64,000 nucleotides of DNA from the NCBI GenBank assembly GCA_027489335.1, contig JAIXZX010000008.1:1-64000 (forward strand), read 5' to 3'. A program made the translations under genes and the position numbers. Each line of letters starts with the position of its first letter. Position 1 is the stretch's first letter. Of this stretch, positions 1-64,000 are shown in pieces. The notes under the pieces were generated by a model, which ran no database searches, was not told the origin of the DNA, and worked only from the letters and a program-made list of their open reading frames with translations. Source of the stretch: Caulobacteraceae bacterium (GTDB lineage: Bacteria > Pseudomonadota > Alphaproteobacteria > Caulobacterales > Caulobacteraceae).

Positions 1-46
1 CGGCCGCACCGTCGGCGCCGGCGTCGTGGCCAAGATCGTCGAATAG
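1..46 (+). CDS. tuf: Elongation factor Tu, 3' end only (partial)
   Basis: Only the last 14 codons are present, reading GRTVGAGVVAKIVE and then TAG; this is the invariant C-terminus of bacterial EF-Tu, the GTPase that delivers aminoacyl-tRNA to the ribosome. The rest lies left of the window. In most alphaproteobacteria tuf leads straight into rpsJ. Here it is closed by its own terminator, and two unrelated genes lie between it and rpsJ. The identification rests on a short tail, but that tail is highly diagnostic. Confidence 0.9.
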   Translation, partial: GRTVGAGVVAKIVE

Positions 47-77
47 TCCAAGGCTTCACAGCCTGACCTAAGGCCAA

Positions 78-111
78 GGCCGCCAGGGGAAACCCAGGCG
101 GCCTTTTCCTT
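78..111 (+). terminator. Rho-independent terminator after tuf
   Basis: A perfect 7-bp stem GGCCGCC (78-84) / GGCGGCC (97-103) is followed by an inner GGG/CCC pairing that closes a GAAA tetraloop. TTTTCCTTT follows directly. It lies 31 nt after the tuf stop and probably ends the str-type transcript. Confidence 0.85.
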
Positions 112-190
112 TGGGGGACTCCCTGGCTTGATGGGGGCGGTGCGTTATCGGCCTAGGGGCTCGAAGCGTGGGTAGTCAGGGGCGGGGGCC

Positions 191-1693
191 ATGGGACATC
201 GGAAGACCTTCATCGGCGCGGCGGCGTTCATCCTCGTCCTCGGCTTCGCCAGCTCATCCGCCGCGGCGCCAGATCTGGCCGCCATGAGCGCGGGCGAGCG
301 CATCGCCTTCACCAAGGCCATGCCCAAGGGCGGCGAGCTGCACAATCACATCTCCGGCGCCGTGTTTCCCGAGACCCTCCTGGCCTGGGCGGTCGAGGAC
401 GGGCGCTGCGTGGATGTCCCGAAGCTCGCCCTGGCGCCGCCGCCCTGCGATCGCCCTGGCCTTCGCCCCGCGGCTGAGGCGATCGTGAATGGCGAGCTCT
501 ATTCCGATCTCCTCGACAGTTTCAGCACGCGGCAGCCGGGCTTCCTCGATCGTTCAGGCCATGACCAGTTCTTCGGGGTGTTCGACCGGATCGGCGGGCT
601 GGGACCTGGCCGGGTGGGCGACATGCTGGCTGTGGTCATGGATGACCTGGCCCACCAGAACACCTTCTACCTCGAGGCGATGATCACCCCTCAGGGCGGT
701 CCAGCAGCCGCGCTCGGCCTGAAGGTCGGGCACAAGGATGATCTGGCGCAGATGAAGGCGGAGATCGACGCCGCGGGTCTTCCAGACCTCGTGCGCGCCG
801 CTATCACGGCCACCGACGTCATGGAGGCCCGCGCCCGCCAGGTGCTCGCCTGTGACACGCCAGCGCGCCGGCCCGGGTGCCAGGTCACCGTCCGCTACCT
901 TGTGCAGACCATCCGTGTCCTGCCGCGGGAGGCCACCTTCGCCCAGTTGCAGCTCGGCGTGGCCCTGGTCCAGGCCGATCCCCGCTGGGTTGGCCTGCAG
1001 ATGGTGGCCCCGGAAGATCACCCGACGGCCCTGGCCAATTACAGCCGGCATATGGAGATGGTGGGGTTCCTCACCGGCCGCGGTCAGCTGGCGCCGGTGG
1101 CCCTGCACGCCGGCGAGCTCACCTTCGACTATGCGCCCCCTGAGCACCTGCGCGACCATATCGCCCAGGCGGTGCGCACCGCCGGCGCCCGGCGCATCGG
1201 CCATGGAGTGGACCTGCCTCACGAGATGGATGCGGAGACCCTTGTGGCCGAGATGGCCCAGGATGGCGTCCTGGTGGAGGTCAATCTCACCTCCAATGCG
1301 GTCATCCTGGAGCTCGGTCCCGATGAGCACCCCTATGCCTGGCTGCGCGACCGCGGCGTACCGGTGAGCCTGTCCACCGACGACGCGGGTCTGCTGCGGA
1401 TCGACCTGTCCCATGAGTATGAGCGGGCCCACGCCTATGGCGCGACCTATGAGGATCTCAAGCGCTCGGCCCGCAACGCTCTGGCCTTCTCGTTCCTGAG
1501 CGGGGAGGGGCTCTGGGCCGATCCAGGCCTATACGTTCGGCCGGCGCAGGTCTGTCGCGGCCAGATTGGCGCAGCCGCGCCCCGGGGCGCCTGTGCGACC
1601 CTGGTGGAGGCCAGCGACAAGGCCCGGGAGCAGTGGCGCCATGAAGCCCTGCTGGCGGCCTTCGAGAAGAGCGCCGCCGCCCGGCCAAGATGA
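191..1693 (+). CDS. Exported adenosine deaminase-like metal-dependent deaminase
   Basis: A 500-residue protein of the adenosine/AMP deaminase (amidohydrolase) family, which hydrolyses the 6-amino group of purine nucleosides at a single metal ion. The metal and catalytic signatures are readable: HNH at His51/His53, HAGE at His306-Glu309, the GHGVD histidine at His338 and the STDD aspartates at 397-398. Residues 1-26 form a signal peptide (basic start, hydrophobic core, ASSSAAA cleavage region), so the enzyme acts in the periplasm or outside the cell, unlike housekeeping Add. At 500 residues it is longer than cytosolic adenosine deaminase (about 340), closer to secreted ADGF-like forms. It stands alone between the tuf terminator and a DUF2807 gene. 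Substrate is inferred only from family motifs. Confidence 0.85.
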   Translation: MGHRKTFIGAAAFILVLGFASSSAAAPDLAAMSAGERIAFTKAMPKGGELHNHISGAVFPETLLAWAVEDGRCVDVPKLALAPPPCDRPGLRPAAEAIVNGELYSDLLDSFSTRQPGFLDRSGHDQFFGVFDRIGGLGPGRVGDMLAVVMDDLAHQNTFYLEAMITPQGGPAAALGLKVGHKDDLAQMKAEIDAAGLPDLVRAAITATDVMEARARQVLACDTPARRPGCQVTVRYLVQTIRVLPREATFAQLQLGVALVQADPRWVGLQMVAPEDHPTALANYSRHMEMVGFLTGRGQLAPVALHAGELTFDYAPPEHLRDHIAQAVRTAGARRIGHGVDLPHEMDAETLVAEMAQDGVLVEVNLTSNAVILELGPDEHPYAWLRDRGVPVSLSTDDAGLLRIDLSHEYERAHAYGATYEDLKRSARNALAFSFLSGEGLWADPGLYVRPAQVCRGQIGAAAPRGACATLVEASDKAREQWRHEALLAAFEKSAAARPR

Positions 1694-1698
1694 CCATC

Positions 1699-1710
1699 AG
1701 GTCATGACCT
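1699..1710. promoter_or_regulatory. 12-bp perfect palindrome AGGTCATGACCT, candidate operator
   Basis: A perfect 12-bp palindrome lies just after the deaminase stop and about 67 bp before the DUF2807 start. It has no U-tract and a poor hairpin loop, so a dimeric repressor or activator site is more plausible than a terminator. The binding protein is unknown. Confidence 0.35.
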
Positions 1711-1776
1711 CGAATTAAGCTGCCCCCTCGTCGCTCCGCCGCTAGCTTCGCGACAGATCAATCAAGGGAGCGGCGC

Positions 1777-2622
1777 ATGGCCCGTTCATTTCTCGTCCTC
1801 AGCCTCGCCGCCGCCAGCCTGTCCCTGGCCGGCGCCGCCCAGGCCGCCTCAGTGGAAATCCGGGACGCGGTCGCCCGGGTTGTGGTCGCCCCGGAGGCTC
1901 GTAGTGATGTCCGCGTGGAATTCCTGACCACCAACGCCAGCCTGCCTCTGATCGTGCGAACGGTGGGGGATAAGGTGATCATTGATGGCGATCTCGACCG
2001 GGGCATCCGCGCCTGCAGCAGCCGTGGCGGGCGGCCGTCGGTCACCGTGGCCGGCCTCGGCGAGGTGGCCTATGCGGAGATGCCCCAGGTGGTGATCCGC
2101 ACCCCGCGGGACGTGAACATCCAGCTGGGCGGCGCCGTGTTCGGGGCGGTCGGTCGCAGCCATAGCCTGAAGATCTCCAACGCCGGGTGTGGCGACTGGA
2201 CCATCGCCAATGTCGCGGGGGCGCTTGAGGCCTCCCAGGCCGGCTCCGGCGACATGCGGATGGGAGCGGCGGGTTCGGCGGTCCTGCGGGTGGCGGGCTC
2301 CGGAGACATGGCCCTGCGTCAGGTCAGCGGGCCCCTGGAGGCCGACGTGGCGGGCTCGGGGGACATCAAGGTGGCGACCCTTAATGGACCCCGCCTGCAG
2401 GCCCGGGTGGCCGGCTCGGGGGACGTGGAGGTCGGCGCCGGCCGCGTCGAGACCATGTCGGCGACCGTCGCCGGCTCCGGGGATGTCCGCTTTGACGGCG
2501 AAGCCGGCGCGCTCAAGGCTTCCATCGTCGGCTCTGGCGATGTTCGCGTCCGCCGGGTCCGCGGCGCGGTCGACCGTTCGGTCATCGGATCGGGCGAAGT
2601 TCGCGTCGGACAGGGCTCTTAA
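1777..2622 (+). CDS. DUF2807 (head GIN domain) secreted repeat protein
   Basis: A 281-residue protein with a signal peptide (residues 1-23, ending AAQA) and a DUF2807/head-GIN-type repeat region. The C-terminal two thirds carries seven copies of a GSGD/E-[VMI] motif at 18-20 residue spacing, which fits a right-handed beta-helix exported to the periplasm or surface. The family is often labelled putative autotransporter adhesin, but no autotransporter barrel is present and the function is not established. The ATG is preceded by AAGGGAG. The next gene is rpsJ, 290 bp downstream. Confidence 0.8.
   Translation: MARSFLVLSLAAASLSLAGAAQAASVEIRDAVARVVVAPEARSDVRVEFLTTNASLPLIVRTVGDKVIIDGDLDRGIRACSSRGGRPSVTVAGLGEVAYAEMPQVVIRTPRDVNIQLGGAVFGAVGRSHSLKISNAGCGDWTIANVAGALEASQAGSGDMRMGAAGSAVLRVAGSGDMALRQVSGPLEADVAGSGDIKVATLNGPRLQARVAGSGDVEVGAGRVETMSATVAGSGDVRFDGEAGALKASIVGSGDVRVRRVRGAVDRSVIGSGEVRVGQGS
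2242..2616 (+). repeat. Seven in-frame GSGD-type repeats within the DUF2807 gene
   Basis: GSGD-coding units begin at about 2242, 2296, 2353, 2413, 2473, 2530 and 2587, so the period is 54-60 nt (18-20 codons). The last copy reads GSGE. The third codon positions differ between copies, so this is an old protein repeat rather than a recent DNA duplication. Confidence 0.8.
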
Positions 2623-2645
2623 GGGGAGGGGACGCCTCGCAGGCC

Positions 2646-2674
2646 TTGACGCAGGCGAGTCGCCTCTGTACTAC
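2646..2674 (+). promoter_or_regulatory. Candidate S10-operon promoter
   Basis: TTGACG (2646-2651), a 17-bp spacer and TACTAC (2669-2674) precede rpsJ by about 240 bp. The -35 is good and the -10 is weak. The long leader (2623-2912) also has a small CTTTGA/TCAAAG hairpin at 2853-2869. No convincing leader peptide was seen. Confidence 0.45.
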
Positions 2675-2912
2675 CGCGCTTCCTGTTGGACCGGCTGTGC
2701 GGCTTCTGTCGCAGACGCGGTCCGCAGAACGACCCGGGATCGCCCGTTATCACGGCGATCTTGGGGGTAGCCTTCGCGGCGACGCGAGGGCCGAATTCGT
2801 TTTTGCGGGCTACGCGTACGGCGCCTTTCACTTTGGAGGCTCCGGAGTTGGTCTTTGAAATGGTCAAAGTCACGCGGGCGGACCGCCGTCTGTAGGGAAA
2901 ATTAAGAGCGAT

Positions 2913-3221
<309 letters not shown>

Positions 3222-3234
3222 GGGGACCAAGCCG

Positions 3235-3981
3235 ATGCGTACCGGCGTGATCGCCAAAAAGCTGGGCATGGCGCGCTTCTTCGATGAAAGCGGCGTCCAT
3301 GTTCCCGTCACCGTCCTCAGCCTCGAAGGCTGCCAGGTCGTGGCGCAGCGCACCCAGGAGAAGGACGGCTACGTCGCCCTCCAACTCGGCGCTGGCTTCA
3401 AGAAGCCCAAGAACACCACCAAGGCCCTGCGCGGTCACTTCGCCAAGGGCGAGGTCGAACCCAAGCGCACGCTTGGCGAATTCCGCGTGTCCGAAGACAA
3501 CCTGGTCGAAATTGGCGCCGAACTGAGCGCCGAGCACTACGTGCCCGGCCAGAAGGTCGACGTGACCGGCGTGACCATCGGTAAGGGTTTCGCCGGCGCC
3601 ATGAAGCGCTGGAACTTCGGCGGCATGCGCGCCACCCACGGCGTGTCTGTCTCCCACCGGGCCCACGGCTCGACGGGTCAGCGCCAGGATCCGGGTAAGA
3701 CCTTCAAGGGCAAGAAGATGGCCGGCCACTACGGGGTCGAGACCGTCACCACCCTGAACCTGACGGTCTGGCGGGTGGACGCCGAGCGCAACCTCATCCT
3801 GGTCAAGGGCGCTGTCCCCGGCTCGGAAGGCTCCTATGTCAAGATCCGCGACGCGGTGAAGTCGGCCCTTCCGGCTGACGCGCCGAAGCCGGCTGGCGTC
3901 CGCAAGTCCGGCGCCCAGGCGTCCGCGCCTGCGGCCGAAGAAGCCCCGGCTCAAGAGCCGGCTGCGGAGGGGCAGGAATAA
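3235..3981 (+). CDS. rplC: 50S ribosomal protein L3
   Basis: 248 residues. The L3 core is evident ([12 protein letters not shown] start, the [20 protein letters not shown] region that reaches toward the peptidyl transferase centre). About 30 extra C-terminal residues are rich in Ala, Glu and Pro, an alphaproteobacterial-style acidic tail. The TAA stop shares its last A with the rplD start codon, so the two genes are translationally coupled. Confidence 0.97.
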
Positions 3982-4619
3982 TGAAGCTCGACGTCATCAC
4001 CCTCGACGGCGGCAAGGGCGGCTCCATTGAGCTCTCCGACGCCATCTTCGGCATCGAAGAAATCCGCGGCGACATTCTTCAGCGTTGCGTGACCTGGCAG
4101 CTCGCCAAGCGTCGCGCTGGCACGCACAAGATCCAGGTGCGCAACGAAGTCTCGCGCACCGGCAAGAAGATGTACAAGCAGAAGGGCACCGGCGGCGCCC
4201 GTCACGGCTCGCGCCGGGCGGCTCAGTTCGTCGGCGGCGCCAAGGCCCACGGTCCCGTGGTCCGAAGCCACGCCTTCGACCTGCCCAAGAAGATCCGCGC
4301 CATGGCGCTCCGTCACGCCCTGTCCTCCAAGGCCAAGGCCGGCGCCCTCGTGGTGCTGGACTCCGCGGCCATCCCGGAGGCCAAGACCGCGGCGCTGCGC
4401 GCCAACTTCGCCAAGCTCGGCTGGACCAATGCTCTGGTCATCGCCGGTCCCGAAGTTGACGGCAACTTCCGCCTGGCCGCGCGCAACATCCCCAATGTGG
4501 ACGTCCTGCCGAACGCCGGCCTGAACGTCTATGACGTGCTGCGTCGCCACACCCTTGTCCTCACCAAGGACGCGGTGGAAGCGATCAATGCGCGGTTCTC
4601 TGAGAAGGAAGCTGCGTGA
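3981..4619 (+). CDS. rplD: 50S ribosomal protein L4
   Basis: 212 residues. The tentacle region [18 protein letters not shown] typical of L4 is present at about residues 58-75. L4 lines the nascent peptide exit tunnel and in many bacteria represses its own operon. It overlaps rplC by one base and rplW by one base (TGATG). Confidence 0.97.
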
Positions 4620-4918
4620 TGGCTGAGCCGACCGCCCGCCACTACGACACCATCCTCGCGCCGGTGATCACCGAAAAGGCGACCCTGCTCTCGGAGCAGA
4701 ACAAGGTCGTCTTCCGGGTCGCCGCCGACGCGTCCAAGGATGAGATCGCCGCCGCTGTCGAAACGCTGTTCAAGGTCAATGTGACCAAGGTCAACACCCT
4801 TAACGTCAAGGGCAAGACCAAGCGTTTCCGCGGCATCACCGGTCGTCGTTCCGACGTCAAGAAAGCCATCGTGACGCTGGCCGAAGGCCAGTCGATCGAC
4901 ATCACCACGGGGCTCTGA
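4619..4918 (+). CDS. rplW: 50S ribosomal protein L23
   Basis: 99 residues starting [10 protein letters not shown], with the motif PVITEKAT near the N-terminus and [15 protein letters not shown] in the loop that reaches the tunnel exit, where trigger factor and SRP dock. The ATG at 4619 overlaps the rplD stop; an upstream in-frame GTG at 4616 is less likely. Confidence 0.96.
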
Positions 4919-4922
4919 TCCG

Positions 4923-5759
4923 ATGGCCTTGAAGCAATTCAATCCGACTTCGCCCGGCCGTCGCGGCCTGGTGCTGGTCGACAAGTCCGAGCTCCACAAG
5001 GGCCGGCCTGAGAAGTCCCTCGTCGAGGGTCTGACCAAGTCCGGCGGGCGTGGCGGCGGTGGCCGTATCGCTGTCCGCTTCCGCGGCGGCGGCGCCAAGC
5101 GCCTGTACCGTAAGGTCGACTTCAAACGTCGCAAGTTCGACGTGGTCGGCGTTGTGGAGCGTCTGGAATACGACCCCAACCGCACCGCCTTCATCGCCCT
5201 GGTGAAGTATGCCGACGGCGAGCTGGCCTATATCCTGGCCCCGCAGCGCCTGAAGGCCGGCGACGAGGTGATCGCCTCCGAAAAGGCTGACGTGAAGCCG
5301 GGCAACGCCATGCCCCTGCGCGGCATGCCCATCGGCACGATCATCCACAACATCGAGCTGAAGCCCCTCAAGGGCGGCCAGGTCGCCCGTTCGGCCGGTG
5401 CCTACGCCCAGCTGGTCGGTCGTGACGCCGGCTACGCGCAGATCCGCCTGAACTCCGGCGAGCTGCGCATGGTCCAGGACACCTGCATGGCCACGGTCGG
5501 CGCGGTGTCCAACCAGGACCACATGAACGAAGTCCTCGGCAAGGCCGGTCGGTCGCGCCACAAGGGTCGTCGTCCCCACGTCCGCGGCGTGGCCATGAAC
5601 CCGATCGACCACCCCCATGGTGGTGGTGAAGGCCGGACCTCAGGCGGTCGCCACCCGGTGACCCCGTGGGGCAAGCCGACCAAGGGGCGCAAGACCCGCA
5701 CCAACAAGACGACGGATAAGTTCATCATCCGCTCGCGCCATGCTCGGAAGGCCCGCTAA
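4923..5759 (+). CDS. rplB: 50S ribosomal protein L2
   Basis: 278 residues, standard length. The C-terminal signature [18 protein letters not shown], containing the conserved histidine needed for peptidyl transferase assembly, is intact. It begins 4 bp after rplW and is followed by rpsS after 3 bp. Confidence 0.98.
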
Positions 5760-5762
5760 GTC

Positions 5763-6041
5763 ATGACCCGCTCCGTCTGGAAAGGTCCGTTCGTCGACGG
5801 ATACCTGCTCAAGAAGGCCGAAGCTGCTCAAAGCTCCGGCCGCAAGGACACGATCAAGACCTGGTCGCGTCGCTCCACCATCATGCCGCAGTTCGTCGGC
5901 CTGACCTTCGGCGTCCATAACGGCCACAAGCATGTGCCCGTCCTGGTCTCTGAAGAGATGGTCGGCATGAAGTTCGGCGAATTCGCTCCGACCCGGTATT
6001 TCCCGGGTCACGCGGCCGACAAGAAGGCCAAGAGGAAGTAG
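5763..6041 (+). CDS. rpsS: 30S ribosomal protein S19
   Basis: 92 residues, start [16 protein letters not shown] and C-terminal [21 protein letters not shown], both typical of S19, which binds 16S rRNA in the head with S13. Packed tightly between rplB and rplV. Confidence 0.97.
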
Positions 6042-6043
6042 TC

Positions 6044-6424
6044 ATGGCCAAGCAAGCGAAAGCGCGCCGCCTGGCGTCCGTCGAGGCCATGGCCAAGGTG
6101 CGGACCCTGCGGATCAGCCCTCAGAAGCTGAACCTGGTGGCCCAGTCGATCCGCGGCCTCAAGGTCCAGCAGGCGCTGAACGAGCTCGAATTCAGCCAGA
6201 AGCGCATCGCTCGCGATGTCCGCAAGGCGCTGTATTCGGCCGTTTCCAACGCCGAGAACAACCACAACCTCGACATCGACTCGCTCGTCGTCGCCGAGGC
6301 CTTCGTGGGCAAGAACCTGGTGATGAAGCGTTTCCATGCCCGTGCGCGTGGCCGCGCCTCGCGGGTCGAGAAGCCCTTCTCCGAGATCACCATCGTGGTC
6401 CGCGAACTTGGTGAGGCTGCCTGA
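6044..6424 (+). CDS. rplV: 50S ribosomal protein L22
   Basis: 126 residues. The conserved C-terminal hairpin sequence [21 protein letters not shown], which lines the exit tunnel and is the usual site of macrolide-resistance changes, is intact. The stop overlaps the rpsC start by one base. Confidence 0.97.
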
Positions 6425-7176
6425 TGGGTCAGAAAATCAATCCAGTCGGGCTTCGCCTCGGCATCAACCGCACCTGGGACAGCCGCTGGTTCGCCGACGG
6501 CCGTGACTACGGGCGGCTGCTGCACGAAGACCTGAAGATCCGTAAGGAACTGAAGAAGCGCCTGGCTCAGGCCGGTGTTTCCCGGATCATCATCGAGCGC
6601 CCGCACAAGAAGTGCCGCATCACCATCTACGCGGCGCGTCCTGGCGTGATCATCGGCAAGAAGGGCGCCGACATCGACAAGCTCCGCAAGGATCTGTCGG
6701 CCCTGACGGACGGTGACGTGCACCTGAACATCGTCGAGATCCGCAAGCCGGAAACCGACGCCCAGCTGGTGGCCGAGAACATCGCCCAGCAGCTCGAGCG
6801 CCGGATCGCCTTCCGCCGCGCCATGAAGCGTTCGATGCAGTCGGCCATGCGTCTCGGCGCCAAGGGCGTCCGGATCAACGTCTCGGGTCGTCTGGGCGGC
6901 GCGGAAATCGCCCGTATGGAATGGTACCGCGAGGGCCGCGTGCCGCTGCACACCCTGCGTGCGGACATCGATTACGGTTTCGCCGAAGCCAAGACCACCT
7001 ACGGCATCATTGGCGTGAAGGTCTGGGTCTTCAAAGGCGAAGTCCTCGAGCACGACCCGATGGCTCTCGACAAGCGCCTGGCCACCGAATCCGGCCCGGC
7101 CGGCGAGGGCGGCGGACGTGGCGATCGTGGAGACCGTGGCCCGCGTCGCGACCGCCGCGACCAGGCTGGCGCGTAA
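6424..7176 (+). CDS. rpsC: 30S ribosomal protein S3
   Basis: 250 residues. It begins [14 protein letters not shown] and has a KH domain with [15 protein letters not shown] near residue 75. The last ~25 residues are Gly/Arg/Asp-rich, a charged tail beyond the standard fold that is common in this class. S3 lines the mRNA entry tunnel. Followed by rplP after 12 bp. Confidence 0.97.
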
Positions 7177-7188
7177 GGATTACTAGTC

Positions 7189-7617
7189 ATGCTGTCTCCT
7201 AAGAAGACCAAGTTTCGGAAGCAGTTCAAAGGTCGCATCCATGGTGCGGCCAAGGGCGGCTTCACGCTGAACTTCGGCTCGTATGGCCTGAAGTCCCTCG
7301 AACCGGAACGCGTCACCGCGCGCCAGATCGAGGCCGCTCGTCGGGCGATCACTCGCCAGATGAAGCGTCAGGGCCGGGTCTGGATCCGGATCTTCCCGGA
7401 CCTTCCCGTCACCGACAAGCCCGCCGAAGTCCGTATGGGCAAGGGCAAGGGCTCGGTGGAATACTGGGCCGCCCGGGTTCACCCCGGCCGCATCATGTTC
7501 GAGATCGACGGGGTTCCCGACGATATCGCCCGTGAAGCCCTGCGCCTTGGCGCCGCCAAGCTGCCGGTGAAGACCCGTATCGTCACCCGCATCGATCCTA
7601 TCGCGGAGCACGCGTGA
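7189..7617 (+). CDS. rplP: 50S ribosomal protein L16
   Basis: 142 residues starting [16 protein letters not shown], with the [15 protein letters not shown] signature near the middle. L16 helps position tRNA at the A site. The TGA overlaps the ATG of rpmC. Confidence 0.97.
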
Positions 7618-7811
7618 TGAAAGCCGCTGACGTCCGGGGCATGACCCCCGATCAGATCGCCGAGTCGCTGCTGAACCTGAAGAAGGAGCAGTTCAACCTG
7701 CGCTTCCAGGCGGCGACCGGCCAGGTGGAGAAGACCCACCGAGTCAACGAGATCCGCAAGGACATCGCCCGGCTGAAGACCATCCTGCGCGGCAAGCAGG
7801 CTTCGGCCTAA
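7617..7811 (+). CDS. rpmC: 50S ribosomal protein L29
   Basis: 64 residues, two predicted helices, with the L29 signature [19 protein letters not shown] and a basic C-terminus. It sits beside L23 at the tunnel exit. The ATG at 7617 overlaps the rplP stop; the in-frame GTG one codon earlier is not needed. Confidence 0.95.
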
Positions 7812-7822
7812 GGAGACCATTG

Positions 7823-8074
7823 ATGCCGAAACGTATTCTGGAAGGCGTGGTCGTTTCCGATAAGGGCGACAAGACCATCGTGGTCCGTGTCGAACGCACC
7901 ATTCTGCACCCGGTCCTGAAGAAGATCGTCCGTCGTTCGAAGCGCTATCACGCGCACGACGAGGGCAACACCTACAAGATCGGCGAGCGCGCCCGGATCA
8001 TCGAGTGCGCACCGAAGTCCAAGCTCAAGACCTGGGAGGTCCTGCCAAAGCAGACCGCCCAGTCAGCGACATAA
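7823..8074 (+). CDS. rpsQ: 30S ribosomal protein S17
   Basis: 83 residues, start [21 protein letters not shown], an OB fold that binds 16S helix 11. AGGAG lies 7 nt before the ATG at 7823, which favours it over the in-frame TTG one codon upstream. Confidence 0.96.
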
Positions 8075-8090
8075 GAGAGGATCGCTTCTA

Positions 8091-8459
8091 ATGATCCAGA
8101 TGCAGACTAACCTCGAAGTCGCCGATAATTCCGGCGCCCGTCGTGTGATGTGCATCAAAGTCCTGGGCGGCGCCGGTCGGCGTTACGCCGGCGTGGGCGA
8201 CAAGATTGTCGTCTCCGTGAAGGAAGCCATCCCGCGCGGCCGCGTGAAGAAGGGCGACGTCCTGCAGGCCATCGTGGTTCGCACCTCGTCGGCCATCAAG
8301 CGAAAGGACGGTTCGGTCATCCGCTTCGACAAGAACGCGGCGGTGATCGTCAACAAGCAGAGCGAGCCGATCGGCACGCGGATCTTCGGCCCGGTTCCCC
8401 GTGAACTTCGCGCCAAGAACCACATGAAGATCATTTCCCTCGCCCCTGAGGTGCTGTGA
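8091..8459 (+). CDS. rplN: 50S ribosomal protein L14
   Basis: 122 residues, start [20 protein letters not shown] and C-terminal [15 protein letters not shown], both invariant in L14. L14 contacts 16S h14 in the B5 and B8 bridges. The stop overlaps the rplX start. Confidence 0.98.
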
Positions 8460-8773
8460 TGGCCGCAAAGATCAAGAAGGGCGACCGCGTCGTCGTCCTG
8501 ACCGGCAAGGACAAGGGCCGTCAGGGTTCCGTCGTCCGCGTGATGCCGAAGGAAGAGCGCGTCGTGGTGGAAGGCCTGAACATGGTTCAGCGTCACACCC
8601 GTCCGACGCAGGGCGATCCCCAGGGTGGGATCAAGAACAAGGAAGCGCCGCTTCACGTCTCGAACGTGGCCATCGTCGACTCCAACGGCAAGCCGACCCG
8701 CGTCGGTTTCAAGGTTGAAGGCGATAAGAAGGTTCGCGTCGCCAAGACGACCGGCGAGGTTATCAATGGCTGA
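8459..8773 (+). CDS. rplX: 50S ribosomal protein L24
   Basis: 104 residues with an N-terminal KOW motif ([17 protein letters not shown]). L24 is an assembly initiator for the 50S subunit. It overlaps rplN by one base and runs 8 bases into rplE, so translation is coupled. Confidence 0.97.
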
Positions 8774-9323
8774 TCAGGCTTACGAACCCCGGCTGAAAAC
8801 CGAATATCGCCAGCGCATCCGCGCGGCGATGAAGGAACAGTTCGGCTACACCAACGAGATGCAGATCCCCAAGCTGGACAAGATCGTCCTGAACATGGGC
8901 GTCGGCGAAGCGGTGGCCGACAGCAAGAAGATCCAGTCGGCCATCACCGACCTGACCAAGATCGCTGGTCAGAAGCCCGCGCCCACCCGCGCCCGCCAGT
9001 CCATCGCCGGCTTCAAGCTGCGCGAGAACATGGTGATCGGCGCCAAGGTGACCCTGCGCAAGGATCGGATGTACGAGTTCCTCGACCGCCTGGTGACCAT
9101 CGCCCTGCCGCGGGTGAAGGACTTCCGCGGCCTGAAGCCGACCTCGTTTGACGGCCGTGGCAACTACGCCATGGGCCTGAAGGAGCACCTGGTGTTCCCC
9201 GAGATCAACTATGACCAGATCGATCAGGTCTGGGGCATGGACATCATCGTCTGCACGACTGCGAAGACCGACGACGAAGCCCGACAGCTTCTCCGGGAAT
9301 TCCAGTTCCCGTTCAACGCTTAG
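8766..9323 (+). CDS. rplE: 50S ribosomal protein L5
   Basis: 185 residues, start [18 protein letters not shown]. The conserved [15 protein letters not shown] and [11 protein letters not shown] segments identify L5, which binds 5S rRNA. The ATG at 8766 lies inside the end of rplX; a longer in-frame extension upstream is only rplX in another frame. Confidence 0.97.
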
Positions 9324-9344
9324 GAACGGGGAAGGATAGAAGAC

Positions 9345-9650
9345 ATGGCCAAGAAAAGCGCAGTCAACCGCAACGAGAAGGTCAAAGCCCTCGTCAAGCA
9401 ATACGCCGAGAAGCGCGCCGCGCTGAAGGCGATCGCCAATGACGAGAGCCTGCCCCTGGAAGAGCGTTTCGAAGCTCGCCTGAAGCTCGCCGAGCTGCCC
9501 CGCAGCTCGTCGAAGGTTCGGATCCGGAACCGTTGCGACGTCACCGGCCGCCCGCGCGGCTACTATCGTAAGCTGAGGATGAGCCGTATCGCCCTGCGCG
9601 ATCTCGGGTCTGCGGGGCTTGTCCCCGGCCTCGTCAAGTCGAGCTGGTAG
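9345..9650 (+). CDS. rpsN: 30S ribosomal protein S14
   Basis: 101 residues, long form without a CxxC zinc knuckle (single Cys in [16 protein letters not shown]), so the zinc-independent type. It binds the 30S head next to S19. AAGGATAGAAGAC precedes the ATG. Confidence 0.97.
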
Positions 9651-9659
9651 GAGGGGCCC

Positions 9660-10055
9660 ATGGTGAACGACCCCATTGGCGATCTGATCGCCCGTATCAA
9701 GAACGCCGCCATGCGCGGCCGCAGCAAGGTCTCCACGCCGGCTTCGAAGATGCGCGCGCGCGTCCTCGACGTCCTGGCCGACGAGGGCTACATCCGCGGC
9801 TACCAGCTGGTTCAGAAGCCCGGCGCCTTCCCGGAGTTCGAGATCGAACTCAAGTACTTCGACGGCGCGCCGGTGATCGTTGAGATCCGTCGCGTGTCCA
9901 AGCCGGGCCGCCGCGTCTATTCGTCGATCAAGGACCTGAAGCCCGTGAAGAACGGTCTTGGGATCTCGATCCTGTCGACGCCCAAGGGCGTCATGTCCGA
10001 CACCGCCGCCCGCGACGCCAATGTGGGTGGTGAAGTGCTCTGCAGGGTCTACTGA
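9660..10055 (+). CDS. rpsH: 30S ribosomal protein S8
   Basis: 131 residues, start [16 protein letters not shown] and C-terminal end GGEVLCRVY, both S8 hallmarks. S8 organises the 16S central domain and in enterobacteria represses the spc operon. Preceded by GGAGGGGCCC. Confidence 0.97.
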
Positions 10056-10056
10056 T

Positions 10057-10590
10057 ATGTCTCGTATCGGAAAGAAGACGGTTCCCGTCCCGAACGGGGT
10101 GCAGGTGACGATCGCCGGTCAGACCGTGACGGTGAAGGGGCCCAAGGGCCAACTCGCCTGGACGGTCGCCGAAGAGATCGAAATCCGCCAGGAGGGCGGC
10201 GAGCTGGTTCTGGTCAAGAAGGTCGAGACCACCCGCGCCCAGGCCATGTGGGGTCTGTCCCGCACCCTGGTCAGCAACATGGTCGTCGGTGTCACCGAGG
10301 GCTACGAGCGCACCCTGGAACTGGTTGGCGTCGGCTATCGCGCGGCGATGAAGGGCGAGATGCTCTCCATGCAGCTGGGCTTCAGCCACGACGTCGAGAT
10401 CAAAGCCCCGGAGGGTGTGGCCTTCGCCACGCCCAAGCAGACCGAAGTCAAGATCAGCGGCATCGACAAGCAGCTGGTCGGTGAGACTGCGGCCCGCATT
10501 CGCCGGATCCGTCCGCCCGAGCCCTACAAGGGCAAGGGTGTTCGTTACGCGGGCGAAAAGGTCCGTCGTAAGGAAGGCAAGAAGAAGTAA
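10057..10590 (+). CDS. rplF: 50S ribosomal protein L6
   Basis: 177 residues from the ATG at 10057, one base after the rpsH stop. [15 protein letters not shown] at the start and [20 protein letters not shown] at the end are the L6 signatures. It lies near the factor-binding site. Confidence 0.97.
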
Positions 10591-10593
10591 GCC

Positions 10594-10950
10594 ATGGCGC
10601 TCTCTCCTCGTGACACCTCCAAGCGCCGCGCCGAGCGGAATCGCCGGCGTCTTCGCGCGCTCTCCAACGGCCGTCCGCGTCTGTCGGTCTTCCGTTCGGA
10701 CAAGAACATCTACGCCCAGGTCATCGATGATGAACGCGGCGTGACCCTGGCTGCGGCCTCGTCCCTGGAAGGCGACAAGCCGACCAAGGGCTCCGACAAG
10801 GACGCCGCCGCTCGCGTCGGCGCCCTGGTCGCCCAGCGCGCCATCGAAAAAGGCGTCAAGGACGTCGTCTTCGATCGGGGCGGCTATATCTTTCACGGCC
10901 GGATCAAGGCGCTGGCCGATGCCGCGCGTGAAGCCGGCTTGAACTTCTAG
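10594..10950 (+). CDS. rplR: 50S ribosomal protein L18
   Basis: 118 residues with a basic N-terminus ([14 protein letters not shown]) and the conserved [23 protein letters not shown] tail region. It binds 5S rRNA together with L5. Start is 4 bp after rplF. Confidence 0.97.
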
Positions 10951-10960
10951 GGGTAAGCGA

Positions 10961-11572
10961 ATGGCTCGTGGAAACGAACGCGGCGGCGGCGATCGCCGGG
11001 ACCGCAATCGCGGGAACCCCGCAGACGATCGCGCCGACAGCGACATCGTCGAGAAGCTGGTGCACATCAACCGCGTCGCGGCGACCGTGAAGGGGGGCCG
11101 CCGGTTCTCCTTCGCCGCCCTGATGGTGGTCGGTGACCAGAAAGGCCGGGTTGGCTTTGGGCATGGCAAGGCGCGTGAAGTGCCGGAAGCCATCCGCAAG
11201 GCCACCGAAGAGGCCAAGAAGTCCATGATCCGTGTGCCGCTCCGCGAGAGCCGCACTCTGCACCACGACGGCAATGGCCGCTGGGGCGCAGGCAAGGTGA
11301 TGGTCCGCGCGGCGCCTCCCGGCACCGGCGTCATCGCCGGCGGTCCGATGCGCGCGGTTCTGGAAACCCTCGGGGTCCAGGACGTGGTCGGCAAGTCGGT
11401 GGGCTCGTCCAACCCCTACAACATGGTGCGCGCCACCTTTGAGGCCCTCAAGGCCCAGGCGTCTCCGCGCCAGGTCGCCGCCAAGCGTGGCAAGAAGGTC
11501 AGCGACGTGATCGGCCGCCGTTCCGACGGCGCCTCGGCCGAAAGCGCCGTCGCCGCCGACGCCGAAGGATAA
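10961..11572 (+). CDS. rpsE: 30S ribosomal protein S5
   Basis: 203 residues. The S5 RNA-binding motif [17 protein letters not shown] and the [15 protein letters not shown] segment are intact. A charged Gly/Arg/Asp-rich N-terminal extension (residues 1-25) and an Ala-rich C-terminal tail extend the core, as in other members of this class. Confidence 0.97.
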
Positions 11573-11577
11573 GCGAT

Positions 11578-11757
11578 ATGGCCAGCATCACTGTTCGTCA
11601 GACCGCCAGCCCGATCCGCCGGGCAAAGGACCAGCGCGCCACCCTGGTGGGCCTGGGCCTGAACCGCGTCGGCCGTGTCGCCACCCTGGACGACACCCCT
11701 TCGGTGCGCGGCATGATCCGCAAGGTTCAGCACATGGTTGAGGTGGTGGAAGGCTAG
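11578..11757 (+). CDS. rpmD: 50S ribosomal protein L30
   Basis: 59 residues from the ATG at 11578, starting [20 protein letters not shown] and ending MVEVVEG. The internal [13 protein letters not shown] is the L30 signature. Very short, so easily missed, but its position between rpsE and rplO is exactly as expected. It ends in TAG at 11755-11757. Confidence 0.95.
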
Positions 11758-11810
11758 GCCTTCCACCCCGAGACCTTTGGCCCTATCTGAGGGGCCCATT
11801 TCAGCCGAGT

Positions 11811-11826
11811 CGGGGCCATGGCCCCG
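11811..11826 (+). promoter_or_regulatory. 16-bp palindrome / hairpin between rpmD and rplO
   Basis: CGGGGCCATGGCCCCG is a perfect palindrome. As RNA it gives a 6-bp stem with a CAUG loop. It sits in an unusually long (97 bp) gap inside an otherwise tightly packed operon and lacks a U-tract, so it could be a pause, processing or translational control element for rplO. Confidence 0.4.
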
Positions 11827-11854
11827 GCGACAGATCTCGTCAGGAGAGGCGACT

Positions 11855-12343
11855 ATGACCAAGCTTAATGAACTTTCTCCCCGCGAAGGCTCCGTCAAGG
11901 GCCGTATGCGCGTCGGCCGTGGCCCGGGTTCGGGCAAGGGCAAGACCGCGGGCCGCGGCGTCAAGGGCCAGAAGTCCCGGACCGGCGTCTCCATCGCCGG
12001 CTTCGAGGGCGGCCAGATGCCGCTGCACATGCGCATGCCCAAGCGCGGCTTCAACGTCCACCGGGCCAAGGACTTCGCCGAGGTGAACCTGTGGCGTCTG
12101 GAGCAGGCCATTGCGGCCGGCAAGCTCGACGCCAAGTCGGCCATTGACGCCAAGGCTCTGATCGCTTCGGGCGTGCTCCGTCGCGAAAAGGACGGCGTCC
12201 GGTTGCTCGGCAAGGGCGAGATCAAGTCCAAGATCGACATCACTGTCTATTCCGCCTCGGCCTCGGCGATCGCCGCGATCGAAAAGGCGGGCGGCAAGGT
12301 GACCACCCTGCGCCCGCAGGCTGAAGCCGAATCGGAAGGCTGA
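11855..12343 (+). CDS. rplO: 50S ribosomal protein L15
   Basis: 162 residues from ATG 11855, with AGGAGAGGCG upstream. The [22 protein letters not shown] region is the Gly/Lys-rich L15 N-terminus that threads into 23S rRNA. The reading frame is open further upstream but only through the hairpin gap. Confidence 0.97.
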
Positions 12344-12360
12344 GGCCGACGGACGCCCCT

Positions 12361-12410
12361 AAGCGCCTCACGCTTCCGCCGGGCGACCGGCGGGGGCAGG
12401 GGCGCTTTCA
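12361..12410 (+). terminator. Double-stem hairpin between rplO and secY (attenuator or partial terminator)
   Basis: The outer stem AAGCGCC (12361-12367) pairs with GGCGCTT (12401-12407). It encloses a perfect inner stem CCGCCGG (12376-12382) / CCGGCGG (12387-12393) with a GCGA tetraloop. Only TTT follows, so termination may be partial, allowing read-through into secY. Confidence 0.5.
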
Positions 12411-12489
12411 TCGCGCATCTGGCCCTCGCCAGATGACATGCGCCCGGGCCTCCCCTATGTGTGACCGGTTCTTAAACGCGGGGATCTAA

Positions 12490-13842
12490 ATGGCTTCGGC
12501 CGCCGAACAACTCGCAGCCAATCTCAACTTCGGCGCCTTCCAGAAGGCGACGGAGCTGCACAAGCGGATCGGTTTCACGCTCCTGGCGATGATCGTCTAT
12601 CGCCTGGGCACCTATATTCCGATCCCTGGCATCGACCCGATCGCCTTCGCCCAGGCCTTCGAAGGCCAGGCCAGCGGCATTCTCGGCATGTTCAACATGT
12701 TCTCCGGCGGCGCCGTGGAACGTATGGCGATCTTCGCCCTGAACGTGATGCCCTACATCTCAGCCTCGATCATCGTGCAGCTGCTCGGTGCGGTCTATCC
12801 GCCCTGGGAGAAGCTCCGGAAAGAGGGTGGGGAGGCCGGGCGCAAGACGCTCAACCAGTACACCCGCTATCTGACCGTCGTGCTGGCCGTCTTCCAGTCG
12901 GCCGGTATCGCCATGGGCCTCTCCGCCAGCCAGGGGCTGGTTCAGAACCCCGGGCCCTTCTTTATCATCTCCACCGTGGTCACCCTGACGGGCGGCACCC
13001 TGTTCCTGATGTGGCTGGGCGAGCAGATCACCAGCCGCGGGGTCGGCAACGGCATTTCGCTGATCATCTTCGCGGGTATCGTCGCGGTCCTGCCGCGGGG
13101 CATCTGGCAGATGTTCTCCATGACCCGCACCGGCGCCCTGTCGGGGGTCGGCATGCTGCTGATCATGGCCATCGCCATCGCCGTGGTTATCGCCATCGTC
13201 TTCATGGAGCGCTCGCAGCGCCGCCTGCTGGTCCAGTATCCCAAGCGCCAGCAGGGCAACCGCATGGTCGGCGGGGACACCTCGTTCCTGCCGCTGAAGA
13301 TCAACACCGCCGGCGTCATTCCGCCGATCTTCGCCTCCAGCCTGCTGCTCCTGCCGACGACGGTGATGGGCTTCCTGGCCACCGCCGACCTGCCGCCCTG
13401 GGCCCAGTGGCTCCCGGGCACGGTCGGCGCGCTGCAGCATGGCCAACCCCTTTTCATGGTGCTCTACGGCGCCCTGATCATCTTCTTCTGCTTCTTCTAC
13501 ACCTCCATCGTTTTCAATCCGGACGACACGGCCGAGAACCTCCGAAAATACGGCGGCTTCCTGCCCGGGATCCGGCCAGGCAAGCGGACGGCGGAGTACC
13601 TGGACTATGTCCTGACCCGTCTGACGGTGATCGGCGCGGCCTACATCACCATCGTCTGTCTGCTGCCTGAGGCGCTGATCGGATTTTACAACGCGCCCTT
13701 CTACCTCGGGGGCACCTCGATCCTCATCGTGGTCACCGTCACCATGGACACCGTGACCCAGATTCAATCGCATTTGCTCGCCCACCAGTACGAAGGCCTC
13801 ATCAAGAAGTCGAAGCTGCGGGGCGGTCGCGGGCGGTCCTAA
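12490..13842 (+). CDS. secY: Protein translocase subunit SecY
   Basis: 450 residues with about ten hydrophobic segments, the standard topology of the SecYEG channel in the inner membrane. Diagnostic pieces include the first helix and plug region (RLGTYIPIPGIDP) and the cytoplasmic loop YPKRQQGNRMVGGDTSFLPLKINTAGVIPP. It follows rplO by 146 bp with a hairpin between, and precedes adk, the usual spc order in bacteria that carry adk here. Confidence 0.98.
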   Translation: MASAAEQLAANLNFGAFQKATELHKRIGFTLLAMIVYRLGTYIPIPGIDPIAFAQAFEGQASGILGMFNMFSGGAVERMAIFALNVMPYISASIIVQLLGAVYPPWEKLRKEGGEAGRKTLNQYTRYLTVVLAVFQSAGIAMGLSASQGLVQNPGPFFIISTVVTLTGGTLFLMWLGEQITSRGVGNGISLIIFAGIVAVLPRGIWQMFSMTRTGALSGVGMLLIMAIAIAVVIAIVFMERSQRRLLVQYPKRQQGNRMVGGDTSFLPLKINTAGVIPPIFASSLLLLPTTVMGFLATADLPPWAQWLPGTVGALQHGQPLFMVLYGALIIFFCFFYTSIVFNPDDTAENLRKYGGFLPGIRPGKRTAEYLDYVLTRLTVIGAAYITIVCLLPEALIGFYNAPFYLGGTSILIVVTVTMDTVTQIQSHLLAHQYEGLIKKSKLRGGRGRS

Positions 13843-13901
13843 AGGAGGGCTGCTCGCCATACGCCGCGCCATTTCAGGCCGGTGGGGGAGGGTATTTCGA
13901 A

Positions 13902-14474
13902 ATGAACTTGATTCTGTTCGGACCGCCGGCGGCGGGGAAGGGCACCCAGGCCAAGCGGCTGGTGAGCGAGAAGGGCATGGTCCAGCTCTCCACCGGCGAC
14001 ATGCTGCGCGCGGCCATCAGCTCGGGCTCTGAGCTGGGCAAGCGGGTCGAAGGCATCATGCAGCGCGGCGAGCTGGTCTCCGATGAGATCGTCATCGCCC
14101 TGATCGAGGAGCGCCTGCCCGAGACCGAACAGGCCGGGGGCGCCATCTTCGACGGCTTCCCGCGGACGCTCGCCCAGGCCAAGGCGCTCGACGCCATGCT
14201 GGCCTCGCGGGGCGCAAAGATTGACCTGGTCATCCGACTCAAGGTTGACGACCAGGCTCTGATGGAACGGATCGCCACCCGCTATGCGGAAACCGGCCGT
14301 CCCGACGACAATCCCGACAGCTTCAAGGTTCGCCTCGGGGCCTACAACGAACAGACCGCCACCCTGCTGCCCTACTACCAAGGCCAGGACAAACTGGTTG
14401 AGGTGGACGGCATGGAGACGATCGAGGCGGTGGCTCAGGCCATCGACCGGGCCATGGGGGCTTCGGCGTCCTAA
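13902..14474 (+). CDS. adk: Adenylate kinase
   Basis: 190 residues. The P-loop GPPAAGKGTQ is at residues 8-17, then MLRAAI, DGFPRT and a short-type LID without zinc cysteines. It interconverts ATP + AMP and 2 ADP in the cytosol. GGAGGG precedes the ATG. A 221-bp gap with its own promoter separates it from rpsM. Confidence 0.97.
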   Translation: MNLILFGPPAAGKGTQAKRLVSEKGMVQLSTGDMLRAAISSGSELGKRVEGIMQRGELVSDEIVIALIEERLPETEQAGGAIFDGFPRTLAQAKALDAMLASRGAKIDLVIRLKVDDQALMERIATRYAETGRPDDNPDSFKVRLGAYNEQTATLLPYYQGQDKLVEVDGMETIEAVAQAIDRAMGASAS

Positions 14475-14505
14475 GGACGCTGCGGCTCGCAAAACCCTTC
14501 TACGA

Positions 14506-14528
14506 GGTCTCCGGGGTTCCCGGAGTCC
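14506..14528 (+). promoter_or_regulatory. Hairpin after adk
   Basis: CTCCGGG (14509-14515) and CCCGGAG (14519-14525) form a perfect 7-bp stem with a GTT loop, extended by GG/CC across one T-T mismatch. No U-tract follows, so it is a weak terminator at best. It lies 35 bp after adk. Confidence 0.4.
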
Positions 14529-14572
14529 TCACCTTCGCCCAACGGAACCCACAGAAATGTGACGTTCCGCCA

Positions 14573-14600
14573 TTGACGGAAACGCAACGATCCATATAAC
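14573..14600 (+). promoter_or_regulatory. Promoter for rpsM-rpsK-rpoA (alpha operon)
   Basis: TTGACG (14573-14578), 16-bp spacer, TATAAC (14595-14600). This is the best sigma-70-type match seen near the ribosomal genes. Transcription would start near 14607, leaving a leader of about 90 nt before the GTG of rpsM. Confidence 0.65.
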
Positions 14601-14695
14601 GGGGCGCTTCCGCGAAAGGGCGCGAAGGACGCACGGCAGCCTCAGGGTCGCCAGGCGCCGTTCGCGCATCTCTGCGTGACCAGGAGATTACCCCA

Positions 14696-15064
14696 GTGGC
14701 CCGCATCGCAGGCGTCAACATTCCGACTAACAAGCGCGTCGTGATCGCGCTGCAGTACATCCACGGCATCGGTCAGGCTAAGGCCGCCGAAATCGTCCAG
14801 AAGGTTGGTCTCGAGCCCGCGCGGCGCGTGAACCAGCTGACGGACGCCGAGGTGCTGCAAATCCGTGAAACCATCGACCGCGACTATCTTGTCGAGGGCG
14901 ACCTGCGCCGTGAGACGGCGGTCAGCATCAAGCGTTTGATGGACCTGGCCTGCTATCGCGGCCTGCGCCACCGCAAGGGTCTGCCGGTCCGTGGTCAGCG
15001 GACCCACACCAATGCGCGCACCCGCAAGGGCCCCGCCAAGCCGATCGCCGGCAAGAAGAAATAA
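14696..15064 (+). CDS. rpsM: 30S ribosomal protein S13
   Basis: 122 residues, GTG start with CAGGAG 8-12 nt upstream, beginning [15 protein letters not shown]. The [23 protein letters not shown] tail that contacts the P-site tRNA is intact. First gene of the alpha segment. Confidence 0.97.
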
Positions 15065-15080
15065 TAAGAGAGCTTAGCCG

Positions 15081-15470
15081 ATGGCCAAAGAACCGGCGCG
15101 CGTCAAACGGCGTGAGCGCAAGAACATCACCTCCGGCGTGGCGCACGTGAACGCCTCGTTCAACAACACCATGATCACGATCACCGATGCGCAGGGGAAC
15201 ACCATCTCCTGGTCGTCGGCCGGGATGATGGGGTTCAAGGGTTCGCGGAAGTCGACCCCCTACGCCGCCCAGATGGCCGCCGAGGATGCGGGCCGCAAGG
15301 CCGCCGAGCATGGCGTCAAGACCCTGGAAGTGAACGTGTCCGGCCCGGGTTCGGGACGGGAATCGGCCCTTCGGGCGCTGCAGTCGGTCGGCATGACCAT
15401 CACCACCATCCGTGATGTGACCCCGATCCCGCACAACGGCTGCCGTCCGCCCAAGCGCCGGCGAGTCTAA
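15081..15470 (+). CDS. rpsK: 30S ribosomal protein S11
   Basis: 129 residues with the invariant C-terminal [18 protein letters not shown] and the central [13 protein letters not shown]. It forms part of the 30S platform and mRNA exit. AGAG precedes the ATG, 16 bp after rpsM. Confidence 0.98.
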
Positions 15471-15545
15471 GGACTGGCGTTTCGCATCCCCCAACGCCGG
15501 CCCGCGTTTCGCGGCCGGCGATCCTGCGTTTAGGGACACCCATCC

Positions 15546-16562
15546 GTGATCGAAAGAAACTGGAACGAGCTCATCCGTCCCGAAAAGCCGCAGATCGAGA
15601 CCGGTTCCGACGCCAGCCGCAAGGCCCGCATCGTTGCTGAACCTCTCGAGCGTGGCTTTGGTGTGACGCTGGGCAACAGCCTGCGGCGTGTGCTGCTCTC
15701 CTCCCTTCAGGGCGCGGCCGTGTCCGCCGTCCAGATCGACGGCGTCGTCCACGAGTTCTCCTCCCTCGAGGGCGTCCGCGAGGACGTCGTCGACATCGTG
15801 CTGAACATCAAGCAACTGGCGGTGCGCATGCACGCCGAAGGCCCCAAGCGCATGACCTTGCGCGCCACGGGCCCGGGCGTGGTGACCGCCGGTCAGATCG
15901 AGACCCCCTCGGACATCGAGATCCTCAATCCTGACCATGTGCTCTGCACCCTGGATGACGGCGCCAATGTGCGCATGGAGTTCACCGTCCAGACCGGCAA
16001 GGGCTATGTCCCGGCCGAGATGAACCGGCCCGAGGACGCCCCCATCGGCCTGATCGCCGTGGACGCCCTCTATTCGCCGGTCAAGCGCGTCGCCTACCGC
16101 GTCGAGCCGACCCGTCAGGGCCAGAGCCTCGACTATGACCGTCTGATCATGGAAGTGGAGACCAACGGCGCGGTCAGCCCCGTTGACGCGGTGGCCTATG
16201 CCGCCCGCATCCTCCAGGACCAGCTGCAGATCTTCATCACCTTCGAAGAGCCGAAGAAGAAGGTCGAAGGCGAGGCCAAGCCGGAACTGCCGTTCAACCC
16301 GGCCCTGCTGAAGAAGGTCGACGAGCTCGAGCTGTCGGTCCGTTCGGCCAACTGCCTGAAGAACGACAATATCGTCTACATTGGCGACCTGATCCAGAAG
16401 ACCGAAGCCGAGATGCTCCGCACCCCGAACTTCGGCCGCAAGTCGCTGAACGAGATCAAGGAAGTCCTCGCCGGCATGGCGCTTCACCTGGGCATGGATG
16501 TGCCCAACTGGCCGCCGGAAAACATCGAAGATCTCGCGAAGAAGTTCGAAGACCAGATGTAG
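15546..16562 (+). CDS. rpoA: DNA-directed RNA polymerase subunit alpha
   Basis: 338 residues. The N-terminal assembly domain contains [20 protein letters not shown]. The C-terminal domain (from about residue 255) contains [13 protein letters not shown] and the helix-hairpin-helix [14 protein letters not shown] used for UP-element and activator contact. Start is GTG at 15546 with AGGGA 11 nt upstream. Confidence 0.98.
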
Positions 16563-16583
16563 TCCCTATCCGCGCTGACTCCG

Positions 16584-16599
16584 GGCCGCTTCGGCGGCC
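16584..16599 (+). promoter_or_regulatory. UUCG-capped hairpin after rpoA
   Basis: GGCCGC-TTCG-GCGGCC forms a perfect 6-bp stem closed by a C(UUCG)G tetraloop, among the most stable small RNA hairpins. It starts 22 nt after the rpoA stop, in an unusually long 183-bp gap before rplQ. No U-tract follows. Confidence 0.45.
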
Positions 16600-16745
16600 A
16601 GGACCCCAGGAAGCCGCACCAGCGGTGGAGGGTCCCAGCGCTTCGTAATGACCCAGGCGGGAGCACAGGCTGGGATTGGTGAGACAAGGCGTCGCCCCAC
16701 AGAAGCGGGCGCGCCAGGCGGGCGGTAAGCCCAGGAGAGACTCTT

Positions 16746-17159
16746 ATGCGTCACGGTTATGCGCACCGTAAACTGGGCCGCACCAGCGCCCACCGGACCG
16801 CCATGTTCGCCAATATGGCCGCCAGCCTCATCAAGCACGAGCAGATCGTGACCACCCTGCCCAAGGCGAAGGAACTGCGTCCCTTCGTTGAAAAGCTGGT
16901 GACCCTCGCCAAGCGCGGCGACCTTCACGCCCGTCGTATCGCCATCAGCCGCGTTCGTGACGTCGAACAGGTGGGCAAGCTGTTCTCGACCCTCGGCCCC
17001 CGCTACAGCACCCGCAGCGGCGGCTATATCCGCGTGCTCAAGGCCGGCTATCGCTACGGCGACAACGCCCCCCTGGCCGTGATCGAGTTCGTGGACCGCG
17101 ACCCGTCCGAAAAGGGCAAGGACAGCGGCCCCAAGGCCGAGGTCTACGGCGAGGACTAA
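16746..17159 (+). CDS. rplQ: 50S ribosomal protein L17
   Basis: 137 residues, start [20 protein letters not shown], typical L17, with [23 protein letters not shown] in the middle. AGGAGAG lies 8 nt before the ATG. Last gene of the ribosomal run, closed by a strong terminator. Confidence 0.98.
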
Positions 17160-17186
17160 GGTCCTGCTGGTCTGTTGAATCGAATG

Positions 17187-17217
17187 ACCCCCGGGTGGCG
17201 ACGCCCGGGGGTTTTTT
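17187..17217 (+). terminator. Rho-independent terminator after rplQ
   Basis: ACCCCCGGG (17187-17195) pairs with CCCGGGGGT (17204-17212), followed by TTTTTT. A textbook GC-rich stem and U-tract 27 nt after the rplQ stop; it closes the alpha operon. Confidence 0.93.
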
Positions 17218-17265
17218 CATGGCCCTTGGTCAAGTCGTCATTCGCCGGGGATATGGAGCCCCTCC

Positions 17266-18516
17266 ATGAGACCTTCCGTCCTTCGCGTTCTCGGCCTTTT
17301 CTTGATTTTAGGCCTGTCGGCCTGCGCCGGTCATGGGATGGGGCCCGCCCAGGCGCCGTCGGCCGCCGCCGGCCCGGTGATCCTCATCTCGGTGGACGGT
17401 TTCAGGTCCGACTATCTGGACCGGGGCGTGACGCCCCACATGAGCGCCCTGGCTGATCGAGGCGTTCGGGCTGACATGCGGGCGGCCTTTCCCACCAAGA
17501 CCTTCCCCAACCACTACACCCTGGTCACAGGGCTGCGCCCCGACCGCCATGGGCTGGTGGATAACGTGATGCAGGACCCCGAGCTGCCGGGGCGGGTGTT
17601 TCGCCTGGGGAACCGGGCGGAGGTCACCGACCCGGTCTGGTGGAACGACGGGACGCCCATCTGGGTGAGCGCCGAGCGGGCCGGCCTCACCACCGCGACG
17701 CTGTTCTGGCCAGGGTCCGAGGCGGAAATCCATGGGGTGCGCCCCACGCACTGGTGGACCTTCGACCAGACGATGAGCGCCGAGGCGCGGGTCGATCAGG
17801 TGCTCGCCTGGCTCGACGCGCCCGCCGCCGAACGCCCCACCTTCCTGGCCCTCTATTTTGACGAGGTGGACACCTATGGCCACCACCACGGCCCTGACTC
17901 CGCTGAGCTGAACGCAGCCGTCGCCCGCACCGATGCCGCCATCGGGCGGCTGACACAGGGGCTGGAGAGCCGGGGTCTGCTGGGCCAGACCAATCTCGTG
18001 ATCGTCTCGGATCATGGCATGGCCGAGACTTCCCGCGACCGGGTGATCGCGCTCGAAGACCTCGTATCGCCGGAGGATGGCCAGGTGCTGTCCACTGGAC
18101 CCCACCTGACGTTCGAACCGGCCGAGGGGCGCCAGGCCCAGGCGGAGGCGGCCCTATTGCGCAACCATGAGCACATGACCTGCTGGCGCAAGGCTGACCT
18201 GCCGGCGCGGTTCGCCTATGGCCGGCACCGTCGTGTGGCCAGCCTGTTCTGTCTGGCGGAGACCGGCTGGGAGATCCTGCCCAGGGATGTGGCGGCCCGA
18301 CGTCCCGTGTCCGGGGGAGCTCATGGCTTCGATCCAGACGATCTAACCATGACCGCGGTCTTCGTCGCGGCCGGTCCAGCCTTCAGATCCAGGATTGAGC
18401 TGCCGCGGATCGACAATGTGGACATCTACCCCCTGTTGGCCCGCCTCCTGGCGATCGGGCCCGCACCCCATCAGGGGAGCGCCAGCGTCCTGGCGGCGGG
18501 GCTCGCCCACGACTGA
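17266..18516 (+). CDS. ENPP-like phosphodiesterase/nucleotide pyrophosphatase lipoprotein
   Basis: 416 residues. A lipoprotein signal peptide ends in the lipobox LSAC (Cys20). The alkaline phosphatase superfamily core follows: Asp44 in ISVDGFRSDY, nucleophile Thr79 in PTKTFPNHYTLVTG, then DEVDTYGHHHG, VSDHGMA and GAHGFDP as the two-metal ligands. These are the ectonucleotide pyrophosphatase/phosphodiesterase (type I phosphodiesterase) motifs. It should hydrolyse phosphodiester or pyrophosphate bonds of nucleotides or lipids in the periplasm, anchored to a membrane. The true substrate is unknown. Confidence 0.87.
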   Translation: MRPSVLRVLGLFLILGLSACAGHGMGPAQAPSAAAGPVILISVDGFRSDYLDRGVTPHMSALADRGVRADMRAAFPTKTFPNHYTLVTGLRPDRHGLVDNVMQDPELPGRVFRLGNRAEVTDPVWWNDGTPIWVSAERAGLTTATLFWPGSEAEIHGVRPTHWWTFDQTMSAEARVDQVLAWLDAPAAERPTFLALYFDEVDTYGHHHGPDSAELNAAVARTDAAIGRLTQGLESRGLLGQTNLVIVSDHGMAETSRDRVIALEDLVSPEDGQVLSTGPHLTFEPAEGRQAQAEAALLRNHEHMTCWRKADLPARFAYGRHRRVASLFCLAETGWEILPRDVAARRPVSGGAHGFDPDDLTMTAVFVAAGPAFRSRIELPRIDNVDIYPLLARLLAIGPAPHQGSASVLAAGLAHD

Positions 18517-18570
18517 AGCCGCCAGATCGCAGGCCGTCCGCTCGCTTGACCATTTAGTTGCAAGATGAGA

Positions 18571-18580
18571 GAAATATTTC
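18571..18580. promoter_or_regulatory. AT-rich palindrome upstream of the VOC/ArsR operon, candidate ArsR operator
   Basis: GAAATATTTC is a perfect 10-bp palindrome in a short AT-rich stretch (18551-18595) unlike the surrounding ~70% GC DNA. TTGACC (18546-18551) and TTAGTTGCAA (18555-18564) lie just upstream. The position suits autoregulation by the ArsR-type protein encoded in the operon. Confidence 0.35.
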
Positions 18581-18608
18581 GGAAACCGATAAGTCTCCGA
18601 GGACGCCC

Positions 18609-19565
18609 ATGACCGCCCAGGCTCAGGTGACTGCCGTCGCCTTCTATCGTGATCCCGACGCCGCCCTGGCCTGGCTTTCAGAGGCCTTCGGCTTCGAGAC
18701 GACCATCCTGCTCACCGACGCCGAGGGGCGCCTGGCCCATGCGGAGATGGAGCTGCACAGCGTCAAGCTCGGGGTCGCGGGGGAATGGGAGGGCGGCGTC
18801 CTTGGGCCAGCGCGAATGCGGAGTCCTGCCAGCCTGGACGGGCAGGGGACCCAGTTCTGCCGGATCGAGCTGCCGCCCCAGATCGACATCGACCAGCATT
18901 GCGCCCGCGCGGGTCAGGCCGGCGCCCAGATCACCCAGGCGCCCCAGGACGAGTTCTACGGCGACCGGACCTACCGGTGTCTGGACCTCGAAGGCCATGT
19001 CTGGAACTTCAGCCAGCCCCGGCGGACCGTCAGCTCCGCCGAGATCACCGCGGCCACCGGGCTGATCTACGCCGTGGGCGGCGAAGACCCCGCGAAGCCG
19101 GCCGACGAGGCCCGCTCGGCCGTCACCCCCTATGTCTCCTACCGTGATCCCAAGGCCGCCTATGCCTGGCTGGAGACGGCCTTCGGCCTGGAGCCGCGGA
19201 TCTATGTGACGGACGACGCGGGCGGCCTCGTCCATGCCGAGATGGCCTTTCGGGGTCAGACCATCGGCGTCTCCCGTGCGTGGTCTGACCGCCATGCCAC
19301 CCCGGCAGATGTCCAGGGCCGCAACACTCAAACGGTTCACCTGCAACTGGCCGACGATATCGACGCCCATCACGCCCGCGCTGTGGCGGCCGGGGCGGAG
19401 GTCATCCGCCCCCTGGAGACCCAGGCCTATGGGGACCGCACTTATCTGGCGCTGGATCTGGAAGGCCATGTCTGGTCGTTCGGCCAGACTGTCGCGCCGA
19501 TGAGCCCCGCCCAGTGGGACGCCGAGCTTGGCACGTCCACCACCCAGCGCCCCTCGACCCGATGA
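18609..19565 (+). CDS. Tandem VOC (glyoxalase/dioxygenase fold) protein
   Basis: 318 residues made of two related VOC domains (about 8-145 and 175-305), each with a YRDP-type start, an LTDAEGRLAHAEM / VTDDAGGLVHAEM strand and a YGDRTYxxLDLEGHVWxFxQ end. The family includes glyoxalases, bleomycin-binding proteins and dioxygenases. No substrate can be assigned. The ATG at 18609 is preceded by CGAGGACG; an upstream in-frame TTG is unlikely. It overlaps the arsR gene by 4 bases, so VOC, regulator and SRPBCC form one operon. Confidence 0.8.
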   Translation: MTAQAQVTAVAFYRDPDAALAWLSEAFGFETTILLTDAEGRLAHAEMELHSVKLGVAGEWEGGVLGPARMRSPASLDGQGTQFCRIELPPQIDIDQHCARAGQAGAQITQAPQDEFYGDRTYRCLDLEGHVWNFSQPRRTVSSAEITAATGLIYAVGGEDPAKPADEARSAVTPYVSYRDPKAAYAWLETAFGLEPRIYVTDDAGGLVHAEMAFRGQTIGVSRAWSDRHATPADVQGRNTQTVHLQLADDIDAHHARAVAAGAEVIRPLETQAYGDRTYLALDLEGHVWSFGQTVAPMSPAQWDAELGTSTTQRPSTR

Positions 19566-19888
19566 GCGCCGCCCTGGATCGCACCCTGGCCGCCCTGGCC
19601 GATCCCCATCGGCGGCAGGTCGTTGAGATTCTGAGGGCGGGACCCCGCCAGGCCGGCGAGTTGGCCCGCGCCGTGGGCCTGTCGGCCCCGGCCATGAGCC
19701 GCCACCTGAAGACTTTGCGTGAAAGCGGCCTGGTGGAGGACTCCCACCCCGGCTTTGACGCCCGGGTGCGAATCTATGCCCTGCGCCACGAACCCATGTC
19801 GGAGTTGATGAGCTGGTTGCAGGAGAGTGAGCAGCTGTGGAGCGCTCAGCTTGAGGCCTTCAAGGCCCACCTGGAGTCCGAAGCATGA
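19562..19888 (+). CDS. ArsR-family winged-helix regulator
   Basis: 108 residues with a complete winged helix: DPHRRQVVEILRAG, AGELARAVGLSAPAMSRHLKTLRESGLV (recognition helix) and a wing with RVRIYAL. No CxC metal-binding motif is visible, so it belongs to the non-metal ArsR group usually paired with SRPBCC proteins. It overlaps both neighbours by 4 bases. It probably represses its own operon through the AT-rich upstream region. Confidence 0.87.
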   Translation: MSAALDRTLAALADPHRRQVVEILRAGPRQAGELARAVGLSAPAMSRHLKTLRESGLVEDSHPGFDARVRIYALRHEPMSELMSWLQESEQLWSAQLEAFKAHLESEA

Positions 19889-20358
19889 CGCCAAAGGTCT
19901 ATGTGGCGCTGCGGGTGAGGGCCTCGCCCGAACGCGCTTTTCAGGCCTTTGTCGATGAGATCGGCCAGTGGTGGCGGCCAAGCCCGCTGTTCCAGACCAC
20001 ACCGCGTGCGCCGGGGCGCCTAGCCTTTGAGGCCGGGGAGGGTGGCCGCCTGACCGAGACGCTGGCGAACGGCAAGGTCTTCGAGATCGGCCGGATCGTG
20101 ACCTGGGCGCCGCCCCACCGGCTGGTCTTCTCCTGGCGTCAGGCGACCTTCCCACCCGACCTTCACACCGAGGTGGAGGCGCAGTTCGAGCCGGTCGGCG
20201 GGGAGACCCGGGTCAGCATCGAGCATCGCGGCTTCACGCGGGTTCCCGCCGAGAGCGCGGCGCGCCATGGTTTCCCCGACCAGGCGCTGCAGATGCGTCT
20301 GGCCGAGTGGTGGCGCAGCCAACTGGCGAGCCTGGACGACCACGCCGCTCAGGCGTAG
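19885..20358 (+). CDS. SRPBCC (AHSA1/START-like) domain protein
   Basis: 157 residues. VALRVRASPERAFQAFVDEIGQWW at the start and the GRIVTWAPPHRLVFSWRQ strand are typical of the activator-of-Hsp90-homologue type SRPBCC fold with a deep hydrophobic pocket. Small ArsR plus AHSA1-domain operons are widespread in proteobacteria, but ligand and role are usually unknown. Translationally coupled to arsR. Confidence 0.82.
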   Translation: MTPKVYVALRVRASPERAFQAFVDEIGQWWRPSPLFQTTPRAPGRLAFEAGEGGRLTETLANGKVFEIGRIVTWAPPHRLVFSWRQATFPPDLHTEVEAQFEPVGGETRVSIEHRGFTRVPAESAARHGFPDQALQMRLAEWWRSQLASLDDHAAQA

Positions 20359-20403
20359 GGATCGTTCCGCTTTTGTTTCTAGAGGGTCCGGGGGGAGCGT
20401 GCG

Positions 20404-21669
20404 ATGGCGGTGATCGGCGAGGGCGTGGACGGCGGGCCTCAGCGCGGCGGGCGGGCGGCCTTTGGCTTCATCTTCGCCACGGCGCTGATGAACAGCATCT
20501 CGTTCGGCCTGATCATCCCGGTCCTGCCCAACCTCATCAAGGCCTTCACCGGCGGCGATACGGCGGAGGCCGCCGAATGGAACGTGGTCTTCGCCGTGAC
20601 CTGGGGCGCCATGCAGTTCATCTGCGGGCCGCTGCTTGGCCTGCTGTCCGACCGGATCGGGCGCCGGCCGGTGCTGCTGGTCTCCATCTTCGGCCTGGCG
20701 CTGGACTTCGTCATCATCGCCGTCGCCCCCAATCTCATGTGGCTGCTGGTCGGGCGGATCCTCAACGGCATGACGGCGGCCAGTTTCGCCACCGCCGGCG
20801 CCTATGTGGCCGACGTTACGCCGCCGGAGGGTCGGGCCAAGGCTTTTGGCTGGATGGGGTCGGCCTTCTCGTTCGGCTTTCTGATCGGCCCGGCGGTCGG
20901 CGGCGCCCTGGGCGATATCGACCTGCGGCTGCCCTTCTATGTGGCCGCGGGCCTCGCCCTGGTGAACGGCCTCTATGGTCTGTTCGTCCTGCCGGAATCC
21001 CTGCCGCCGGAGCGTCGCACCAAGAGCTTTGATCTGGCCCGTGCCAACCCCCTGGGTTCGCTTCGCCTGCTGCGCTCACACCCCGACCTGCTGGGCCTGG
21101 CGACCATCGGCCTCCTGTTCCAGCTCGCCCACACGGTGCTGCCGGCCATCTTCGTGCTCTATACGGGCTATCGCTATGGCTGGAGCCCCTCGACCATGGG
21201 TCTGGCCATGATGGCCACTGGGGTGGCCGGCGTCGTCGTCCAGACCCTGCTTGTGGGGCCAGTCGTCGCCCGCATCGGTGAGCGCGGCGCCCTGATGCTG
21301 GGGGCTGCGGCTGGGGCGATCGGCTTTGCCTGGTACGGGTTTGCGCCCACGGGCCTGCTCTATCTGGCCGGCGTGCCGGTCTTCGCCCTGATGAACTTCC
21401 TGATGCCGGGGCTCCAGGGCCTGATGACCCGCAGGGTCGCGCCCGACCAGCAGGGCCAGCTGCAGGGCGCCAATCAGAGCCTGCAGGGCATCGCCTCCAT
21501 GGTCGGGCCAGCCCTGTTTGGCCTGACCTTCGCCTGGTCGATCCGCCATGCTGACCAGCTTCAGGCGCCGGGCCTGGCCATCTATCTGGCCTCGGCCCTG
21601 CTGGTGGTAGCGCTGGTCCTCGGGACCCGGGTCGCACGGCCGTCTGCTACGGCGCCCGCGACGGCCTGA
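20404..21669 (+). CDS. MFS drug efflux transporter, TetA-like (DHA1)
   Basis: 421 residues with about 12 hydrophobic segments. The motif GLLSDRIGRRPVLL after helix 2 is the MFS motif A, and NGMTAASFATAGAYVADVTPPEGRAKAFG around helices 4-5 resembles motifs found in class A-G tetracycline exporters. It should be an inner-membrane proton-coupled exporter. Tetracycline itself is not established as the substrate. It follows the SRPBCC gene by 45 bp, possibly in the same transcript. Confidence 0.82.
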   Translation: MAVIGEGVDGGPQRGGRAAFGFIFATALMNSISFGLIIPVLPNLIKAFTGGDTAEAAEWNVVFAVTWGAMQFICGPLLGLLSDRIGRRPVLLVSIFGLALDFVIIAVAPNLMWLLVGRILNGMTAASFATAGAYVADVTPPEGRAKAFGWMGSAFSFGFLIGPAVGGALGDIDLRLPFYVAAGLALVNGLYGLFVLPESLPPERRTKSFDLARANPLGSLRLLRSHPDLLGLATIGLLFQLAHTVLPAIFVLYTGYRYGWSPSTMGLAMMATGVAGVVVQTLLVGPVVARIGERGALMLGAAAGAIGFAWYGFAPTGLLYLAGVPVFALMNFLMPGLQGLMTRRVAPDQQGQLQGANQSLQGIASMVGPALFGLTFAWSIRHADQLQAPGLAIYLASALLVVALVLGTRVARPSATAPATA

Positions 21670-21753
21670 ACTCAGGCCATGCTATAGGCCGCGTCATCAT
21701 TGCGCCCGAAAGCTTCGCCAAACGGCGAGGTCCGACTGTCCCACGGAGTCTCC

Positions 21754-23175
21754 ATGCGCGCCGCACGTCTGCTTCTTCCGGCCCTGGTCCTTCTGGCCGC
21801 CTGCACCGATCCCGCCGCTCGCAGCGAGGCGCAGCCCGCCCTCGCCCAACCGACCCGCTCACCGCCGGAGACCGAGGCGGACATGAAGACCTCCTTCGCC
21901 CCCGTGGTGAAGAAGGCGGCGCCCGCCGTGGTCAACATCTCGGCCCGCCGGGTCGTGCGCCGTCAGGCCGATCCCTTCTGGGACCTGTTTGGCATGGGCG
22001 CGCCGCGGGGCCGGGTGGAGGGCTCCCTGGGCTCAGGCGTCATCGTCCGCGCCGACGGGGTGATCGTCACCAACAACCACGTGGTGGCCGGCGGCCAGGA
22101 GATCATCGTCGCCCTGGCCGACCGCCGGGAGTTCCCGGCCAAGCTGCTGCTGGCCGACGAGCGCACCGATCTGGCCGTCCTGAAGATCGACCTGGGCGAG
22201 GAGCGCCTGCCGGTCCTGGCCATCGACGACTCCACCGACGCCGAGGTCGGCGACCTGGTCCTGGCCATCGGCAATCCGTTCGGGGTGGGTCAGACGGTGA
22301 CCACCGGCATCATCTCGGCCCTGAACCGCACCGCCGATCCCAGCGGCGACGCGGCGGCCAGCTACATCCAGACCGATGCGGCCATCAATCCGGGCAATTC
22401 CGGCGGCGCCCTGGTGGACATGGACGGCGACCTGATCGGCATCAACAGCTTCATCGTCTCCCGCTCTGGCACCTCCAGCGGGGTGGGCTTCGCCATGCCC
22501 GCAGCCATGGTCCGCCGGGTGGTCGAGACCGCCGTCGGCGGCGGCCAGCGGGTGGAGCGCCCCTGGCTCGGCGCGCGCACCCAGACCGTCACCGCCGAAA
22601 TCGCCCGCTCCATCGGCATGAGCGCGCCGCAAGGGGTGCTGGTGGCCGACATATGGGCTGGCGGCGCCGCGGCCCGGGCCGGCCTGCGTCAGGGCGATGT
22701 GATCCTCAGCGTCGATGACCAGGCGGTCAGCGACGTCGGCGGCCTGAACTATGCGGTGGGCACCCGGCGACTGGGCGAGACCCTGCGCCTGGGCGTGCGC
22801 CGGGAAAACGGAAGCACCGCCACGCTCAACCTGCGCGCCGAGGCCCCGCCCGCCACGCCCGCCCGGGACGAGCAAGTGCTCAGTGGCCGCAATCCCTTCG
22901 ACGGCGCCACCGTGGTCAATCTGTCGCCGGCCGTCGCCGATGAACTCGGCGTCGATCCATTCCAGGGACCGGGCGTCATGGTGATCCGTGTGGGACGCGG
23001 CTTCTCCATGAACGCCGGTCTGCGTCCCGGTGACATGATCCGGAGCGTCAATGGCCGGGAGATCCGCACGGTCCGCGACCTGACCGCCGCTACGGCGGCC
23101 GGCGCCGAGACCGGCGCCTGGCAGGTGACCATCCAGCGCAACGGCCAGCCGGTGACCGCCAACTTCCGACTCTAG
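21754..23175 (+). CDS. HtrA/DegP-type serine protease, predicted lipoprotein
   Basis: 473 residues. Trypsin-like protease domain with triad His109 (NNHVV), Asp139 (ERTDLAVLK) and Ser216 (NPGNSGGAL), then two PDZ domains (about 280-370 and 385-470). It would degrade or refold damaged envelope proteins. The N-terminus has a lipobox LAAC (Cys17), so it is predicted to be membrane-anchored rather than soluble like classic DegP. ATG 21754 has CACGGAG upstream. It is followed 45 bp later by rarA. Confidence 0.88.
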   Translation: MRAARLLLPALVLLAACTDPAARSEAQPALAQPTRSPPETEADMKTSFAPVVKKAAPAVVNISARRVVRRQADPFWDLFGMGAPRGRVEGSLGSGVIVRADGVIVTNNHVVAGGQEIIVALADRREFPAKLLLADERTDLAVLKIDLGEERLPVLAIDDSTDAEVGDLVLAIGNPFGVGQTVTTGIISALNRTADPSGDAAASYIQTDAAINPGNSGGALVDMDGDLIGINSFIVSRSGTSSGVGFAMPAAMVRRVVETAVGGGQRVERPWLGARTQTVTAEIARSIGMSAPQGVLVADIWAGGAAARAGLRQGDVILSVDDQAVSDVGGLNYAVGTRRLGETLRLGVRRENGSTATLNLRAEAPPATPARDEQVLSGRNPFDGATVVNLSPAVADELGVDPFQGPGVMVIRVGRGFSMNAGLRPGDMIRSVNGREIRTVRDLTAATAAGAETGAWQVTIQRNGQPVTANFRL

Positions 23176-23220
23176 GATCGTGGCCGCGCGGCGCAGGCGC
23201 GGATTTGCTATGAGTCGCCG

Positions 23221-24522
23221 ATGGCCGATCTCTTCGAAGCCGCCGGGCTGACCCCGCACGCGCCCTCGCCGCTGGCTGACCGCCTGCGTCCGCAGACCCT
23301 GGGCGAGGTGGTGGGGCAGGACCATCTGCTGGGGGAGGACGGCCCCATCGGCCGCATGGCCCAGGCTCATCGCCTCGCCTCCATGATCCTGTGGGGGCCG
23401 CCGGGCACCGGCAAGACTACGATCGCCCGGCTGCTGGCCAAGGCGGCGGGCTATGAGTTCCAGCAGCTTTCGGCGGTCTTCACCGGCGTCGCCGACCTGA
23501 AGAAGGCCTTCGAGCAGGCCCGGGCCCGCCGGCTGGCCGGCCAGTCGACCCTGCTGTTCGTCGACGAAATCCACCGCTTCAACCGCGCCCAGCAGGACGG
23601 CTTCCTGCCCTTTGTGGAGGAGGGAATCGTCACCCTGGTGGGCGCCACCACCGAAAACCCATCCTTCGAGCTGAACGGGGCGCTCTTGTCGCGCTGCCAG
23701 GTCTTCGTGCTCAAGCGCCTGGACGACGAGGCGCTCACCACGCTGCTGGCCAAGGCCGAGGCCTTCGAGGGCCGCGCCCTGCCGCTGGAGCCCGAGGCCC
23801 GTCAGGCGCTCGTCGCCCTGGCCGACGGGGACGGTCGTTACCTGCTGACGCTCGCCGAGACCCTCTTCAACATCGGCACGGCCAAGGCGCTGTCGACCAA
23901 GGAGCTGGGGGCCATCCTGCAGAAGCGCAGCCCGGCCTACGACAAGGACCGGGAGGAGCACTACAACCTCATCTCGGCCCTCCATAAGTCGATCCGCGGC
24001 TCGGATCCGGACGCGGCCCTCTACTGGCTGGCCCGGATGCTGGGGGGCGGGGAGGACCCGCTCTATCTGGCGAGGCGTCTGATCCGCACGGCGGCCGAGG
24101 ATATCGGCGCCGCCGATCCCATGGCGCTGGTCCTCGCCAACGCCGCCAAGGACACCTACGACTTCCTGGGCAGCCCCGAGGGCGAGATCGCGCTGGCCCA
24201 GCTGGTGGTGCATCTCGCCACCGCGCCTAAGTCCAACGCCGTCTATGTGGCCTTCAAGGCAGCCCAGAAGGCGGCCAAGGATACGGGCTCCCTCATGCCG
24301 CCGGCCCATATCCGCAATGCGCCGACCCGGCTGATGCGCGACCTGGGCTATGGCAAGGGCTACGCCTACGACCACGACACCCAGGAAGGCTTCTCCGGCC
24401 AGAACTACTTCCCCGACGAGATGGAGCGCCCGGTCTTCTACCGCCCGAAAGGCGAGGGCGCCGAGGGGCCCATCAAGGCCCGGCTGGAGCGCTGGGCGGC
24501 GATCCGCAACGGCAAGGCCTGA
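23221..24522 (+). CDS. rarA: Replication-associated recombination protein A (MgsA/RarA ATPase)
   Basis: 433 residues, clamp-loader-like AAA+ ATPase. Walker A GPPGTGKTT at residues 59-67, Walker B LLFVDEIHRFN, sensor 1 GATTENPSFELN, then the C-terminal tetramerisation region with SDPDAALYWLARML and ARRLIRTAAEDIG-type motifs. RarA acts at stalled forks and gaps with SSB. Standard length and complete. Confidence 0.95.
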   Translation: MADLFEAAGLTPHAPSPLADRLRPQTLGEVVGQDHLLGEDGPIGRMAQAHRLASMILWGPPGTGKTTIARLLAKAAGYEFQQLSAVFTGVADLKKAFEQARARRLAGQSTLLFVDEIHRFNRAQQDGFLPFVEEGIVTLVGATTENPSFELNGALLSRCQVFVLKRLDDEALTTLLAKAEAFEGRALPLEPEARQALVALADGDGRYLLTLAETLFNIGTAKALSTKELGAILQKRSPAYDKDREEHYNLISALHKSIRGSDPDAALYWLARMLGGGEDPLYLARRLIRTAAEDIGAADPMALVLANAAKDTYDFLGSPEGEIALAQLVVHLATAPKSNAVYVAFKAAQKAAKDTGSLMPPAHIRNAPTRLMRDLGYGKGYAYDHDTQEGFSGQNYFPDEMERPVFYRPKGEGAEGPIKARLERWAAIRNGKA

Positions 24523-24586
24523 CTCAAAGACCATTGTTCTCCCAAGCGGCGCGATCTAGGTTCGCGTCGAGATCGGGGAGGTTGAT

Positions 24587-25024
24587 ATGTCTGAGACCGT
24601 CAACGCCAGGGCGACTCCCTGGCATCTGTGGGTGGTCGGGGTCGTCGCGCTGCTGTGGAACAGCTTCGGCGGATATGACTACCTGATGAGCCATCTGCAG
24701 GGCGAAGCCTTCTATCGCCAGGTGGGGATGAGCGAGGCCCAGATCGCCTATATGGCCGCCTATCCCGCCTGGATGCATGGGGTCTGGGCGCTGGGGGTCT
24801 GGAGCGCTGTGGCTGGCTCGGTGCTGCTGCTGTTGCGCAGCCGGTTCGCCCTTCACGCCTTTATTCTCTCCCTGTTGGGGATTGTCGGCAGCAATGGCTA
24901 CGCCATGTTCACGCCGGGCGGCTGGGCGTTGATGGGCGGGATCATGACCCTGGTGATCGCCGGGATCGGGGTGTTTCTGCTCGCCTATGCATGGGCGATG
25001 ACCCGCCGGGGGGTTCTGCGCTAA
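24587..25024 (+). CDS. Small four-helix membrane protein, function unknown
   Basis: 145 residues with four hydrophobic segments (about 14-32, 60-82, 88-105 and 115-138). The first is preceded by TPWHLWVVG and followed by NSFGGYDYLMSHLQ. Similar short proteins occur across proteobacteria and are sometimes labelled sugar transporter without evidence. GGGGAGG precedes the ATG. It is 10 bp upstream of a pseudouridine synthase gene, so probably cotranscribed. Confidence 0.7.
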   Translation: MSETVNARATPWHLWVVGVVALLWNSFGGYDYLMSHLQGEAFYRQVGMSEAQIAYMAAYPAWMHGVWALGVWSAVAGSVLLLLRSRFALHAFILSLLGIVGSNGYAMFTPGGWALMGGIMTLVIAGIGVFLLAYAWAMTRRGVLR

Positions 25025-25033
25025 GGGAGGCGG

Positions 25034-25777
25034 GTGAAGTCCCAACGCAACATCCAGCTCTCGGCCGACGAAGTCGCCTTCGTGCGCGGCCTGGTGATCT
25101 ACGAGGACGACGATCTCCTGGCCCTCAACAAGCCGTCTGGCCTGTCGAGCCAGGGCGGGCGGGGGCAGGTCCACACCCTGGACGAACTGCTGTTCGCCTT
25201 CGCCAAGCCGGGCAAGGCGCGGCCACGGCTGATCCACCGCCTGGACCGGGACACCTCCGGCGTCATCCTCACGGCCAAGACCAAGCCCGCCGCCTCGACG
25301 CTGGGCAAGGCGATGATGGCCCGGCGGTTCGGCAAGACCTATCTGGCCGTGGTGGCCCCCGGCGCGCCGGAGCCCCGGGAAGGCCTGATCGACAAGCCCA
25401 TGCGTCGTGAAGAGATCGGGCGCGAAGCCTATATGCGCATCTGCGCCCCCGACGCCGAAGGCGCCGAAACCGCCCAGAGCCGCTACCGGACCCTGAGCGC
25501 CACGCCCACCGCCGCCCTGGTGGAGTTGTCGCCGAAGACCGGCCGTATGCACCAGTTGCGGGTTCATATGGCCTCCATCGGTCGGCCGATCGCCGGCGAT
25601 GTGCGCTATGGCGGGGCGCTGAGCCTCGGTGGGCAGTCCTGTTCGCGGCTGATGCTGCACGCCGCGGGCCTGGACGTGCCCCGGGCCGGCGGGGAACGCC
25701 TGCGCATTGCGGCCCCACCTCCGGCGGACATGAGCGCCTTTTGCGCGGGTCTTGGCCTTACGCCGCCGACCTATTGA
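25034..25777 (+). CDS. RluA-family RNA pseudouridine synthase without S4 domain
   Basis: 247 residues. The catalytic motif HRLDRDTSG has its aspartate at residue 71, and the RMHQLRVHMASIGRPIAGD segment completes the RluA fold. It isomerises specific uridines in rRNA or tRNA. The protein lacks an N-terminal S4 domain and starts almost at the catalytic domain. It closely resembles the core of the larger synthase at 26743. The GTG at 25034 has AGGGAGG only 3 nt upstream, so the exact start is uncertain. Confidence 0.85.
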   Translation: MKSQRNIQLSADEVAFVRGLVIYEDDDLLALNKPSGLSSQGGRGQVHTLDELLFAFAKPGKARPRLIHRLDRDTSGVILTAKTKPAASTLGKAMMARRFGKTYLAVVAPGAPEPREGLIDKPMRREEIGREAYMRICAPDAEGAETAQSRYRTLSATPTAALVELSPKTGRMHQLRVHMASIGRPIAGDVRYGGALSLGGQSCSRLMLHAAGLDVPRAGGERLRIAAPPPADMSAFCAGLGLTPPTY

Positions 25778-25820
25778 GGCTGTTGCGGAACGGCGGTCAG
25801 GCGCGGCACGTTAAGGCCGC

Positions 25821-26306
25821 ATGAAGCGTCTTCTCGCCTGTCTGTCTGTCTGTGTGGTCCTCGGCGGGTGCGCCATGGCCGCCTCACCCTATGGGCCGGC
25901 CTATGGCCCGCGTGGGGCGGGCTATTCGGAATACCAGATTGAGCCCGGACGCTTTCGGGTCACCTACCAGGGCGGTCCCGGCGCGCCGCCGCAGCAGGTG
26001 GCCGACTATGCGCTGCTACGGGCCGCAGAGCTTACCCTCACCCAGGGCTACGATTGGTTCCAGATCACCGATCGCGCCACGTCCGGGCGCCCCGGCGGCG
26101 GCCCACGGCTGTCGGTGGGCACGGGCGGCGGGTCCTATGGCGGCCGGACCGCCATTGGCGTGGGAGTCGGCACCAGCATGTCGCTGGGGGGCGGGCCCTC
26201 GGCGATCCAGAGCCTGGAGGTGGTGATGGGCCACGGTCAGCGTCCGCCCGACCCCAACGCCTATGACGCCCGCGGCGTCCAGGAGACCCTGCGACCCCGC
26301 GTCTGA
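25821..26306 (+). CDS. CC0125/CC1285-type lipoprotein
   Basis: 161 residues. A signal peptide ends in the lipobox LGGC (Cys17). The middle section YQGGPGAPPQQVADYALLRAAELTL followed by GYDWFQI matches the family of lipoproteins named after Caulobacter CC0125 and CC1285. A Gly-rich C-terminal region follows. The function is unknown. It sits alone between the two pseudouridine-synthase units. Confidence 0.75.
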   Translation: MKRLLACLSVCVVLGGCAMAASPYGPAYGPRGAGYSEYQIEPGRFRVTYQGGPGAPPQQVADYALLRAAELTLTQGYDWFQITDRATSGRPGGGPRLSVGTGGGSYGGRTAIGVGVGTSMSLGGGPSAIQSLEVVMGHGQRPPDPNAYDARGVQETLRPRV

Positions 26307-26344
26307 CCCTCTGGCGCCATTCGGCGCTTGGCGACGTCGAGGCT

Positions 26345-26360
26345 CCCCTTGCATAAGGGG
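26345..26360 (+). promoter_or_regulatory. Hairpin covering the crcB ribosome-binding site
   Basis: CCCCTT (26345-26350) and AAGGGG (26355-26360) form a perfect stem with a GCAT loop. The 3' arm is the Shine-Dalgarno sequence of crcB, whose ATG begins 3 nt later. Opening of the stem may be needed for translation. The conserved core of a crcB-motif fluoride riboswitch was not recognised. Confidence 0.4.
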
Positions 26361-26362
26361 CC

Positions 26363-26743
26363 ATGGATAAGCTCTTTCTGGTCGCGCTTGGCGGTGGAGT
26401 CGGCGCTGTTGCGCGCTACCTGCTCGGCGTCGCCAGCCTGCACCGGTTCGGCCTGTCATGGCCCGCGGGCACCTTCACTGCTAACGTCTTCGGCGGCCTG
26501 CTGATGGGGCTGTTGGTAGGCTGGCTCGCCCTGCGCGGCGGCGGCGATCAGGAGCGCCTACGCCTGCTGCTGGGCGTTGGCCTGCTGGGGGGCTTCACCA
26601 CCTTTTCCGCCTTTTCCCTGGAGACCGTCCTGATGATCGAGCGCCGCGCCTATGGCGAGGCCCTGGGCTATGTGCTGGTCTCGGTGGTCCTTTCAATCGC
26701 CGCCCTCTTCGCAGGCCTGATCCTGATGCGCAGGTTCGCCTGA
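26363..26743 (+). CDS. crcB: Fluoride channel CrcB/Fluc
   Basis: 126 residues with four transmembrane helices. GGGVGAVARYLLG at the start, the polar track asparagine in FTANVFGG and GLLGGFTTFSAFS with the pore phenylalanines are the CrcB/Fluc signatures. It forms a dual-topology dimer that lets fluoride leave the cytosol. The TGA overlaps the ATG of the downstream pseudouridine synthase. Confidence 0.95.
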   Translation: MDKLFLVALGGGVGAVARYLLGVASLHRFGLSWPAGTFTANVFGGLLMGLLVGWLALRGGGDQERLRLLLGVGLLGGFTTFSAFSLETVLMIERRAYGEALGYVLVSVVLSIAALFAGLILMRRFA

Positions 26744-27732
26744 TGCGTGAGGTCCGCAATATGGTGGTCGATCCCGCCGAGGGCGGGGTGCGTCTGGACC
26801 GCTGGTTCCGCCGCCGCTGGCCCCACCTGACCCAGGGCCAGCTGCACAAGCTGATCCGCTCGGGCCAGGTCCGCATCGACGGCGCCCGCGCCAAGCCCGA
26901 CACCCGTCTGGAGGGCGGCGAGACCGTCCGCGTGCCGCCCCTGCCTGACGCGCCGGCCAAGGGCGACAGCCGCAAGGCCGTCGAGCTGCATCCCCGGGAC
27001 GTGGCCTTCGTGAAGGGCCTCGTCATCTATGAGGACGAGGAGGTTCTGGTCCTCAACAAGCCTTCAGGCCTGGCGGTCCAGGGCGGCACCAAGACCAACA
27101 GCCATGTGGACCGCCTGCTGGGCGCCTGGGGCGAGGGCCTGTCGCGGCCGAGACTCGTCCACCGGCTCGACCGGGACACTTCCGGGGTCCTCGTGCTGGG
27201 CAAGACCCCCTCGGCGGCCGCCAAGCTCGCCGGCGCTTTCGCCCGCCGGAAGGCGCAGAAGACCTACTGGGCCCTGGTCATGGGCAATCCCCGGCCGACC
27301 GAAGGTGTGCTGGACCTGCCTCTGATCAAGCGCGGCGTCGGCGATCGCGAGATGATCGTGCCGGCCGAGAAGGGCGACAAAGAAGCCGATCCCGCCGAAA
27401 CGGAGTTCGTCACCATCAGCCGGGCGGGCCCCCGGGCCGCCTGGATGGCCCTGCGCCCCCACACCGGGCGCACCCACCAGCTGCGGGCCCACATGAAGGC
27501 CATGGGCCACCCGATCCTGGGAGATCCCAAGTATGGCGACGAGGCCTCGGCCCAGCTGTCGGGTCAGCTCAAGCTGCAGCTGCACGCGAGGCGTCTGACC
27601 CTGCCGCACCCCTCAAGCGGCATGCTGATCCTCGAGGCGCCCCTCAGCCCAGAGATGAAGGCCGGGTTCGCCCGCTTCGGCTTCGACGAGCACGAGGCCG
27701 ACCCCGAGCCCTTCGGCCGCAAGCGGCGCTAG
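26743..27732 (+). CDS. RluA-family pseudouridine synthase with S4 domain (RluC/RluD-like)
   Basis: 329 residues. The N-terminal S4 RNA-binding domain (about 15-62) is followed by the catalytic domain with HRLDRDTSG (Asp143) and RTHQLRAHMKAMGHPILGD. Most likely a 23S rRNA uridine isomerase, RluC or RluD type; the exact target cannot be read from sequence. Coupled to crcB by ATGA overlap. Its TAG overlaps the stop codon of the convergent DUF1501 gene. Confidence 0.88.
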   Translation: MREVRNMVVDPAEGGVRLDRWFRRRWPHLTQGQLHKLIRSGQVRIDGARAKPDTRLEGGETVRVPPLPDAPAKGDSRKAVELHPRDVAFVKGLVIYEDEEVLVLNKPSGLAVQGGTKTNSHVDRLLGAWGEGLSRPRLVHRLDRDTSGVLVLGKTPSAAAKLAGAFARRKAQKTYWALVMGNPRPTEGVLDLPLIKRGVGDREMIVPAEKGDKEADPAETEFVTISRAGPRAAWMALRPHTGRTHQLRAHMKAMGHPILGDPKYGDEASAQLSGQLKLQLHARRLTLPHPSSGMLILEAPLSPEMKAGFARFGFDEHEADPEPFGRKRR

Positions 27733-28973
27733 ACGAGGCCGAGGATCGGCGGCGCCTTGGCGCTGTCGGGGAAGATCGTGGTGTCCAACGCTCGGCGATC
27801 GACGTCCATATGTGCGGCCAGGACGCCCTTGAACAGGCTGCGCAGGTCGGTGGTCGACGCCAGGTCCCGGTTCTCGAACAGGCGGGACTCCTGCAAGGTC
27901 GGCCAGTCGCCGATGACGCCGCCGGGCTTCAGGCCGCCGCCCAGCAAGAGCGCGGTGGACGCCGTCCCATGGTCGGTGCCGAGCGTGCCGTTCACCCTCG
28001 CGGTCCGTCCGAACTCCGTCACCACCAGAACCACCGTCTCACCCCAGCCCTGGCCGAGGCCGCTTTGCAGGCCCCCGAGCAGCGAGTCGAGATAGGCCAG
28101 CCGCCGAGACAATGCGCCCGCCTGATTGGCGTGGGTGTCGAAGCCGTCCAGGGAGATGGCGACCACGTCGGCGCCGGACTCCTCTCGCATGAAGCCGGCC
28201 ACGGCGTCGCCGAGGCGTGTGGCGGCCTCCCGACTGTCGCCGAGCAGGCCGCGGCTCACCCGGGGGGCGTTGGGCGCCTCGGGCGTATCGGCGGAGTCAG
28301 CCGCCAGCCTTGCGAGATTGGCCTGGGCCAGGACCTCAGTCTTCAGCCCTCGGGCCAGTGCGGGACCCAGCATCGGGTCATCGGCATAGAGGTCCTGAAC
28401 CAGCATGGGCAGCCGCGCGGCCGTCTCCACAGCGCGCCCGGGGGACCAGGACGAGGTCGCCACCGGACCGCGTAGCACCAGCGGCGCCACCGGGCCCACG
28501 GAGAGCCCCTCCACGGGCGCGCCACGCCCCAGGCTGGCCATGGCCCGGTTCAGCCAGCCGGAGCTCACATCGTCCCCGGCGGCGCACTCCAGATGGTCCT
28601 GCGCCTCGAAGTGGGAGCGGCCGGCCGCTGGCATGGCCACGGCTGGAGCGAACCGACCTTGGCCCACGCCGATCAGGCGGTGGACGGTCTTCAACTCCGG
28701 GTGCATCCCGAAGTCGCCATCCAGGGGCAAGGCCGCCTCGGTGATCGCCAGCTCACGGCGCAGGGGCGCGTAGGCGCGATCCCCCACCGGCGGCGTGATC
28801 GAAAGGCCATCGGCCGCCCCGCGCAGGATCACCAGCACGAACTTCCGGCGTCCCGGGGCCGCCAGGGCGCGAGGGCCCCACATCTGCAGAGCAAGGCCAA
28901 GGCCGGCCCCGGCCGCCAACAATCGGCGCCGGGAGAGGGCTGAGGAAGCAAAGGCCTGGGTGGAGGAGGTCAT
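27729..28973 (-). CDS. DUF1501 family protein
   Basis: 414 residues. The N-terminus SRRRLLAAGAGLGLALQ is a twin-arginine-type signal, so the folded protein is probably exported by Tat. Internal motifs ISLDGFDTHANQAG, VVTEFGRTARVNGTLGTDHG and LLLGGGLKPGGV are typical of DUF1501, which is related to the alkaline phosphatase/sulfatase fold. Function is unknown. The gene overlaps the DUF1800 gene by 4 bases. The pair is common and probably acts together. Confidence 0.85.
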   Translation of the reverse strand: MTSSTQAFASSALSRRRLLAAGAGLGLALQMWGPRALAAPGRRKFVLVILRGAADGLSITPPVGDRAYAPLRRELAITEAALPLDGDFGMHPELKTVHRLIGVGQGRFAPAVAMPAAGRSHFEAQDHLECAAGDDVSSGWLNRAMASLGRGAPVEGLSVGPVAPLVLRGPVATSSWSPGRAVETAARLPMLVQDLYADDPMLGPALARGLKTEVLAQANLARLAADSADTPEAPNAPRVSRGLLGDSREAATRLGDAVAGFMREESGADVVAISLDGFDTHANQAGALSRRLAYLDSLLGGLQSGLGQGWGETVVLVVTEFGRTARVNGTLGTDHGTASTALLLGGGLKPGGVIGDWPTLQESRLFENRDLASTTDLRSLFKGVLAAHMDVDRRALDTTIFPDSAKAPPILGLV

Positions 28974-30379
28974 CGGCGCTGAAACTCCGGGCTCATGAGC
29001 AGGAGGGCGAAGCCTTCGGCGCGGGATTCCGCCCGGGCTACGGCCGCGGCGGTCGCCGGCCTTAGGCGTGCGCCCAAGGCTTCGACGGCGATCTTCGACG
29101 GATCAGCCGCGCCGATAGCGCGGGGGGCGTAGTCCTGTGTCCAGACCAGCCGCTTGATGACGCCGTCCGGCGTCGCCCAGGCGGCCGCCTCCTCTGGCCA
29201 GCCCTCGGGGGAGGGGGCGTAGAAGGGGCGATGACCCATGGCGGTCAGCATGGCGAGATCGGCCGGTTTGCGGGGCGCTGCGCCCACCGCCCGCCAGCTG
29301 GAGACCATGAATTCGTAGGGGGTCTTGAACTTGGCCGGCTCGGGCGCCCAGGCCTCACACGATGTGACCAGGGCCGCGGCCACCTGGTCCAGGGCTCCGT
29401 CAGTCTTCCGCCACGCCGCCTCCAGGCGCGCCACCAGGGCCGGCGGCGGATCATCGGCGACGAAGTGGCGGGCGATCTTGCGGGAGATGAACCTGGCGGT
29501 CTGTGGCCGGGCGGCCAGGTCGTTCAGGATGGCCAGGGCCTGGGCCTCGCCCTCGACCTCATAGGTCACGCCCATCACCGACCTTGGCCCTGGCTGATGG
29601 GCGATCTGGCGGAAATAGGTCTCGCCCACCTGCTCGGTCGGGGCGTTGAAGCCCCGAAAGGTCAGGCCGGTGAGCGCCCGGGCGAACTCGGTGACATCGG
29701 CCTGGGTGTAGCCCCCGTCCACGCCGACCGTGTGCAGCTCCAGGATTTCGCGGGCCAGGTTTTCATTGAGGCCCACCTGCCGCTGGGTCGCCTTTCCCCT
29801 CGCCATCCGCTGGGCCAGCGGACTGTCAGGGCCGACCGACCCGTTCTGATCCAGATAGATCAGCATGGCCGGGTGGGTTTCGGCGGCCACCAGCAGGTCG
29901 GCGAACCTGCCGAACACATGCGGCCGGATGGCGGCGGCCTCATAGGGGCCTATGGTCGCCGTTCGCACGAAATTGCCGGCCCCGACGCTGAAATGGTTGG
30001 CCCAGAACAGGGCCCAGCGCTCGGCAAATCCAGCCTCGGTCGTCGCCCCCCGCGCAGCCCTTTCGAGGACGTCGGCGGCGATCTGGTCGCGCAGGACTGA
30101 GCGGGCGGTGTTCAGCTCCGGCCGCAGGTCGAGGGCCTTGCGATCTTGCCGCTGGTTGGCTTCAAGGAAGGCCGCCTGCGCCTGGCGGAAGGTCTGCAGG
30201 GCCTCGGCGCGCTCCCGGGGCAGGGCCCGGACTGGACCTGAGGCGTCCATTCGCCGCGTCTGCGCCAGCAGAAAGGCCTGGGGATCGCCCCGCGCGGCGG
30301 CGATCTCACCTGGACGGGCGCCCAGGCCAAACCTGGTCGCAGCGATTGCGGCCTGGAGCTCACGGTCTGGCAGGGCCAT
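28970..30379 (-). CDS. DUF1800 family protein
   Basis: 469 residues from the ATG at 30379, which has a strong AAGGAGGCGCC ribosome-binding site. The motifs ATRFGLGARPGEI at the start, WANHFSV, NENLAREILELHTVGVDGGYTQADV in the centre and AYEFMVSS-like segments near the end are DUF1800 hallmarks. Function is unknown. It is usually found upstream of DUF1501 as here. No clear signal peptide is seen. Confidence 0.85.
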   Translation of the reverse strand: MALPDRELQAAIAATRFGLGARPGEIAAARGDPQAFLLAQTRRMDASGPVRALPRERAEALQTFRQAQAAFLEANQRQDRKALDLRPELNTARSVLRDQIAADVLERAARGATTEAGFAERWALFWANHFSVGAGNFVRTATIGPYEAAAIRPHVFGRFADLLVAAETHPAMLIYLDQNGSVGPDSPLAQRMARGKATQRQVGLNENLAREILELHTVGVDGGYTQADVTEFARALTGLTFRGFNAPTEQVGETYFRQIAHQPGPRSVMGVTYEVEGEAQALAILNDLAARPQTARFISRKIARHFVADDPPPALVARLEAAWRKTDGALDQVAAALVTSCEAWAPEPAKFKTPYEFMVSSWRAVGAAPRKPADLAMLTAMGHRPFYAPSPEGWPEEAAAWATPDGVIKRLVWTQDYAPRAIGAADPSKIAVEALGARLRPATAAAVARAESRAEGFALLLMSPEFQRR

Positions 30380-30450
30380 AAGGCGCCTCCTTGCGCGCGG
30401 TGGGGCGATCCCCCATTCCACGATTATCCGCCCCATCTCCGTCGCACGCC

Positions 30451-31194
30451 ATGGAGTCGAATTTGAGACGTGGATTTCAAGAGGCCTCCGACCGGCCCCG
30501 TCGATTCTACAAAACTGTGTCGGTTACAGAGGCCGACGGCGGCCATGCCGTGCTGCTGGACGAGCGGCAGGTCCGCGGGCCGAGGGGCGGCCGGCTGGTC
30601 ACCCCGACCCGGGCCCTCGCCGAGCTGATCGCCCGGGAATGGGAATCCCAGGGGGAGACCTTGGACGTGCCCGGCATGCATGCGACCCGGCTGGCCAACA
30701 CCGCCATCGATTCCATCCCACAGGCGCGGGCGGCCACCGCTCAGTCCGTGGCTGACTACGCCAGCTCTGACCTGCTCTGCTATTTTGCGGAGGAGCCCGA
30801 GGCCCTGGTGGCCCGCCAGACCACCCACTGGGAGCCGGTCCTGCAGCGCGCCGAGGGGGAGCTTGGCCTCAGCTTCGTCCGCGCCGCAGGCATCATCCAC
30901 CGGCCCCAGCCAGAGGAAACCCTGGCCAAGGTGTGTGACCTGGCCGCGGCCCTTGATGATTTCCGACTGGCCGGGGTCGCCTTCGGCGCCTCCCTCTACG
31001 GCTCCGGCGTCCTGGCGCTGGCCCTGCAACGGGGCTGGCTGGATGGGGGTCAGGCGCTGACCCTCTCGCGCCTGGACGAGATTTTCCAGGAAGAGGCCTG
31101 GGGCGTCGATGAGGAGGCCGCCGAGCGGGTCGCGCGCCTGTCAGTGGAGTCGGCCATGCTGGAGGCTTGGTTCCGCGCCCTGGACGCGGCGTAA
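30451..31194 (+). CDS. ATP12-like F1-ATPase assembly chaperone
   Basis: 247 residues. It has FYKTVSVTE and VLLDERQVRGPRGGRLVTPTRALAELIAREWESQ, then DYASSDLLCYFAEEP and YGSGVLALALQRGW, the ATP12 family signature. In mitochondria Atp12 binds the F1 alpha subunit before hexamer assembly; bacterial homologues in alphaproteobacteria are assumed to do the same. The start is uncertain because no good ribosome-binding site precedes ATG 30451. A TTG five codons later is an alternative. Confidence 0.85.
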   Translation: MESNLRRGFQEASDRPRRFYKTVSVTEADGGHAVLLDERQVRGPRGGRLVTPTRALAELIAREWESQGETLDVPGMHATRLANTAIDSIPQARAATAQSVADYASSDLLCYFAEEPEALVARQTTHWEPVLQRAEGELGLSFVRAAGIIHRPQPEETLAKVCDLAAALDDFRLAGVAFGASLYGSGVLALALQRGWLDGGQALTLSRLDEIFQEEAWGVDEEAAERVARLSVESAMLEAWFRALDAA

Positions 31195-31287
31195 GGGCTA
31201 ATTCTGCTGACGCCGCGTGAACTTGCGCGGCCTCGCGGCGCCCATTACGCCTGAGTTCATCAGTGGTCTTCAGGGACGGGACGCAGC

Positions 31288-32814
31288 GTGAAGCAGATCC
31301 TCAAGCAGCTCGAAACCATGCGGGAAACCGCCCGGCAGGGCGGCGGCGCCCGGCGGATCGAAGCCCAGCACGCCAAGGGCAAGCTGACCGCCCGCGAGCG
31401 GGTCGATCTGCTGCTGGACGAGGGCTCCTTCGAGGAGTTCGACATGTTCGTCGAGCATCGCGCCACGGACTTCGGGATGGCGGAGCAGAAGGTGCCGGGC
31501 GACGGCGTCGTCACCGGCTGGGGCACGATTAACGGCCGCACCGTCTTCGTGTTCTCCAAGGATTTCACGGTCTTCGGCGGATCTCTTTCCAGCGCGCACG
31601 CGCAGAAGATCCTCAAGGTCCAGCGCCAGGCCCTGAAGATGGGGGCCCCGATCATCGGCCTGTTCGACGCCGGTGGGGCCCGCATCCAGGAGGGCGTGGA
31701 CTCGCTCGCCGGCTATGCCGACATCTTCCTGGAAAACACCTTGGCCTCCGGTGTCATTCCGCAGATCGCCGTCATTATGGGCCCATGCGCCGGTGGCGAC
31801 GTCTACTCGCCCGCCATCATGGACTTCATCTTCATGGTGAAGGACACGAGCTACATGTACGTGACCGGCCCCGACGTGGTGAAGACGGTCACACATGAGG
31901 ACGTCAGCCACGAGGATCTGGGCGGCTACCGGGTCCACGCCATGAAGTCCGGTGTCGCCGACGGCGCCTTCGAGAACGACCTGGAGGCCATGACCCAGGT
32001 GCGCCGCCTGGTGGACTTTCTGCCCACCTCCAATCGCGAGCGCCCGCCAGTGCGGGTGAGCTTCGACGAAGCCGAGCGGGAGGAGCCCAGCCTCGACACC
32101 CTGGTCCCGGCCAATCCCAACAAGCCCTACGACATGAAGGAGCTGATCCTGAAGGTCGTGGACGAGGCCGATTTCTTCGAGATTTCGCCGGATTTCGCCA
32201 AAAATATCATCTGCGGCTTCGCCCGCATGGATGGCCAGTCGGTGGGGATCGTCGCCAATCAGCCGCAGGTCCTGGCCGGGGTGCTGGATATCGACGCCAG
32301 CCGCAAGGCCGCCCGCTTCGTGCGCTTCTGCGACGCCTTCGAGATCCCGCTGGTGACCTTCGTCGACGTGCCGGGCTTCATGCCGGGCACCCGGCAGGAG
32401 CAGGGCGGCCTGATCCGCCATGGCGCCAAGCTTTTGTTCGCCTATGCCGAGGCCACGGTGCCGAAGATCACCGTCATCACCCGAAAGGCCTATGGCGGCG
32501 CCTATGACGTGATGAGCTCCAAGCACATCCGCGGCGACCTGAACTATGCTTGGCCCACCGCCGAGATCGCCGTCATGGGCTCAAAAGGCGCGGTGGAGAT
32601 CATCTTCCGCAACCAGACGCCCGAGGAGCTGGTCGCCCGGGAGGCGGAGTACAAGGAGCGGTTCGCCAACCCGTTCGTCGCCGCGGCCCGGGGCTATATC
32701 GACGATGTCATCATGCCCCACGGCACCCGCCGCCGGATTGTCCGCGGCCTGCGCTCCCTCAAGGGCAAAACCCTGTCCAACCCCTGGAAGAAGCACGACA
32801 ATATCCCGCTCTGA
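31288..32814 (+). CDS. pccB: Propionyl-CoA carboxylase beta subunit (carboxyltransferase)
   Basis: 508 residues, GTG start. The crotonase-like carboxyltransferase halves are complete: [31 protein letters not shown] and [13 protein letters not shown] in the N half, and [26 protein letters not shown] and [12 protein letters not shown] in the C half. It transfers carboxybiotin CO2 to propionyl-CoA, giving methylmalonyl-CoA. The partner alpha subunit pccA lies 2.6 kb downstream, separated by four unrelated genes. Confidence 0.95.
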
Positions 32815-32839
32815 ACCGGCCGCCCACCCGCGGCGTCTC

Positions 32840-32864
32840 GGAACAAGGTCGGCCTGAACCTGTT
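32840..32864 (+). promoter_or_regulatory. EcfG/SigT-type promoter for the BON gene
   Basis: GGAAC (32840-32844), 16-bp spacer, TGTT (32861-32864). The consensus for alphaproteobacterial general-stress sigma factors is GGAAC-N16/17-CGTT, so one -10 base differs. The expected start is about 45 nt before the ATG at 32918. Confidence 0.5.
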
Positions 32865-32917
32865 GTCTTGGGAGAGCGCGCGTGACGCGCAGCCAGCCAA
32901 CAACGGGAGAACCAGCC

Positions 32918-33724
32918 ATGACCGACAGGTGGACCGAAGAGCAGGAATACGAACGCATCCGTGCAATGCGCGGAGACCAGGATCGACGCCGCTCCACCTC
33001 AGGCTGGCGTGAGGACGAGGGTCGCAGCTTCGCGCCGCGCCCGTCCAGCCGTGGTCCTGTGTTCGGCGAGCGCGAAACCGGCGCCGAATATGGTCGCCAG
33101 GACGGCGGCCGCTTGCCGGTCCGGGACGAGTCCCACAGCTACGACCGCGATCGAATCTATGGCGAAGGCCACTTCGGGCAGGAGGGCTACGCCATGGAGA
33201 GTGGTGGTTTCGGCGGCCCGGCCGCCCCACAGCGCGCCTCCACCCGTGACGCCTATGCTCGGGTGTACGGGGGGCACGAGCGGCGCATCGACCGCGGGGA
33301 TGATCGCGGCTTCTGGGATCGCACCACCGACGAGGTGGCGTCGTGGTTCGGGGATGACGAGGCCGAGCGTCGCCGCAAGCAGGACCATGCCCGCAGCCAC
33401 CGCGGTCGTGGGCCCAAGGGTTACATTCGCCCCGACGACCGGATCAGCGACGACGTCCATCACCATCTGACCGACGATCCCTGGCTCGACGCCTCGGAAA
33501 TCCAGGTCCAGGTGAAAGACGGCGAGGTGACCCTAAGCGGCACGGTGGATGACCGTCGCGCCAAGCACCGGGCCGAACACTGCGTGGAGGACATCCACGG
33601 GGTGAAGCACGTGCAGAACAATCTTCGGGTCCAGCCCCGGGTGGACCAGGCTTCGGTCACCGGCCAACCGGCGCGCATGGCCACCAACACCACACTCGCC
33701 AAGGTCACCGACGGCGAGGAGTAG
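32918..33724 (+). CDS. BON-domain protein with SWFGDDE-type linker
   Basis: 268 residues. The first ~150 are charged and low complexity (Arg, Gly, Asp, Tyr). A VASWFGDDEAERRRKQDH segment follows, then a BON domain at about 180-245 (ISDDVHHHLTDDPWLDAS, VTLSGTVDDRRAKHRAE, GVKHVQNNLRV). BON domains bind membranes or other ligands and many are osmotic-stress proteins. There is no signal peptide on this start; an in-frame GTG at 32882 would add 12 residues. GGGAG precedes the chosen ATG. Confidence 0.8.
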   Translation: MTDRWTEEQEYERIRAMRGDQDRRRSTSGWREDEGRSFAPRPSSRGPVFGERETGAEYGRQDGGRLPVRDESHSYDRDRIYGEGHFGQEGYAMESGGFGGPAAPQRASTRDAYARVYGGHERRIDRGDDRGFWDRTTDEVASWFGDDEAERRRKQDHARSHRGRGPKGYIRPDDRISDDVHHHLTDDPWLDASEIQVQVKDGEVTLSGTVDDRRAKHRAEHCVEDIHGVKHVQNNLRVQPRVDQASVTGQPARMATNTTLAKVTDGEE

Positions 33725-33767
33725 CGCCAGATTGCGCCCGAGGCCGCCGCCGACCTAGGCTGGCGGA

Positions 33768-34562
33768 ATGGGCGCTGATCTGAAGGATTTCGAACCCTGG
33801 CTCGCCCTCTGGACCCTCGTTCCAGAGGGCGATGTCATGTCCATGCCCGTGACACGCTCACGCCTGCTGCCGGTCCGCGCCGGGGAACAGGCGGCCATGC
33901 TGAAGCTGGCCCATAGCGCCGACGAGCGGCGGGGCGCGAGCATCATGGCGTGGTGGGACGGGCAGGGCGCCGCCCCTGTGCTGGCGTTCCAGGACCAGGC
34001 GCTGCTGATGCTGCGCGCGCCGGGCGGCGCCCTGGTCCCCATGGTTCAGGCCGGACGGGACGAGGCGGCCACTGCGATCCTCTGCCAAGTGGTCGCCCGG
34101 CTGCATGCGCCGCGAGGCTCAGCCCCACCGACCGCGCCGCCCCTGGACGACCTGTTCGCGGCATTGCTCCAATCGACTGACCCGACCCTGGCCGGTGCGC
34201 GCGGCGTGGCCTCATCCCTGCTGGAGACATCCCGCGATCCGGTGCTGCTGCACGGGGACATCCACCACGGCAATGTGCTCGATTTTGGCGCCCTCGGCTG
34301 GCTCGCCATCGACCCCTGGGGACTGGTGGGCGAGCGGGCCTATGACTACGCCAACATCTTCCCCAATCCGGACCTGGCCTCGGTCACCCCGGACCGTGTC
34401 GCCGCGCGCCTGTCCCAGATCGCGAAGACCGCCGAGCTGGAGCCTGCGCGACTGAGGGCCTGGGCCCACGCCCATGCCGGCCTATCGGCCGCCTGGCACG
34501 CCCAGGACGGGACAGACCCGGCGGCGCCCCGAGCCATGCTCGCTATCCTTGAGGCCAGTTAG
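33768..34562 (+). CDS. APH(6)/hydroxyurea-type antibiotic kinase family protein
   Basis: 264 residues with the phosphotransferase core: [14 protein letters not shown] (catalytic loop) and [24 protein letters not shown] (metal-binding DPxG-like segment). These match the aminoglycoside-6/hydroxyurea phosphotransferase family. Whether it confers resistance or phosphorylates a natural metabolite is unknown. Its TAG overlaps the msrB stop codon in convergent orientation. Confidence 0.8.
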
Positions 34563-35050
34563 CCCGCTCGCAGATGGGCGTTATCGCCGCGGCCCAGGGG
34601 ATCGCGCAGGGGCTCGCCGTCGCCGACAAACTCCAGAGACACCGAATTGATGCAGTAGCGCAGGCCCGTCGGCGGCGGGCCGTCCGGGAAGACGTGACCC
34701 TGGTGGCTGTCGCACCGGGCGCAGCGGGTCTCGACCCGGACCATGCCGTAGCTCACATCACGCACGCCAATGACATGGGCCTCGTTCATCGGCGCGAAAA
34801 AGCTCGGCCAGCCGGTGCCGCTTTCGAACTTGGTGTGGGCCCGGAACAGGGGCAGCCCGCAGAGGCGGCAGCAATAGACCCCGTCCTCCTTGTTATCGAG
34901 CAGGCCGCCGCAGAACGGGGCCTCCGTCCCGTGGCGAAGGAGGACGTCAGCCTCTTCGAGGGTCAGGTCGCCTTCCAGGGTCTTGCGTTCCGCAAGGTCG
35001 GGCGGCGTCAGATCAAAGGGCGTCGCGGGGGACTCGGCTGGTTTGGTCAT
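34559..35050 (-). CDS. msrB: Peptide-methionine (R)-S-oxide reductase
   Basis: 163 residues. Zinc-binding CRLCG and CARCDSH pairs, the [11 protein letters not shown] segment and the catalytic cysteine in [11 protein letters not shown] are all present, so it is a full MsrB that repairs methionine-R-sulfoxide with thioredoxin. No export signal; cytosolic. ATG 35050 is preferred to an in-frame TTG at 35059. Confidence 0.94.
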
Positions 35051-35127
35051 GTGAGCCAATCTAAGGTCGCCCCCGACGGATCGGAAGGACCCCCTGTCAA
35101 ATGGGGGCGATGTCGGAGAGCCCAGGA

Positions 35128-35448
35128 ATGATCACCGCCACCACCCCCAGCCTCGCCGAGCGCGAGACCGCCCAGACCCTGGGCGTCGTCACCGGAGAGG
35201 CCATCATCGGCGCCCACATCTTCCGGGACTTTTTCGCCGGCATCACCAACATCATCGGCGGCCGGGCCGGCGGCTATGAAAAAGCCCTGCGCGAGGCCCG
35301 TGACATTGCGCTCAAGGAGATGTGCGACGAGGCCCGCAGCCTTGGCGCTGACGCGGTGGTGGGCGTCGATCTCGACTACGAGACCCTGGGCGTTGAGAAC
35401 GGGATGCTGATGGTCAGCGCCTCGGGTACGGCGGTGAAGCTGCGTTGA
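35128..35448 (+). CDS. YbjQ/UPF0145 family protein
   Basis: 106 residues. [42 protein letters not shown] and [13 protein letters not shown] match the YbjQ (heavy-metal-binding-domain, UPF0145) family, which forms a pentameric ring of unknown function. GGAG lies about 9 nt before ATG 35128; earlier in-frame ATGs at 35101 and 35110 are less well supported. Adjacent to pccA. Confidence 0.85.
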
Positions 35449-35459
35449 GTTCGGTGAGC

Positions 35460-37439
35460 ATGTTTTCCAAGATCCTGATCGCCAATCGCGGCGAAATCGC
35501 TGTCCGTATCATCAAGACCTGCCGCCGGATGGGGATCGCCACGGTGGTGGTCTATTCCGAGGCCGACGCCGATTCCATGGCCGTGGAGATGGCCGACGAG
35601 GCGGTGTTCATCGGCCCGGCTCCGGCTTCGGAGAGTTATCTGGTGGCCGACAAGATCGTCGCCGCCTGCCGGGAGACGGGCGCCCAGGCCGTCCATCCGG
35701 GCTTTGGTTTCCTGTCGGAAAACGCCGGCTTCGCCCGGCGGCTGGCCGAGGAGGGCATTGTCTTCATCGGTCCCAATCCTGAGGCCATCGCGGCCATGGG
35801 CGACAAGATCGAGAGCAAGAAGGCCGCTGGCCGCGCCGGCGTCTCGACGGTGCCGGGCCATGTGGGCGAGATTTCCGACACCGCCCACGCCGTCCAGATC
35901 GCCGAGGAGATCGGCTATCCTGTGATGATCAAGGCCTCGGCCGGGGGCGGCGGCAAGGGCATCCGGGTGGCCTGGACCCGAAAGGACGTGGAGGAGGGCT
36001 TCCCCGCCGTCCAGGCCGAAGCGAAGTCCAGCTTCGGCGACGACCGCATCTTCATCGAGAAGTTCATCGAGAGCCCGCGCCATATCGAGATCCAGGTGCT
36101 GGGGGACAAGCACGGCCATGTGGTCCACCTGTTCGAGCGGGAATGCTCGATCCAGCGCCGCAACCAGAAGGTCATCGAGGAGGCGCCCAGCCCGCTGCTG
36201 GATGAGGCCACCCGCAAGGCCATGGGCGACCAGGCCATCGCGCTCGCCAAGGCGGTCGGCTACGACAGCGCAGGCACCGTCGAGTTCGTCGCTGGCCAGG
36301 ACCGCAGCTTCTTCTTCCTGGAGATGAACACCCGCCTGCAGGTTGAGCATCCGGTCACCGAGCTGATCACCGGGGTGGACCTGGTGGAGCAGATGATCCG
36401 CTCGGCCGCCGGCGAGCCGCTCGCCTTCACGCAGGACGATCTGAAGATCAACGGCTGGGCGATCGAGAGCCGCATCTATGCCGAGGATCCCTATCGCGGC
36501 TTCCTGCCCTCCATCGGCCGGCTGGTGCGCTACCGCCCGCCGCAGGAGCAGGCGGCCGACGGGCTGACCGTGCGCAATGACGCCGGCGTCCGCGAGGGCG
36601 ACGAGATCTCCATGTTCTACGACCCGATGATCTCCAAGCTGTCCACCTGGGCGCCGACCCGGCTGGCCGCCATCGACGCCATGGGCGAGGCCCTGGAGAC
36701 CTTCCACATTGAAGGCCTGGGCCACAACATTCCCTTCCTGGTGGCGGTGATGGACGAGGACCGCTTCAGGTCCGGCCAGCTGTCGACCAGCTACATCAAG
36801 GACGAGTTCCCCGAGGGCTTCCACGGCACTGCGCCGACACCACGCCAGACTGATATCCAGATCGCGGCGGCCTGCGCCATGCATCAGGTGATGAGCGAGC
36901 GCGCCTGGCCCGGCCGGGGCCGCCATGACTGGGTGGTCAATCTCGGCGACGTGGACCACCCCGTGCGCCTGAGCCTGGACGCCGACACAGTGAGCGTGGA
37001 GTTGACCGAGGTCGGCCGTCGCCTGGTCCTGTCGGACATCGACTGGCGGCCGGGCCAGCCGGTGTTCGCCGCCACCCTGGACGGCGCCCGGTTCAGCGTC
37101 CAGGTGCGCCCGGCGGCCGAGGGCTTTGTCATCCGCCACCGGGCCGCCGAGGCCCGGGTGTTGGTCCTGACGCCGGTTTCGGCCCTGCTGCACAAGCGCC
37201 TGCCAGCCAAGCAGGCCGCTGACACCGCCAAACTTGTGCTCTCGCCCATGCCGGGCCTGGTGGTCAGCCTCAGCGTGGTGGAAGGCCAGGAGGTCAAGGC
37301 CGGCGAGGTCGTGGCCATCATCGAGGCCATGAAGATGCAGAACATCATCCGCGCCGAGCGGGACGGCACGGTCAAGATGGTTGGTCCCAAGGCCGGAGAC
37401 TCCGTCGCCGCCGACGAGGTCCTGGCCGAGTTCGCCTGA
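35460..37439 (+). CDS. pccA: Propionyl-CoA carboxylase alpha subunit (biotin carboxylase + BCCP)
   Basis: 659 residues. Biotin carboxylase domain (about 1-445) with ILIANRGEIAVRIIKT, the ATP-grasp loop KASAGGGGKGIRVAW, and FLEMNTRLQVEHPVTE. A central linker domain follows. The C-terminal biotinyl domain has EAMKMQN with the biotinylated lysine at about residue 625. It carboxylates biotin with bicarbonate and ATP for PccB. The EAMKMQN variant and genomic pairing with pccB support propionyl-CoA. Start taken as ATG 35460; TTG 35445 is possible. Confidence 0.94.
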   Translation: MFSKILIANRGEIAVRIIKTCRRMGIATVVVYSEADADSMAVEMADEAVFIGPAPASESYLVADKIVAACRETGAQAVHPGFGFLSENAGFARRLAEEGIVFIGPNPEAIAAMGDKIESKKAAGRAGVSTVPGHVGEISDTAHAVQIAEEIGYPVMIKASAGGGGKGIRVAWTRKDVEEGFPAVQAEAKSSFGDDRIFIEKFIESPRHIEIQVLGDKHGHVVHLFERECSIQRRNQKVIEEAPSPLLDEATRKAMGDQAIALAKAVGYDSAGTVEFVAGQDRSFFFLEMNTRLQVEHPVTELITGVDLVEQMIRSAAGEPLAFTQDDLKINGWAIESRIYAEDPYRGFLPSIGRLVRYRPPQEQAADGLTVRNDAGVREGDEISMFYDPMISKLSTWAPTRLAAIDAMGEALETFHIEGLGHNIPFLVAVMDEDRFRSGQLSTSYIKDEFPEGFHGTAPTPRQTDIQIAAACAMHQVMSERAWPGRGRHDWVVNLGDVDHPVRLSLDADTVSVELTEVGRRLVLSDIDWRPGQPVFAATLDGARFSVQVRPAAEGFVIRHRAAEARVLVLTPVSALLHKRLPAKQAADTAKLVLSPMPGLVVSLSVVEGQEVKAGEVVAIIEAMKMQNIIRAERDGTVKMVGPKAGDSVAADEVLAEFA

Positions 37440-37461
37440 CCGACGTCTCAGCTTAGCCGTC

Positions 37462-37486
37462 GGAACAGAGGCCTCTCTGGAGGGTT
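37462..37486 (+). promoter_or_regulatory. EcfG/SigT-type promoter for the PRC-barrel gene
   Basis: GGAAC (37462-37466), 16-bp spacer, GGTT (37483-37486); one base from GGAAC-N16-CGTT. The spacing equals that of the element before the BON gene at 32840. Confidence 0.5.
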
Positions 37487-37488
37487 CC

Positions 37489-37509
37489 CTTGAGGCAATC
37501 CACCTCAAG
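37489..37509 (+). promoter_or_regulatory. Hairpin in the PRC-barrel gene leader
   Basis: CTTGAGG (37489-37495) and CCTCAAG (37503-37509) form a perfect 7-bp stem with a 7-nt loop. The Shine-Dalgarno AGGAG begins immediately after it. No U-tract, so translational control or mRNA stability is more likely than termination. Confidence 0.4.
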
Positions 37510-37520
37510 AGGAGCCTGAC

Positions 37521-37886
37521 ATGGCAAACGATCCCGCCGACCGCACCGACATGCGCCTGATCGCCGCCGACAAGGTCGAGGGCGTCAGTGTCTACAATCC
37601 CCAGGGGGAGAAGCTGGGCACGGTGGAGAACATCTTCATCGACAAGCGCTCCGGCCAGGCTGAGTACGCCACCATGGCCTTTGGCGGCCTGCTGGGCATG
37701 GGCGAAAAGCACTATCCGCTCCCCTGGTCGGTCCTGACCTATGACACCGAGCAGGACGGCTTCGTTGTCGCCCTGGAGAAGGAGACCCTGGAAGGCGCGC
37801 CGGGTTACGACAAGGCGCGCTTCAGCAGCGATGACTATGGCTGGCGCTCCGAAGTGGCCGGCTATTACGGCGCCACCGCCGCCTAG
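37521..37886 (+). CDS. PRC-barrel domain protein
   Basis: 121 residues. LIAADKVEGVSVYNPQGEKLGTVENIFIDKRSGQAEYATM is a PRC-barrel strand set; a second half has HYPLPWSVLTYD. Stand-alone PRC-barrel proteins of this type are cytosolic, of unknown role, and often part of the general stress response. The upstream GGAAC-N16-GGTT supports that. AGGAG precedes the ATG. Confidence 0.85.
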   Translation: MANDPADRTDMRLIAADKVEGVSVYNPQGEKLGTVENIFIDKRSGQAEYATMAFGGLLGMGEKHYPLPWSVLTYDTEQDGFVVALEKETLEGAPGYDKARFSSDDYGWRSEVAGYYGATAA

Positions 37887-37896
37887 GGCCTGAACC

Positions 37897-38628
37897 TCAG
37901 GGAAGGGGCGGAGGTTCGACCTCCGCGCTCGGCCCGAACACGGACTCGAAGCCGGCGCGCAGAGCCGCGTCGGCTTCATCCATGGTCACCGGCAAGCCCA
38001 GGTCCACCAGGCTGGTCACCCCATGCTCGGTCACCCCGCAGGGGACGATGCCGGAGAAGTGGCTGAGGTCCGGCTCCACATTGAGCGCAATGCCGTGGAA
38101 CGACACCCACCGGCGCAGTTTCACGCCGATGGCGGCGATCTTATCCTCCTGCGGAGGAAACCCAGGAGCGCGGCGCTCCACCCACACCCCTACGCGTCCG
38201 GGGCGGACGGCGCCGTCCACATTGAACCGCCCCAGCGACTCGATCACCCAGGCCTCCAGCGCAGCCACGAAGGCCCGCACGTCGCGCTTTCGGGCCGTCA
38301 GGTCCAGCATCACATAGGCCACCCGCTGACCTGGCCCGTGATAGGTGAACTGACCCCCGCGGCCGCTCTGAAACACCGGGAATCGGTCGGGCGTCAGCAG
38401 GTCATCCTGTTTGGCCGACACCCCGGCCGTATAGAGCGGCGGATGTTCCAGCAGCCAGACCAGTTCCCCGGCCCGCCCCTCGGCGATGGCGGCGGCGCGG
38501 GCCTCCATCACGCCGACGGCGGCCTCATAGTCCAAGAGCCCGCGGGACACAGCCCAGCCGACGGGCGCGCCGTCCTGGCGCTGAAACTTTATAGCCGGGG
38601 GCTCAGGATTTAACGCGTGGTCAAGCAT
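37897..38628 (-). CDS. lipB: Octanoyl-[ACP]:protein octanoyltransferase (lipoate biosynthesis)
   Basis: 243 residues. [12 protein letters not shown], the [13 protein letters not shown] loop, the catalytic lysine region [17 protein letters not shown] and the catalytic cysteine in [14 protein letters not shown] are all intact. LipB moves octanoate from acyl carrier protein to apo-lipoyl domains before LipA adds sulfur. ATG 38628; the frame stays open upstream through the FliN-like gene but only as antisense. Confidence 0.95.
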
Positions 38629-38700
38629 GGCAGGGCCAATGTGGGGCTTAAGGCCGCCAGCTGCAAAGTCGCAGATGAGGCGGCGCTCAGGGGTGTGGGT

Positions 38701-38955
38701 TTGTCCAGTCAGGTTCAGGCGGTCAATGTGGAGATCTCGGTCGTACTCGGCCGCGCCTCCCTCCCGATGCAGCAACTGCTGCGCATGGGCCGCGGGGCGG
38801 TGATTCCCCTCGACGCCACGGTCAACGAAGAGGTCTGGATCCTGGCCAACAACCATCCGGTGGCCCGGGGCGAGATCCAGATCAGCGACGACAAGATCGC
38901 CATCGCCGTGACCCGCGGGGCCAATGTGTTCGACTACATGGCCGGCGGAAGCTGA
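38701..38955 (+). CDS. FliN-like flagellar motor switch (SpoA domain) protein
   Basis: 84 residues from TTG 38701, with AGGGG 7 nt upstream. It is essentially one SpoA/FliN C-ring domain: [31 protein letters not shown] and [22 protein letters not shown]. It would belong to the cytoplasmic C-ring that binds phospho-CheY. It stands alone, without other flagellar genes in the window. Other in-frame starts are GTG 38617, 38641 and 38695; the first would overlap lipB. Confidence 0.8.
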
Positions 38956-39016
38956 GGGCGCAAAACTCTCCTTCACAAAGCAGCGGCGGTTTGCTACGCC
39001 CCGCGGCTCACCACGA

Positions 39017-39101
39017 GCGGTCGTGGCGGAATTGGTAGACGCGCAGCGTTGAGGTCGCTGTGGGGCAACCCGTGGAAGTTCGAGTCTTCTCGACCGCACC
39101 A
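39017..39101 (+). tRNA. tRNA-Leu (anticodon GAG)
   Basis: Acceptor stem GCGGTCG (39017-39023) pairs with CGACCGC (39091-39097), then A and an encoded CCA. The anticodon stem AGCG/CGCT holds the loop TTGAGGT, giving anticodon GAG (39051-39053), reading CTC and CTT. The long variable arm TGGGGCAACCCG is the class II form of leucine tRNA. T-arm sequence GTTCGAGTC is standard. Confidence 0.95.
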
Positions 39102-39157
39102 GTGAACCAGGAACAGCAGAAGCGGTAGATTTCGACCAAAGCGCAGGGGAGGGCCAG

Positions 39158-40579
39158 ATGAGCCGTGAACGGGCCGACCCTGCCGCTGAACTCGAAATCG
39201 ACCGCGAAGAAGACCTGGAAGACCTCGCCCTGGGCGAGGACTATGCGCTCAACCCGCAGTTCGTCTCCATGGTGGTGGACGCCGCTGATCGCGGCGACTC
39301 CGATCGCCTGCGGGAGCTGCTGAGCGCCCTGCATCCCGCCGACGTCGCCGACCTGATCGGCTTCCTCGCCGCCGAGGATCGCAAGGAAATCCTGCCGCAC
39401 CTCGACCCCGAGGCCCTGGCCGAGATCCTGTCGGAGCTGGATTACGAAATCCGCGAGGAGATTCTCGAGGCGGTCTCGCCCGAGGTCCTGGCCCGAGCGC
39501 TCGGCGAACTGGATTCCGACGACGCCGCCGACGTGGTCGAGGACCTGGAGATCCACAAGCGCGCCGAGGTCCTGGCCGCCCTGCCGGAGGGCGACCGCGC
39601 CGCCATTGAGAGCGCGCTGTCCTATGGCGAGGAGACCGCCGGGCGTCTGATGCAGCGCGAGGTGGTGGCCGCGCCGCAGTTCTGGACCGTGGGCCAGGCC
39701 ATCGACCATTTCCGGCGGGAAGCCGACGACCTGCCCGAGCTGTTCTTCGACGTCTATGTGGTCGATCCGGCTTACAAGCCGGTAGGCGCGGTGCCGATCA
39801 GCACCCTGCTGCGCAGCCGGCGTGATGTGCCGTTGGCCCAGATCATGGAGTCGCTGTCCGAAATCCCGGTCGATATGGACCAGGAGGAAGTGGCCTACAT
39901 CTTTGACAAGTACCACCTGATCTCTGCGCCCGTGGTGGAGCCAGGCGGCCGTCTGGTCGGCCAGATCACGGTCGACGACATTGTCGGCGTCATCCACGAG
40001 GAGAGCCGCGAGGACATCCTGGCCCTGGCCGGCGTCTCCGATAGCGGCCGCCACGGCGGGGTCTGGGACATGGTCGCCTCGCGCCTGCCCTGGCTGCTGC
40101 TCAACACCCTGACTGCAGCCCTGGCCGTCAGCGTAATCCAGGCCTTCGAGGCGCAGATCGCCCAGGTGGTGACGCTGGCGGTTCTGATGCCGATCGTCGC
40201 CTCCCTGGGGGGCAATGGCGCGACCCAGACCTTGACCGTGGCCGTCCGCGCCCTGGCCAGCCGGGAACTTTCGGCGGTGAACGCCGTCCGGACAGTCAGC
40301 CGCGAGATGCTGGTGGGGTTGGTGAATGGCCTGGTCCTGGCCGTGGTCACGGGCCTCGCCATCTATCTGGTGTTCGGCGACCTGCGACTGTCGCTGGCCT
40401 TTGGCGCGGCAATTGTCATCAACATGTTCGTCGCCGCCGCAGCTGGCGCCCTGGTGCCCCTGGCCCTGGAGCGGATGGGACGCGACCCGGCGGTGTCGTC
40501 TGCCGTCTTTGTGACCTTCGTCACCGACTTCACAGGATTTTTCGCCTTCCTGGGGATCGCCGCCCTGATCCTGTTGTAA
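39158..40579 (+). CDS. mgtE: Magnesium transporter MgtE
   Basis: 473 residues. N-terminal superhelical domain (about 40-140, with [13 protein letters not shown] repeats), two CBS domains (about 145-270) that sense Mg2+, and five transmembrane helices from about residue 310 with [16 protein letters not shown], the MgtE pore signature. It is a homodimeric Mg2+ channel of the inner membrane gated by cytosolic Mg2+. Starts 56 bp after the tRNA. Confidence 0.95.
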
Positions 40580-40581
40580 GC

Positions 40582-40595
40582 GGCCTCTATCTTGC
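40582..40595 (+). promoter_or_regulatory. Sigma-54-type -24/-12 element before spmX
   Basis: CGGCCTCTATCTTGC gives GG (40582-40583), exactly 10 bp, then GC (40594-40595) within TTGC. The invariant GG and TTGC of the consensus are present; the A-C pair of TGGCAC is not. The predicted start is about 40 nt before the ATG. In Caulobacter, spmX is activated by the sigma-54 regulator TacA, so this is plausible. Confidence 0.4.
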
Positions 40596-40646
40596 GGCTT
40601 GAGGCCCGGACCCCGTGTTTGTGTCTCAACATGGATCAGGACGGCC

Positions 40647-42065
40647 ATGAAACCGCGTCACCAGATCTCCCGCGCTGCGATCGAGCTGATCAAGCGCTTC
40701 GAAGGCTACCGCGCCAAGGCCGCGAGGCTGGCTGATGGCCACTGGACGATTGGCTATGGCCACACCCTGACGGCGCGGGAGGGGGCGGAAGTCTCTGAAC
40801 GGGACGCTGAGGCCCTGCTGCTCTATGACCTGATCGCCGTGGCGCACCTGGTCAATGAGGTCACCTACGCCCCGCTGACCCAGAACCAGTTCGACGCCCT
40901 GTGCTGCTTCGCCTTCAATATCGGCCTGGACAATTTCCGCCGATCCTCTGTCCTGCGCCGGATCAATGAGGGCCAGCTGCTGCAGGCCGCCTGCGCCATG
41001 GAGCTTTGGCGCAAGGCTGACTTCGAGGGCGAGCGGATCGTCATCGACGCCCTGGTGCGCAGACGCGCCGCCGAAAAGACCCTGTTCCTGACGCCCATGG
41101 ACGGCTGGGTGCCGGCGCCATCGCCCATCCTGCGACCCAATGTGGACGCCGACATCGCCGGGATCGTGCCGCGGGAGACCCCGCTGGCGGTCCGCGCGGC
41201 TCTCGACGGTCTGAACGCCGTGGCTGAACGCGATCCGGCCGCCGCCACCCTGCGCCCTGCGCCGCCGGAGGAGGAGGCCCTGGCCCCGAGTCCAGCCCAG
41301 GCCGCAGCCGCAGCGGTGAGCTATCGCCTGGCCGCCATCTTCAAGGATGAGCCGCCGGCGGCTGACGCCGCCCCCGAGGCGGCGGCGCCTCCCGAGGCGC
41401 CCGCTGTGGCCGAAAGCCAGGATCAGGATGAGCCGACCTCTCCGGTGTCGCTGACCGACGCCCTGCCTGCGCCGGAGGCGGCGATCGACATCCCGCCGCC
41501 CCCTTCGCAAGAGCCGGACGCCCCCCGGGCGGCGGCGGCGGCCAGCTGGGGCGGCACAGTCGGACTGATCGGCGGCGGCGCCGAGCGCGCCTTCGTCCTC
41601 ACGCCCCCTGAAGAGGCCGAGCCCGCTGCGCCCGTGGCGCAGCCGGCGCAGGTGGACCCGCCCCGGTTGGTGGCTCCGTCGATCCAGGCGGCCAACGATC
41701 CCCTCGAGGCCCCGGCCGCCCCGCCGGAGGCGCGAACGGTGGATGATGCGCCGCCCCGGCTGCTGATCGACGACACCCTTGAGCCGCCCTCGACCATGTC
41801 CTTTGAGCCGGTTCCCCGGTCGATCAACCGGGGGGATCTGGGCGCTCTGATCACCCTCGCCGGGGCAGGGCTCGCCCTGTTCGCTGGCGGCCTGTTCTGG
41901 GCGTTCAACGCCCGGGTCACCGAAGGTGGGCTGATCAGCCCGCTGACGGTGGGCTGGATCGCCGGCATCGCCGGAGTGGGCTTCTTCGGCGTTGCGGCCT
42001 ATCTGGTGCTGCAGCGTCTGGGCGGCGACGACGACCTGGAAGAGGGCGAAGACGGGTTGAACTGA
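40647..42065 (+). CDS. spmX: SpmX-like polar localisation protein (GH24 muramidase domain, two C-terminal TM helices)
   Basis: 472 residues. Residues 1-150 are a GH24 (T4-lysozyme-like) domain beginning MKPRHQISRAAIELIKRF, followed by a long Pro/Ala/Glu-rich region (about 170-395) and two membrane helices at about 398-420 and 435-456. This is the exact SpmX plan: in Caulobacter SpmX marks the stalked pole and recruits or activates the kinase DivJ. Of the lysozyme triad, Glu19 and Thr34 keep the T4 spacing but position 28 is Leu instead of Asp, so muramidase activity is doubtful. ATG 40647 with AGGACGG upstream. Confidence 0.9.
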   Translation: MKPRHQISRAAIELIKRFEGYRAKAARLADGHWTIGYGHTLTAREGAEVSERDAEALLLYDLIAVAHLVNEVTYAPLTQNQFDALCCFAFNIGLDNFRRSSVLRRINEGQLLQAACAMELWRKADFEGERIVIDALVRRRAAEKTLFLTPMDGWVPAPSPILRPNVDADIAGIVPRETPLAVRAALDGLNAVAERDPAAATLRPAPPEEEALAPSPAQAAAAAVSYRLAAIFKDEPPAADAAPEAAAPPEAPAVAESQDQDEPTSPVSLTDALPAPEAAIDIPPPPSQEPDAPRAAAAASWGGTVGLIGGGAERAFVLTPPEEAEPAAPVAQPAQVDPPRLVAPSIQAANDPLEAPAAPPEARTVDDAPPRLLIDDTLEPPSTMSFEPVPRSINRGDLGALITLAGAGLALFAGGLFWAFNARVTEGGLISPLTVGWIAGIAGVGFFGVAAYLVLQRLGGDDDLEEGEDGLN

Positions 42066-42088
42066 CGGCGTCGCCACGGTCGGCAGGG

Positions 42089-42107
42089 CATGACCTGCTG
42101 AGTCATG
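42089..42107. promoter_or_regulatory. Inverted repeat CATGAC-N7-GTCATG before ivd, candidate operator
   Basis: A perfect 6-bp inverted repeat with a 7-bp centre, 60 bp upstream of the ivd start. It may bind the regulator of the leucine/isovalerate genes. It does not match the LiuR sites known to me from gammaproteobacteria. Confidence 0.35.
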
Positions 42108-42167
42108 GGCGAGCTGAGGGGCGTTTGTCCTCTCGCGGCTCGCCGCGGCCCGTGCTAGCCCTTGGCC

Positions 42168-43334
42168 ATGACCCTGCAGTCTGGCCCTTCGCTCGAATTC
42201 GGCCTCGGCGAGTCCGCCGACGCCATCCGTGAGACCACCGCCCGGTTCTCCGCCGACAGGATCGCCCCGCGAGCGGCCGAGATCGACGCCTCGAACACGT
42301 TCCCAAGGGACCTCTGGCCCCAGATGGGCGCCCTGGGCCTGCATGGGATCACGGTTGAGGAGGCCTATGGCGGCCTCGGCCTCGGCTATCTCGAACATGT
42401 GGTGGCCATGGAGGAGGTCAGCCGGGCCTCAGCCTCGGTGGGCCTCTCCTACGGCGCCCATTCCAATCTCTGCGTGAACCAGATCCGTCGCTGGGGGTCC
42501 GAGGACCAGAAGCAGCGCTACCTGCCGCGGCTGATCAGTGGCGAGCATGTGGGCGCCCTGGCCATGAGCGAGGCCGGGTCAGGCTCAGACGTGGTCTCCA
42601 TGCGTCTGCGGGCCGAGCCGCGCGGCGATCGCTATGTGCTGAACGGGACCAAGTTCTGGATCACCAACGCCCCCCATGCCGACGTCCTGGTGGTCTATGC
42701 CAAGACCGATCCGGAGGTCACGGGCCGGGCCATCACCGCCTTCCTGATCGAGAAGGACTTCAAGGGATACCGTTGCGCCCAGAAGCTGGACAAGCTGGGC
42801 ATGCGCGGCTCCGACACCGGCGAACTGGTGTTCGAGGACTGTGAGGTCCCGCAGGAGAACGTGCTGGGCCCGCTGAACGGCGGTGTCGGCGTTCTGATGA
42901 GCGGCCTCGACTATGAGCGCGCCGTCCTGGCCGGCGGCCCTCTCGGAATCATGCAGGCCTGTCTGGACGCCGTGCTGCCCTATGTCCGCGAGCGCAAACA
43001 GTTCGGCGCCCCCATCGGCTCCTTCCAGCTGATGCAGGCCAAGGTCGCCGATATGTATGTCGCCCTGAATTCGGCCCGGGCCTATGTCTATGCGGTGGCC
43101 AGGGCCTGCGATGCGGGCCTCACCACCCGGTTCGACGCGGCCGGCGCCATCCTGATGGCCTCGGAGAATGCGGTGAAATGCGCCCTGGAGGCCATCCAGG
43201 CCCTGGGCGGCGCGGGCTATACCAGGGACTATCCGGTGGAGCGCCTGCTGCGGGACGCCAAGCTCTATGACATCGGCGCGGGCACCAATGAGATCCGCCG
43301 TTTCCTGATCGGTCGGGAGCTGATCGGCGGATGA
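42168..43334 (+). CDS. ivd: Isovaleryl-CoA dehydrogenase
   Basis: 388 residues, acyl-CoA dehydrogenase family. [19 protein letters not shown] and [19 protein letters not shown] bind FAD. The glutamate in [16 protein letters not shown] (Glu250) sits where isovaleryl-CoA dehydrogenases carry their catalytic base, unlike other acyl-CoA dehydrogenases. It converts isovaleryl-CoA to 3-methylcrotonyl-CoA, the substrate of MccAB encoded 4 kb downstream. Ends with a 4-base overlap with the DUF3574 lipoprotein gene. ATG 42168 is preferred to TTG 42162. Confidence 0.93.
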
Positions 43335-43726
43335 GGAGCCTGTTGGTGATGCTCCTCGGGGTCCTGGTCCTGACGGGCTGCGCCACGGTCTCGACCTGTG
43401 GACCCGACGAGCGCGCCGGCCAGACCGCACACCTGTTCTTTGGCCGAAACATTGGTGCGGCGCCTGGCGTGGACGAAGCGGCGTTTCAGGATTTTGTCGC
43501 CCGCGAACTGGCCCCGCGGTTTCCCGACGGCATGACGATCCTGGACGCCGAGGGCCGCTGGTCCCATCGCGGCGTCCTGATGGCGGAGGCGTCAAAGATG
43601 GTGATCCTCGCTCAAGAGGGCGCGATCGACCGGGCGGCCCTGGCAGCGGTGCGGGCGGCTTACCAGACCCGGTTCTCGCAGGACGCCGTCCTGCAGAGCG
43701 TCAGCACGGCCTGTCTGGCCTACTGA
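43331..43726 (+). CDS. DUF3574-type lipoprotein
   Basis: 131 residues with lipobox LTGC (Cys17). The domain has [11 protein letters not shown] at the start and [26 protein letters not shown], typical of DUF3574, small secreted proteins of unknown function. Coupled to ivd by an ATGA overlap, so it is cotranscribed with leucine degradation although no link is known. Confidence 0.8.
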
Positions 43727-43733
43727 CTTTCCG

Positions 43734-43759
43734 GGAACTCCGACAGGGGCTGGCGCCTT
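43734..43759 (+). promoter_or_regulatory. Weak EcfG-like promoter before the glycine-zipper lipoprotein
   Basis: GGAAC (43734-43738), 17-bp spacer, CCTT (43756-43759). It resembles GGAAC-N17-CGTT with one mismatch. Weaker than the two elements before the BON and PRC-barrel genes. Confidence 0.25.
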
Positions 43760-43788
43760 CCACTAGGGCAACCCAGAGGAGCCTCCCC

Positions 43789-43995
43789 ATGCGCAAGACC
43801 CTGATTGTGATCCCCATCGCCTTTTCCGCCCTGGCCCTCGCGGCCTGCGGCACCACCGTGACTGAACGCGCGGCCACCGGCGCCCTCGGCGGCGCCGCCG
43901 TCGGCGGAGCGGTCAGCGGTGATCTGAGCGGCGCGGCCGCCGGCGCGGCCATCGGTGGTGTCGCCGGTGCGGCGACCACGCCTCGCCGGAACTAG
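43789..43995 (+). CDS. Small glycine-zipper lipoprotein
   Basis: 68 residues. Signal peptide with lipobox LAAC (Cys20), then a run of GxxxG/AxxxG units (GALGGAAVGGAVSGDLSG), a glycine zipper expected to insert in a membrane. It resembles entericidin and other small outer-membrane lipoproteins. AGAGGAG precedes the ATG. Function unknown. Confidence 0.75.
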   Translation: MRKTLIVIPIAFSALALAACGTTVTERAATGALGGAAVGGAVSGDLSGAAAGAAIGGVAGAATTPRRN

Positions 43996-44049
43996 TCCAC
44001 GCCGTAGCCGGACCTAGTCGTCCGCCTGCTTCTGGCCAAGTCGAGATAC

Positions 44050-44084
44050 AAAAAAGGGCCGGCCCATTGTTGGGGCCGGCCCTT
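44050..44084 (-). terminator. Strong terminator for the minus-strand transcript
   Basis: GGGCCGGCCC (44056-44065) and GGGCCGGCCC (44073-44082) form a perfect 10-bp stem, extended by AA/TT, with a 7-nt loop. On the minus strand it is followed by TTTTTT (44055-44050). It lies 46 nt after the stop of the 21-codon ORF. The plus strand has only a poor U-tract. Confidence 0.9.
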
Positions 44085-44129
44085 CCATTGTCGGACCGCT
44101 AGTGCGGCGGCCCGCAACCTTAGCAGCGC

Positions 44130-44195
44130 TTAGGCGCGAACCTCATGGGAGGCCCAGGCTACGGTCACCGACTGCGACAGATGACAATGAGACAC
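44130..44195 (-). CDS. 21-codon small ORF with full-length Shine-Dalgarno
   Basis: GTG start at 44195, TAA at 44130-44132. The peptide begins MSHCHLSQ and ends SHEVRA, 21 residues in total with three His and one Cys. The upstream sequence matches the complement of the 16S rRNA 3' end over 17 nt (44195-44211 on the plus strand), far longer than usual. AGGAGG is 7 nt from the GTG. A strong terminator follows. The cNMP-patatin gene ends 95 nt upstream on the same strand. It may be a leader peptide, a microprotein or a ribosome-binding RNA. No family was recognised. Confidence 0.6.
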   Translation of the reverse strand: MSHCHLSQSVTVAWASHEVRA

Positions 44196-44211
44196 TGGAT
44201 CACCTCCTTTC
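44195..44211 (-). promoter_or_regulatory. 17-nt extended Shine-Dalgarno (complement of 16S 3' end)
   Basis: Reading on the minus strand GAAAGGAGGTGATCCAG, the last G being the first base of the GTG codon. It pairs with all of CUGGAUCACCUCCUUUC at the 16S 3' terminus. Typical sites in this window pair over 4-6 nt. Confidence 0.8.
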
Positions 44212-44289
44212 AATTGTTGAACACCACAACGAATATGGGATGGGATTTCGGGTTTGGCAAACCCAAGTGTGCGTGATCGCTGCGACGTT

Positions 44290-46059
44290 TCAGCGCCAGC
44301 CTTTTCCGCCGCCCTCGCTGAGCGCCTGGCGCCGCCGGAGCTCGGTGACAGGGACCGTCAGCCGGTCCAGCGCCTGCCCCATGGCCAGGTAGCCCGCATT
44401 GACCGCCGGGTCGTAGGCCTCCCAGTTTCGAATCTCGACCCCGGTCATGTCGGGGGTGACCAGCAGGTCGACGCTTTCGCGCGCCGCCCGCAGATCGCGG
44501 CCTGTAGGCACCGTGGCCGCCCGCATGAGCAGTGACACGATCGGCGGGCCCTGCCGCCACGCGCCTGAGAGAACCCAGCGCAGCACCGAGGAGGGCCTGG
44601 CCACGTCCCGGGCGGTGATGCTGCGGCCTCGGGTGACATCGACGCCGACCACAGGCCCTAGGTGCATGGCGCTCATCACATCGGCGGGGAAGTTGTTCAG
44701 CACCGCGCCGTCCACAAGCACGTCATCCCCCTGGGTCGCCGGCGGCATGACGCCGGGCAGGGCGATGGTGGCGCGCAGGGCGTCGGTGAGCCGGCCGCTG
44801 CGATGGATTTGATAGGCGCCGGTGGTCAGGTTCGAGGAGACGGCGAAGAAGGGCAGCCATAGATCGGAAATGCTGGTGTCGCCGAAGTGCTCGTACAGCC
44901 TGGCTCGTACCTTCTCCCCGCGGGTCATGGCCAGGAGGGGGAAGGCGATGTCGTCCAGCGGGCTGGAGGAGACGAAGGCGTCACGGATCCGGCGGTCGGC
45001 CTCTTCGTCCGACCAGCCCATGCCCAGGCCTGCCGCCACGATCGCCCCCATGGAGGCGCCCCCGATGAAATCGATGGGCACGCCGCGTTCACGTAGTACC
45101 CGGATCGCGCCGACATGGGCATAGGCCCGGGCGCCGCCGCCCGACAGGACCAGGCCCACCGACTGGCCGGTCAGCACCCGGGCCAGACGCGCGGCGTCGG
45201 CCTCGTCGTCCCGGCGCATATGGAACAGCCGGGCCGGTTGGGCGGCCTTGACCCAGGCCTCCGATGTCCGCGGGGCCGGGCCGTCCCGGGGGTGCAGCAG
45301 GATCAGGTCGACCAGCTGGTGCGCCTGAAGCGGCTGGGCAGGGTGCAGGATGATGTTGGACGGCGGCTGGGCGGCGGCCTTGCCGATGCGGAACAGGCGG
45401 TCCACCTGCCGGGCCACCACCGCCCGCCAGCCCAGGTCCTGACCCTCGGCGGCGTACAGGACGAAGTCGTGGGTCCGTTCGACCTCGGAGTACCATTCGG
45501 TCGGCGCCATCGCCGCCTCGGCGCCGACGACGGTCACCGTGTAGCCCTGGCGCATGATGTGGCGGGCGATCCGGTCCACCAGCGGGCGAACCGCCACAGG
45601 CTCGCCCACCGTGACGAAACCATATACCGAGGGCTCGCCGCCGGCGGTGCGATGGGTCTGGCGACGGCTGCGCCTGACGATTAGCTGGGCGAGCTCCAGC
45701 ATGACGGCTGGGTCTTCCTCGGCGGCTTCCAGGAACAGGTCCCGGGGCAGGGCGAAGACTTCGGAATCCCGCAGAGCCACCACCCGCGCGGTGTGCGGGG
45801 TGCCAGACAACAGGGACATTTCCCCGGCCGGCTCCCCTGGACGGATCACGCCCAGAAATTCCGGCTCTTGGCCGTCCTCATGACGGAAGGCGCCGAGGCG
45901 GCCGGCGCGCACGAAATAGAGATGATCAGCGGCTTCGCCCGGCTCGAACAGCACCCCGCCGCCAGGCAGCGAGAACCATGTCGCATCGCCCTCCACCTGC
46001 TCATCGAAGAACAGCTGGGCCAGGGCCGTGTCGCTGGGAAGGTCCGGCAGTCGTGCCAC
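44290..46059 (-). CDS. cNMP-binding plus patatin-like phospholipase (NTE family)
   Basis: 589 residues. A cyclic-nucleotide-binding domain (about 15-135; [29 protein letters not shown] is its core) precedes a middle region and a patatin domain (about 300-490). The patatin domain has the oxyanion loop [14 protein letters not shown], nucleophile Ser336 in GASMG and Asp450 in [10 protein letters not shown]. This is the neuropathy-target-esterase type of serine phospholipase, probably at the inner membrane and possibly regulated by cNMP. Start taken as GTG 46059, 41 bp from the divergent mccB. Confidence 0.85.
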
Positions 46060-46100
46060 AGTCGGAGAGCCTAGCGTGTGACGGCGCGCGGGGCTATGCC

Positions 46101-47714
46101 ATGCGTATGACGAGGCTAACTTCCTCCATCGACACGGCTTCCGAGGCATTTCAGACCCAGGCTCAGCTGAATCGCGGCCTGGTTGACCAGCTTCGGGCGC
46201 AGATGGCGCAAGCCGCCCTGGGCGGACCGGCCGCCGCGCGCGAGCGGCACGAATCACGGGGCAAGCTGTTGCCCCGGGACCGGGTCATGCGCCTGTTGGA
46301 CCCCGGTGCGCCCTTTCTGGAGATCGGCGCCCTGGCCGCCCACGGTCTCTATGACGACGAGGCGCCGGGCGCAGGCGTGATCGCCGGCGTCGGTCGAGTG
46401 TCTGGCCGCGAGGTGATGATCCTCGCCAACGACGCCACGGTGAAGGGCGGGGCCTATTTCCCCATGACCGTGAAGAAGCACCTGCGGGCCCAGGAGATCG
46501 CCCTGCAGAACCGTCTGCCGTGTGTCTATCTGGTTGATTCCGGCGGGGCCAACCTGCCGCATCAGGCCGAGGTGTTTCCCGACCGAGACCATTTTGGCCG
46601 CATCTTCTTCAATCAGGCCCAGATGAGCGCCGCAGGCATCGCCCAGATCGCCTGCGTCATGGGTTCGTGCACCGCCGGCGGGGCCTATGTGCCGGCCATG
46701 TCCGACGAGACCGTGATCGTTCGCGGGCAGGGGACCATCTTCCTCGGCGGCCCGCCTCTGGTGAAGGCCGCCACCGGCGAAGTGATCAGCGCCGAGGAGC
46801 TGGGCGGCGCCGACACCCACGGCCGCCGCTCGGGCGTCGTGGACCACGTGGCCGAAAACGACGAGCACGCTCTGACCATCGTCCGGTCCATCATCGCCAA
46901 CCTGAACACCACCAAGAGCCACGAGATGGCCCTGGCCGAGCCACGACCCCCGGCCTTCGATCCGGAGGAGCTCTACGGCCTCATCCCCGGCGACGTGCGT
47001 GCGCCCTATGATGTGCGCGAGGTCATCGCCCGTATCGTCGACGGCTCGGACTTCGACGAGTTCAAGGCGCTTTACGGCACGACCCTGGTCTGCGGCTTTG
47101 CGCGCATCTGGGGTTATCCTGTCGCCATCCTGGCCAATAACGGCGTGCTGTTCTCAGAGAGCGCGCTGAAGGGCGCCCACTTCATCGAGCTGGCCTGCAA
47201 ACGGAAGATCCCGCTGGTCTTCCTGCAGAACATTTCGGGCTTCATGGTCGGCGGCCGCTATGAGGCCGGCGGCATCGCCAAGGACGGGGCCAAGCTGGTG
47301 ACGGCGGTGGCCTGCGCCGAGGTCCCCAAGTTCACCGTCCTGATCGGCGGCTCCTTCGGGGCCGGCAATTACGGCATGTGCGGTCGGGCCTATTCGCCCC
47401 GCTTCCTCTGGACCTGGCCCAACAGCCGGATCAGCGTCATGGGCGGGGAGCAGGCCGCCAGCGTCCTGGCCACTATTCGACGCGACGGCCTGGAAGCCCG
47501 CGGCGAGGCCTGGTCCGATGAGGACGAAGCCGCCTTCAAGGCCCCGGTCAGGGAACGATACGAGACCGAGGGCGATCCCTATTTCGCCACCGCCCGCCTG
47601 TGGGATGATGGGATCATCGATCCCGCCCAGACCCGCGACGTGCTTGGCCTGTCGATTTCTGCGGCGCTCAATGCGCCCGTGCCGGAGACGCGGTTTGGCG
47701 TCTTCCGAATGTGA
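46101..47714 (+). CDS. mccB: Methylcrotonoyl-CoA carboxylase carboxyltransferase subunit
   Basis: 537 residues, acetyl-CoA carboxylase-type carboxyltransferase. Motifs [48 protein letters not shown] and [26 protein letters not shown] are the MCC beta signature and differ from PccB. It carboxylates 3-methylcrotonyl-CoA to 3-methylglutaconyl-CoA in leucine degradation. ATG 46101 (or 46107, two codons later). Confidence 0.94.
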
Positions 47715-47730
47715 GGAAGCCTTAAAGACC

Positions 47731-48570
47731 ATGAGCAATCCCATCGTCGATCCCCTGGTCGAAGGCCTCGACACCGACGCCACCTCGCCGCTGGTGCGCC
47801 TGGAGGCGACCGTCGAGGGCGTGGCCATCGTCACCATCAACCGGCCCGAGCGTCGCAACGCCTTTGACGCGGCCCTGATCGCCGCCCTGTCGGAAACCTT
47901 CGAGACCCTGCACGGCGCCGAACATGTGCGCCTGGTCTTCCTGCGCGGGGCCGGCGGGACCTTCAGCGCCGGCGCCGACCTCGACTGGATGCGAGCCGCG
48001 GCCGGCCACACCGAGGACGACAACCGCGAGGACGCCATGGCCATGGCGAAGATGCTCAAGCTCCTCTGGGATATCCCGGCCCTGACCGTGGCCCTCGTGC
48101 AGGGCGGCGCCTATGGCGGCGGGGCCGGTCTGCCGGCGGCCTGTGACATGGCCATCGCCACCGCCGACGCCCAGTTCAGCTTTGCCGAGGTCAAGCTCGG
48201 CCTCGTGGCCGCCACCATCAGCCCCTATGTGGTCGCCGCCATCGGCCCCCGCACGGCGCGGGGCCTGTTCGCCACGGGGCGGACCTTTGACGCCGCCCAT
48301 GCCGAGAAGATTGGCCTGATCACCCAGGTGGTGGCCGATGACACAGCCCTCGACGCCGCCATCGCGAGCCTCTCCACAGAGATGATGGCCTGCGGCCCCA
48401 TGGCGGTGATCGAGTCCAAGAAGATCGTCGAACACGTCGCCTATCAGGAGATCGACCACGGTCTGATGGAAGACACCGCCAAGGTCATCGCCCGGGTCCG
48501 GGTGAGCGATGAGGGGCAGGAGGGCGTGCTGGCCTTCCTCGAGAAGCGCAAGCCCAGCTGGTCCGAATGA
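47731..48570 (+). CDS. Enoyl-CoA hydratase family protein, probable 3-methylglutaconyl-CoA hydratase
   Basis: 279 residues, crotonase fold. ITINRPERRNAFDAALI, GAGGTFSAGADLDWMR and VQGGAYGGGAGLPAACDMAIA provide the oxyanion hole and active site. Between mccB and mccA it is in the position of liuC, so it most likely hydrates 3-methylglutaconyl-CoA to HMG-CoA. ATG 47731 preceded by GAGGAAG. The last codons overlap mccA by 4 bases. Confidence 0.9.
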   Translation: MSNPIVDPLVEGLDTDATSPLVRLEATVEGVAIVTINRPERRNAFDAALIAALSETFETLHGAEHVRLVFLRGAGGTFSAGADLDWMRAAAGHTEDDNREDAMAMAKMLKLLWDIPALTVALVQGGAYGGGAGLPAACDMAIATADAQFSFAEVKLGLVAATISPYVVAAIGPRTARGLFATGRTFDAAHAEKIGLITQVVADDTALDAAIASLSTEMMACGPMAVIESKKIVEHVAYQEIDHGLMEDTAKVIARVRVSDEGQEGVLAFLEKRKPSWSE

Positions 48571-50456
48571 TCACGACCCTCCTGGTCGCCAATCGCGGGG
48601 AGATCGCCAGGCGCATCTTCCGCACCGCCCGGCGGATGGGCCTGGCCACGGTCGCAGTCTATTCCGACGCCGACGCCCATTCCCCTCATGTGCGAGAGGC
48701 CGATCAGGCCGTGCGCCTGGGGCCGGCGGCGGCCCGGGAGAGCTATCTGAACGTCGAGGCTGTGCTGGCGGCCGCCCGAACGTCTGGCGCCGACGCCATC
48801 CATCCCGGCTATGGCTTCCTGTCGGAGAACGCCGACTTCGCCGAGGCGGTGATGGCCGCGGGGCTGACCTGGGTCGGGCCGCCGCCCTCGGCCATCCGCG
48901 CCATGGGGCTGAAGGATGCGGCCAAGGCCCTGATGATCAAGGCCGGGGTGCCGGTGACGCCGGGCTATCACGGCGAGAACCAGGACCCCGCCCATCTGGC
49001 CGCCCAGGCCGAGCAGGTCGGCTATCCCGTCCTGATCAAGGCCGTGGCCGGCGGCGGCGGCAAGGGCATGCGCAAGGTCGAGCGCGCCGCCGACTTCACC
49101 GAGGCTCTGGGTTCAGCCAAGAGAGAGGCCGCAGCGGCCTTTGGCGATGACCGCGTGCTGCTGGAAACCTATGTGGCCCGGCCCCGGCACATCGAGGTGC
49201 AGGTGTTCGGCGACAGCCATGGCCAGGTGGTTCACCTGTTCGAGCGCGACTGCTCCCTTCAGCGCCGCCACCAGAAGGTGATTGAAGAGGCGCCGGCCCC
49301 GGGCATGAGCCCCGAGGTGCGCGCGGCGGTCTGCGCCGCCGCCGTCCGGGCGGCCCAGGCCGTGGACTATGTCGGCGCCGGCACGGTGGAGTTCATCGCC
49401 GACGCCAGCGAGGGCCTGCGGGCCGACTGCATCTGGTTCATGGAGATGAACACCCGCCTCCAGGTGGAGCATCCGGTCACCGAGGCGGTCACCGGCCAAG
49501 ATCTGGTGGAATGGCAGTTGAGGGTGGCCGCTGGCGAACCCCTGCCACTGAGCCAGGATCAGATTTCCCTGAACGGCTGGGCCATGGAGGCCAGGCTCTA
49601 TGCTGAAAACCCGGCGGCGGGCTTCCTGCCCTCCATCGGTGAGTTGGAGCACTTCGTACTGCCCGACAGCATCCGGGTGGACACAGGCGTCGAGCCTGGC
49701 GGCGCCGTCAGCCCGCACTATGACCCGATGGTCGCCAAGCTGATCGCCCATGGCCCGACGCGCCAGGCCGCCGCCCGCAGGCTGCAGAAGGCCTGCGGCG
49801 AGGTGCAGGTCTGGCCCGTGCGGACCAATGCCGGCTTCCTCGCCCGCTGCCTGGGCGAGCCCGACTTTCTGCGCGGCGAGGTGGACACCGGCTTCATCGC
49901 CGCGCGCCACGACGCCCTGGCCATGAGCCCTGAGCCCAGCCTGGCGGTCTTGTCTGCGGCCGCCCAGGGGCTGCTGTCCCAGGCTCCGACAACCGCCGCC
50001 GACCCGGGCGGCCCCTGGAGCGCGCTCACCGGCTTCCGCCTGAACGCGGCCCCGCAGGCGAGCCTGCGCCTGTACCGAGACGGCGTAGCCATTGATGCGC
50101 CAATGGAGGCGGGGCCCCTGTCGGCCGATGTCCTGCTGGACGCGGCCGGCGCCATCATCGTGTTCGAGGCCGGGGAAGCCTTCGCCTTCTCCGGCCAGGC
50201 CCCGGCGGCCGTCGCCGGGGAGGGACCTGCGGGCGATGGCGCGGTGATCTCGCCCATGCCGGGCAAGGTGGTCGCTGTGGCGGTGGTCCAGGGGGACAAG
50301 GTCGTCCGCGGCCAGACCCTGGTGACGCTCGAAGCCATGAAGATGGAGCACGCCCTGACCGCGGCCTTCGACGGCGTGGTCGAGATGGTTTCGGCGAGCG
50401 TCGGCGCCCAGGTCAGCGAGGGCGTCGTGCTGGCGCGACTGGCCCCGGCCGCCTAG
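48567..50456 (+). CDS. mccA: Methylcrotonoyl-CoA carboxylase biotin-carrying subunit
   Basis: 629 residues. Biotin carboxylase (about 1-445) with LLVANRGEIARRIFRTARRMG, KAVAGGGGKGMRKVE and MEMNTRLQVEHPVTEAVTGQDLVEWQLRVAAGEPL, then a linker domain and a biotinyl domain with EAMKMEH (biotinylated lysine about residue 592). It works with mccB. No HMG-CoA lyase gene is seen in the window to finish the pathway. Confidence 0.95.
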   Translation: MITTLLVANRGEIARRIFRTARRMGLATVAVYSDADAHSPHVREADQAVRLGPAAARESYLNVEAVLAAARTSGADAIHPGYGFLSENADFAEAVMAAGLTWVGPPPSAIRAMGLKDAAKALMIKAGVPVTPGYHGENQDPAHLAAQAEQVGYPVLIKAVAGGGGKGMRKVERAADFTEALGSAKREAAAAFGDDRVLLETYVARPRHIEVQVFGDSHGQVVHLFERDCSLQRRHQKVIEEAPAPGMSPEVRAAVCAAAVRAAQAVDYVGAGTVEFIADASEGLRADCIWFMEMNTRLQVEHPVTEAVTGQDLVEWQLRVAAGEPLPLSQDQISLNGWAMEARLYAENPAAGFLPSIGELEHFVLPDSIRVDTGVEPGGAVSPHYDPMVAKLIAHGPTRQAAARRLQKACGEVQVWPVRTNAGFLARCLGEPDFLRGEVDTGFIAARHDALAMSPEPSLAVLSAAAQGLLSQAPTTAADPGGPWSALTGFRLNAAPQASLRLYRDGVAIDAPMEAGPLSADVLLDAAGAIIVFEAGEAFAFSGQAPAAVAGEGPAGDGAVISPMPGKVVAVAVVQGDKVVRGQTLVTLEAMKMEHALTAAFDGVVEMVSASVGAQVSEGVVLARLAPAA

Positions 50457-50466
50457 ACCGAGCCCC

Positions 50467-50871
50467 ATGACCGTTCATCTGATCAAGCTCGTCGTCGGCT
50501 GCGACACCGTGGAAGACTTGTTGGACTGGCGCGCGCCGCAGGCCGGCGAGCCCTGGATCCTGCGCACCCGCCAGACACCCAAGCGGGCGGCCGAGCTCAC
50601 CGACGGCGGCTCCCTTTACCGGGTCTATAAGGGCGCCATCCTCACCCGGCAGCTGATCCTGGATGTGACCACGGTAGGAGAGGGGCAAGACGCCCGCTGC
50701 GAGATGTTGCTGGACGAAACCCTGGTGCGGGTCGCCCCGACGCCCCGGCGGCCCTTCCAGGGCTGGCGCTATCTTGAGCCCAAGGACGCCCCGCCGGACC
50801 TCGTTGGCGACATCGGCCAGGAGACCCCGCCGGAACTGGCCCGTCAGCTCCGCGAGGCCGGCCTCTGGTAG
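50467..50871 (+). CDS. DUF1489 family protein
   Basis: 134 residues. VHLIKLVVGCDTVEDLLDW at the start and FQGWRYLEPKDAPPDL near the end identify DUF1489, a family restricted mainly to alphaproteobacteria and of unknown function. It follows mccA by 10 bp and may be cotranscribed. No signal peptide or membrane helix. Confidence 0.85.
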   Translation: MTVHLIKLVVGCDTVEDLLDWRAPQAGEPWILRTRQTPKRAAELTDGGSLYRVYKGAILTRQLILDVTTVGEGQDARCEMLLDETLVRVAPTPRRPFQGWRYLEPKDAPPDLVGDIGQETPPELARQLREAGLW

Positions 50872-50876
50872 GGCCT

Positions 50877-51734
50877 CTAGACCGCCATGTTGTCGATCAG
50901 CCGGGTCTTGCCCAGATGGGCGGCGGCGAAGATGCGCACCCGGCCCTCGTGGGGCGGCGGGCCGGCGGGCGAGAGGTCTTCGACCTGTCGGACCTCGAAG
51001 TAATCGACCCGTTGGAAGCCGTGCCGCTCCAGGGCCGCGCGGCCGGTCGCCTCCACCTTCTCCACCGAGTCACCGGCCTTGAGTCGGGTCGCCGCATCGG
51101 CCAGCACCTTGTTCATCATGCCGGCGATCGGACGCTCCGCAACGCTGAGATAGGCATTGCGTGAGGACAGGGCGAGGCCGTCAGCGTCCCGGGCGATGGG
51201 GGCGCCGACAATCTCCACCGGCAGGTCGAGGTCGCGAGCGAGCCTGCGGATCAGCTGCAGCTGCTGGAAGTCCTTCTCGCCGAACACCGCCACATCAGGC
51301 TGAGCCTGATTGAGCAGCTTGGCCACCACGGTCGCCACCCCGTCGAAGTGACCGGGCCGGGCGGCCCCATCCAGGGGCTCGCTCACTCCGGAAACGCTGA
51401 CCTTGGTCGCGTAACCCGGCGGATAGATCTGGCTGACGTCCGGCGCATAGAGCAGGTCGCAGCCGGCGCTGGCCAGCAGCCGGGCGTCGCCGGCCTCGTC
51501 CCGGGGATAGCGCTCGAAGTCCTCATTGGGCCCGAACTGCGCGGGGTTGACGAAGATGCTGGCCACCACCCGGTCGGCCCTTGTCGTGGCCAGCCGCACC
51601 AGAGACAGGTGCCCCTCGTGCAGGGCGCCCATGGTGGGCGTCATGGCCACGGTCTCGCCGGCCGCCCGCCAGGCGCGGACCTGGTCGCGAAGCGCAGCGA
51701 CGGTGCGGACGATGGGCAGGGTTTGCGCGGACAT
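50877..51734 (-). CDS. panC: Pantothenate synthetase
   Basis: 285 residues. The PTMGALHEGHLSLVR (HxGH) ATP-binding motif, FVNPAQFGPNEDFERYPR, DGVATVVAKLLN and the KMSKS-like SSRNAYLS segment are all present. It condenses pantoate and beta-alanine in CoA synthesis. Divergent from mipZ across 164 bp, the same arrangement as I recall from Caulobacter. Confidence 0.95.
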   Translation of the reverse strand: MSAQTLPIVRTVAALRDQVRAWRAAGETVAMTPTMGALHEGHLSLVRLATTRADRVVASIFVNPAQFGPNEDFERYPRDEAGDARLLASAGCDLLYAPDVSQIYPPGYATKVSVSGVSEPLDGAARPGHFDGVATVVAKLLNQAQPDVAVFGEKDFQQLQLIRRLARDLDLPVEIVGAPIARDADGLALSSRNAYLSVAERPIAGMMNKVLADAATRLKAGDSVEKVEATGRAALERHGFQRVDYFEVRQVEDLSPAGPPPHEGRVRIFAAAHLGKTRLIDNMAV

Positions 51735-51878
51735 GGAGCCTCGTCTGGCGGAGAAAACAGCCTGCGGCTTATGGCCGAACCGCGGGGGGTGCGTCCATCC
51801 GTCCACAAGGGCGGGGGCCTGCCAAGTTGACGTGGCGGCCGGCATAAGCCTCTCGTTAACCTATAGGCCCGCCTGGCC

Positions 51879-51898
51879 GAATCGATGGAGCAGGACTC
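51879..51898. promoter_or_regulatory. Two GANTC (CcrM/GcrA) sites immediately before mipZ
   Basis: GAATC (51879-51883) and GACTC (51894-51898) lie within 20 bp upstream of the ATG. A TTAACCTATAG sequence (51856-51866) lies just upstream. CcrM methylates GANTC, and mipZ is a methylation/GcrA-controlled gene in Caulobacter, so conservation here fits cell-cycle control. Confidence 0.55.
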
Positions 51899-52723
51899 AT
51901 GTCCCAACCCCGTGTGATCGTCGTCGGTAATGAGAAGGGCGGTGCTGGCAAGTCCACCATCGCCCTGCACCTCGCCGTGGCCCTGATGTATGGCGGCGCC
52001 AAGGTGGCCGTGCTCGACCTGGACCTGCGCCAGCAGTCCCTGGGCCACTTCTTCGCCAGCCGGCGCGCCTGGCTGGCGGCCAACGAGGTCGAGGCGCCGA
52101 TGCCTCTGGAATTCCCCTTGAGCCCGGACCTCGCCCTGGCCACGGACGGGGAGGCTCTGGCGGCCTTCCAACAGGCTTTCGAGGCGGCCAATGAGGCCGC
52201 CGACTTCGTGCTGATCGACACCCCCGGCGGCGACACGGCCATCTCGCGGGCCGCCCATGGCCTGGCTGATCTGATCGTCACGCCGATGAACGACAGCTTC
52301 GTCGACTTCGACATGCTGGGCGTTGTCGATCCCGTCTCGCTGGATCTGAAGCGGCCGGGCCTCTACTCCGTCACCGTCTGGGATAGCCGCAAGGCCCGCG
52401 CCGTGGCCGATGGCCGCTCCATCGACTGGGTGGTGCTGCGCAACCGTCTGGCGCCCACCGAAGCCCGCAACCGCCGTCGCCTGGATGAGCGGGTCAAGGC
52501 CCTGTCCCGCCGCGTCGGCTTCCGCGTCGGGCCAGGCCTGCGTGATCGAGTGATCTATCGCGAACTTTACCCCTTCGGCCTGACCATCGCTGACCTGTCG
52601 CCGGCTATTCGCCCCGTGGCGATCTCCCTGCAGCACGTGGCCGCTCGCCAGGAACTCCGCGCCCTGATCGGCGCGCTCGGCCTCGGCGAAGTGACCGGGC
52701 AGACCCTGATGGCGGCCGAATAG
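51899..52723 (+). CDS. mipZ: MipZ, ParA-like ATPase positioning the division plane
   Basis: 274 residues. The deviant Walker A GNEKGGAGKST (residues 10-20, with signature Lys13 and Lys18), DLDLRQQSLGHFF, IDTPGGDTAISR and VTPMNDSFVDFDMLG are the MipZ signatures. MipZ binds ParB at origins and forms a bipolar gradient that inhibits FtsZ away from midcell. The RVIYRELYPFGLT tail is conserved. GGAG precedes the ATG. Confidence 0.95.
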   Translation: MSQPRVIVVGNEKGGAGKSTIALHLAVALMYGGAKVAVLDLDLRQQSLGHFFASRRAWLAANEVEAPMPLEFPLSPDLALATDGEALAAFQQAFEAANEAADFVLIDTPGGDTAISRAAHGLADLIVTPMNDSFVDFDMLGVVDPVSLDLKRPGLYSVTVWDSRKARAVADGRSIDWVVLRNRLAPTEARNRRRLDERVKALSRRVGFRVGPGLRDRVIYRELYPFGLTIADLSPAIRPVAISLQHVAARQELRALIGALGLGEVTGQTLMAAE

Positions 52724-52727
52724 GCCC

Positions 52728-53177
52728 ATGCTCTATCTGGCGCTGGGGTGCGTAGCCCTGGCCGTGTTCGTGTGGATGGGCCGCCGCGGCCGGCCGATGT
52801 TCCAGCGGCGGGAGTGGCGAATCCTCTCTGGCCTTGCCAGCGTCGCGGCCTTCGCCGCCGCCGCCTTCCTGGCCGTGCGCGGCGGCTGGGCCTTCGCCCC
52901 TGTTCTGCTGGTCATCGGGCTCTGGCTGGCCATGAGCGCCCGCAGCGCCGGCGCAGGTCCGGGCCTGGGCGGCGATGGCGGTGGGCGCGCCAGTGGCAAG
53001 GGCGGCATGAGCGAGCGGGAGGCTCGCGATATCCTGGGGGTCGGGCCTGAGGCCGGCTCCGATGAGATCCAGGCGGCCTATACCCGCCTGATGCGCCGCA
53101 CTCATCCCGACGCGGGGGGCTCAGCCGGACTGGCGGCGCAGATCAACGCCGCCCGGGATCGCCTGCTGCGAGGCTGA
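52728..53177 (+). CDS. Membrane-anchored J-domain protein
   Basis: 149 residues. Two or three N-terminal hydrophobic segments (about 2-17, 33-50, 55-70), a Gly-rich linker (75-93) and a C-terminal J domain (about 94-149) with HPD at 126-128. The J domain should stimulate DnaK ATPase; the membrane anchor places this at the inner membrane. It resembles the short DjlA/Tim14-like proteins of alphaproteobacteria. Starts 4 bp after mipZ and is likely cotranscribed. Confidence 0.85.
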   Translation: MLYLALGCVALAVFVWMGRRGRPMFQRREWRILSGLASVAAFAAAAFLAVRGGWAFAPVLLVIGLWLAMSARSAGAGPGLGGDGGGRASGKGGMSEREARDILGVGPEAGSDEIQAAYTRLMRRTHPDAGGSAGLAAQINAARDRLLRG

Positions 53178-53186
53178 GGCCAGGCC

Positions 53187-54452
53187 TCAGGCCGGCCCGA
53201 TCACCATGCAAGCCTGGTTTTTGGCCTTCAGGGTTTCGCAGGCGGCCTTGGCCCGGGCCTCGGTCAGACCGGAGAACCGCGCGCGGTAGAAGCCGGCGGT
53301 CGCGTCAGTGACCAGAGTGCCGGCCCCCGAAAAGGCCTCGGCGAACCGACGGCGGCTCAGTTTCAGCTGCTCCTGGGCCAGAGCCTTGGACTTGAACGCG
53401 CCCACCTGCACCTGCCACTGGCCAGCCGGCGGCGCCTGGGCGGCCGCCCGGGTCGGGGCTGGCGGGGGCGGGGCGGTGGCCAGCACGATCTTCAGACCGT
53501 CCTGCTCGCCGTCCCCCTGTTCCCGCGACGGGCGCATGATGGGGCCGGTGGGCTCAGGCTCGAACAGATTCTGGGCCACGGTGATCCGCTCTCCCCGCGA
53601 CCTGCGGTCGGCCACGTCGAAGCCGGTGAGCAGCAGATCCTGGGCGTGGTTGTCCCGGGCCGCCGTTGAGGCGCCGCCGAGCACCACCACGATCAGGCGG
53701 CGGTTATTCTTCACCCCGGAAATGGCGATGTTGTAGCCTGAGGCGTTGGTGTAGCCGGTCTTCAGACCGTCCACCCCAAGCTCGCGCCGCAGCAGGCTGT
53801 TGTGGCCGCGGATTTGCGTGCCCCGGAAGTTGAACTCCGGCGTGCTGAACAGGGTGTAGTACTGCGGGAAGTCCCGCATGATCGCCCGCGACAGCACCGC
53901 CAGATCCCGGGCTGTGGACAGCTGACGGCTGTCGGGCAGACCCGAGGCGTTGACGAAGGTGGTGGAGTCCATGCCGAGCTCCCGGGCCCGCAGGGTCATC
54001 AGCGCGGCGAATCGCGCTTCGCTGCCCCCCAGCTTCTCGGCCACGGCCACGGCGACGTCATTGGCCGAGCGGATGGCCAGGGCGTGCATGGCCTCTTCAA
54101 CCGTGATCGAGTCGCCGGCCTTGACGAATAGCTTGGTGGGCGGCGCGGCGGCGGCCCGGGGCGAGAAGACGACCCGGTCATCCAGCGTCATCTTGCCGGA
54201 CGCCAGCTGCTCGAACATCAGATAGAGCGTCATCACCTTGGTGATGGAGGCCGGATATCGGGCGCTGTCGGCGCGCTTGCCATAGAGGACTTCACCGGTT
54301 TCGGCGTCCACGACGATGGAGGCGTACTTCGGCTGCTGCGCGGGCAGCTGCAGATACGGGATCTGGGCCTGGGCGGCCGGAGCTGCGAAGCCGAGAACGG
54401 TCGCCGCGGCCATGAGGCCGGCGAGAATCTGGCGGCGGGCGTGTTTGAGCAT
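53187..54452 (-). CDS. D-alanyl-D-alanine carboxypeptidase with SPOR domain
   Basis: 421 residues. Signal peptide (1-30, AAQAQ), then a penicillin-binding D,D-carboxypeptidase domain with Ser69-x-x-Lys72 (SITK), SAN at 129-131 and KTG at 231-233. A Pro/Ala linker (345-365) leads to a C-terminal SPOR domain (about 365-420; WQVQVGAFKSKALAQEQL). It trims peptidoglycan stem peptides in the periplasm; the SPOR domain should bring it to the division septum. Start taken as ATG 54452, giving a clean signal peptide. Confidence 0.92.
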   Translation of the reverse strand: MLKHARRQILAGLMAAATVLGFAAPAAQAQIPYLQLPAQQPKYASIVVDAETGEVLYGKRADSARYPASITKVMTLYLMFEQLASGKMTLDDRVVFSPRAAAAPPTKLFVKAGDSITVEEAMHALAIRSANDVAVAVAEKLGGSEARFAALMTLRARELGMDSTTFVNASGLPDSRQLSTARDLAVLSRAIMRDFPQYYTLFSTPEFNFRGTQIRGHNSLLRRELGVDGLKTGYTNASGYNIAISGVKNNRRLIVVVLGGASTAARDNHAQDLLLTGFDVADRRSRGERITVAQNLFEPEPTGPIMRPSREQGDGEQDGLKIVLATAPPPPAPTRAAAQAPPAGQWQVQVGAFKSKALAQEQLKLSRRRFAEAFSGAGTLVTDATAGFYRARFSGLTEARAKAACETLKAKNQACMVIGPA

Positions 54453-54613
54453 CGCGTCGTCCGTCACGTTTTGGGTTTCTGCCGCGCCCCCCGAGGTGCG
54501 CGCCAAGGATCAGAGGCTAACATGGCATGTCCCGCCTTGCGCGAGGGTAAACACCTGTTGAGCACCCCAAATCGTCGCATTGCCCGCCTGACAGGCGAGC
54601 GCCGCGTTCATTG

Positions 54614-54664
54614 TGCGGTGCACAAAAACAAGGTTGACTGCTGCGCTGCAACATGGGATGTTGC
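54614..54664. promoter_or_regulatory. Candidate PhaR-type operators and inverted repeat upstream of the phasin
   Basis: TGC-N3-GCA sites occur at 54614-54622 and 54642-54650, 28 bp apart. An inverted repeat GCAACAT-GGG-ATGTTGC (54648-54664) overlaps the second. PhaR repressors of other alphaproteobacteria bind related TGC/GCA motifs upstream of phasin genes. The rest of the 320-bp gap (54453-54772) has a CGCCTG-A-CAGGCG repeat (54585-54597) and no gene. Confidence 0.45.
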
Positions 54665-54772
54665 GGATGCGTAAAGCCCAGTTTTCGATCAAGCGTTCGC
54701 GCGGCCGCCGCCGCGCTTCCTGACATCCCCCGCGCGGCCCGCCGCGCATCTGACTTCCGAAGGAGTTCAGCC

Positions 54773-55216
54773 ATGGCCGCCGCCGACAACGCCAAGACCG
54801 CCAAGACCGCCGCCGAAGAATTCACCCTCGCCGGCAACCACGCCTTCAAGGACGCCATGGAGAAGTCCATGACCGCCCTGGCCGAGACCAACACCTATTC
54901 CAAGCAGAACCTCGAGGCCCTGGTGGCTTCGGCCACCGCTGCGGCCAAGGGCGCGGAAGCCGTCGGCGCCGAGGCTCTGGCCTTCGCCAAGAAGAACGTC
55001 GAAGAGCAGATGGCCGCCGCCAAGACCCTGGCCTCGGCCAAGAGCCTGCAGGAAGCCATGGAACTCCAGACCGCCTTCACCAAGAAGGCGATGGAATCCT
55101 ACATGTCGGAAATGACCCGCATGTCGGAGCTGTTCACCGCCTCGATGAAGGACTCCCTGAAGCCGATCAACGAGCGCGTCACCGCGACCGTCGAGCGTCT
55201 GCAAGCCGCCCGCTAA
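54773..55216 (+). CDS. Phasin family protein
   Basis: 147 residues, nearly all helical and Ala/Lys/Glu-rich, with YSKQNLEALVASATAAAKGAEAVGAEALAFAKKNVEEQM, the phasin_2 pattern. Phasins coat polyhydroxyalkanoate granules and control their number and size. AAGGAG precedes ATG 54773. It has its own terminator and likely its own promoter with PhaR-type sites. No pha synthase genes are in the window. Confidence 0.9.
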   Translation: MAAADNAKTAKTAAEEFTLAGNHAFKDAMEKSMTALAETNTYSKQNLEALVASATAAAKGAEAVGAEALAFAKKNVEEQMAAAKTLASAKSLQEAMELQTAFTKKAMESYMSEMTRMSELFTASMKDSLKPINERVTATVERLQAAR

Positions 55217-55255
55217 GGCGCGGCCGCGCCCCCGGGCGCAGCCTATATCTGCAAG

Positions 55256-55285
55256 AGCCCGGTCCGGCGACGGACCGGGCTTTTC
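55256..55285 (+). terminator. Terminator after the phasin gene
   Basis: AGCCCGGTCCG (55256-55266) pairs with CGGACCGGGCT (55271-55281), an 11-bp stem closed by a GCGA tetraloop and followed by TTTTC. Very strong. Confidence 0.93.
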
Positions 55286-55316
55286 TCATGGCGGCGCGGG
55301 CGCTACAGACAGAGGC

Positions 55317-55778
55317 ATGAGCACCGTCGAAGAACGTCTGGCCGCGCTTGGCGTCCGCCTGCCCGAGCCTTCCACCCCGGTCGCCAACTATGTGCCCTTC
55401 GTCCGGGCCGGCAGCCTCCTGCACATCTCCGGACAGGTGTCCCGGGACGCCCAGGGCGGTGTCACTGGCGTCGTCGGCCAGGATGTCGACATGGAGACCG
55501 CGCGCTTCGCCGCCCGTCTCTGCGCCATAAACCTGATCGCCCAGATGAAGGCCGCCTGCGGCGGCGACCTTGGTCGCGTGGTCCGCGTGGTCAAGCTCGG
55601 CGGCTTCGTCCAGGCGGGCCCCGATTTCTTCGACATTCCCCAGGTGGTGAACGGCGCCTCTGATCTGATGGTCGACGCCTTTGGCGACATCGGCCGCCAC
55701 GCCCGCTCGGCGGTGGGGGTCTACCGGCTGCCCATGAACTTCGCCGTTGAGGTCGACGCTGTGGTGGAGCTGTCGTGA
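55317..55778 (+). CDS. RidA family protein (YjgF/YER057c, long-type)
   Basis: 153 residues. LHISGQVSRDAQGGVTGVVGQDVDMETAR and LGGFVQAGPDFFDIPQVVNGASDLM are typical of the longer RidA subfamily, not the classic 2-iminobutanoate deaminase core. Some members deaminate reactive enamines. It overlaps the GDPD gene by 4 bases (GTGA). Confidence 0.85.
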   Translation: MSTVEERLAALGVRLPEPSTPVANYVPFVRAGSLLHISGQVSRDAQGGVTGVVGQDVDMETARFAARLCAINLIAQMKAACGGDLGRVVRVVKLGGFVQAGPDFFDIPQVVNGASDLMVDAFGDIGRHARSAVGVYRLPMNFAVEVDAVVELS

Positions 55779-56521
55779 GGGACCGCTTCGGCGAGGCCTG
55801 GGATCTTCTGTTCCACCCGCCGGTGGCCCATCGGGGCCTGTGGACGCCGGACGGCGCCCCGGAAAATTCCCTCGGCGCCTTCCAGGCCGCCTGCGCGGCC
55901 GGCTACGGGATCGAACTCGACGTTCACCTGTCTTCGGACGGGGAGGCTATGGTTTTCCACGACAACACCCTGGCCCGAATGACCGGGATCGAGGGACGGC
56001 TGCGCGATCACACCGCCGCCGAGCTGGGCGAGATGTCCCTAAAGGGGACCGATGAGACCATTCCGACCCTGGTTGAGACCCTGGCCCTGATCGGCCATCG
56101 CGCCATGGTGCATATCGAGCTCAAGACCCACTGGGGCGAGGTTGGTCCCCTGGAGCGCCGGGTCCACGAGATCATCATCGATCACGCCGGACCGCTCTGC
56201 ATCATCGGCTTCAATCCCTATTCCCACGCCTGGTTCGCCGACCACTATCCGGGCGTCCTGCGGGGGCTGGACTCGTTCAGCTATAAGGACGTGAAGCACC
56301 TGAGCGAGGTTGAGCGACAGGCCTATGCCCGTCTGGAGCAGGTGGCGATCGCCCGCCCGCATTTCCTGGCCCTTGGCCTCGACATGCTTCCTAGCGAACG
56401 GGCCGACGCCTATCGCGCTGACGGCATGCCGGTGGTCGCCTGGACCGTCCGCCAGCCCGAGCAGTGGGAGGCGGTGAAGGACCACTGTGACAACCTGATC
56501 TTCGAGGGTTTCCACCCGTGA
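55775..56521 (+). CDS. Glycerophosphodiester phosphodiesterase family protein
   Basis: 248 residues, GTG start overlapping the RidA stop. HRGLWTPDGAPENSLGAF, GIELDVHLSSDGEAMVFHDNTLARMTG and the HIELK metal motif define the GDPD TIM barrel. It should hydrolyse glycerophosphodiesters to an alcohol and glycerol 3-phosphate. No signal peptide, so cytosolic. Coupled to the downstream FemAB-like gene by a 4-base overlap. Confidence 0.9.
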   Translation: MRDRFGEAWDLLFHPPVAHRGLWTPDGAPENSLGAFQAACAAGYGIELDVHLSSDGEAMVFHDNTLARMTGIEGRLRDHTAAELGEMSLKGTDETIPTLVETLALIGHRAMVHIELKTHWGEVGPLERRVHEIIIDHAGPLCIIGFNPYSHAWFADHYPGVLRGLDSFSYKDVKHLSEVERQAYARLEQVAIARPHFLALGLDMLPSERADAYRADGMPVVAWTVRQPEQWEAVKDHCDNLIFEGFHP

Positions 56522-57669
56522 GCCTCAAGCCGGCGGTCCGGGTGAACCGCCGCATCGCCGACATCGGCAAGGCGGCCTGGCAGGCCTGCGCCGCCCCTGG
56601 CGGCAACCCTTTCGTGGCCTATGACTTCCTTGATGTGCTGGAACAGTCCGGCTGCGCCGTCGAGCGCACCGGGTGGGGGCCGCAGCATCTGGCCATCGAG
56701 GACGAGGCCGGGGAGGTAGGGGCGGTCATGCCCCTCTATCTGAAGTCCCACAGCCAGGGCGAATACATCTTCGACCACAGTTGGGCCGACGCTTATGAGC
56801 GGGCCGGCGGGCGCTATTATCCGAAGCTGCTGTCGGCGGCGCCCTTCACGCCGGCCACGGGACCTCGCCTGCTGGTTCGCCCCGACATTCCGGTTCAGGC
56901 GGGCAATGAGATGCTTCTGGGGGGCGCCCTGACGCTGTGCCAGCAGATGGGCGTGTCCTCGGTCCACATCAATTTCCCACCGCAGGCCGAGTGGGACTGG
57001 CTCGGCGCCCAGGGTCTCGCCCAGCGCCAGGGCCAGCAGTACCACTGGTTCAACCGGGGCTATGGGATCTTCGACGACTTCCTGGCGGACCTGTCCTCGG
57101 GCCGGCGCAAGACCATCCGCCGTGAGCGCCGTGACGCCCAGGCGGGGCTGGAGATCCTGCAGCTGACCGGGGCCGATCTGACCGAGGACGCCTGGGACGC
57201 CTTCTACGGCTTCTATATGGACACCGGCTCGCGCAAGTGGGGCCAGCCCTATCTGAACCGGCTGTTCTTCTCCCTGCTCGGCGAGCGGATGGCCGACAAG
57301 GTCTTGCTGATCATGGCCAGGCGGGACGGGCGGTGGATCGCGGGGGCGCTGAACCTGGTTGGGGACGACGCTCTCTATGGGCGCAACTGGGGCTGCGTCG
57401 AGGACGTGCCCTTCCTGCACTTCGAGCTTTGCTACTACCAGGCCATCGAATGGGCCATCGGTCGGGGTCTGACGCGGGTTGAGGCCGGCGCCCAGGGCCA
57501 GCACAAGATCGCCAGGGGCTATCTGCCGACGCCCGTCTATTCCGCCCACTACATCGCTGATCCCGCCCTGCGGGGGCCCGTCGAGGACTTCGTCGCCCGG
57601 GAAAAGGCGGCCGTCGATGGCGAGATGGAGTGGCTGGCCGAGGAATACTCCCCCTTCCGCCAGGGGTAG
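56518..57669 (+). CDS. DUF482/FemAB-like GNAT-fold acyltransferase
   Basis: 383 residues, GTG start. GAVMPLYLKSHSQGEYIFDHSWADAYERAGGRYYPKLLSAAPFTPATGPRLL-type sequence and RGYGIFDDFLADLSSGRRKTIRRERR are typical of the PF04339 (DUF482) family, a pair of GNAT folds sometimes called peptidogalycan biosynthesis proteins. The donor and acceptor are unknown. Third gene of the RidA-GDPD-DUF482 operon. Confidence 0.82.
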   Translation: MSLKPAVRVNRRIADIGKAAWQACAAPGGNPFVAYDFLDVLEQSGCAVERTGWGPQHLAIEDEAGEVGAVMPLYLKSHSQGEYIFDHSWADAYERAGGRYYPKLLSAAPFTPATGPRLLVRPDIPVQAGNEMLLGGALTLCQQMGVSSVHINFPPQAEWDWLGAQGLAQRQGQQYHWFNRGYGIFDDFLADLSSGRRKTIRRERRDAQAGLEILQLTGADLTEDAWDAFYGFYMDTGSRKWGQPYLNRLFFSLLGERMADKVLLIMARRDGRWIAGALNLVGDDALYGRNWGCVEDVPFLHFELCYYQAIEWAIGRGLTRVEAGAQGQHKIARGYLPTPVYSAHYIADPALRGPVEDFVAREKAAVDGEMEWLAEEYSPFRQG

Positions 57670-57683
57670 AGCGCGGTCGAAGA

Positions 57684-57717
57684 CGCGATCCGCCCCCTTG
57701 AGGGACGGATCGCGCTT
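57684..57717. terminator. Hairpin between convergent DUF482 and TonB-receptor genes
   Basis: CGCGATCCG (57684-57692) pairs with CGGATCGCG (57706-57714), with an inner CCC/GGG. A weak CTTAT tail follows on the plus strand and no U-tract on the minus strand. It may serve as a bidirectional barrier for the two convergent genes only 56 bp apart. Confidence 0.5.
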
Positions 57718-57725
57718 ATCCGGAC

Positions 57726-60050
57726 CTAGTAGCTCACGGCGAAGGAGACGCCGTAGTAGCGGGGCTCGCCGGCGATGAAGGTCGGGATGCCAAAGGCGTC
57801 CCCGGTGTTGCCGGCATCCTTGATGTAGTCCTGATCCAGGGCGTTGGTGACAAAGGCGCCCAGGGTCCAGGGGGCGTTGTCGCGCTGATAGACCATCCGC
57901 AGGTTCAGCAACCCGTAGGCTTCCTGAACTTCGTCGACGATCCGGTCCTGGGGTTGCAGGCTGGAGCGGTCGTTGTTGTTGTCGAAGAAGACCTCCGAGC
58001 GCCAGGTGTAGGCCGGGATGAAGGCCAGCTCGCCGCCCGCCAGGGGCATGGCCGCCCGGAAACCGAGGGAGACCGCATGGTCAGGCGCCAGGCGGAACTG
58101 GTTGCCCTTGAACAGGCCGTTGCCGAACCGGGCGTCGCTGTAGCCATAGGTGCCGAAGGCCTCGAAGCGGTTGCTCGGCCGCCAGGTGAACTGACCTTCA
58201 AAGCCCGTGGCGTCGGCCTCGCCGGCGTTGGCCGCCACGATCTGGCCGGCGCTGTTGAGCACGGAGGTCTGGAAGTTCTGGTAGTCGTAGCGGTAGATCG
58301 AGCCTTCCAGGGACAGGGCGCGCTCAAACAGTTCGCTCTTCACGCCCACCTCGAAGGAGTCCACCTCTTCGGCCGGCAGTTCGGTGAACCGCACCGGACC
58401 GCCCGGCGTGGTCGGGGAGCCTGCGCTCAGCACCTTGGGGCGACGACCCTTGGCGTAGGAGGCGTAGGCGCTGAAGGTCGCGGTGGGGGCGTAGCGCGCC
58501 ACCACGCGATAGGTCAGGCCATCGTCGGAGATGTCGCGGCTCTCGACAGCGCCGCCAGCCGTGGGCTGGACGAACAGGCCGCGGCCCACCGTGGGCGTGC
58601 TGCCGGCCAGGACCGAGCCGCCATTGATCAGTTGGGCCTGATACCCGCTGGTCTTGTCTTCGGTGGTGTACCGGACGCCGCCGGTCAGTTCGAGAGCGTC
58701 GGTAAGCTGGTAGGTGACGTCGGCGAAGACGTCATAGGCGGTGGTCTCGCCAAAGTTGGCGTAGGTCTCGCGGTGGGCGGACTTCAGCGGGGCGGGCGCG
58801 ACGGCCTCGATCACGGGCAGGGGCAGGCCGCGGGGCGGCGCCAGGGCGCCGGTAGAATAGAGGGCGTAGATCTTCTCGCTGAACTGCAGCGGGACGGTCT
58901 GCGAACCTTCCTCGTGGAACAGGCCGACCCCGGCGAAGGCGGTCAGACGGCCGCCTGCGTCGTAGTTCAGGCGGAATTCCTGGCTTGCCTGTTCGCCGAC
59001 GGCGTCTTCGCCGAAGACGAAGAGGGGCAGGGAGAAGCCGTCCGGATCAAAGATCTCCAGGCTGTCGAACTCGCGATAGGCGGTGATCGACTTCAGGCTG
59101 AGGCTGTCGTTGATCGCGTAATCGGCCAGCAGGGTCGCGCCCCAGACGTTGCGATCGAGCCCCAGATCCTTGCCGCCTAGGAAGCCCATGCCGCTGGACA
59201 GGGCCGCGCCGGAATTGCGGCCCAGGTCGCCGATCACCGCGCCGGTGGTCGGGTTGGTGGGCAGGAAGGTCAGGGACTTGAACGAGGTGCCGCTGGGATT
59301 GTCCTGCTGGTAGTTGACGATCAGGTCGGCGTTGAACTGGTCGTTCGGCGCCCAGTTGACGGCGACGCGGAAGGCCTGGGTGTCGGTGGAGTTGAAGTCC
59401 TTGCCGCCCAGCAGGTTCTCGACGAAGCCGTCCCGGGCCTTCAGGCGTGCGGCCACCCGCACGGCGAAGGTTTCGCTCAACGGCATGTTCAGCATGCCAT
59501 CGACCATGGCGTAGCCGTAGTTGCCCACCTCGACCTTGGAGGCGGCCTTCAGGGCGCTCGGGTCGGCCTTGGCCTGGACCAGGTTGACGGCCCCGATCAG
59601 GGCGCCACGCCCATAGAGGGTCGACTGGGGACCTTTGGAGATTTCGGCCCGCTCCAGGTCGAACAGCTCCACATAGGAGCCCCGCGACTTGGAGATCGAG
59701 ACGCCGTCCTGGAACACCGACACCCGGGGCTCGTTGGTCGCCTCGCCGGAGTCGGAGGTGATGCCGCGCATCACGAAGCCGGGGTTGTTGGGGGACTGGT
59801 TCTGCACCTCGAAGCCGGGGACGAACAGCGCCAGGTCCTCGAACTCCTGGACGCCCAGGTCATCCAGCCGGCCAGCGCCATAGGCGGTCAGCGCGATCGG
59901 CACGTCGATGGACTTCTGCTCGCGCAGCTGGGCGGTGACGATCAGTTCGTCGACGACCGTGTCGGCGGTCGCCGACTGGGCCTGGGCCTGGGTCGCCAGG
60001 CCGAGGACGGCCAGGGCGGCGCCCAGCAGAAGTTGGCTCTTGCGGTGCAT
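57726..60050 (-). CDS. TonB-dependent receptor
   Basis: 774 residues. Signal peptide (1-23, ATQAQA), a TonB-box-like DELIVTAQ, plug domain (about 40-160; VMRGITSDSGEATNEPRVSVFQDGV, GPQSTLYGRGALIGAVNLV) and a 22-strand beta-barrel region to the C-terminus, ending in YYGVSFAVSY with the terminal aromatic needed for outer-membrane insertion. It imports a large substrate using TonB energy. The ligand is unknown; no partner genes for iron or sugar uptake lie nearby. ATG 60050 with AGGGGG upstream. Confidence 0.93.
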   Translation of the reverse strand: MHRKSQLLLGAALAVLGLATQAQAQSATADTVVDELIVTAQLREQKSIDVPIALTAYGAGRLDDLGVQEFEDLALFVPGFEVQNQSPNNPGFVMRGITSDSGEATNEPRVSVFQDGVSISKSRGSYVELFDLERAEISKGPQSTLYGRGALIGAVNLVQAKADPSALKAASKVEVGNYGYAMVDGMLNMPLSETFAVRVAARLKARDGFVENLLGGKDFNSTDTQAFRVAVNWAPNDQFNADLIVNYQQDNPSGTSFKSLTFLPTNPTTGAVIGDLGRNSGAALSSGMGFLGGKDLGLDRNVWGATLLADYAINDSLSLKSITAYREFDSLEIFDPDGFSLPLFVFGEDAVGEQASQEFRLNYDAGGRLTAFAGVGLFHEEGSQTVPLQFSEKIYALYSTGALAPPRGLPLPVIEAVAPAPLKSAHRETYANFGETTAYDVFADVTYQLTDALELTGGVRYTTEDKTSGYQAQLINGGSVLAGSTPTVGRGLFVQPTAGGAVESRDISDDGLTYRVVARYAPTATFSAYASYAKGRRPKVLSAGSPTTPGGPVRFTELPAEEVDSFEVGVKSELFERALSLEGSIYRYDYQNFQTSVLNSAGQIVAANAGEADATGFEGQFTWRPSNRFEAFGTYGYSDARFGNGLFKGNQFRLAPDHAVSLGFRAAMPLAGGELAFIPAYTWRSEVFFDNNNDRSSLQPQDRIVDEVQEAYGLLNLRMVYQRDNAPWTLGAFVTNALDQDYIKDAGNTGDAFGIPTFIAGEPRYYGVSFAVSY

Positions 60051-60063
60051 GTGGAAATCCCCC

Positions 60064-60078
60064 TGCAGCTTTGCTGCA
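60064..60078. promoter_or_regulatory. Inverted repeat at the TonB-receptor ribosome-binding site
   Basis: TGCAGC-TTT-GCTGCA is a 6-bp perfect inverted repeat. On the minus strand it ends directly before the AGGGGG Shine-Dalgarno. It may be a repressor operator or an mRNA hairpin controlling translation. Confidence 0.35.
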
Positions 60079-60265
60079 ATTGCTAATCGGCGTTGCGATA
60101 GGGGCGCTCGTTGACGGTCCAATGATGGAACCGCGACGGAGCGGTGACATGGCGAAATTTGTCGGAAGTGAGAAAAATCCCTTACGCCGCAAGGGCTGGC
60201 GGCGGCGCGATTCCCTCTCGGATGCGAACCCGCTAGGAAGGGAACAGGAAATCAAGGAGCGCGCC

Positions 60266-60703
60266 ATGAGCCTGGACGGGACCTACGACCCCAATAACAT
60301 CTTCGCCAAGATCCTGCGCGGCGAGGCGCCCTGCGCGCGCGTGTTCGAGGACGACCACGTCCTGTCCTTCATGGACGTGTTCCCTCAGGTGAAGGGACAC
60401 ACCCTGGTGATCCCCAAGCATTCCAACGCCCGCAACCTCCTGGAGGAAGACCCTCAAGTGCTCGCCCCCCTGATCCTGGGGGTTCAGCGGGTGGCGAGGG
60501 CGGTGCGTGCGGCGCTTGAGCCCGACGGCCTGGTCATCACCCAGTTTAACGGGACAGCGGCCGGCCAGACCGTCTTCCATCCCCACTTCCACATCCTGCC
60601 CCGCTGGGAGGGGGTGGCGGTCGGCCGTCACGCCTCAGGCGGCATGGCCGATCCGGCCGAACTCAAGGCCCTGGCCGAGCAGATCGCCGCCCAGATCACC
60701 TGA
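60266..60703 (+). CDS. HIT-family (histidine triad) nucleotide hydrolase
   Basis: 145 residues. NIFAKILRGEAPCARVFEDDHVLSFMD at the start and the triad HPHFHILPRW near residue 110 define a HIT protein of the Hint branch. It should cleave aminoacyl-AMP or similar nucleotides. AAGGAG lies 7 nt before ATG 60266. Confidence 0.92.
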   Translation: MSLDGTYDPNNIFAKILRGEAPCARVFEDDHVLSFMDVFPQVKGHTLVIPKHSNARNLLEEDPQVLAPLILGVQRVARAVRAALEPDGLVITQFNGTAAGQTVFHPHFHILPRWEGVAVGRHASGGMADPAELKALAEQIAAQIT

Positions 60704-60744
60704 GCAGAGGATCGCCTGAGCTGCGGGCGGCGGTGTCGCCCACG

Positions 60745-60774
60745 AAAAAGCCCCGGCCGATGGCCGGGGCTTTG
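60745..60774. terminator. Bidirectional terminator between HIT and clpA
   Basis: AAAGCCCCGGCC (60747-60758) and GGCCGGGGCTTT (60762-60773) form a 12-bp stem with a GAT loop, with A-rich and T-rich flanks on both sides. It can end both the HIT transcript and the convergent clpS-clpA transcript. Confidence 0.9.
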
Positions 60775-60795
60775 ACGTTTTGAGGTGCGTCCGGA

Positions 60796-63120
60796 TCAGT
60801 CGGCCAGTTCGGTGGCCGCGTCCTTGGACGGGTTCTCGATCGTCGGCGCGCCGGGCTCGCGGTCGTCGCCCTCGATCTCGAAGTCCAGCTTGCCGTCCTT
60901 GAGCACCACGCGGACGTGGCCGCCCTTGACCAGTCGGCCAAACAGGATCTCGTCGGCCAGCGGCTTCTTGATGTGCTCCTGGATGACCCGGGCCAGAGGC
61001 CGGGCGCCGTAGAGCTCGTCGAAGCCGTTGTCGGCCAGCCAGCCGGCCGCCTCGTCGCTGGTCTCGATCGTCACGTGCCGGTCGGCCAGCTGGGCCTCGA
61101 GCTGCATCACGAACTTCTGCACCACCTGGCGGATGATCGAGGAGTCCAGCGGACGGAAGGCCACCACCGCATCGAGGCGGTTGCGGAATTCCGGGGTGAA
61201 GACCCGCTTGATCGCCTCTTCGGCCTCGTGGTCAGCCTTGCCACGGCCAAAGCCGATGGTGTTGCGCTGCGCGTCGGCCGCCCCGGCATTGGTGGTCATG
61301 ATGAGCACCACGTTGCGGAAGTCGATCTTCTTGCCGTTGGAGTCGGTCAGCACCCCGTGGTCCATGACCTGCAGCAGGATGTTGTAAACGTCCGGATGGG
61401 CCTTCTCGATCTCGTCCAGCAGAACCACGGCGTGGGGATGCTGGTCGACGGCGTCGGTCAGCAGGCCCCCCTGATCGAAGCCGACATAGCCCGGAGGCGC
61501 GCCGATCAGGCGGCTGACCGTATGCCGCTCCATGTACTCCGACATGTCGAAGCGCAGGAGCTCGATGCCCAGCGTCGAGGCCAGCTGACGGGCGGTCTCG
61601 GTCTTGCCGGTGCCGGTGGGCCCCGAGAAGAGGTAGCAGCCGATCGGCTTGTTGGGATCGCGCAGGCCGGCCCGGGCCATCTTCATGGCCGCGGACAGCT
61701 GGTCGATCGCCTCGTCCTGGCCATAGACCGCCCGCTTCAGGTCGGTCTCCAGCTGCTTCAGCGCCTCGGTGTCGGACTTGGAGACCGACTTAGGCGGGAT
61801 GCGGGCGATCTTGGCCACCACGGCCTCGATCTCCTTGACCCCGATGGTCTTCTTCCGACGGCTTTCCGGCAGCAGCATCTGGCTGGCCCCGGCCTCGTCG
61901 ATCAGGTCGATCGCCTTGTCCGGCAGCTTGCGGTCATTGATGTACTTGGCCGACAGCTCGACGGCCGCCTTGAGGGCGTCGTTGGTGTAGCGGAGCTTGT
62001 GGAACTCCTCGTAGTAGGTCTTCAGGCCCTTCAGGATCTTGATCGTGTCCTCGAGCGTCGGCTCGTTTACATCGATCTTCTGGAAGCGACGGACGAGCGC
62101 CCGATCCTTCTCGAAGTGCTGACGGAACTCCTTGTAGGTGGTCGAGCCCATGCAGCGCAGGGCGCCTGAGGCTAGGGCCGGCTTCAAGAGGTTCGAGGCG
62201 TCCATGGCCCCGCCGCTGGTCGCGCCGGCGCCGATCACCGTGTGGATCTCGTCGATGAACAGGATGGCGTCGGGGTGGTTCTCCAGCTCCTTGACCACCT
62301 GCTTGACCCGCTCCTCGAAGTCCCCGCGATAACGGGTGCCAGCCAGCAGCGCCCCCATGTCGAGGGAGAAGATGGTCGCCCCGGCCAGGACCTCGGGCAC
62401 CTGCTTGTTGACGATCTTGCGGGCCAGGCCCTCGGCGATGGCGGTCTTGCCGACGCCCGGGTCGCCCACGAGCAGCGGATTGTTCTTGGTCCGCCGGCAC
62501 AGGATCTGAATGCAGCGCTCAACCTCGGCGGCGCGGCCGATCAGGGGATCGACCTTGCCCTCCTTGGCCTTCTCGTTGAGATCGACGCAGTAGGCCTCGA
62601 GCGCCTCGCCGCCGGTCTTGACGGTGGGCTTCTCCTCGTCGTCGGCGCCCTTGACGGGCTTGCCCTCGACGCTCGCGCCGGCCTTCTTGGCGATGCCATG
62701 CGCGATGTAGTTCACCGCGTCGTACCGCGTCATGTCCTGCTCCTGCAGGAAATAGGCGGCGTGGCTTTCGCGCTCGGAGAAGATGGCCACCAGCACATTG
62801 GCGCCGGTGACGTCCTCCCGGCCCGAGGACTGGACGTGGATGACCGCGCGCTGGATCACGCGCTGGAAGCCCGCCGTGGGCTTGGCGTCCTCCCCGTCAT
62901 CGACCACCAGCGAGCGGAGCTCATTGTCCACATAGCCGGTGAGGGTGGCCCGAAGGGCGCCCAGGTCGACGTCGCAGGCGCGCATGACGGCTGCGGCTTC
63001 CTCATCGTCGATCAGCGCCAGGAGCAGATGCTCCAGGGTCGCATATTCATGCTTTCGCTCATTGGCGTAAGCGACCGCGCGATGCAGTGATTCTTCTAGG
63101 GGGCGCGAAAACGAGGGCAA
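60796..63120 (-). CDS. clpA: ATP-dependent Clp protease ATP-binding subunit ClpA
   Basis: 774 residues. N-domain (1-145), first AAA+ module with Walker [10 protein letters not shown] and [11 protein letters not shown], second module with GPTGTGKTE and [14 protein letters not shown], and a C-terminal charged tail. It unfolds substrates and feeds them to ClpP. It follows clpS by 10 bp, the usual clpS-clpA operon. Confidence 0.97.
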
Positions 63121-63130
63121 TCTGAGCCTC

Positions 63131-63460
63131 TCAATCCTTTTCCATGGTGCATTGAAGCGGGTGTTGATGCCGCCTGGCGGTATCTACGACCTGCGCGACT
63201 TTGGTCTCGGCCACCTCGAAGGTGAAGACACCGCAAACGCCCACGCCATACTGATGAACGTGCAACATGATCCTTGTCGCATCTTCGCGCGACTTGTTGA
63301 AATACTGCTCCAGGACGTAAACGACGAACTCCATCGGCGTGTAGTCGTCGTTCAGCAGCAGGACTCGGTACATGGACGGCTTTTGCGTCTTCGGCTTGGT
63401 CTGAGTGATGACCGCCGATTTGACGCCCGTCGACACATCACCTTGCTTGCGCTCGGCCAT
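63131..63460 (-). CDS. clpS: ClpA adaptor protein ClpS
   Basis: 109 residues. [24 protein letters not shown] carries the NDD and hydrophobic pocket that bind N-degron residues, and [24 protein letters not shown] is the ClpA-binding side. It delivers N-end-rule substrates to ClpAP. A 7-bp hairpin (63475-63495) lies in the leader. AGGAGA is 9 nt before the ATG. Confidence 0.96.
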
Positions 63461-63474
63461 CGAAAACGTCTCCT

Positions 63475-63495
63475 GGCGGGAGTCTGGTTCCCGCC
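63475..63495 (-). promoter_or_regulatory. Hairpin in the clpS leader
   Basis: On the plus strand GGCGGGA (63475-63481) and TCCCGCC (63489-63495) form a perfect 7-bp stem with a 7-nt loop. On the mRNA it ends one or two bases before the clpS AGGAGA. It could restrict ribosome access. A weak -10-like TATCTAAT lies about 20 nt further upstream on the minus strand; no confident -35 was seen. Confidence 0.35.
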
Positions 63496-63615
63496 GCTAA
63501 GGGATTAGATATGGAAAAGGGGCGCGTTTGAAAGGGTTGAAATCGTCGAAGCCCGACCCCAAGCAGCCGACGCCCATCTTTTTATCGTTGCGCCTAGCGC
63601 CGTTTTTGCCCTGCC

Positions 63616-64000
63616 TCAATCCCGAACAGGGGGTTTTGAACGCAGGGCGCGGCCTCTTGTCAGGGCCTGGGGCCCAAATCGCGCCCTTATGGCGTCGGCG
63701 GTCTTCTCCCCGATGAGGATTCGCTGTTCCTCGCCGCCAAACAGCTCGCCAGCCCCTTGCGAGGCGGGCGTCAGCTCACTGAGGCCCACGCCGATCAGGC
63801 GGAAGGTGCGACCATCAGCCTCGCGACGCAGAAGCTCACGGGCGGCGGTGAACAGGGTCCTGGCCGTCTGGGTCGGTTCGGGAAGCGCCCGCCGGCGGGT
63901 CAGCAGCCGGAAATCCGGGGTCTTCAGCTTCAGGGTCACCACCCGGCCGGTGACGCCGGCGGCCCGGGCCTGGATCGCCACCCGTTCACAGAGGGGTGAA
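63616..64000 (-). CDS. dinB: DNA polymerase IV, C-terminal part (partial)
   Basis: The visible 128 codons cover the C-terminal little-finger region: CERVAIQARAAGVTGRVVTLKLKTPDFRLLTRR, then READGRTFRLIGVGLSEL and a C-terminal tail. These are typical of DinB/Pol IV, a Y-family translesion polymerase. The catalytic palm lies beyond the right edge. The gene ends 155 bp upstream of clpS on the same strand, with no clear terminator between. Confidence 0.88.
   Translation of the reverse strand, partial: SPLCERVAIQARAAGVTGRVVTLKLKTPDFRLLTRRRALPEPTQTARTLFTAARELLRREADGRTFRLIGVGLSELTPASQGAGELFGGEEQRILIGEKTADAIRARFGPQALTRGRALRSKPPVRD

Follow-up and report, generated by a model that had tools for sequence, protein, structure and literature searches.

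A CC2171-family small RNA with a near-complete complement of the 16S rRNA tail and a conserved short reading frame

Introduction

Some small RNAs have a dual function in that they also encode a small peptide, SgrS/SgrT being an example. The rnTrpL/peTrpL RNA of Sinorhizobium is described in the same terms (PMC10117765). Extended Shine-Dalgarno sequences have been described for mRNAs of Staphylococcus aureus, in which pairing with the 16S tail extends past its usual core in the direction of the start codon (PMC13009471). The family closest to the RNA considered here is CC2171, a Caulobacter small RNA that is curated in Rfam (RF01867) as non-coding. The Rfam 15 paper names it among the families improved with R-scape, and a paper on Mesorhizobium reports a CC2171 hit. 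In the account of ribosome profiling by Schrader et al. 2014 (PMC4117421), the intergenic regions that yield most ncRNAs are untranslated, whereas two ncRNAs predicted earlier do undergo translation. The supplement of that study may already record translation of CC2171; in the article listings and text passages that our searches of the Caulobacter and CC2171 literature covered, no description of it was found.

The element discussed below lies in a 64,000-nucleotide stretch of a Caulobacteraceae contig (JAIXZX010000008.1, positions 1 to 64,000), the whole of which is referred to as the window. A sequence-only reading of this DNA had suggested a small RNA that is translated or has a dual function, initiates very strongly and forms a short transcript of its own, and comparison with relatives supports that suggestion. 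It is fairly probable, on this comparative evidence, that the RF01867 element is a mini-mRNA which has a short transcript to itself and is translated, and in which ribosome engagement is what has been conserved and the peptide has lineage-specific roles.

Identity and layout of the gene

The compact gene spans 44219 to about 44052 on the minus strand. Its RNA (44055..44219, minus) covers positions 1-159 of the RF01867 covariance model, which matches 44219-44055 full-length with 100 bits against a gathering score of 75 (E about 1e-19); the 5' end near CAACAA at 44219 is the one placed by this model. No known family had at first been recognised for the element; its match to CC2171 above the gathering score supplies one. 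Both the long-range helix and the 3' terminator of the Rfam consensus are present in the window RNA.

A promoter-like TTGCCA-17-CATATT (44232..44260, minus; promoter scan, 0.1 expected in shuffles) suggests that the RNA has a transcription unit of its own. Relatives have weak base preferences at similar places, with a better conserved TGTTCAACA downstream of these. The 5' tail of the RNA, CAACAATT, precedes 44211 and is followed by GAAAGGAGGTGATCCAG (44195..44211, minus), a 17-nt complement of the 16S tail that forms an extended Shine-Dalgarno sequence and whose last base is the G of a GTG start codon. From this GTG a 21-codon ORF runs to a TAA stop (44130..44195, minus), with start, frame and stop kept in relatives. 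The GTG at 44195 and the 21 minus-strand codons had been read correctly from the letters, the TAA ending at 44130, and translation bears out the peptide as it was described, that is, the initiator followed by SHCHLSQSVTVAWASHEVRA, with SHCH directly after Met and three His and one Cys in all.

Codons 3-5 hold CATTGTC (44183..44189, minus), the 5' arm of a helix whose 3' arm, GACAATG (44086..44092, minus), stands directly 5' of the terminator; RNAalifold pairs, covariation and the minimum-energy fold all place these two arms together. The intrinsic terminator (44052..44086, minus; terminator scan, 0.3 expected in shuffles) has a 14-pair stem as scanned, and its first base doubles as the last base of the helix 3' arm. 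The GGGCCGGCCC stem begins 47 nt past the ORF stop, one more than the 46 originally counted, while the stem itself and the six T behind its second arm are present as had been noted. In the RNAalifold alignment the terminator stem is conserved among relatives, with changes on both sides. Directly past the terminator, the plus strand carries a convergent small ORF (43789-43995), Gly/Ala-rich and lipoprotein-like by eye.

Distribution and genomic neighbours

A covariance-model search of the order found RF01867 matches at E <= 0.001 in 148 of 299 genomes, 41 of the 299 lying above the gathering cut-off, and no match in eight of the genomes listed for the window's own family. From the matches listed, 150 loci (30 + 120) were taken, and the ribosome site with a start codon is present in 141 of them. 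Seven of the nine loci without the site are second places in genomes that have a proper copy; the site-less place in G213 is the sole RF01867 match of that genome, and another, L089, is cut close by the end of its contig, the genome having a further copy. A search of phage DNA gave no match to the element. The possibility that the element is a remnant of an rRNA gene was considered and rejected.

In the class as a whole, taken as Alphaproteobacteria on the basis of a Caulobacter control and of record titles, 85 of 385 genomes carry a start signature of the form AAAGGAGGTGNTCN{1,3}TGTC, against 2 of 385 for a reversed-pattern control. A close variant of the signature was found in 64 of 135 genomes inside the class and in one of 263 outside it, the single outside genome reading TTTTGTC. 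A scan of genome contigs gave at least 117 signature stretches; the 80 record titles listed for such stretches are ones which we take to be alphaproteobacterial, three of them reading only 'Proteobacteria bacterium'. Members occur in Caulobacter and in records titled Rhizobium, Bradyrhizobium, Sphingomonas and Ruegeria. In two scans of wider loci the RF01867 cut-off was passed by 4 of 20 and 2 of 8, the other six of the eight matching below it with E from 8e-12 to 0.012, and no other Rfam family overlaps the elements among these 20 and 8 loci. At one locus (L224, 954-1050, minus) a gene for the bacterial small SRP RNA lies close downstream of the element. That a plus-strand 16S-like stretch and a random ORF met by chance would fit the CTGGATCACCTCCTTTC on the plus strand and the shortness of a 21-codon ORF; conservation across the class and an Rfam hit with E about 1e-19 refute this, and we give it virtually no credence.

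Upstream of the RNA, the window carries a patatin-like phospholipase with a cyclic-nucleotide-binding domain (44290-46257, minus). Of the 53 loci of the window's family (f1), 23 have a patatin gene upstream in the same orientation; such a gene is present in 0 of 26, 1 of 43, 0 of 4 and 0 of 15 loci of f2, f3, f4 and f5, which makes 1 of 88 over these four other families of the order; the figures are 1 of 86 for the class sample and 2 of 117 for the genome-contig loci, where the sets overlap a little and the flanks are short, often only 1.2-1.5 kb. In fifteen named loci, compared by position and by protein starts, no common neighbour was seen. Judged from these flanks, no single gene accompanies the RNA throughout. 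A role as leader peptide or attenuator of some adjacent gene, such as the leader or tail of the cNMP-patatin transcript that had been proposed, would make sense of a short ORF beside a structured RNA and a terminator, and of the patatin gene found upstream in 23 of the 53 f1 loci. The RNA, however, is located downstream of the patatin gene and has its own promoter-like site and terminator, the ORF past that terminator is convergent, so that the layout does not indicate control of a downstream gene, and patatin is not upstream in most other loci. Such a role is therefore very remote.

A ribosome site that matches the 16S tail

The window's own assembly (3.10 Mb) lacks a 16S gene, and the 3' end was read in four relatives, two representing the order (G001, G006) and two the window's family (G270, G285); six further genomes queried alongside the latter two gave only the small RNA or nothing. 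All four ends read CTGGATCACCTCCTTTCT, hence all 17 nt at 44195-44211 are complementary to them, the G of GTG included, and the full pairing claimed for this stretch is confirmed. In the 3.10-Mb assembly an exact AAAGGAGGTGATC occurs once, at the RNA locus, and seven further places have it with one mismatch. The full 17-mer is present in 34 of the 141 order loci that carry the site (among the matches listed, with GGAGGT required for the count) and variants of it in the remaining loci; where the site is present, the start codon lies 5-7 nt from GGAGG. An overlong Shine-Dalgarno sequence can inhibit translation.

Sequestration of the site by an anti-Shine-Dalgarno stretch in cis was considered as a general rule and rejected. 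Within the window's family such pairing is not above that of shuffled sequences (51 RNAs, mean P 0.45), and it exceeds shuffles, and stands out, only in RNAs of the Rhodobacterales type (24 RNAs, mean P 0.06) and the Bradyrhizobium type (8 RNAs, mean P 0.06); these type names, like SH, MSS and Sphingomonadales below, follow record titles. In five Rhodobacterales-type loci (L216, L246, L251, L254, L268) the 16S anti-Shine-Dalgarno sequence recurs 3' of the ORF as (C)ACCTCC(TT), which could pair with the ribosome site of the same RNA. Sequences resembling the 16S 3' tail (GGATCACCTCC, GGATCGCCTCCT or GGGTCACCTC) were also seen within or just past the RNA in scattered lineages (L116, L140, L161, L311).

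Conservation of the reading frame

Among the matches listed, the 141 order loci give 127 distinct ORFs that begin at the same place with ATG (78) or GTG (49) and end with TGA (50), TAA (47) or TAG (30). All except two of them (12 and 14 codons) end at 18-30 codons, a proportion of 125/127 to be compared with 9% and 25% in frames +1 and +2. When relatedness is limited by clustering ORFs at 70% identity, 15 of 15 clusters in the window's family keep the ORF length (mean shuffle probability 0.16, P about 5e-13), and three further families of the order give 8 of 8, 18 of 20 and 5 of 5, with mean shuffle probabilities, the window's family included, of 0.16-0.23. In the wider sets, clusters with an ORF of 14-36 codons number 39/39, 28/29, 21/22, 12/14 and 6/6, and among the complete ORFs behind the signature patterns 82 of 85 and 114 of 116 have such a length, none exceeding 60 codons; as the site and the TGTC of the start are built into the patterns that drew the wider sets, neither is independent evidence in them. 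At ordinary AAGGAG-ATG sites of the same fetched loci, the frames opened have a median of 104.5 codons, 14 of 74 being short. The start is TTG in 5 of 86 class loci and ATG or GTG in the others. Across relatives, both the frame and the Shine-Dalgarno sequence are conserved.

The frame is not preserved in the manner of an ordinary gene throughout. Two loci (L043, L062) have an extra base just past GTG, by which the RNA sequence CTCATTGTC, itself kept, is read as ISLS instead of SHC; their ORFs have the usual length and the usual end. In pairwise alignments of f1 ORFs, 54 of 70 gaps are of 1 nt and 13 of 70 are multiples of three, which would fit compensated frameshifts of the kind seen in these two loci and not a clean ordinary-gene pattern. 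The f2 ORFs have no gaps inside; 3' of the ORF, these pairs have 245. GC content is highest at codon position 3 in f1 (0.82 vs 0.66 and 0.63), f3 and f5, and not in f2 or f4, so that as support this measure is weak.

These data bear on the view that CC2171 is a purely non-coding small RNA, whose GGAGG region pairs with 16S rRNA or with C-rich sRNAs or mRNAs and whose ORF is incidental. Curation by Rfam as an sRNA and a strong covarying structure agree with that view, as does the report that most Caulobacter ncRNA regions are untranslated (PMC4117421). Against it, ATG or GTG stands at the start position of every one of the 141 order loci that carry the site (among the matches listed, in a search that used these two codons), and the position of the stop is kept with all three stops in use, which leaves an incidental ORF quite improbable.

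RNA fold and the long-range helix

The window RNA folds at -82.8 kcal/mol (z = -5.4), and none of 200 shuffles is as stable. In this fold the ribosome site is mostly exposed, and the CATTGTC/GACAATG helix closes all that lies between codon 3 and the terminator. The partners change together in relatives, to CATAGTT/GACTATG (L016), CATTCTC/GAGAATG (L033), CACCAAA/TTTGGTG (L038) and, in f2, GTGAG/CTCAC. When each of the 42 arm classes is represented once, the score is 14.30 for true pairs and 11.64 (sd 0.40) for swapped ones, and 0 of 1000 permutations reach the former. This test was restricted by position, and its window did not take in the arm of the f1 VSHLS group or of several f5 rows; an earlier position-free version separated poorly (16.4 observed, 15.1 swapped). 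RNAalifold recovers the helix without prompting from 37 SH-type RNAs, in which 96.3% of cells are paired and the covariation score is reached in 0 of 500 shuffles. In 34 MSS-type RNAs the helix is 73.2% paired and the score is again reached in 0 of 500, with two of five covariation measures weaker (both-side changes in 35 of 500 and further pair types in 14 of 500 shuffles). The SH-type set was formed from 46 cluster representatives by dropping eleven and adding L016 and L033 for their differing arms, and the MSS-type set from 40 by dropping six; as these were selected representatives, the counts lean somewhat towards the helix, and since the family itself served to define the helix, slid controls work partly in its favour.

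Of 72 MSS-type RNAs, 63 have the motif GCRRYCTY between +53 and +60 relative to the start, one more has it at +72 and eight are without it, and it falls in the 'EQP' frame in 57 and in other frames in 7. An RNA motif at such a near-fixed distance supports a role at the level of the RNA. Of the 24 Rhodobacterales-type RNAs, 20 have a similar motif, GGCARMCC, at +57 or +58, past the stop.

Is the peptide under selection?

Synonymous change was counted over single-difference codons in ORFs of the same length and expressed as observed over expected for each frame, in pairs that are not independent. An excess is seen in f2, with 630 synonymous changes vs 304 expected (2.07; other frames 0.82 and 0.79), and in f5, with 120 vs 71 (1.69; other frames 1.13 and 0.95), and the peptide looks to be under selection in at least these two related families, where it likely has an additional role. 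Three f3 groups give 1.13, 1.24 and 1.56, the last with frame 0 highest (others 1.09 and 1.05), by which the absence of peptide selection is, in these comparisons, not uniform. Groups mainly of the window's family, two of which hold a few f3 sequences, range from 0.68 to 1.43, each with another frame higher. Outside the order, ratios are 0.74 and 0.82 for the SH type, 0.88 for the Sphingomonadales type, 1.0 for the Bradyrhizobium type (18 codons only), 1.44 for 18-codon Rhodobacterales-type ORFs (frame +1 1.27), and, in the MSS type, 1.33 for 26-codon ORFs (other frames 0.87 and 1.01) with 0.90 and 0.86 in two other groups.

The above ratios speak both for and against a conserved microprotein gene, in which a peptide of 18-30 aa is the product and RNA structure only tunes its synthesis. 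The frame-0 excess in f2, f5 and one f3 group argues for it, as do the Rhodobacterales-type ORFs and the 26-codon MSS-type ORFs. There is, however, no clear excess in f1 or in the SH, Sphingomonadales, Bradyrhizobium and two MSS groups. What look like peptide motifs are in part motifs of the RNA: the stretch behind 'EQP', present in 64 of 72 MSS-type RNAs, lies in another frame in 7, and SHCH coincides with a helix arm. A peptide gene as the general explanation thus seems unlikely. Taken over all comparisons, conservation of start, frame and stop is wider than that of the amino acids.

The His/Cys-rich beginning had been thought to suggest metal sensing. The stretch pairs with GACAATG and covaries with it, relatives read VSHSF, VSHRR, VSHQK, VSHLS or MSSEK in its place, so that across them His and Cys are not conserved as residues, and L043 and L062 keep CTCATTGTC in the RNA while reading another frame. 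Metal sensing is not borne out, and the conservation of SHCH is, on this comparative evidence, a constraint on the RNA as a helix arm. Searches of typed peptides matched NCBIfam in 0 of 5 and Pfam in 0 of 4 cases, where peptides this short may be unable to score. Bradyrhizobium-type loci such as L303, L289 and L214 have a 14-codon ORF with the near-invariant end KRCHLAGIAR, and as the DNA is conserved too, constraint on the peptide and on the RNA are indistinguishable there. At four loci (L166, L319, L243, L244) the same extended site precedes ORFs of 55-59 codons with a signal-peptide-like start, and some lineages may thus have a longer, secreted form.

Ribosome engagement and comparison with known systems

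If the element is a translated mini-mRNA, its single-stranded 5' tail would present a near-complete complement of the 16S tail directly before the start codon, where a 30S subunit would bind the exposed site with pairing far beyond the usual six or so bases. As the closing helix begins three bases past the start codon, accommodation would have to open it; the ribosome would then cross about 20 codons and leave before the 3' arm, and ribosome binding would thereby be tied to how the RNA folds. As f1 keeps start, frame and stop with no clear purifying selection on its amino acids, the conserved job there is probably ribosome engagement itself, which may serve to switch the fold, stability or pairing capacity of the RNA or to sense free ribosomes. 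The step from the peptide to engagement is drawn from a missing signal in very short ORFs, in which power is low. By inference, the RNA may sense ribosomes or have other RNAs as its targets. A more specific account, offered tentatively as possible and still doubtful, is that the RNA captures 30S subunits through pairing along the entire free 16S tail, that translating a sequence-indifferent mini-ORF of almost constant length flips the helix, and that the state of the RNA would thereby report the availability of ribosomes and set its stability or its action on other RNAs; the second 16S-matching stretch of the Rhodobacterales type could compete in cis with the ribosome for the site.

What makes the element of wider interest is that a family curated as 'non-coding' has conserved its start, frame and stop in many members of the class, and that the ribosome site before them is about as strong as base pairing can make it. 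Should translation be kept while the peptide is free, it would offer a clean natural case for studying how a regulatory RNA is affected by ribosome engagement as such. The AAAGGAGGTGNTCN{1,3}TGTC pattern provides a simple signature for annotating these genes.

Among described systems, CC2171 as it stands in Rfam RF01867 has the same 5' site, helix and terminator as the window RNA. The Rfam entry is filed as non-coding, whereas the family as analysed here keeps start, frame and stop and has related RNAs well below the cut-off in other orders. With the dual-function RNAs SgrS/SgrT and rnTrpL/peTrpL it shares a short transcript with a small ORF; unlike them, it has a near-complete 16S-tail complement as its site, its first codons lie in the closing helix and its peptide is mostly unconstrained. 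Pairing with 16S rRNA past the core towards the start codon is common to the window RNA and the extended Shine-Dalgarno mRNAs of S. aureus, where it is a feature of many ordinary mRNAs, whereas here a longer form of it (13-17 nt) belongs to one family of small RNAs.
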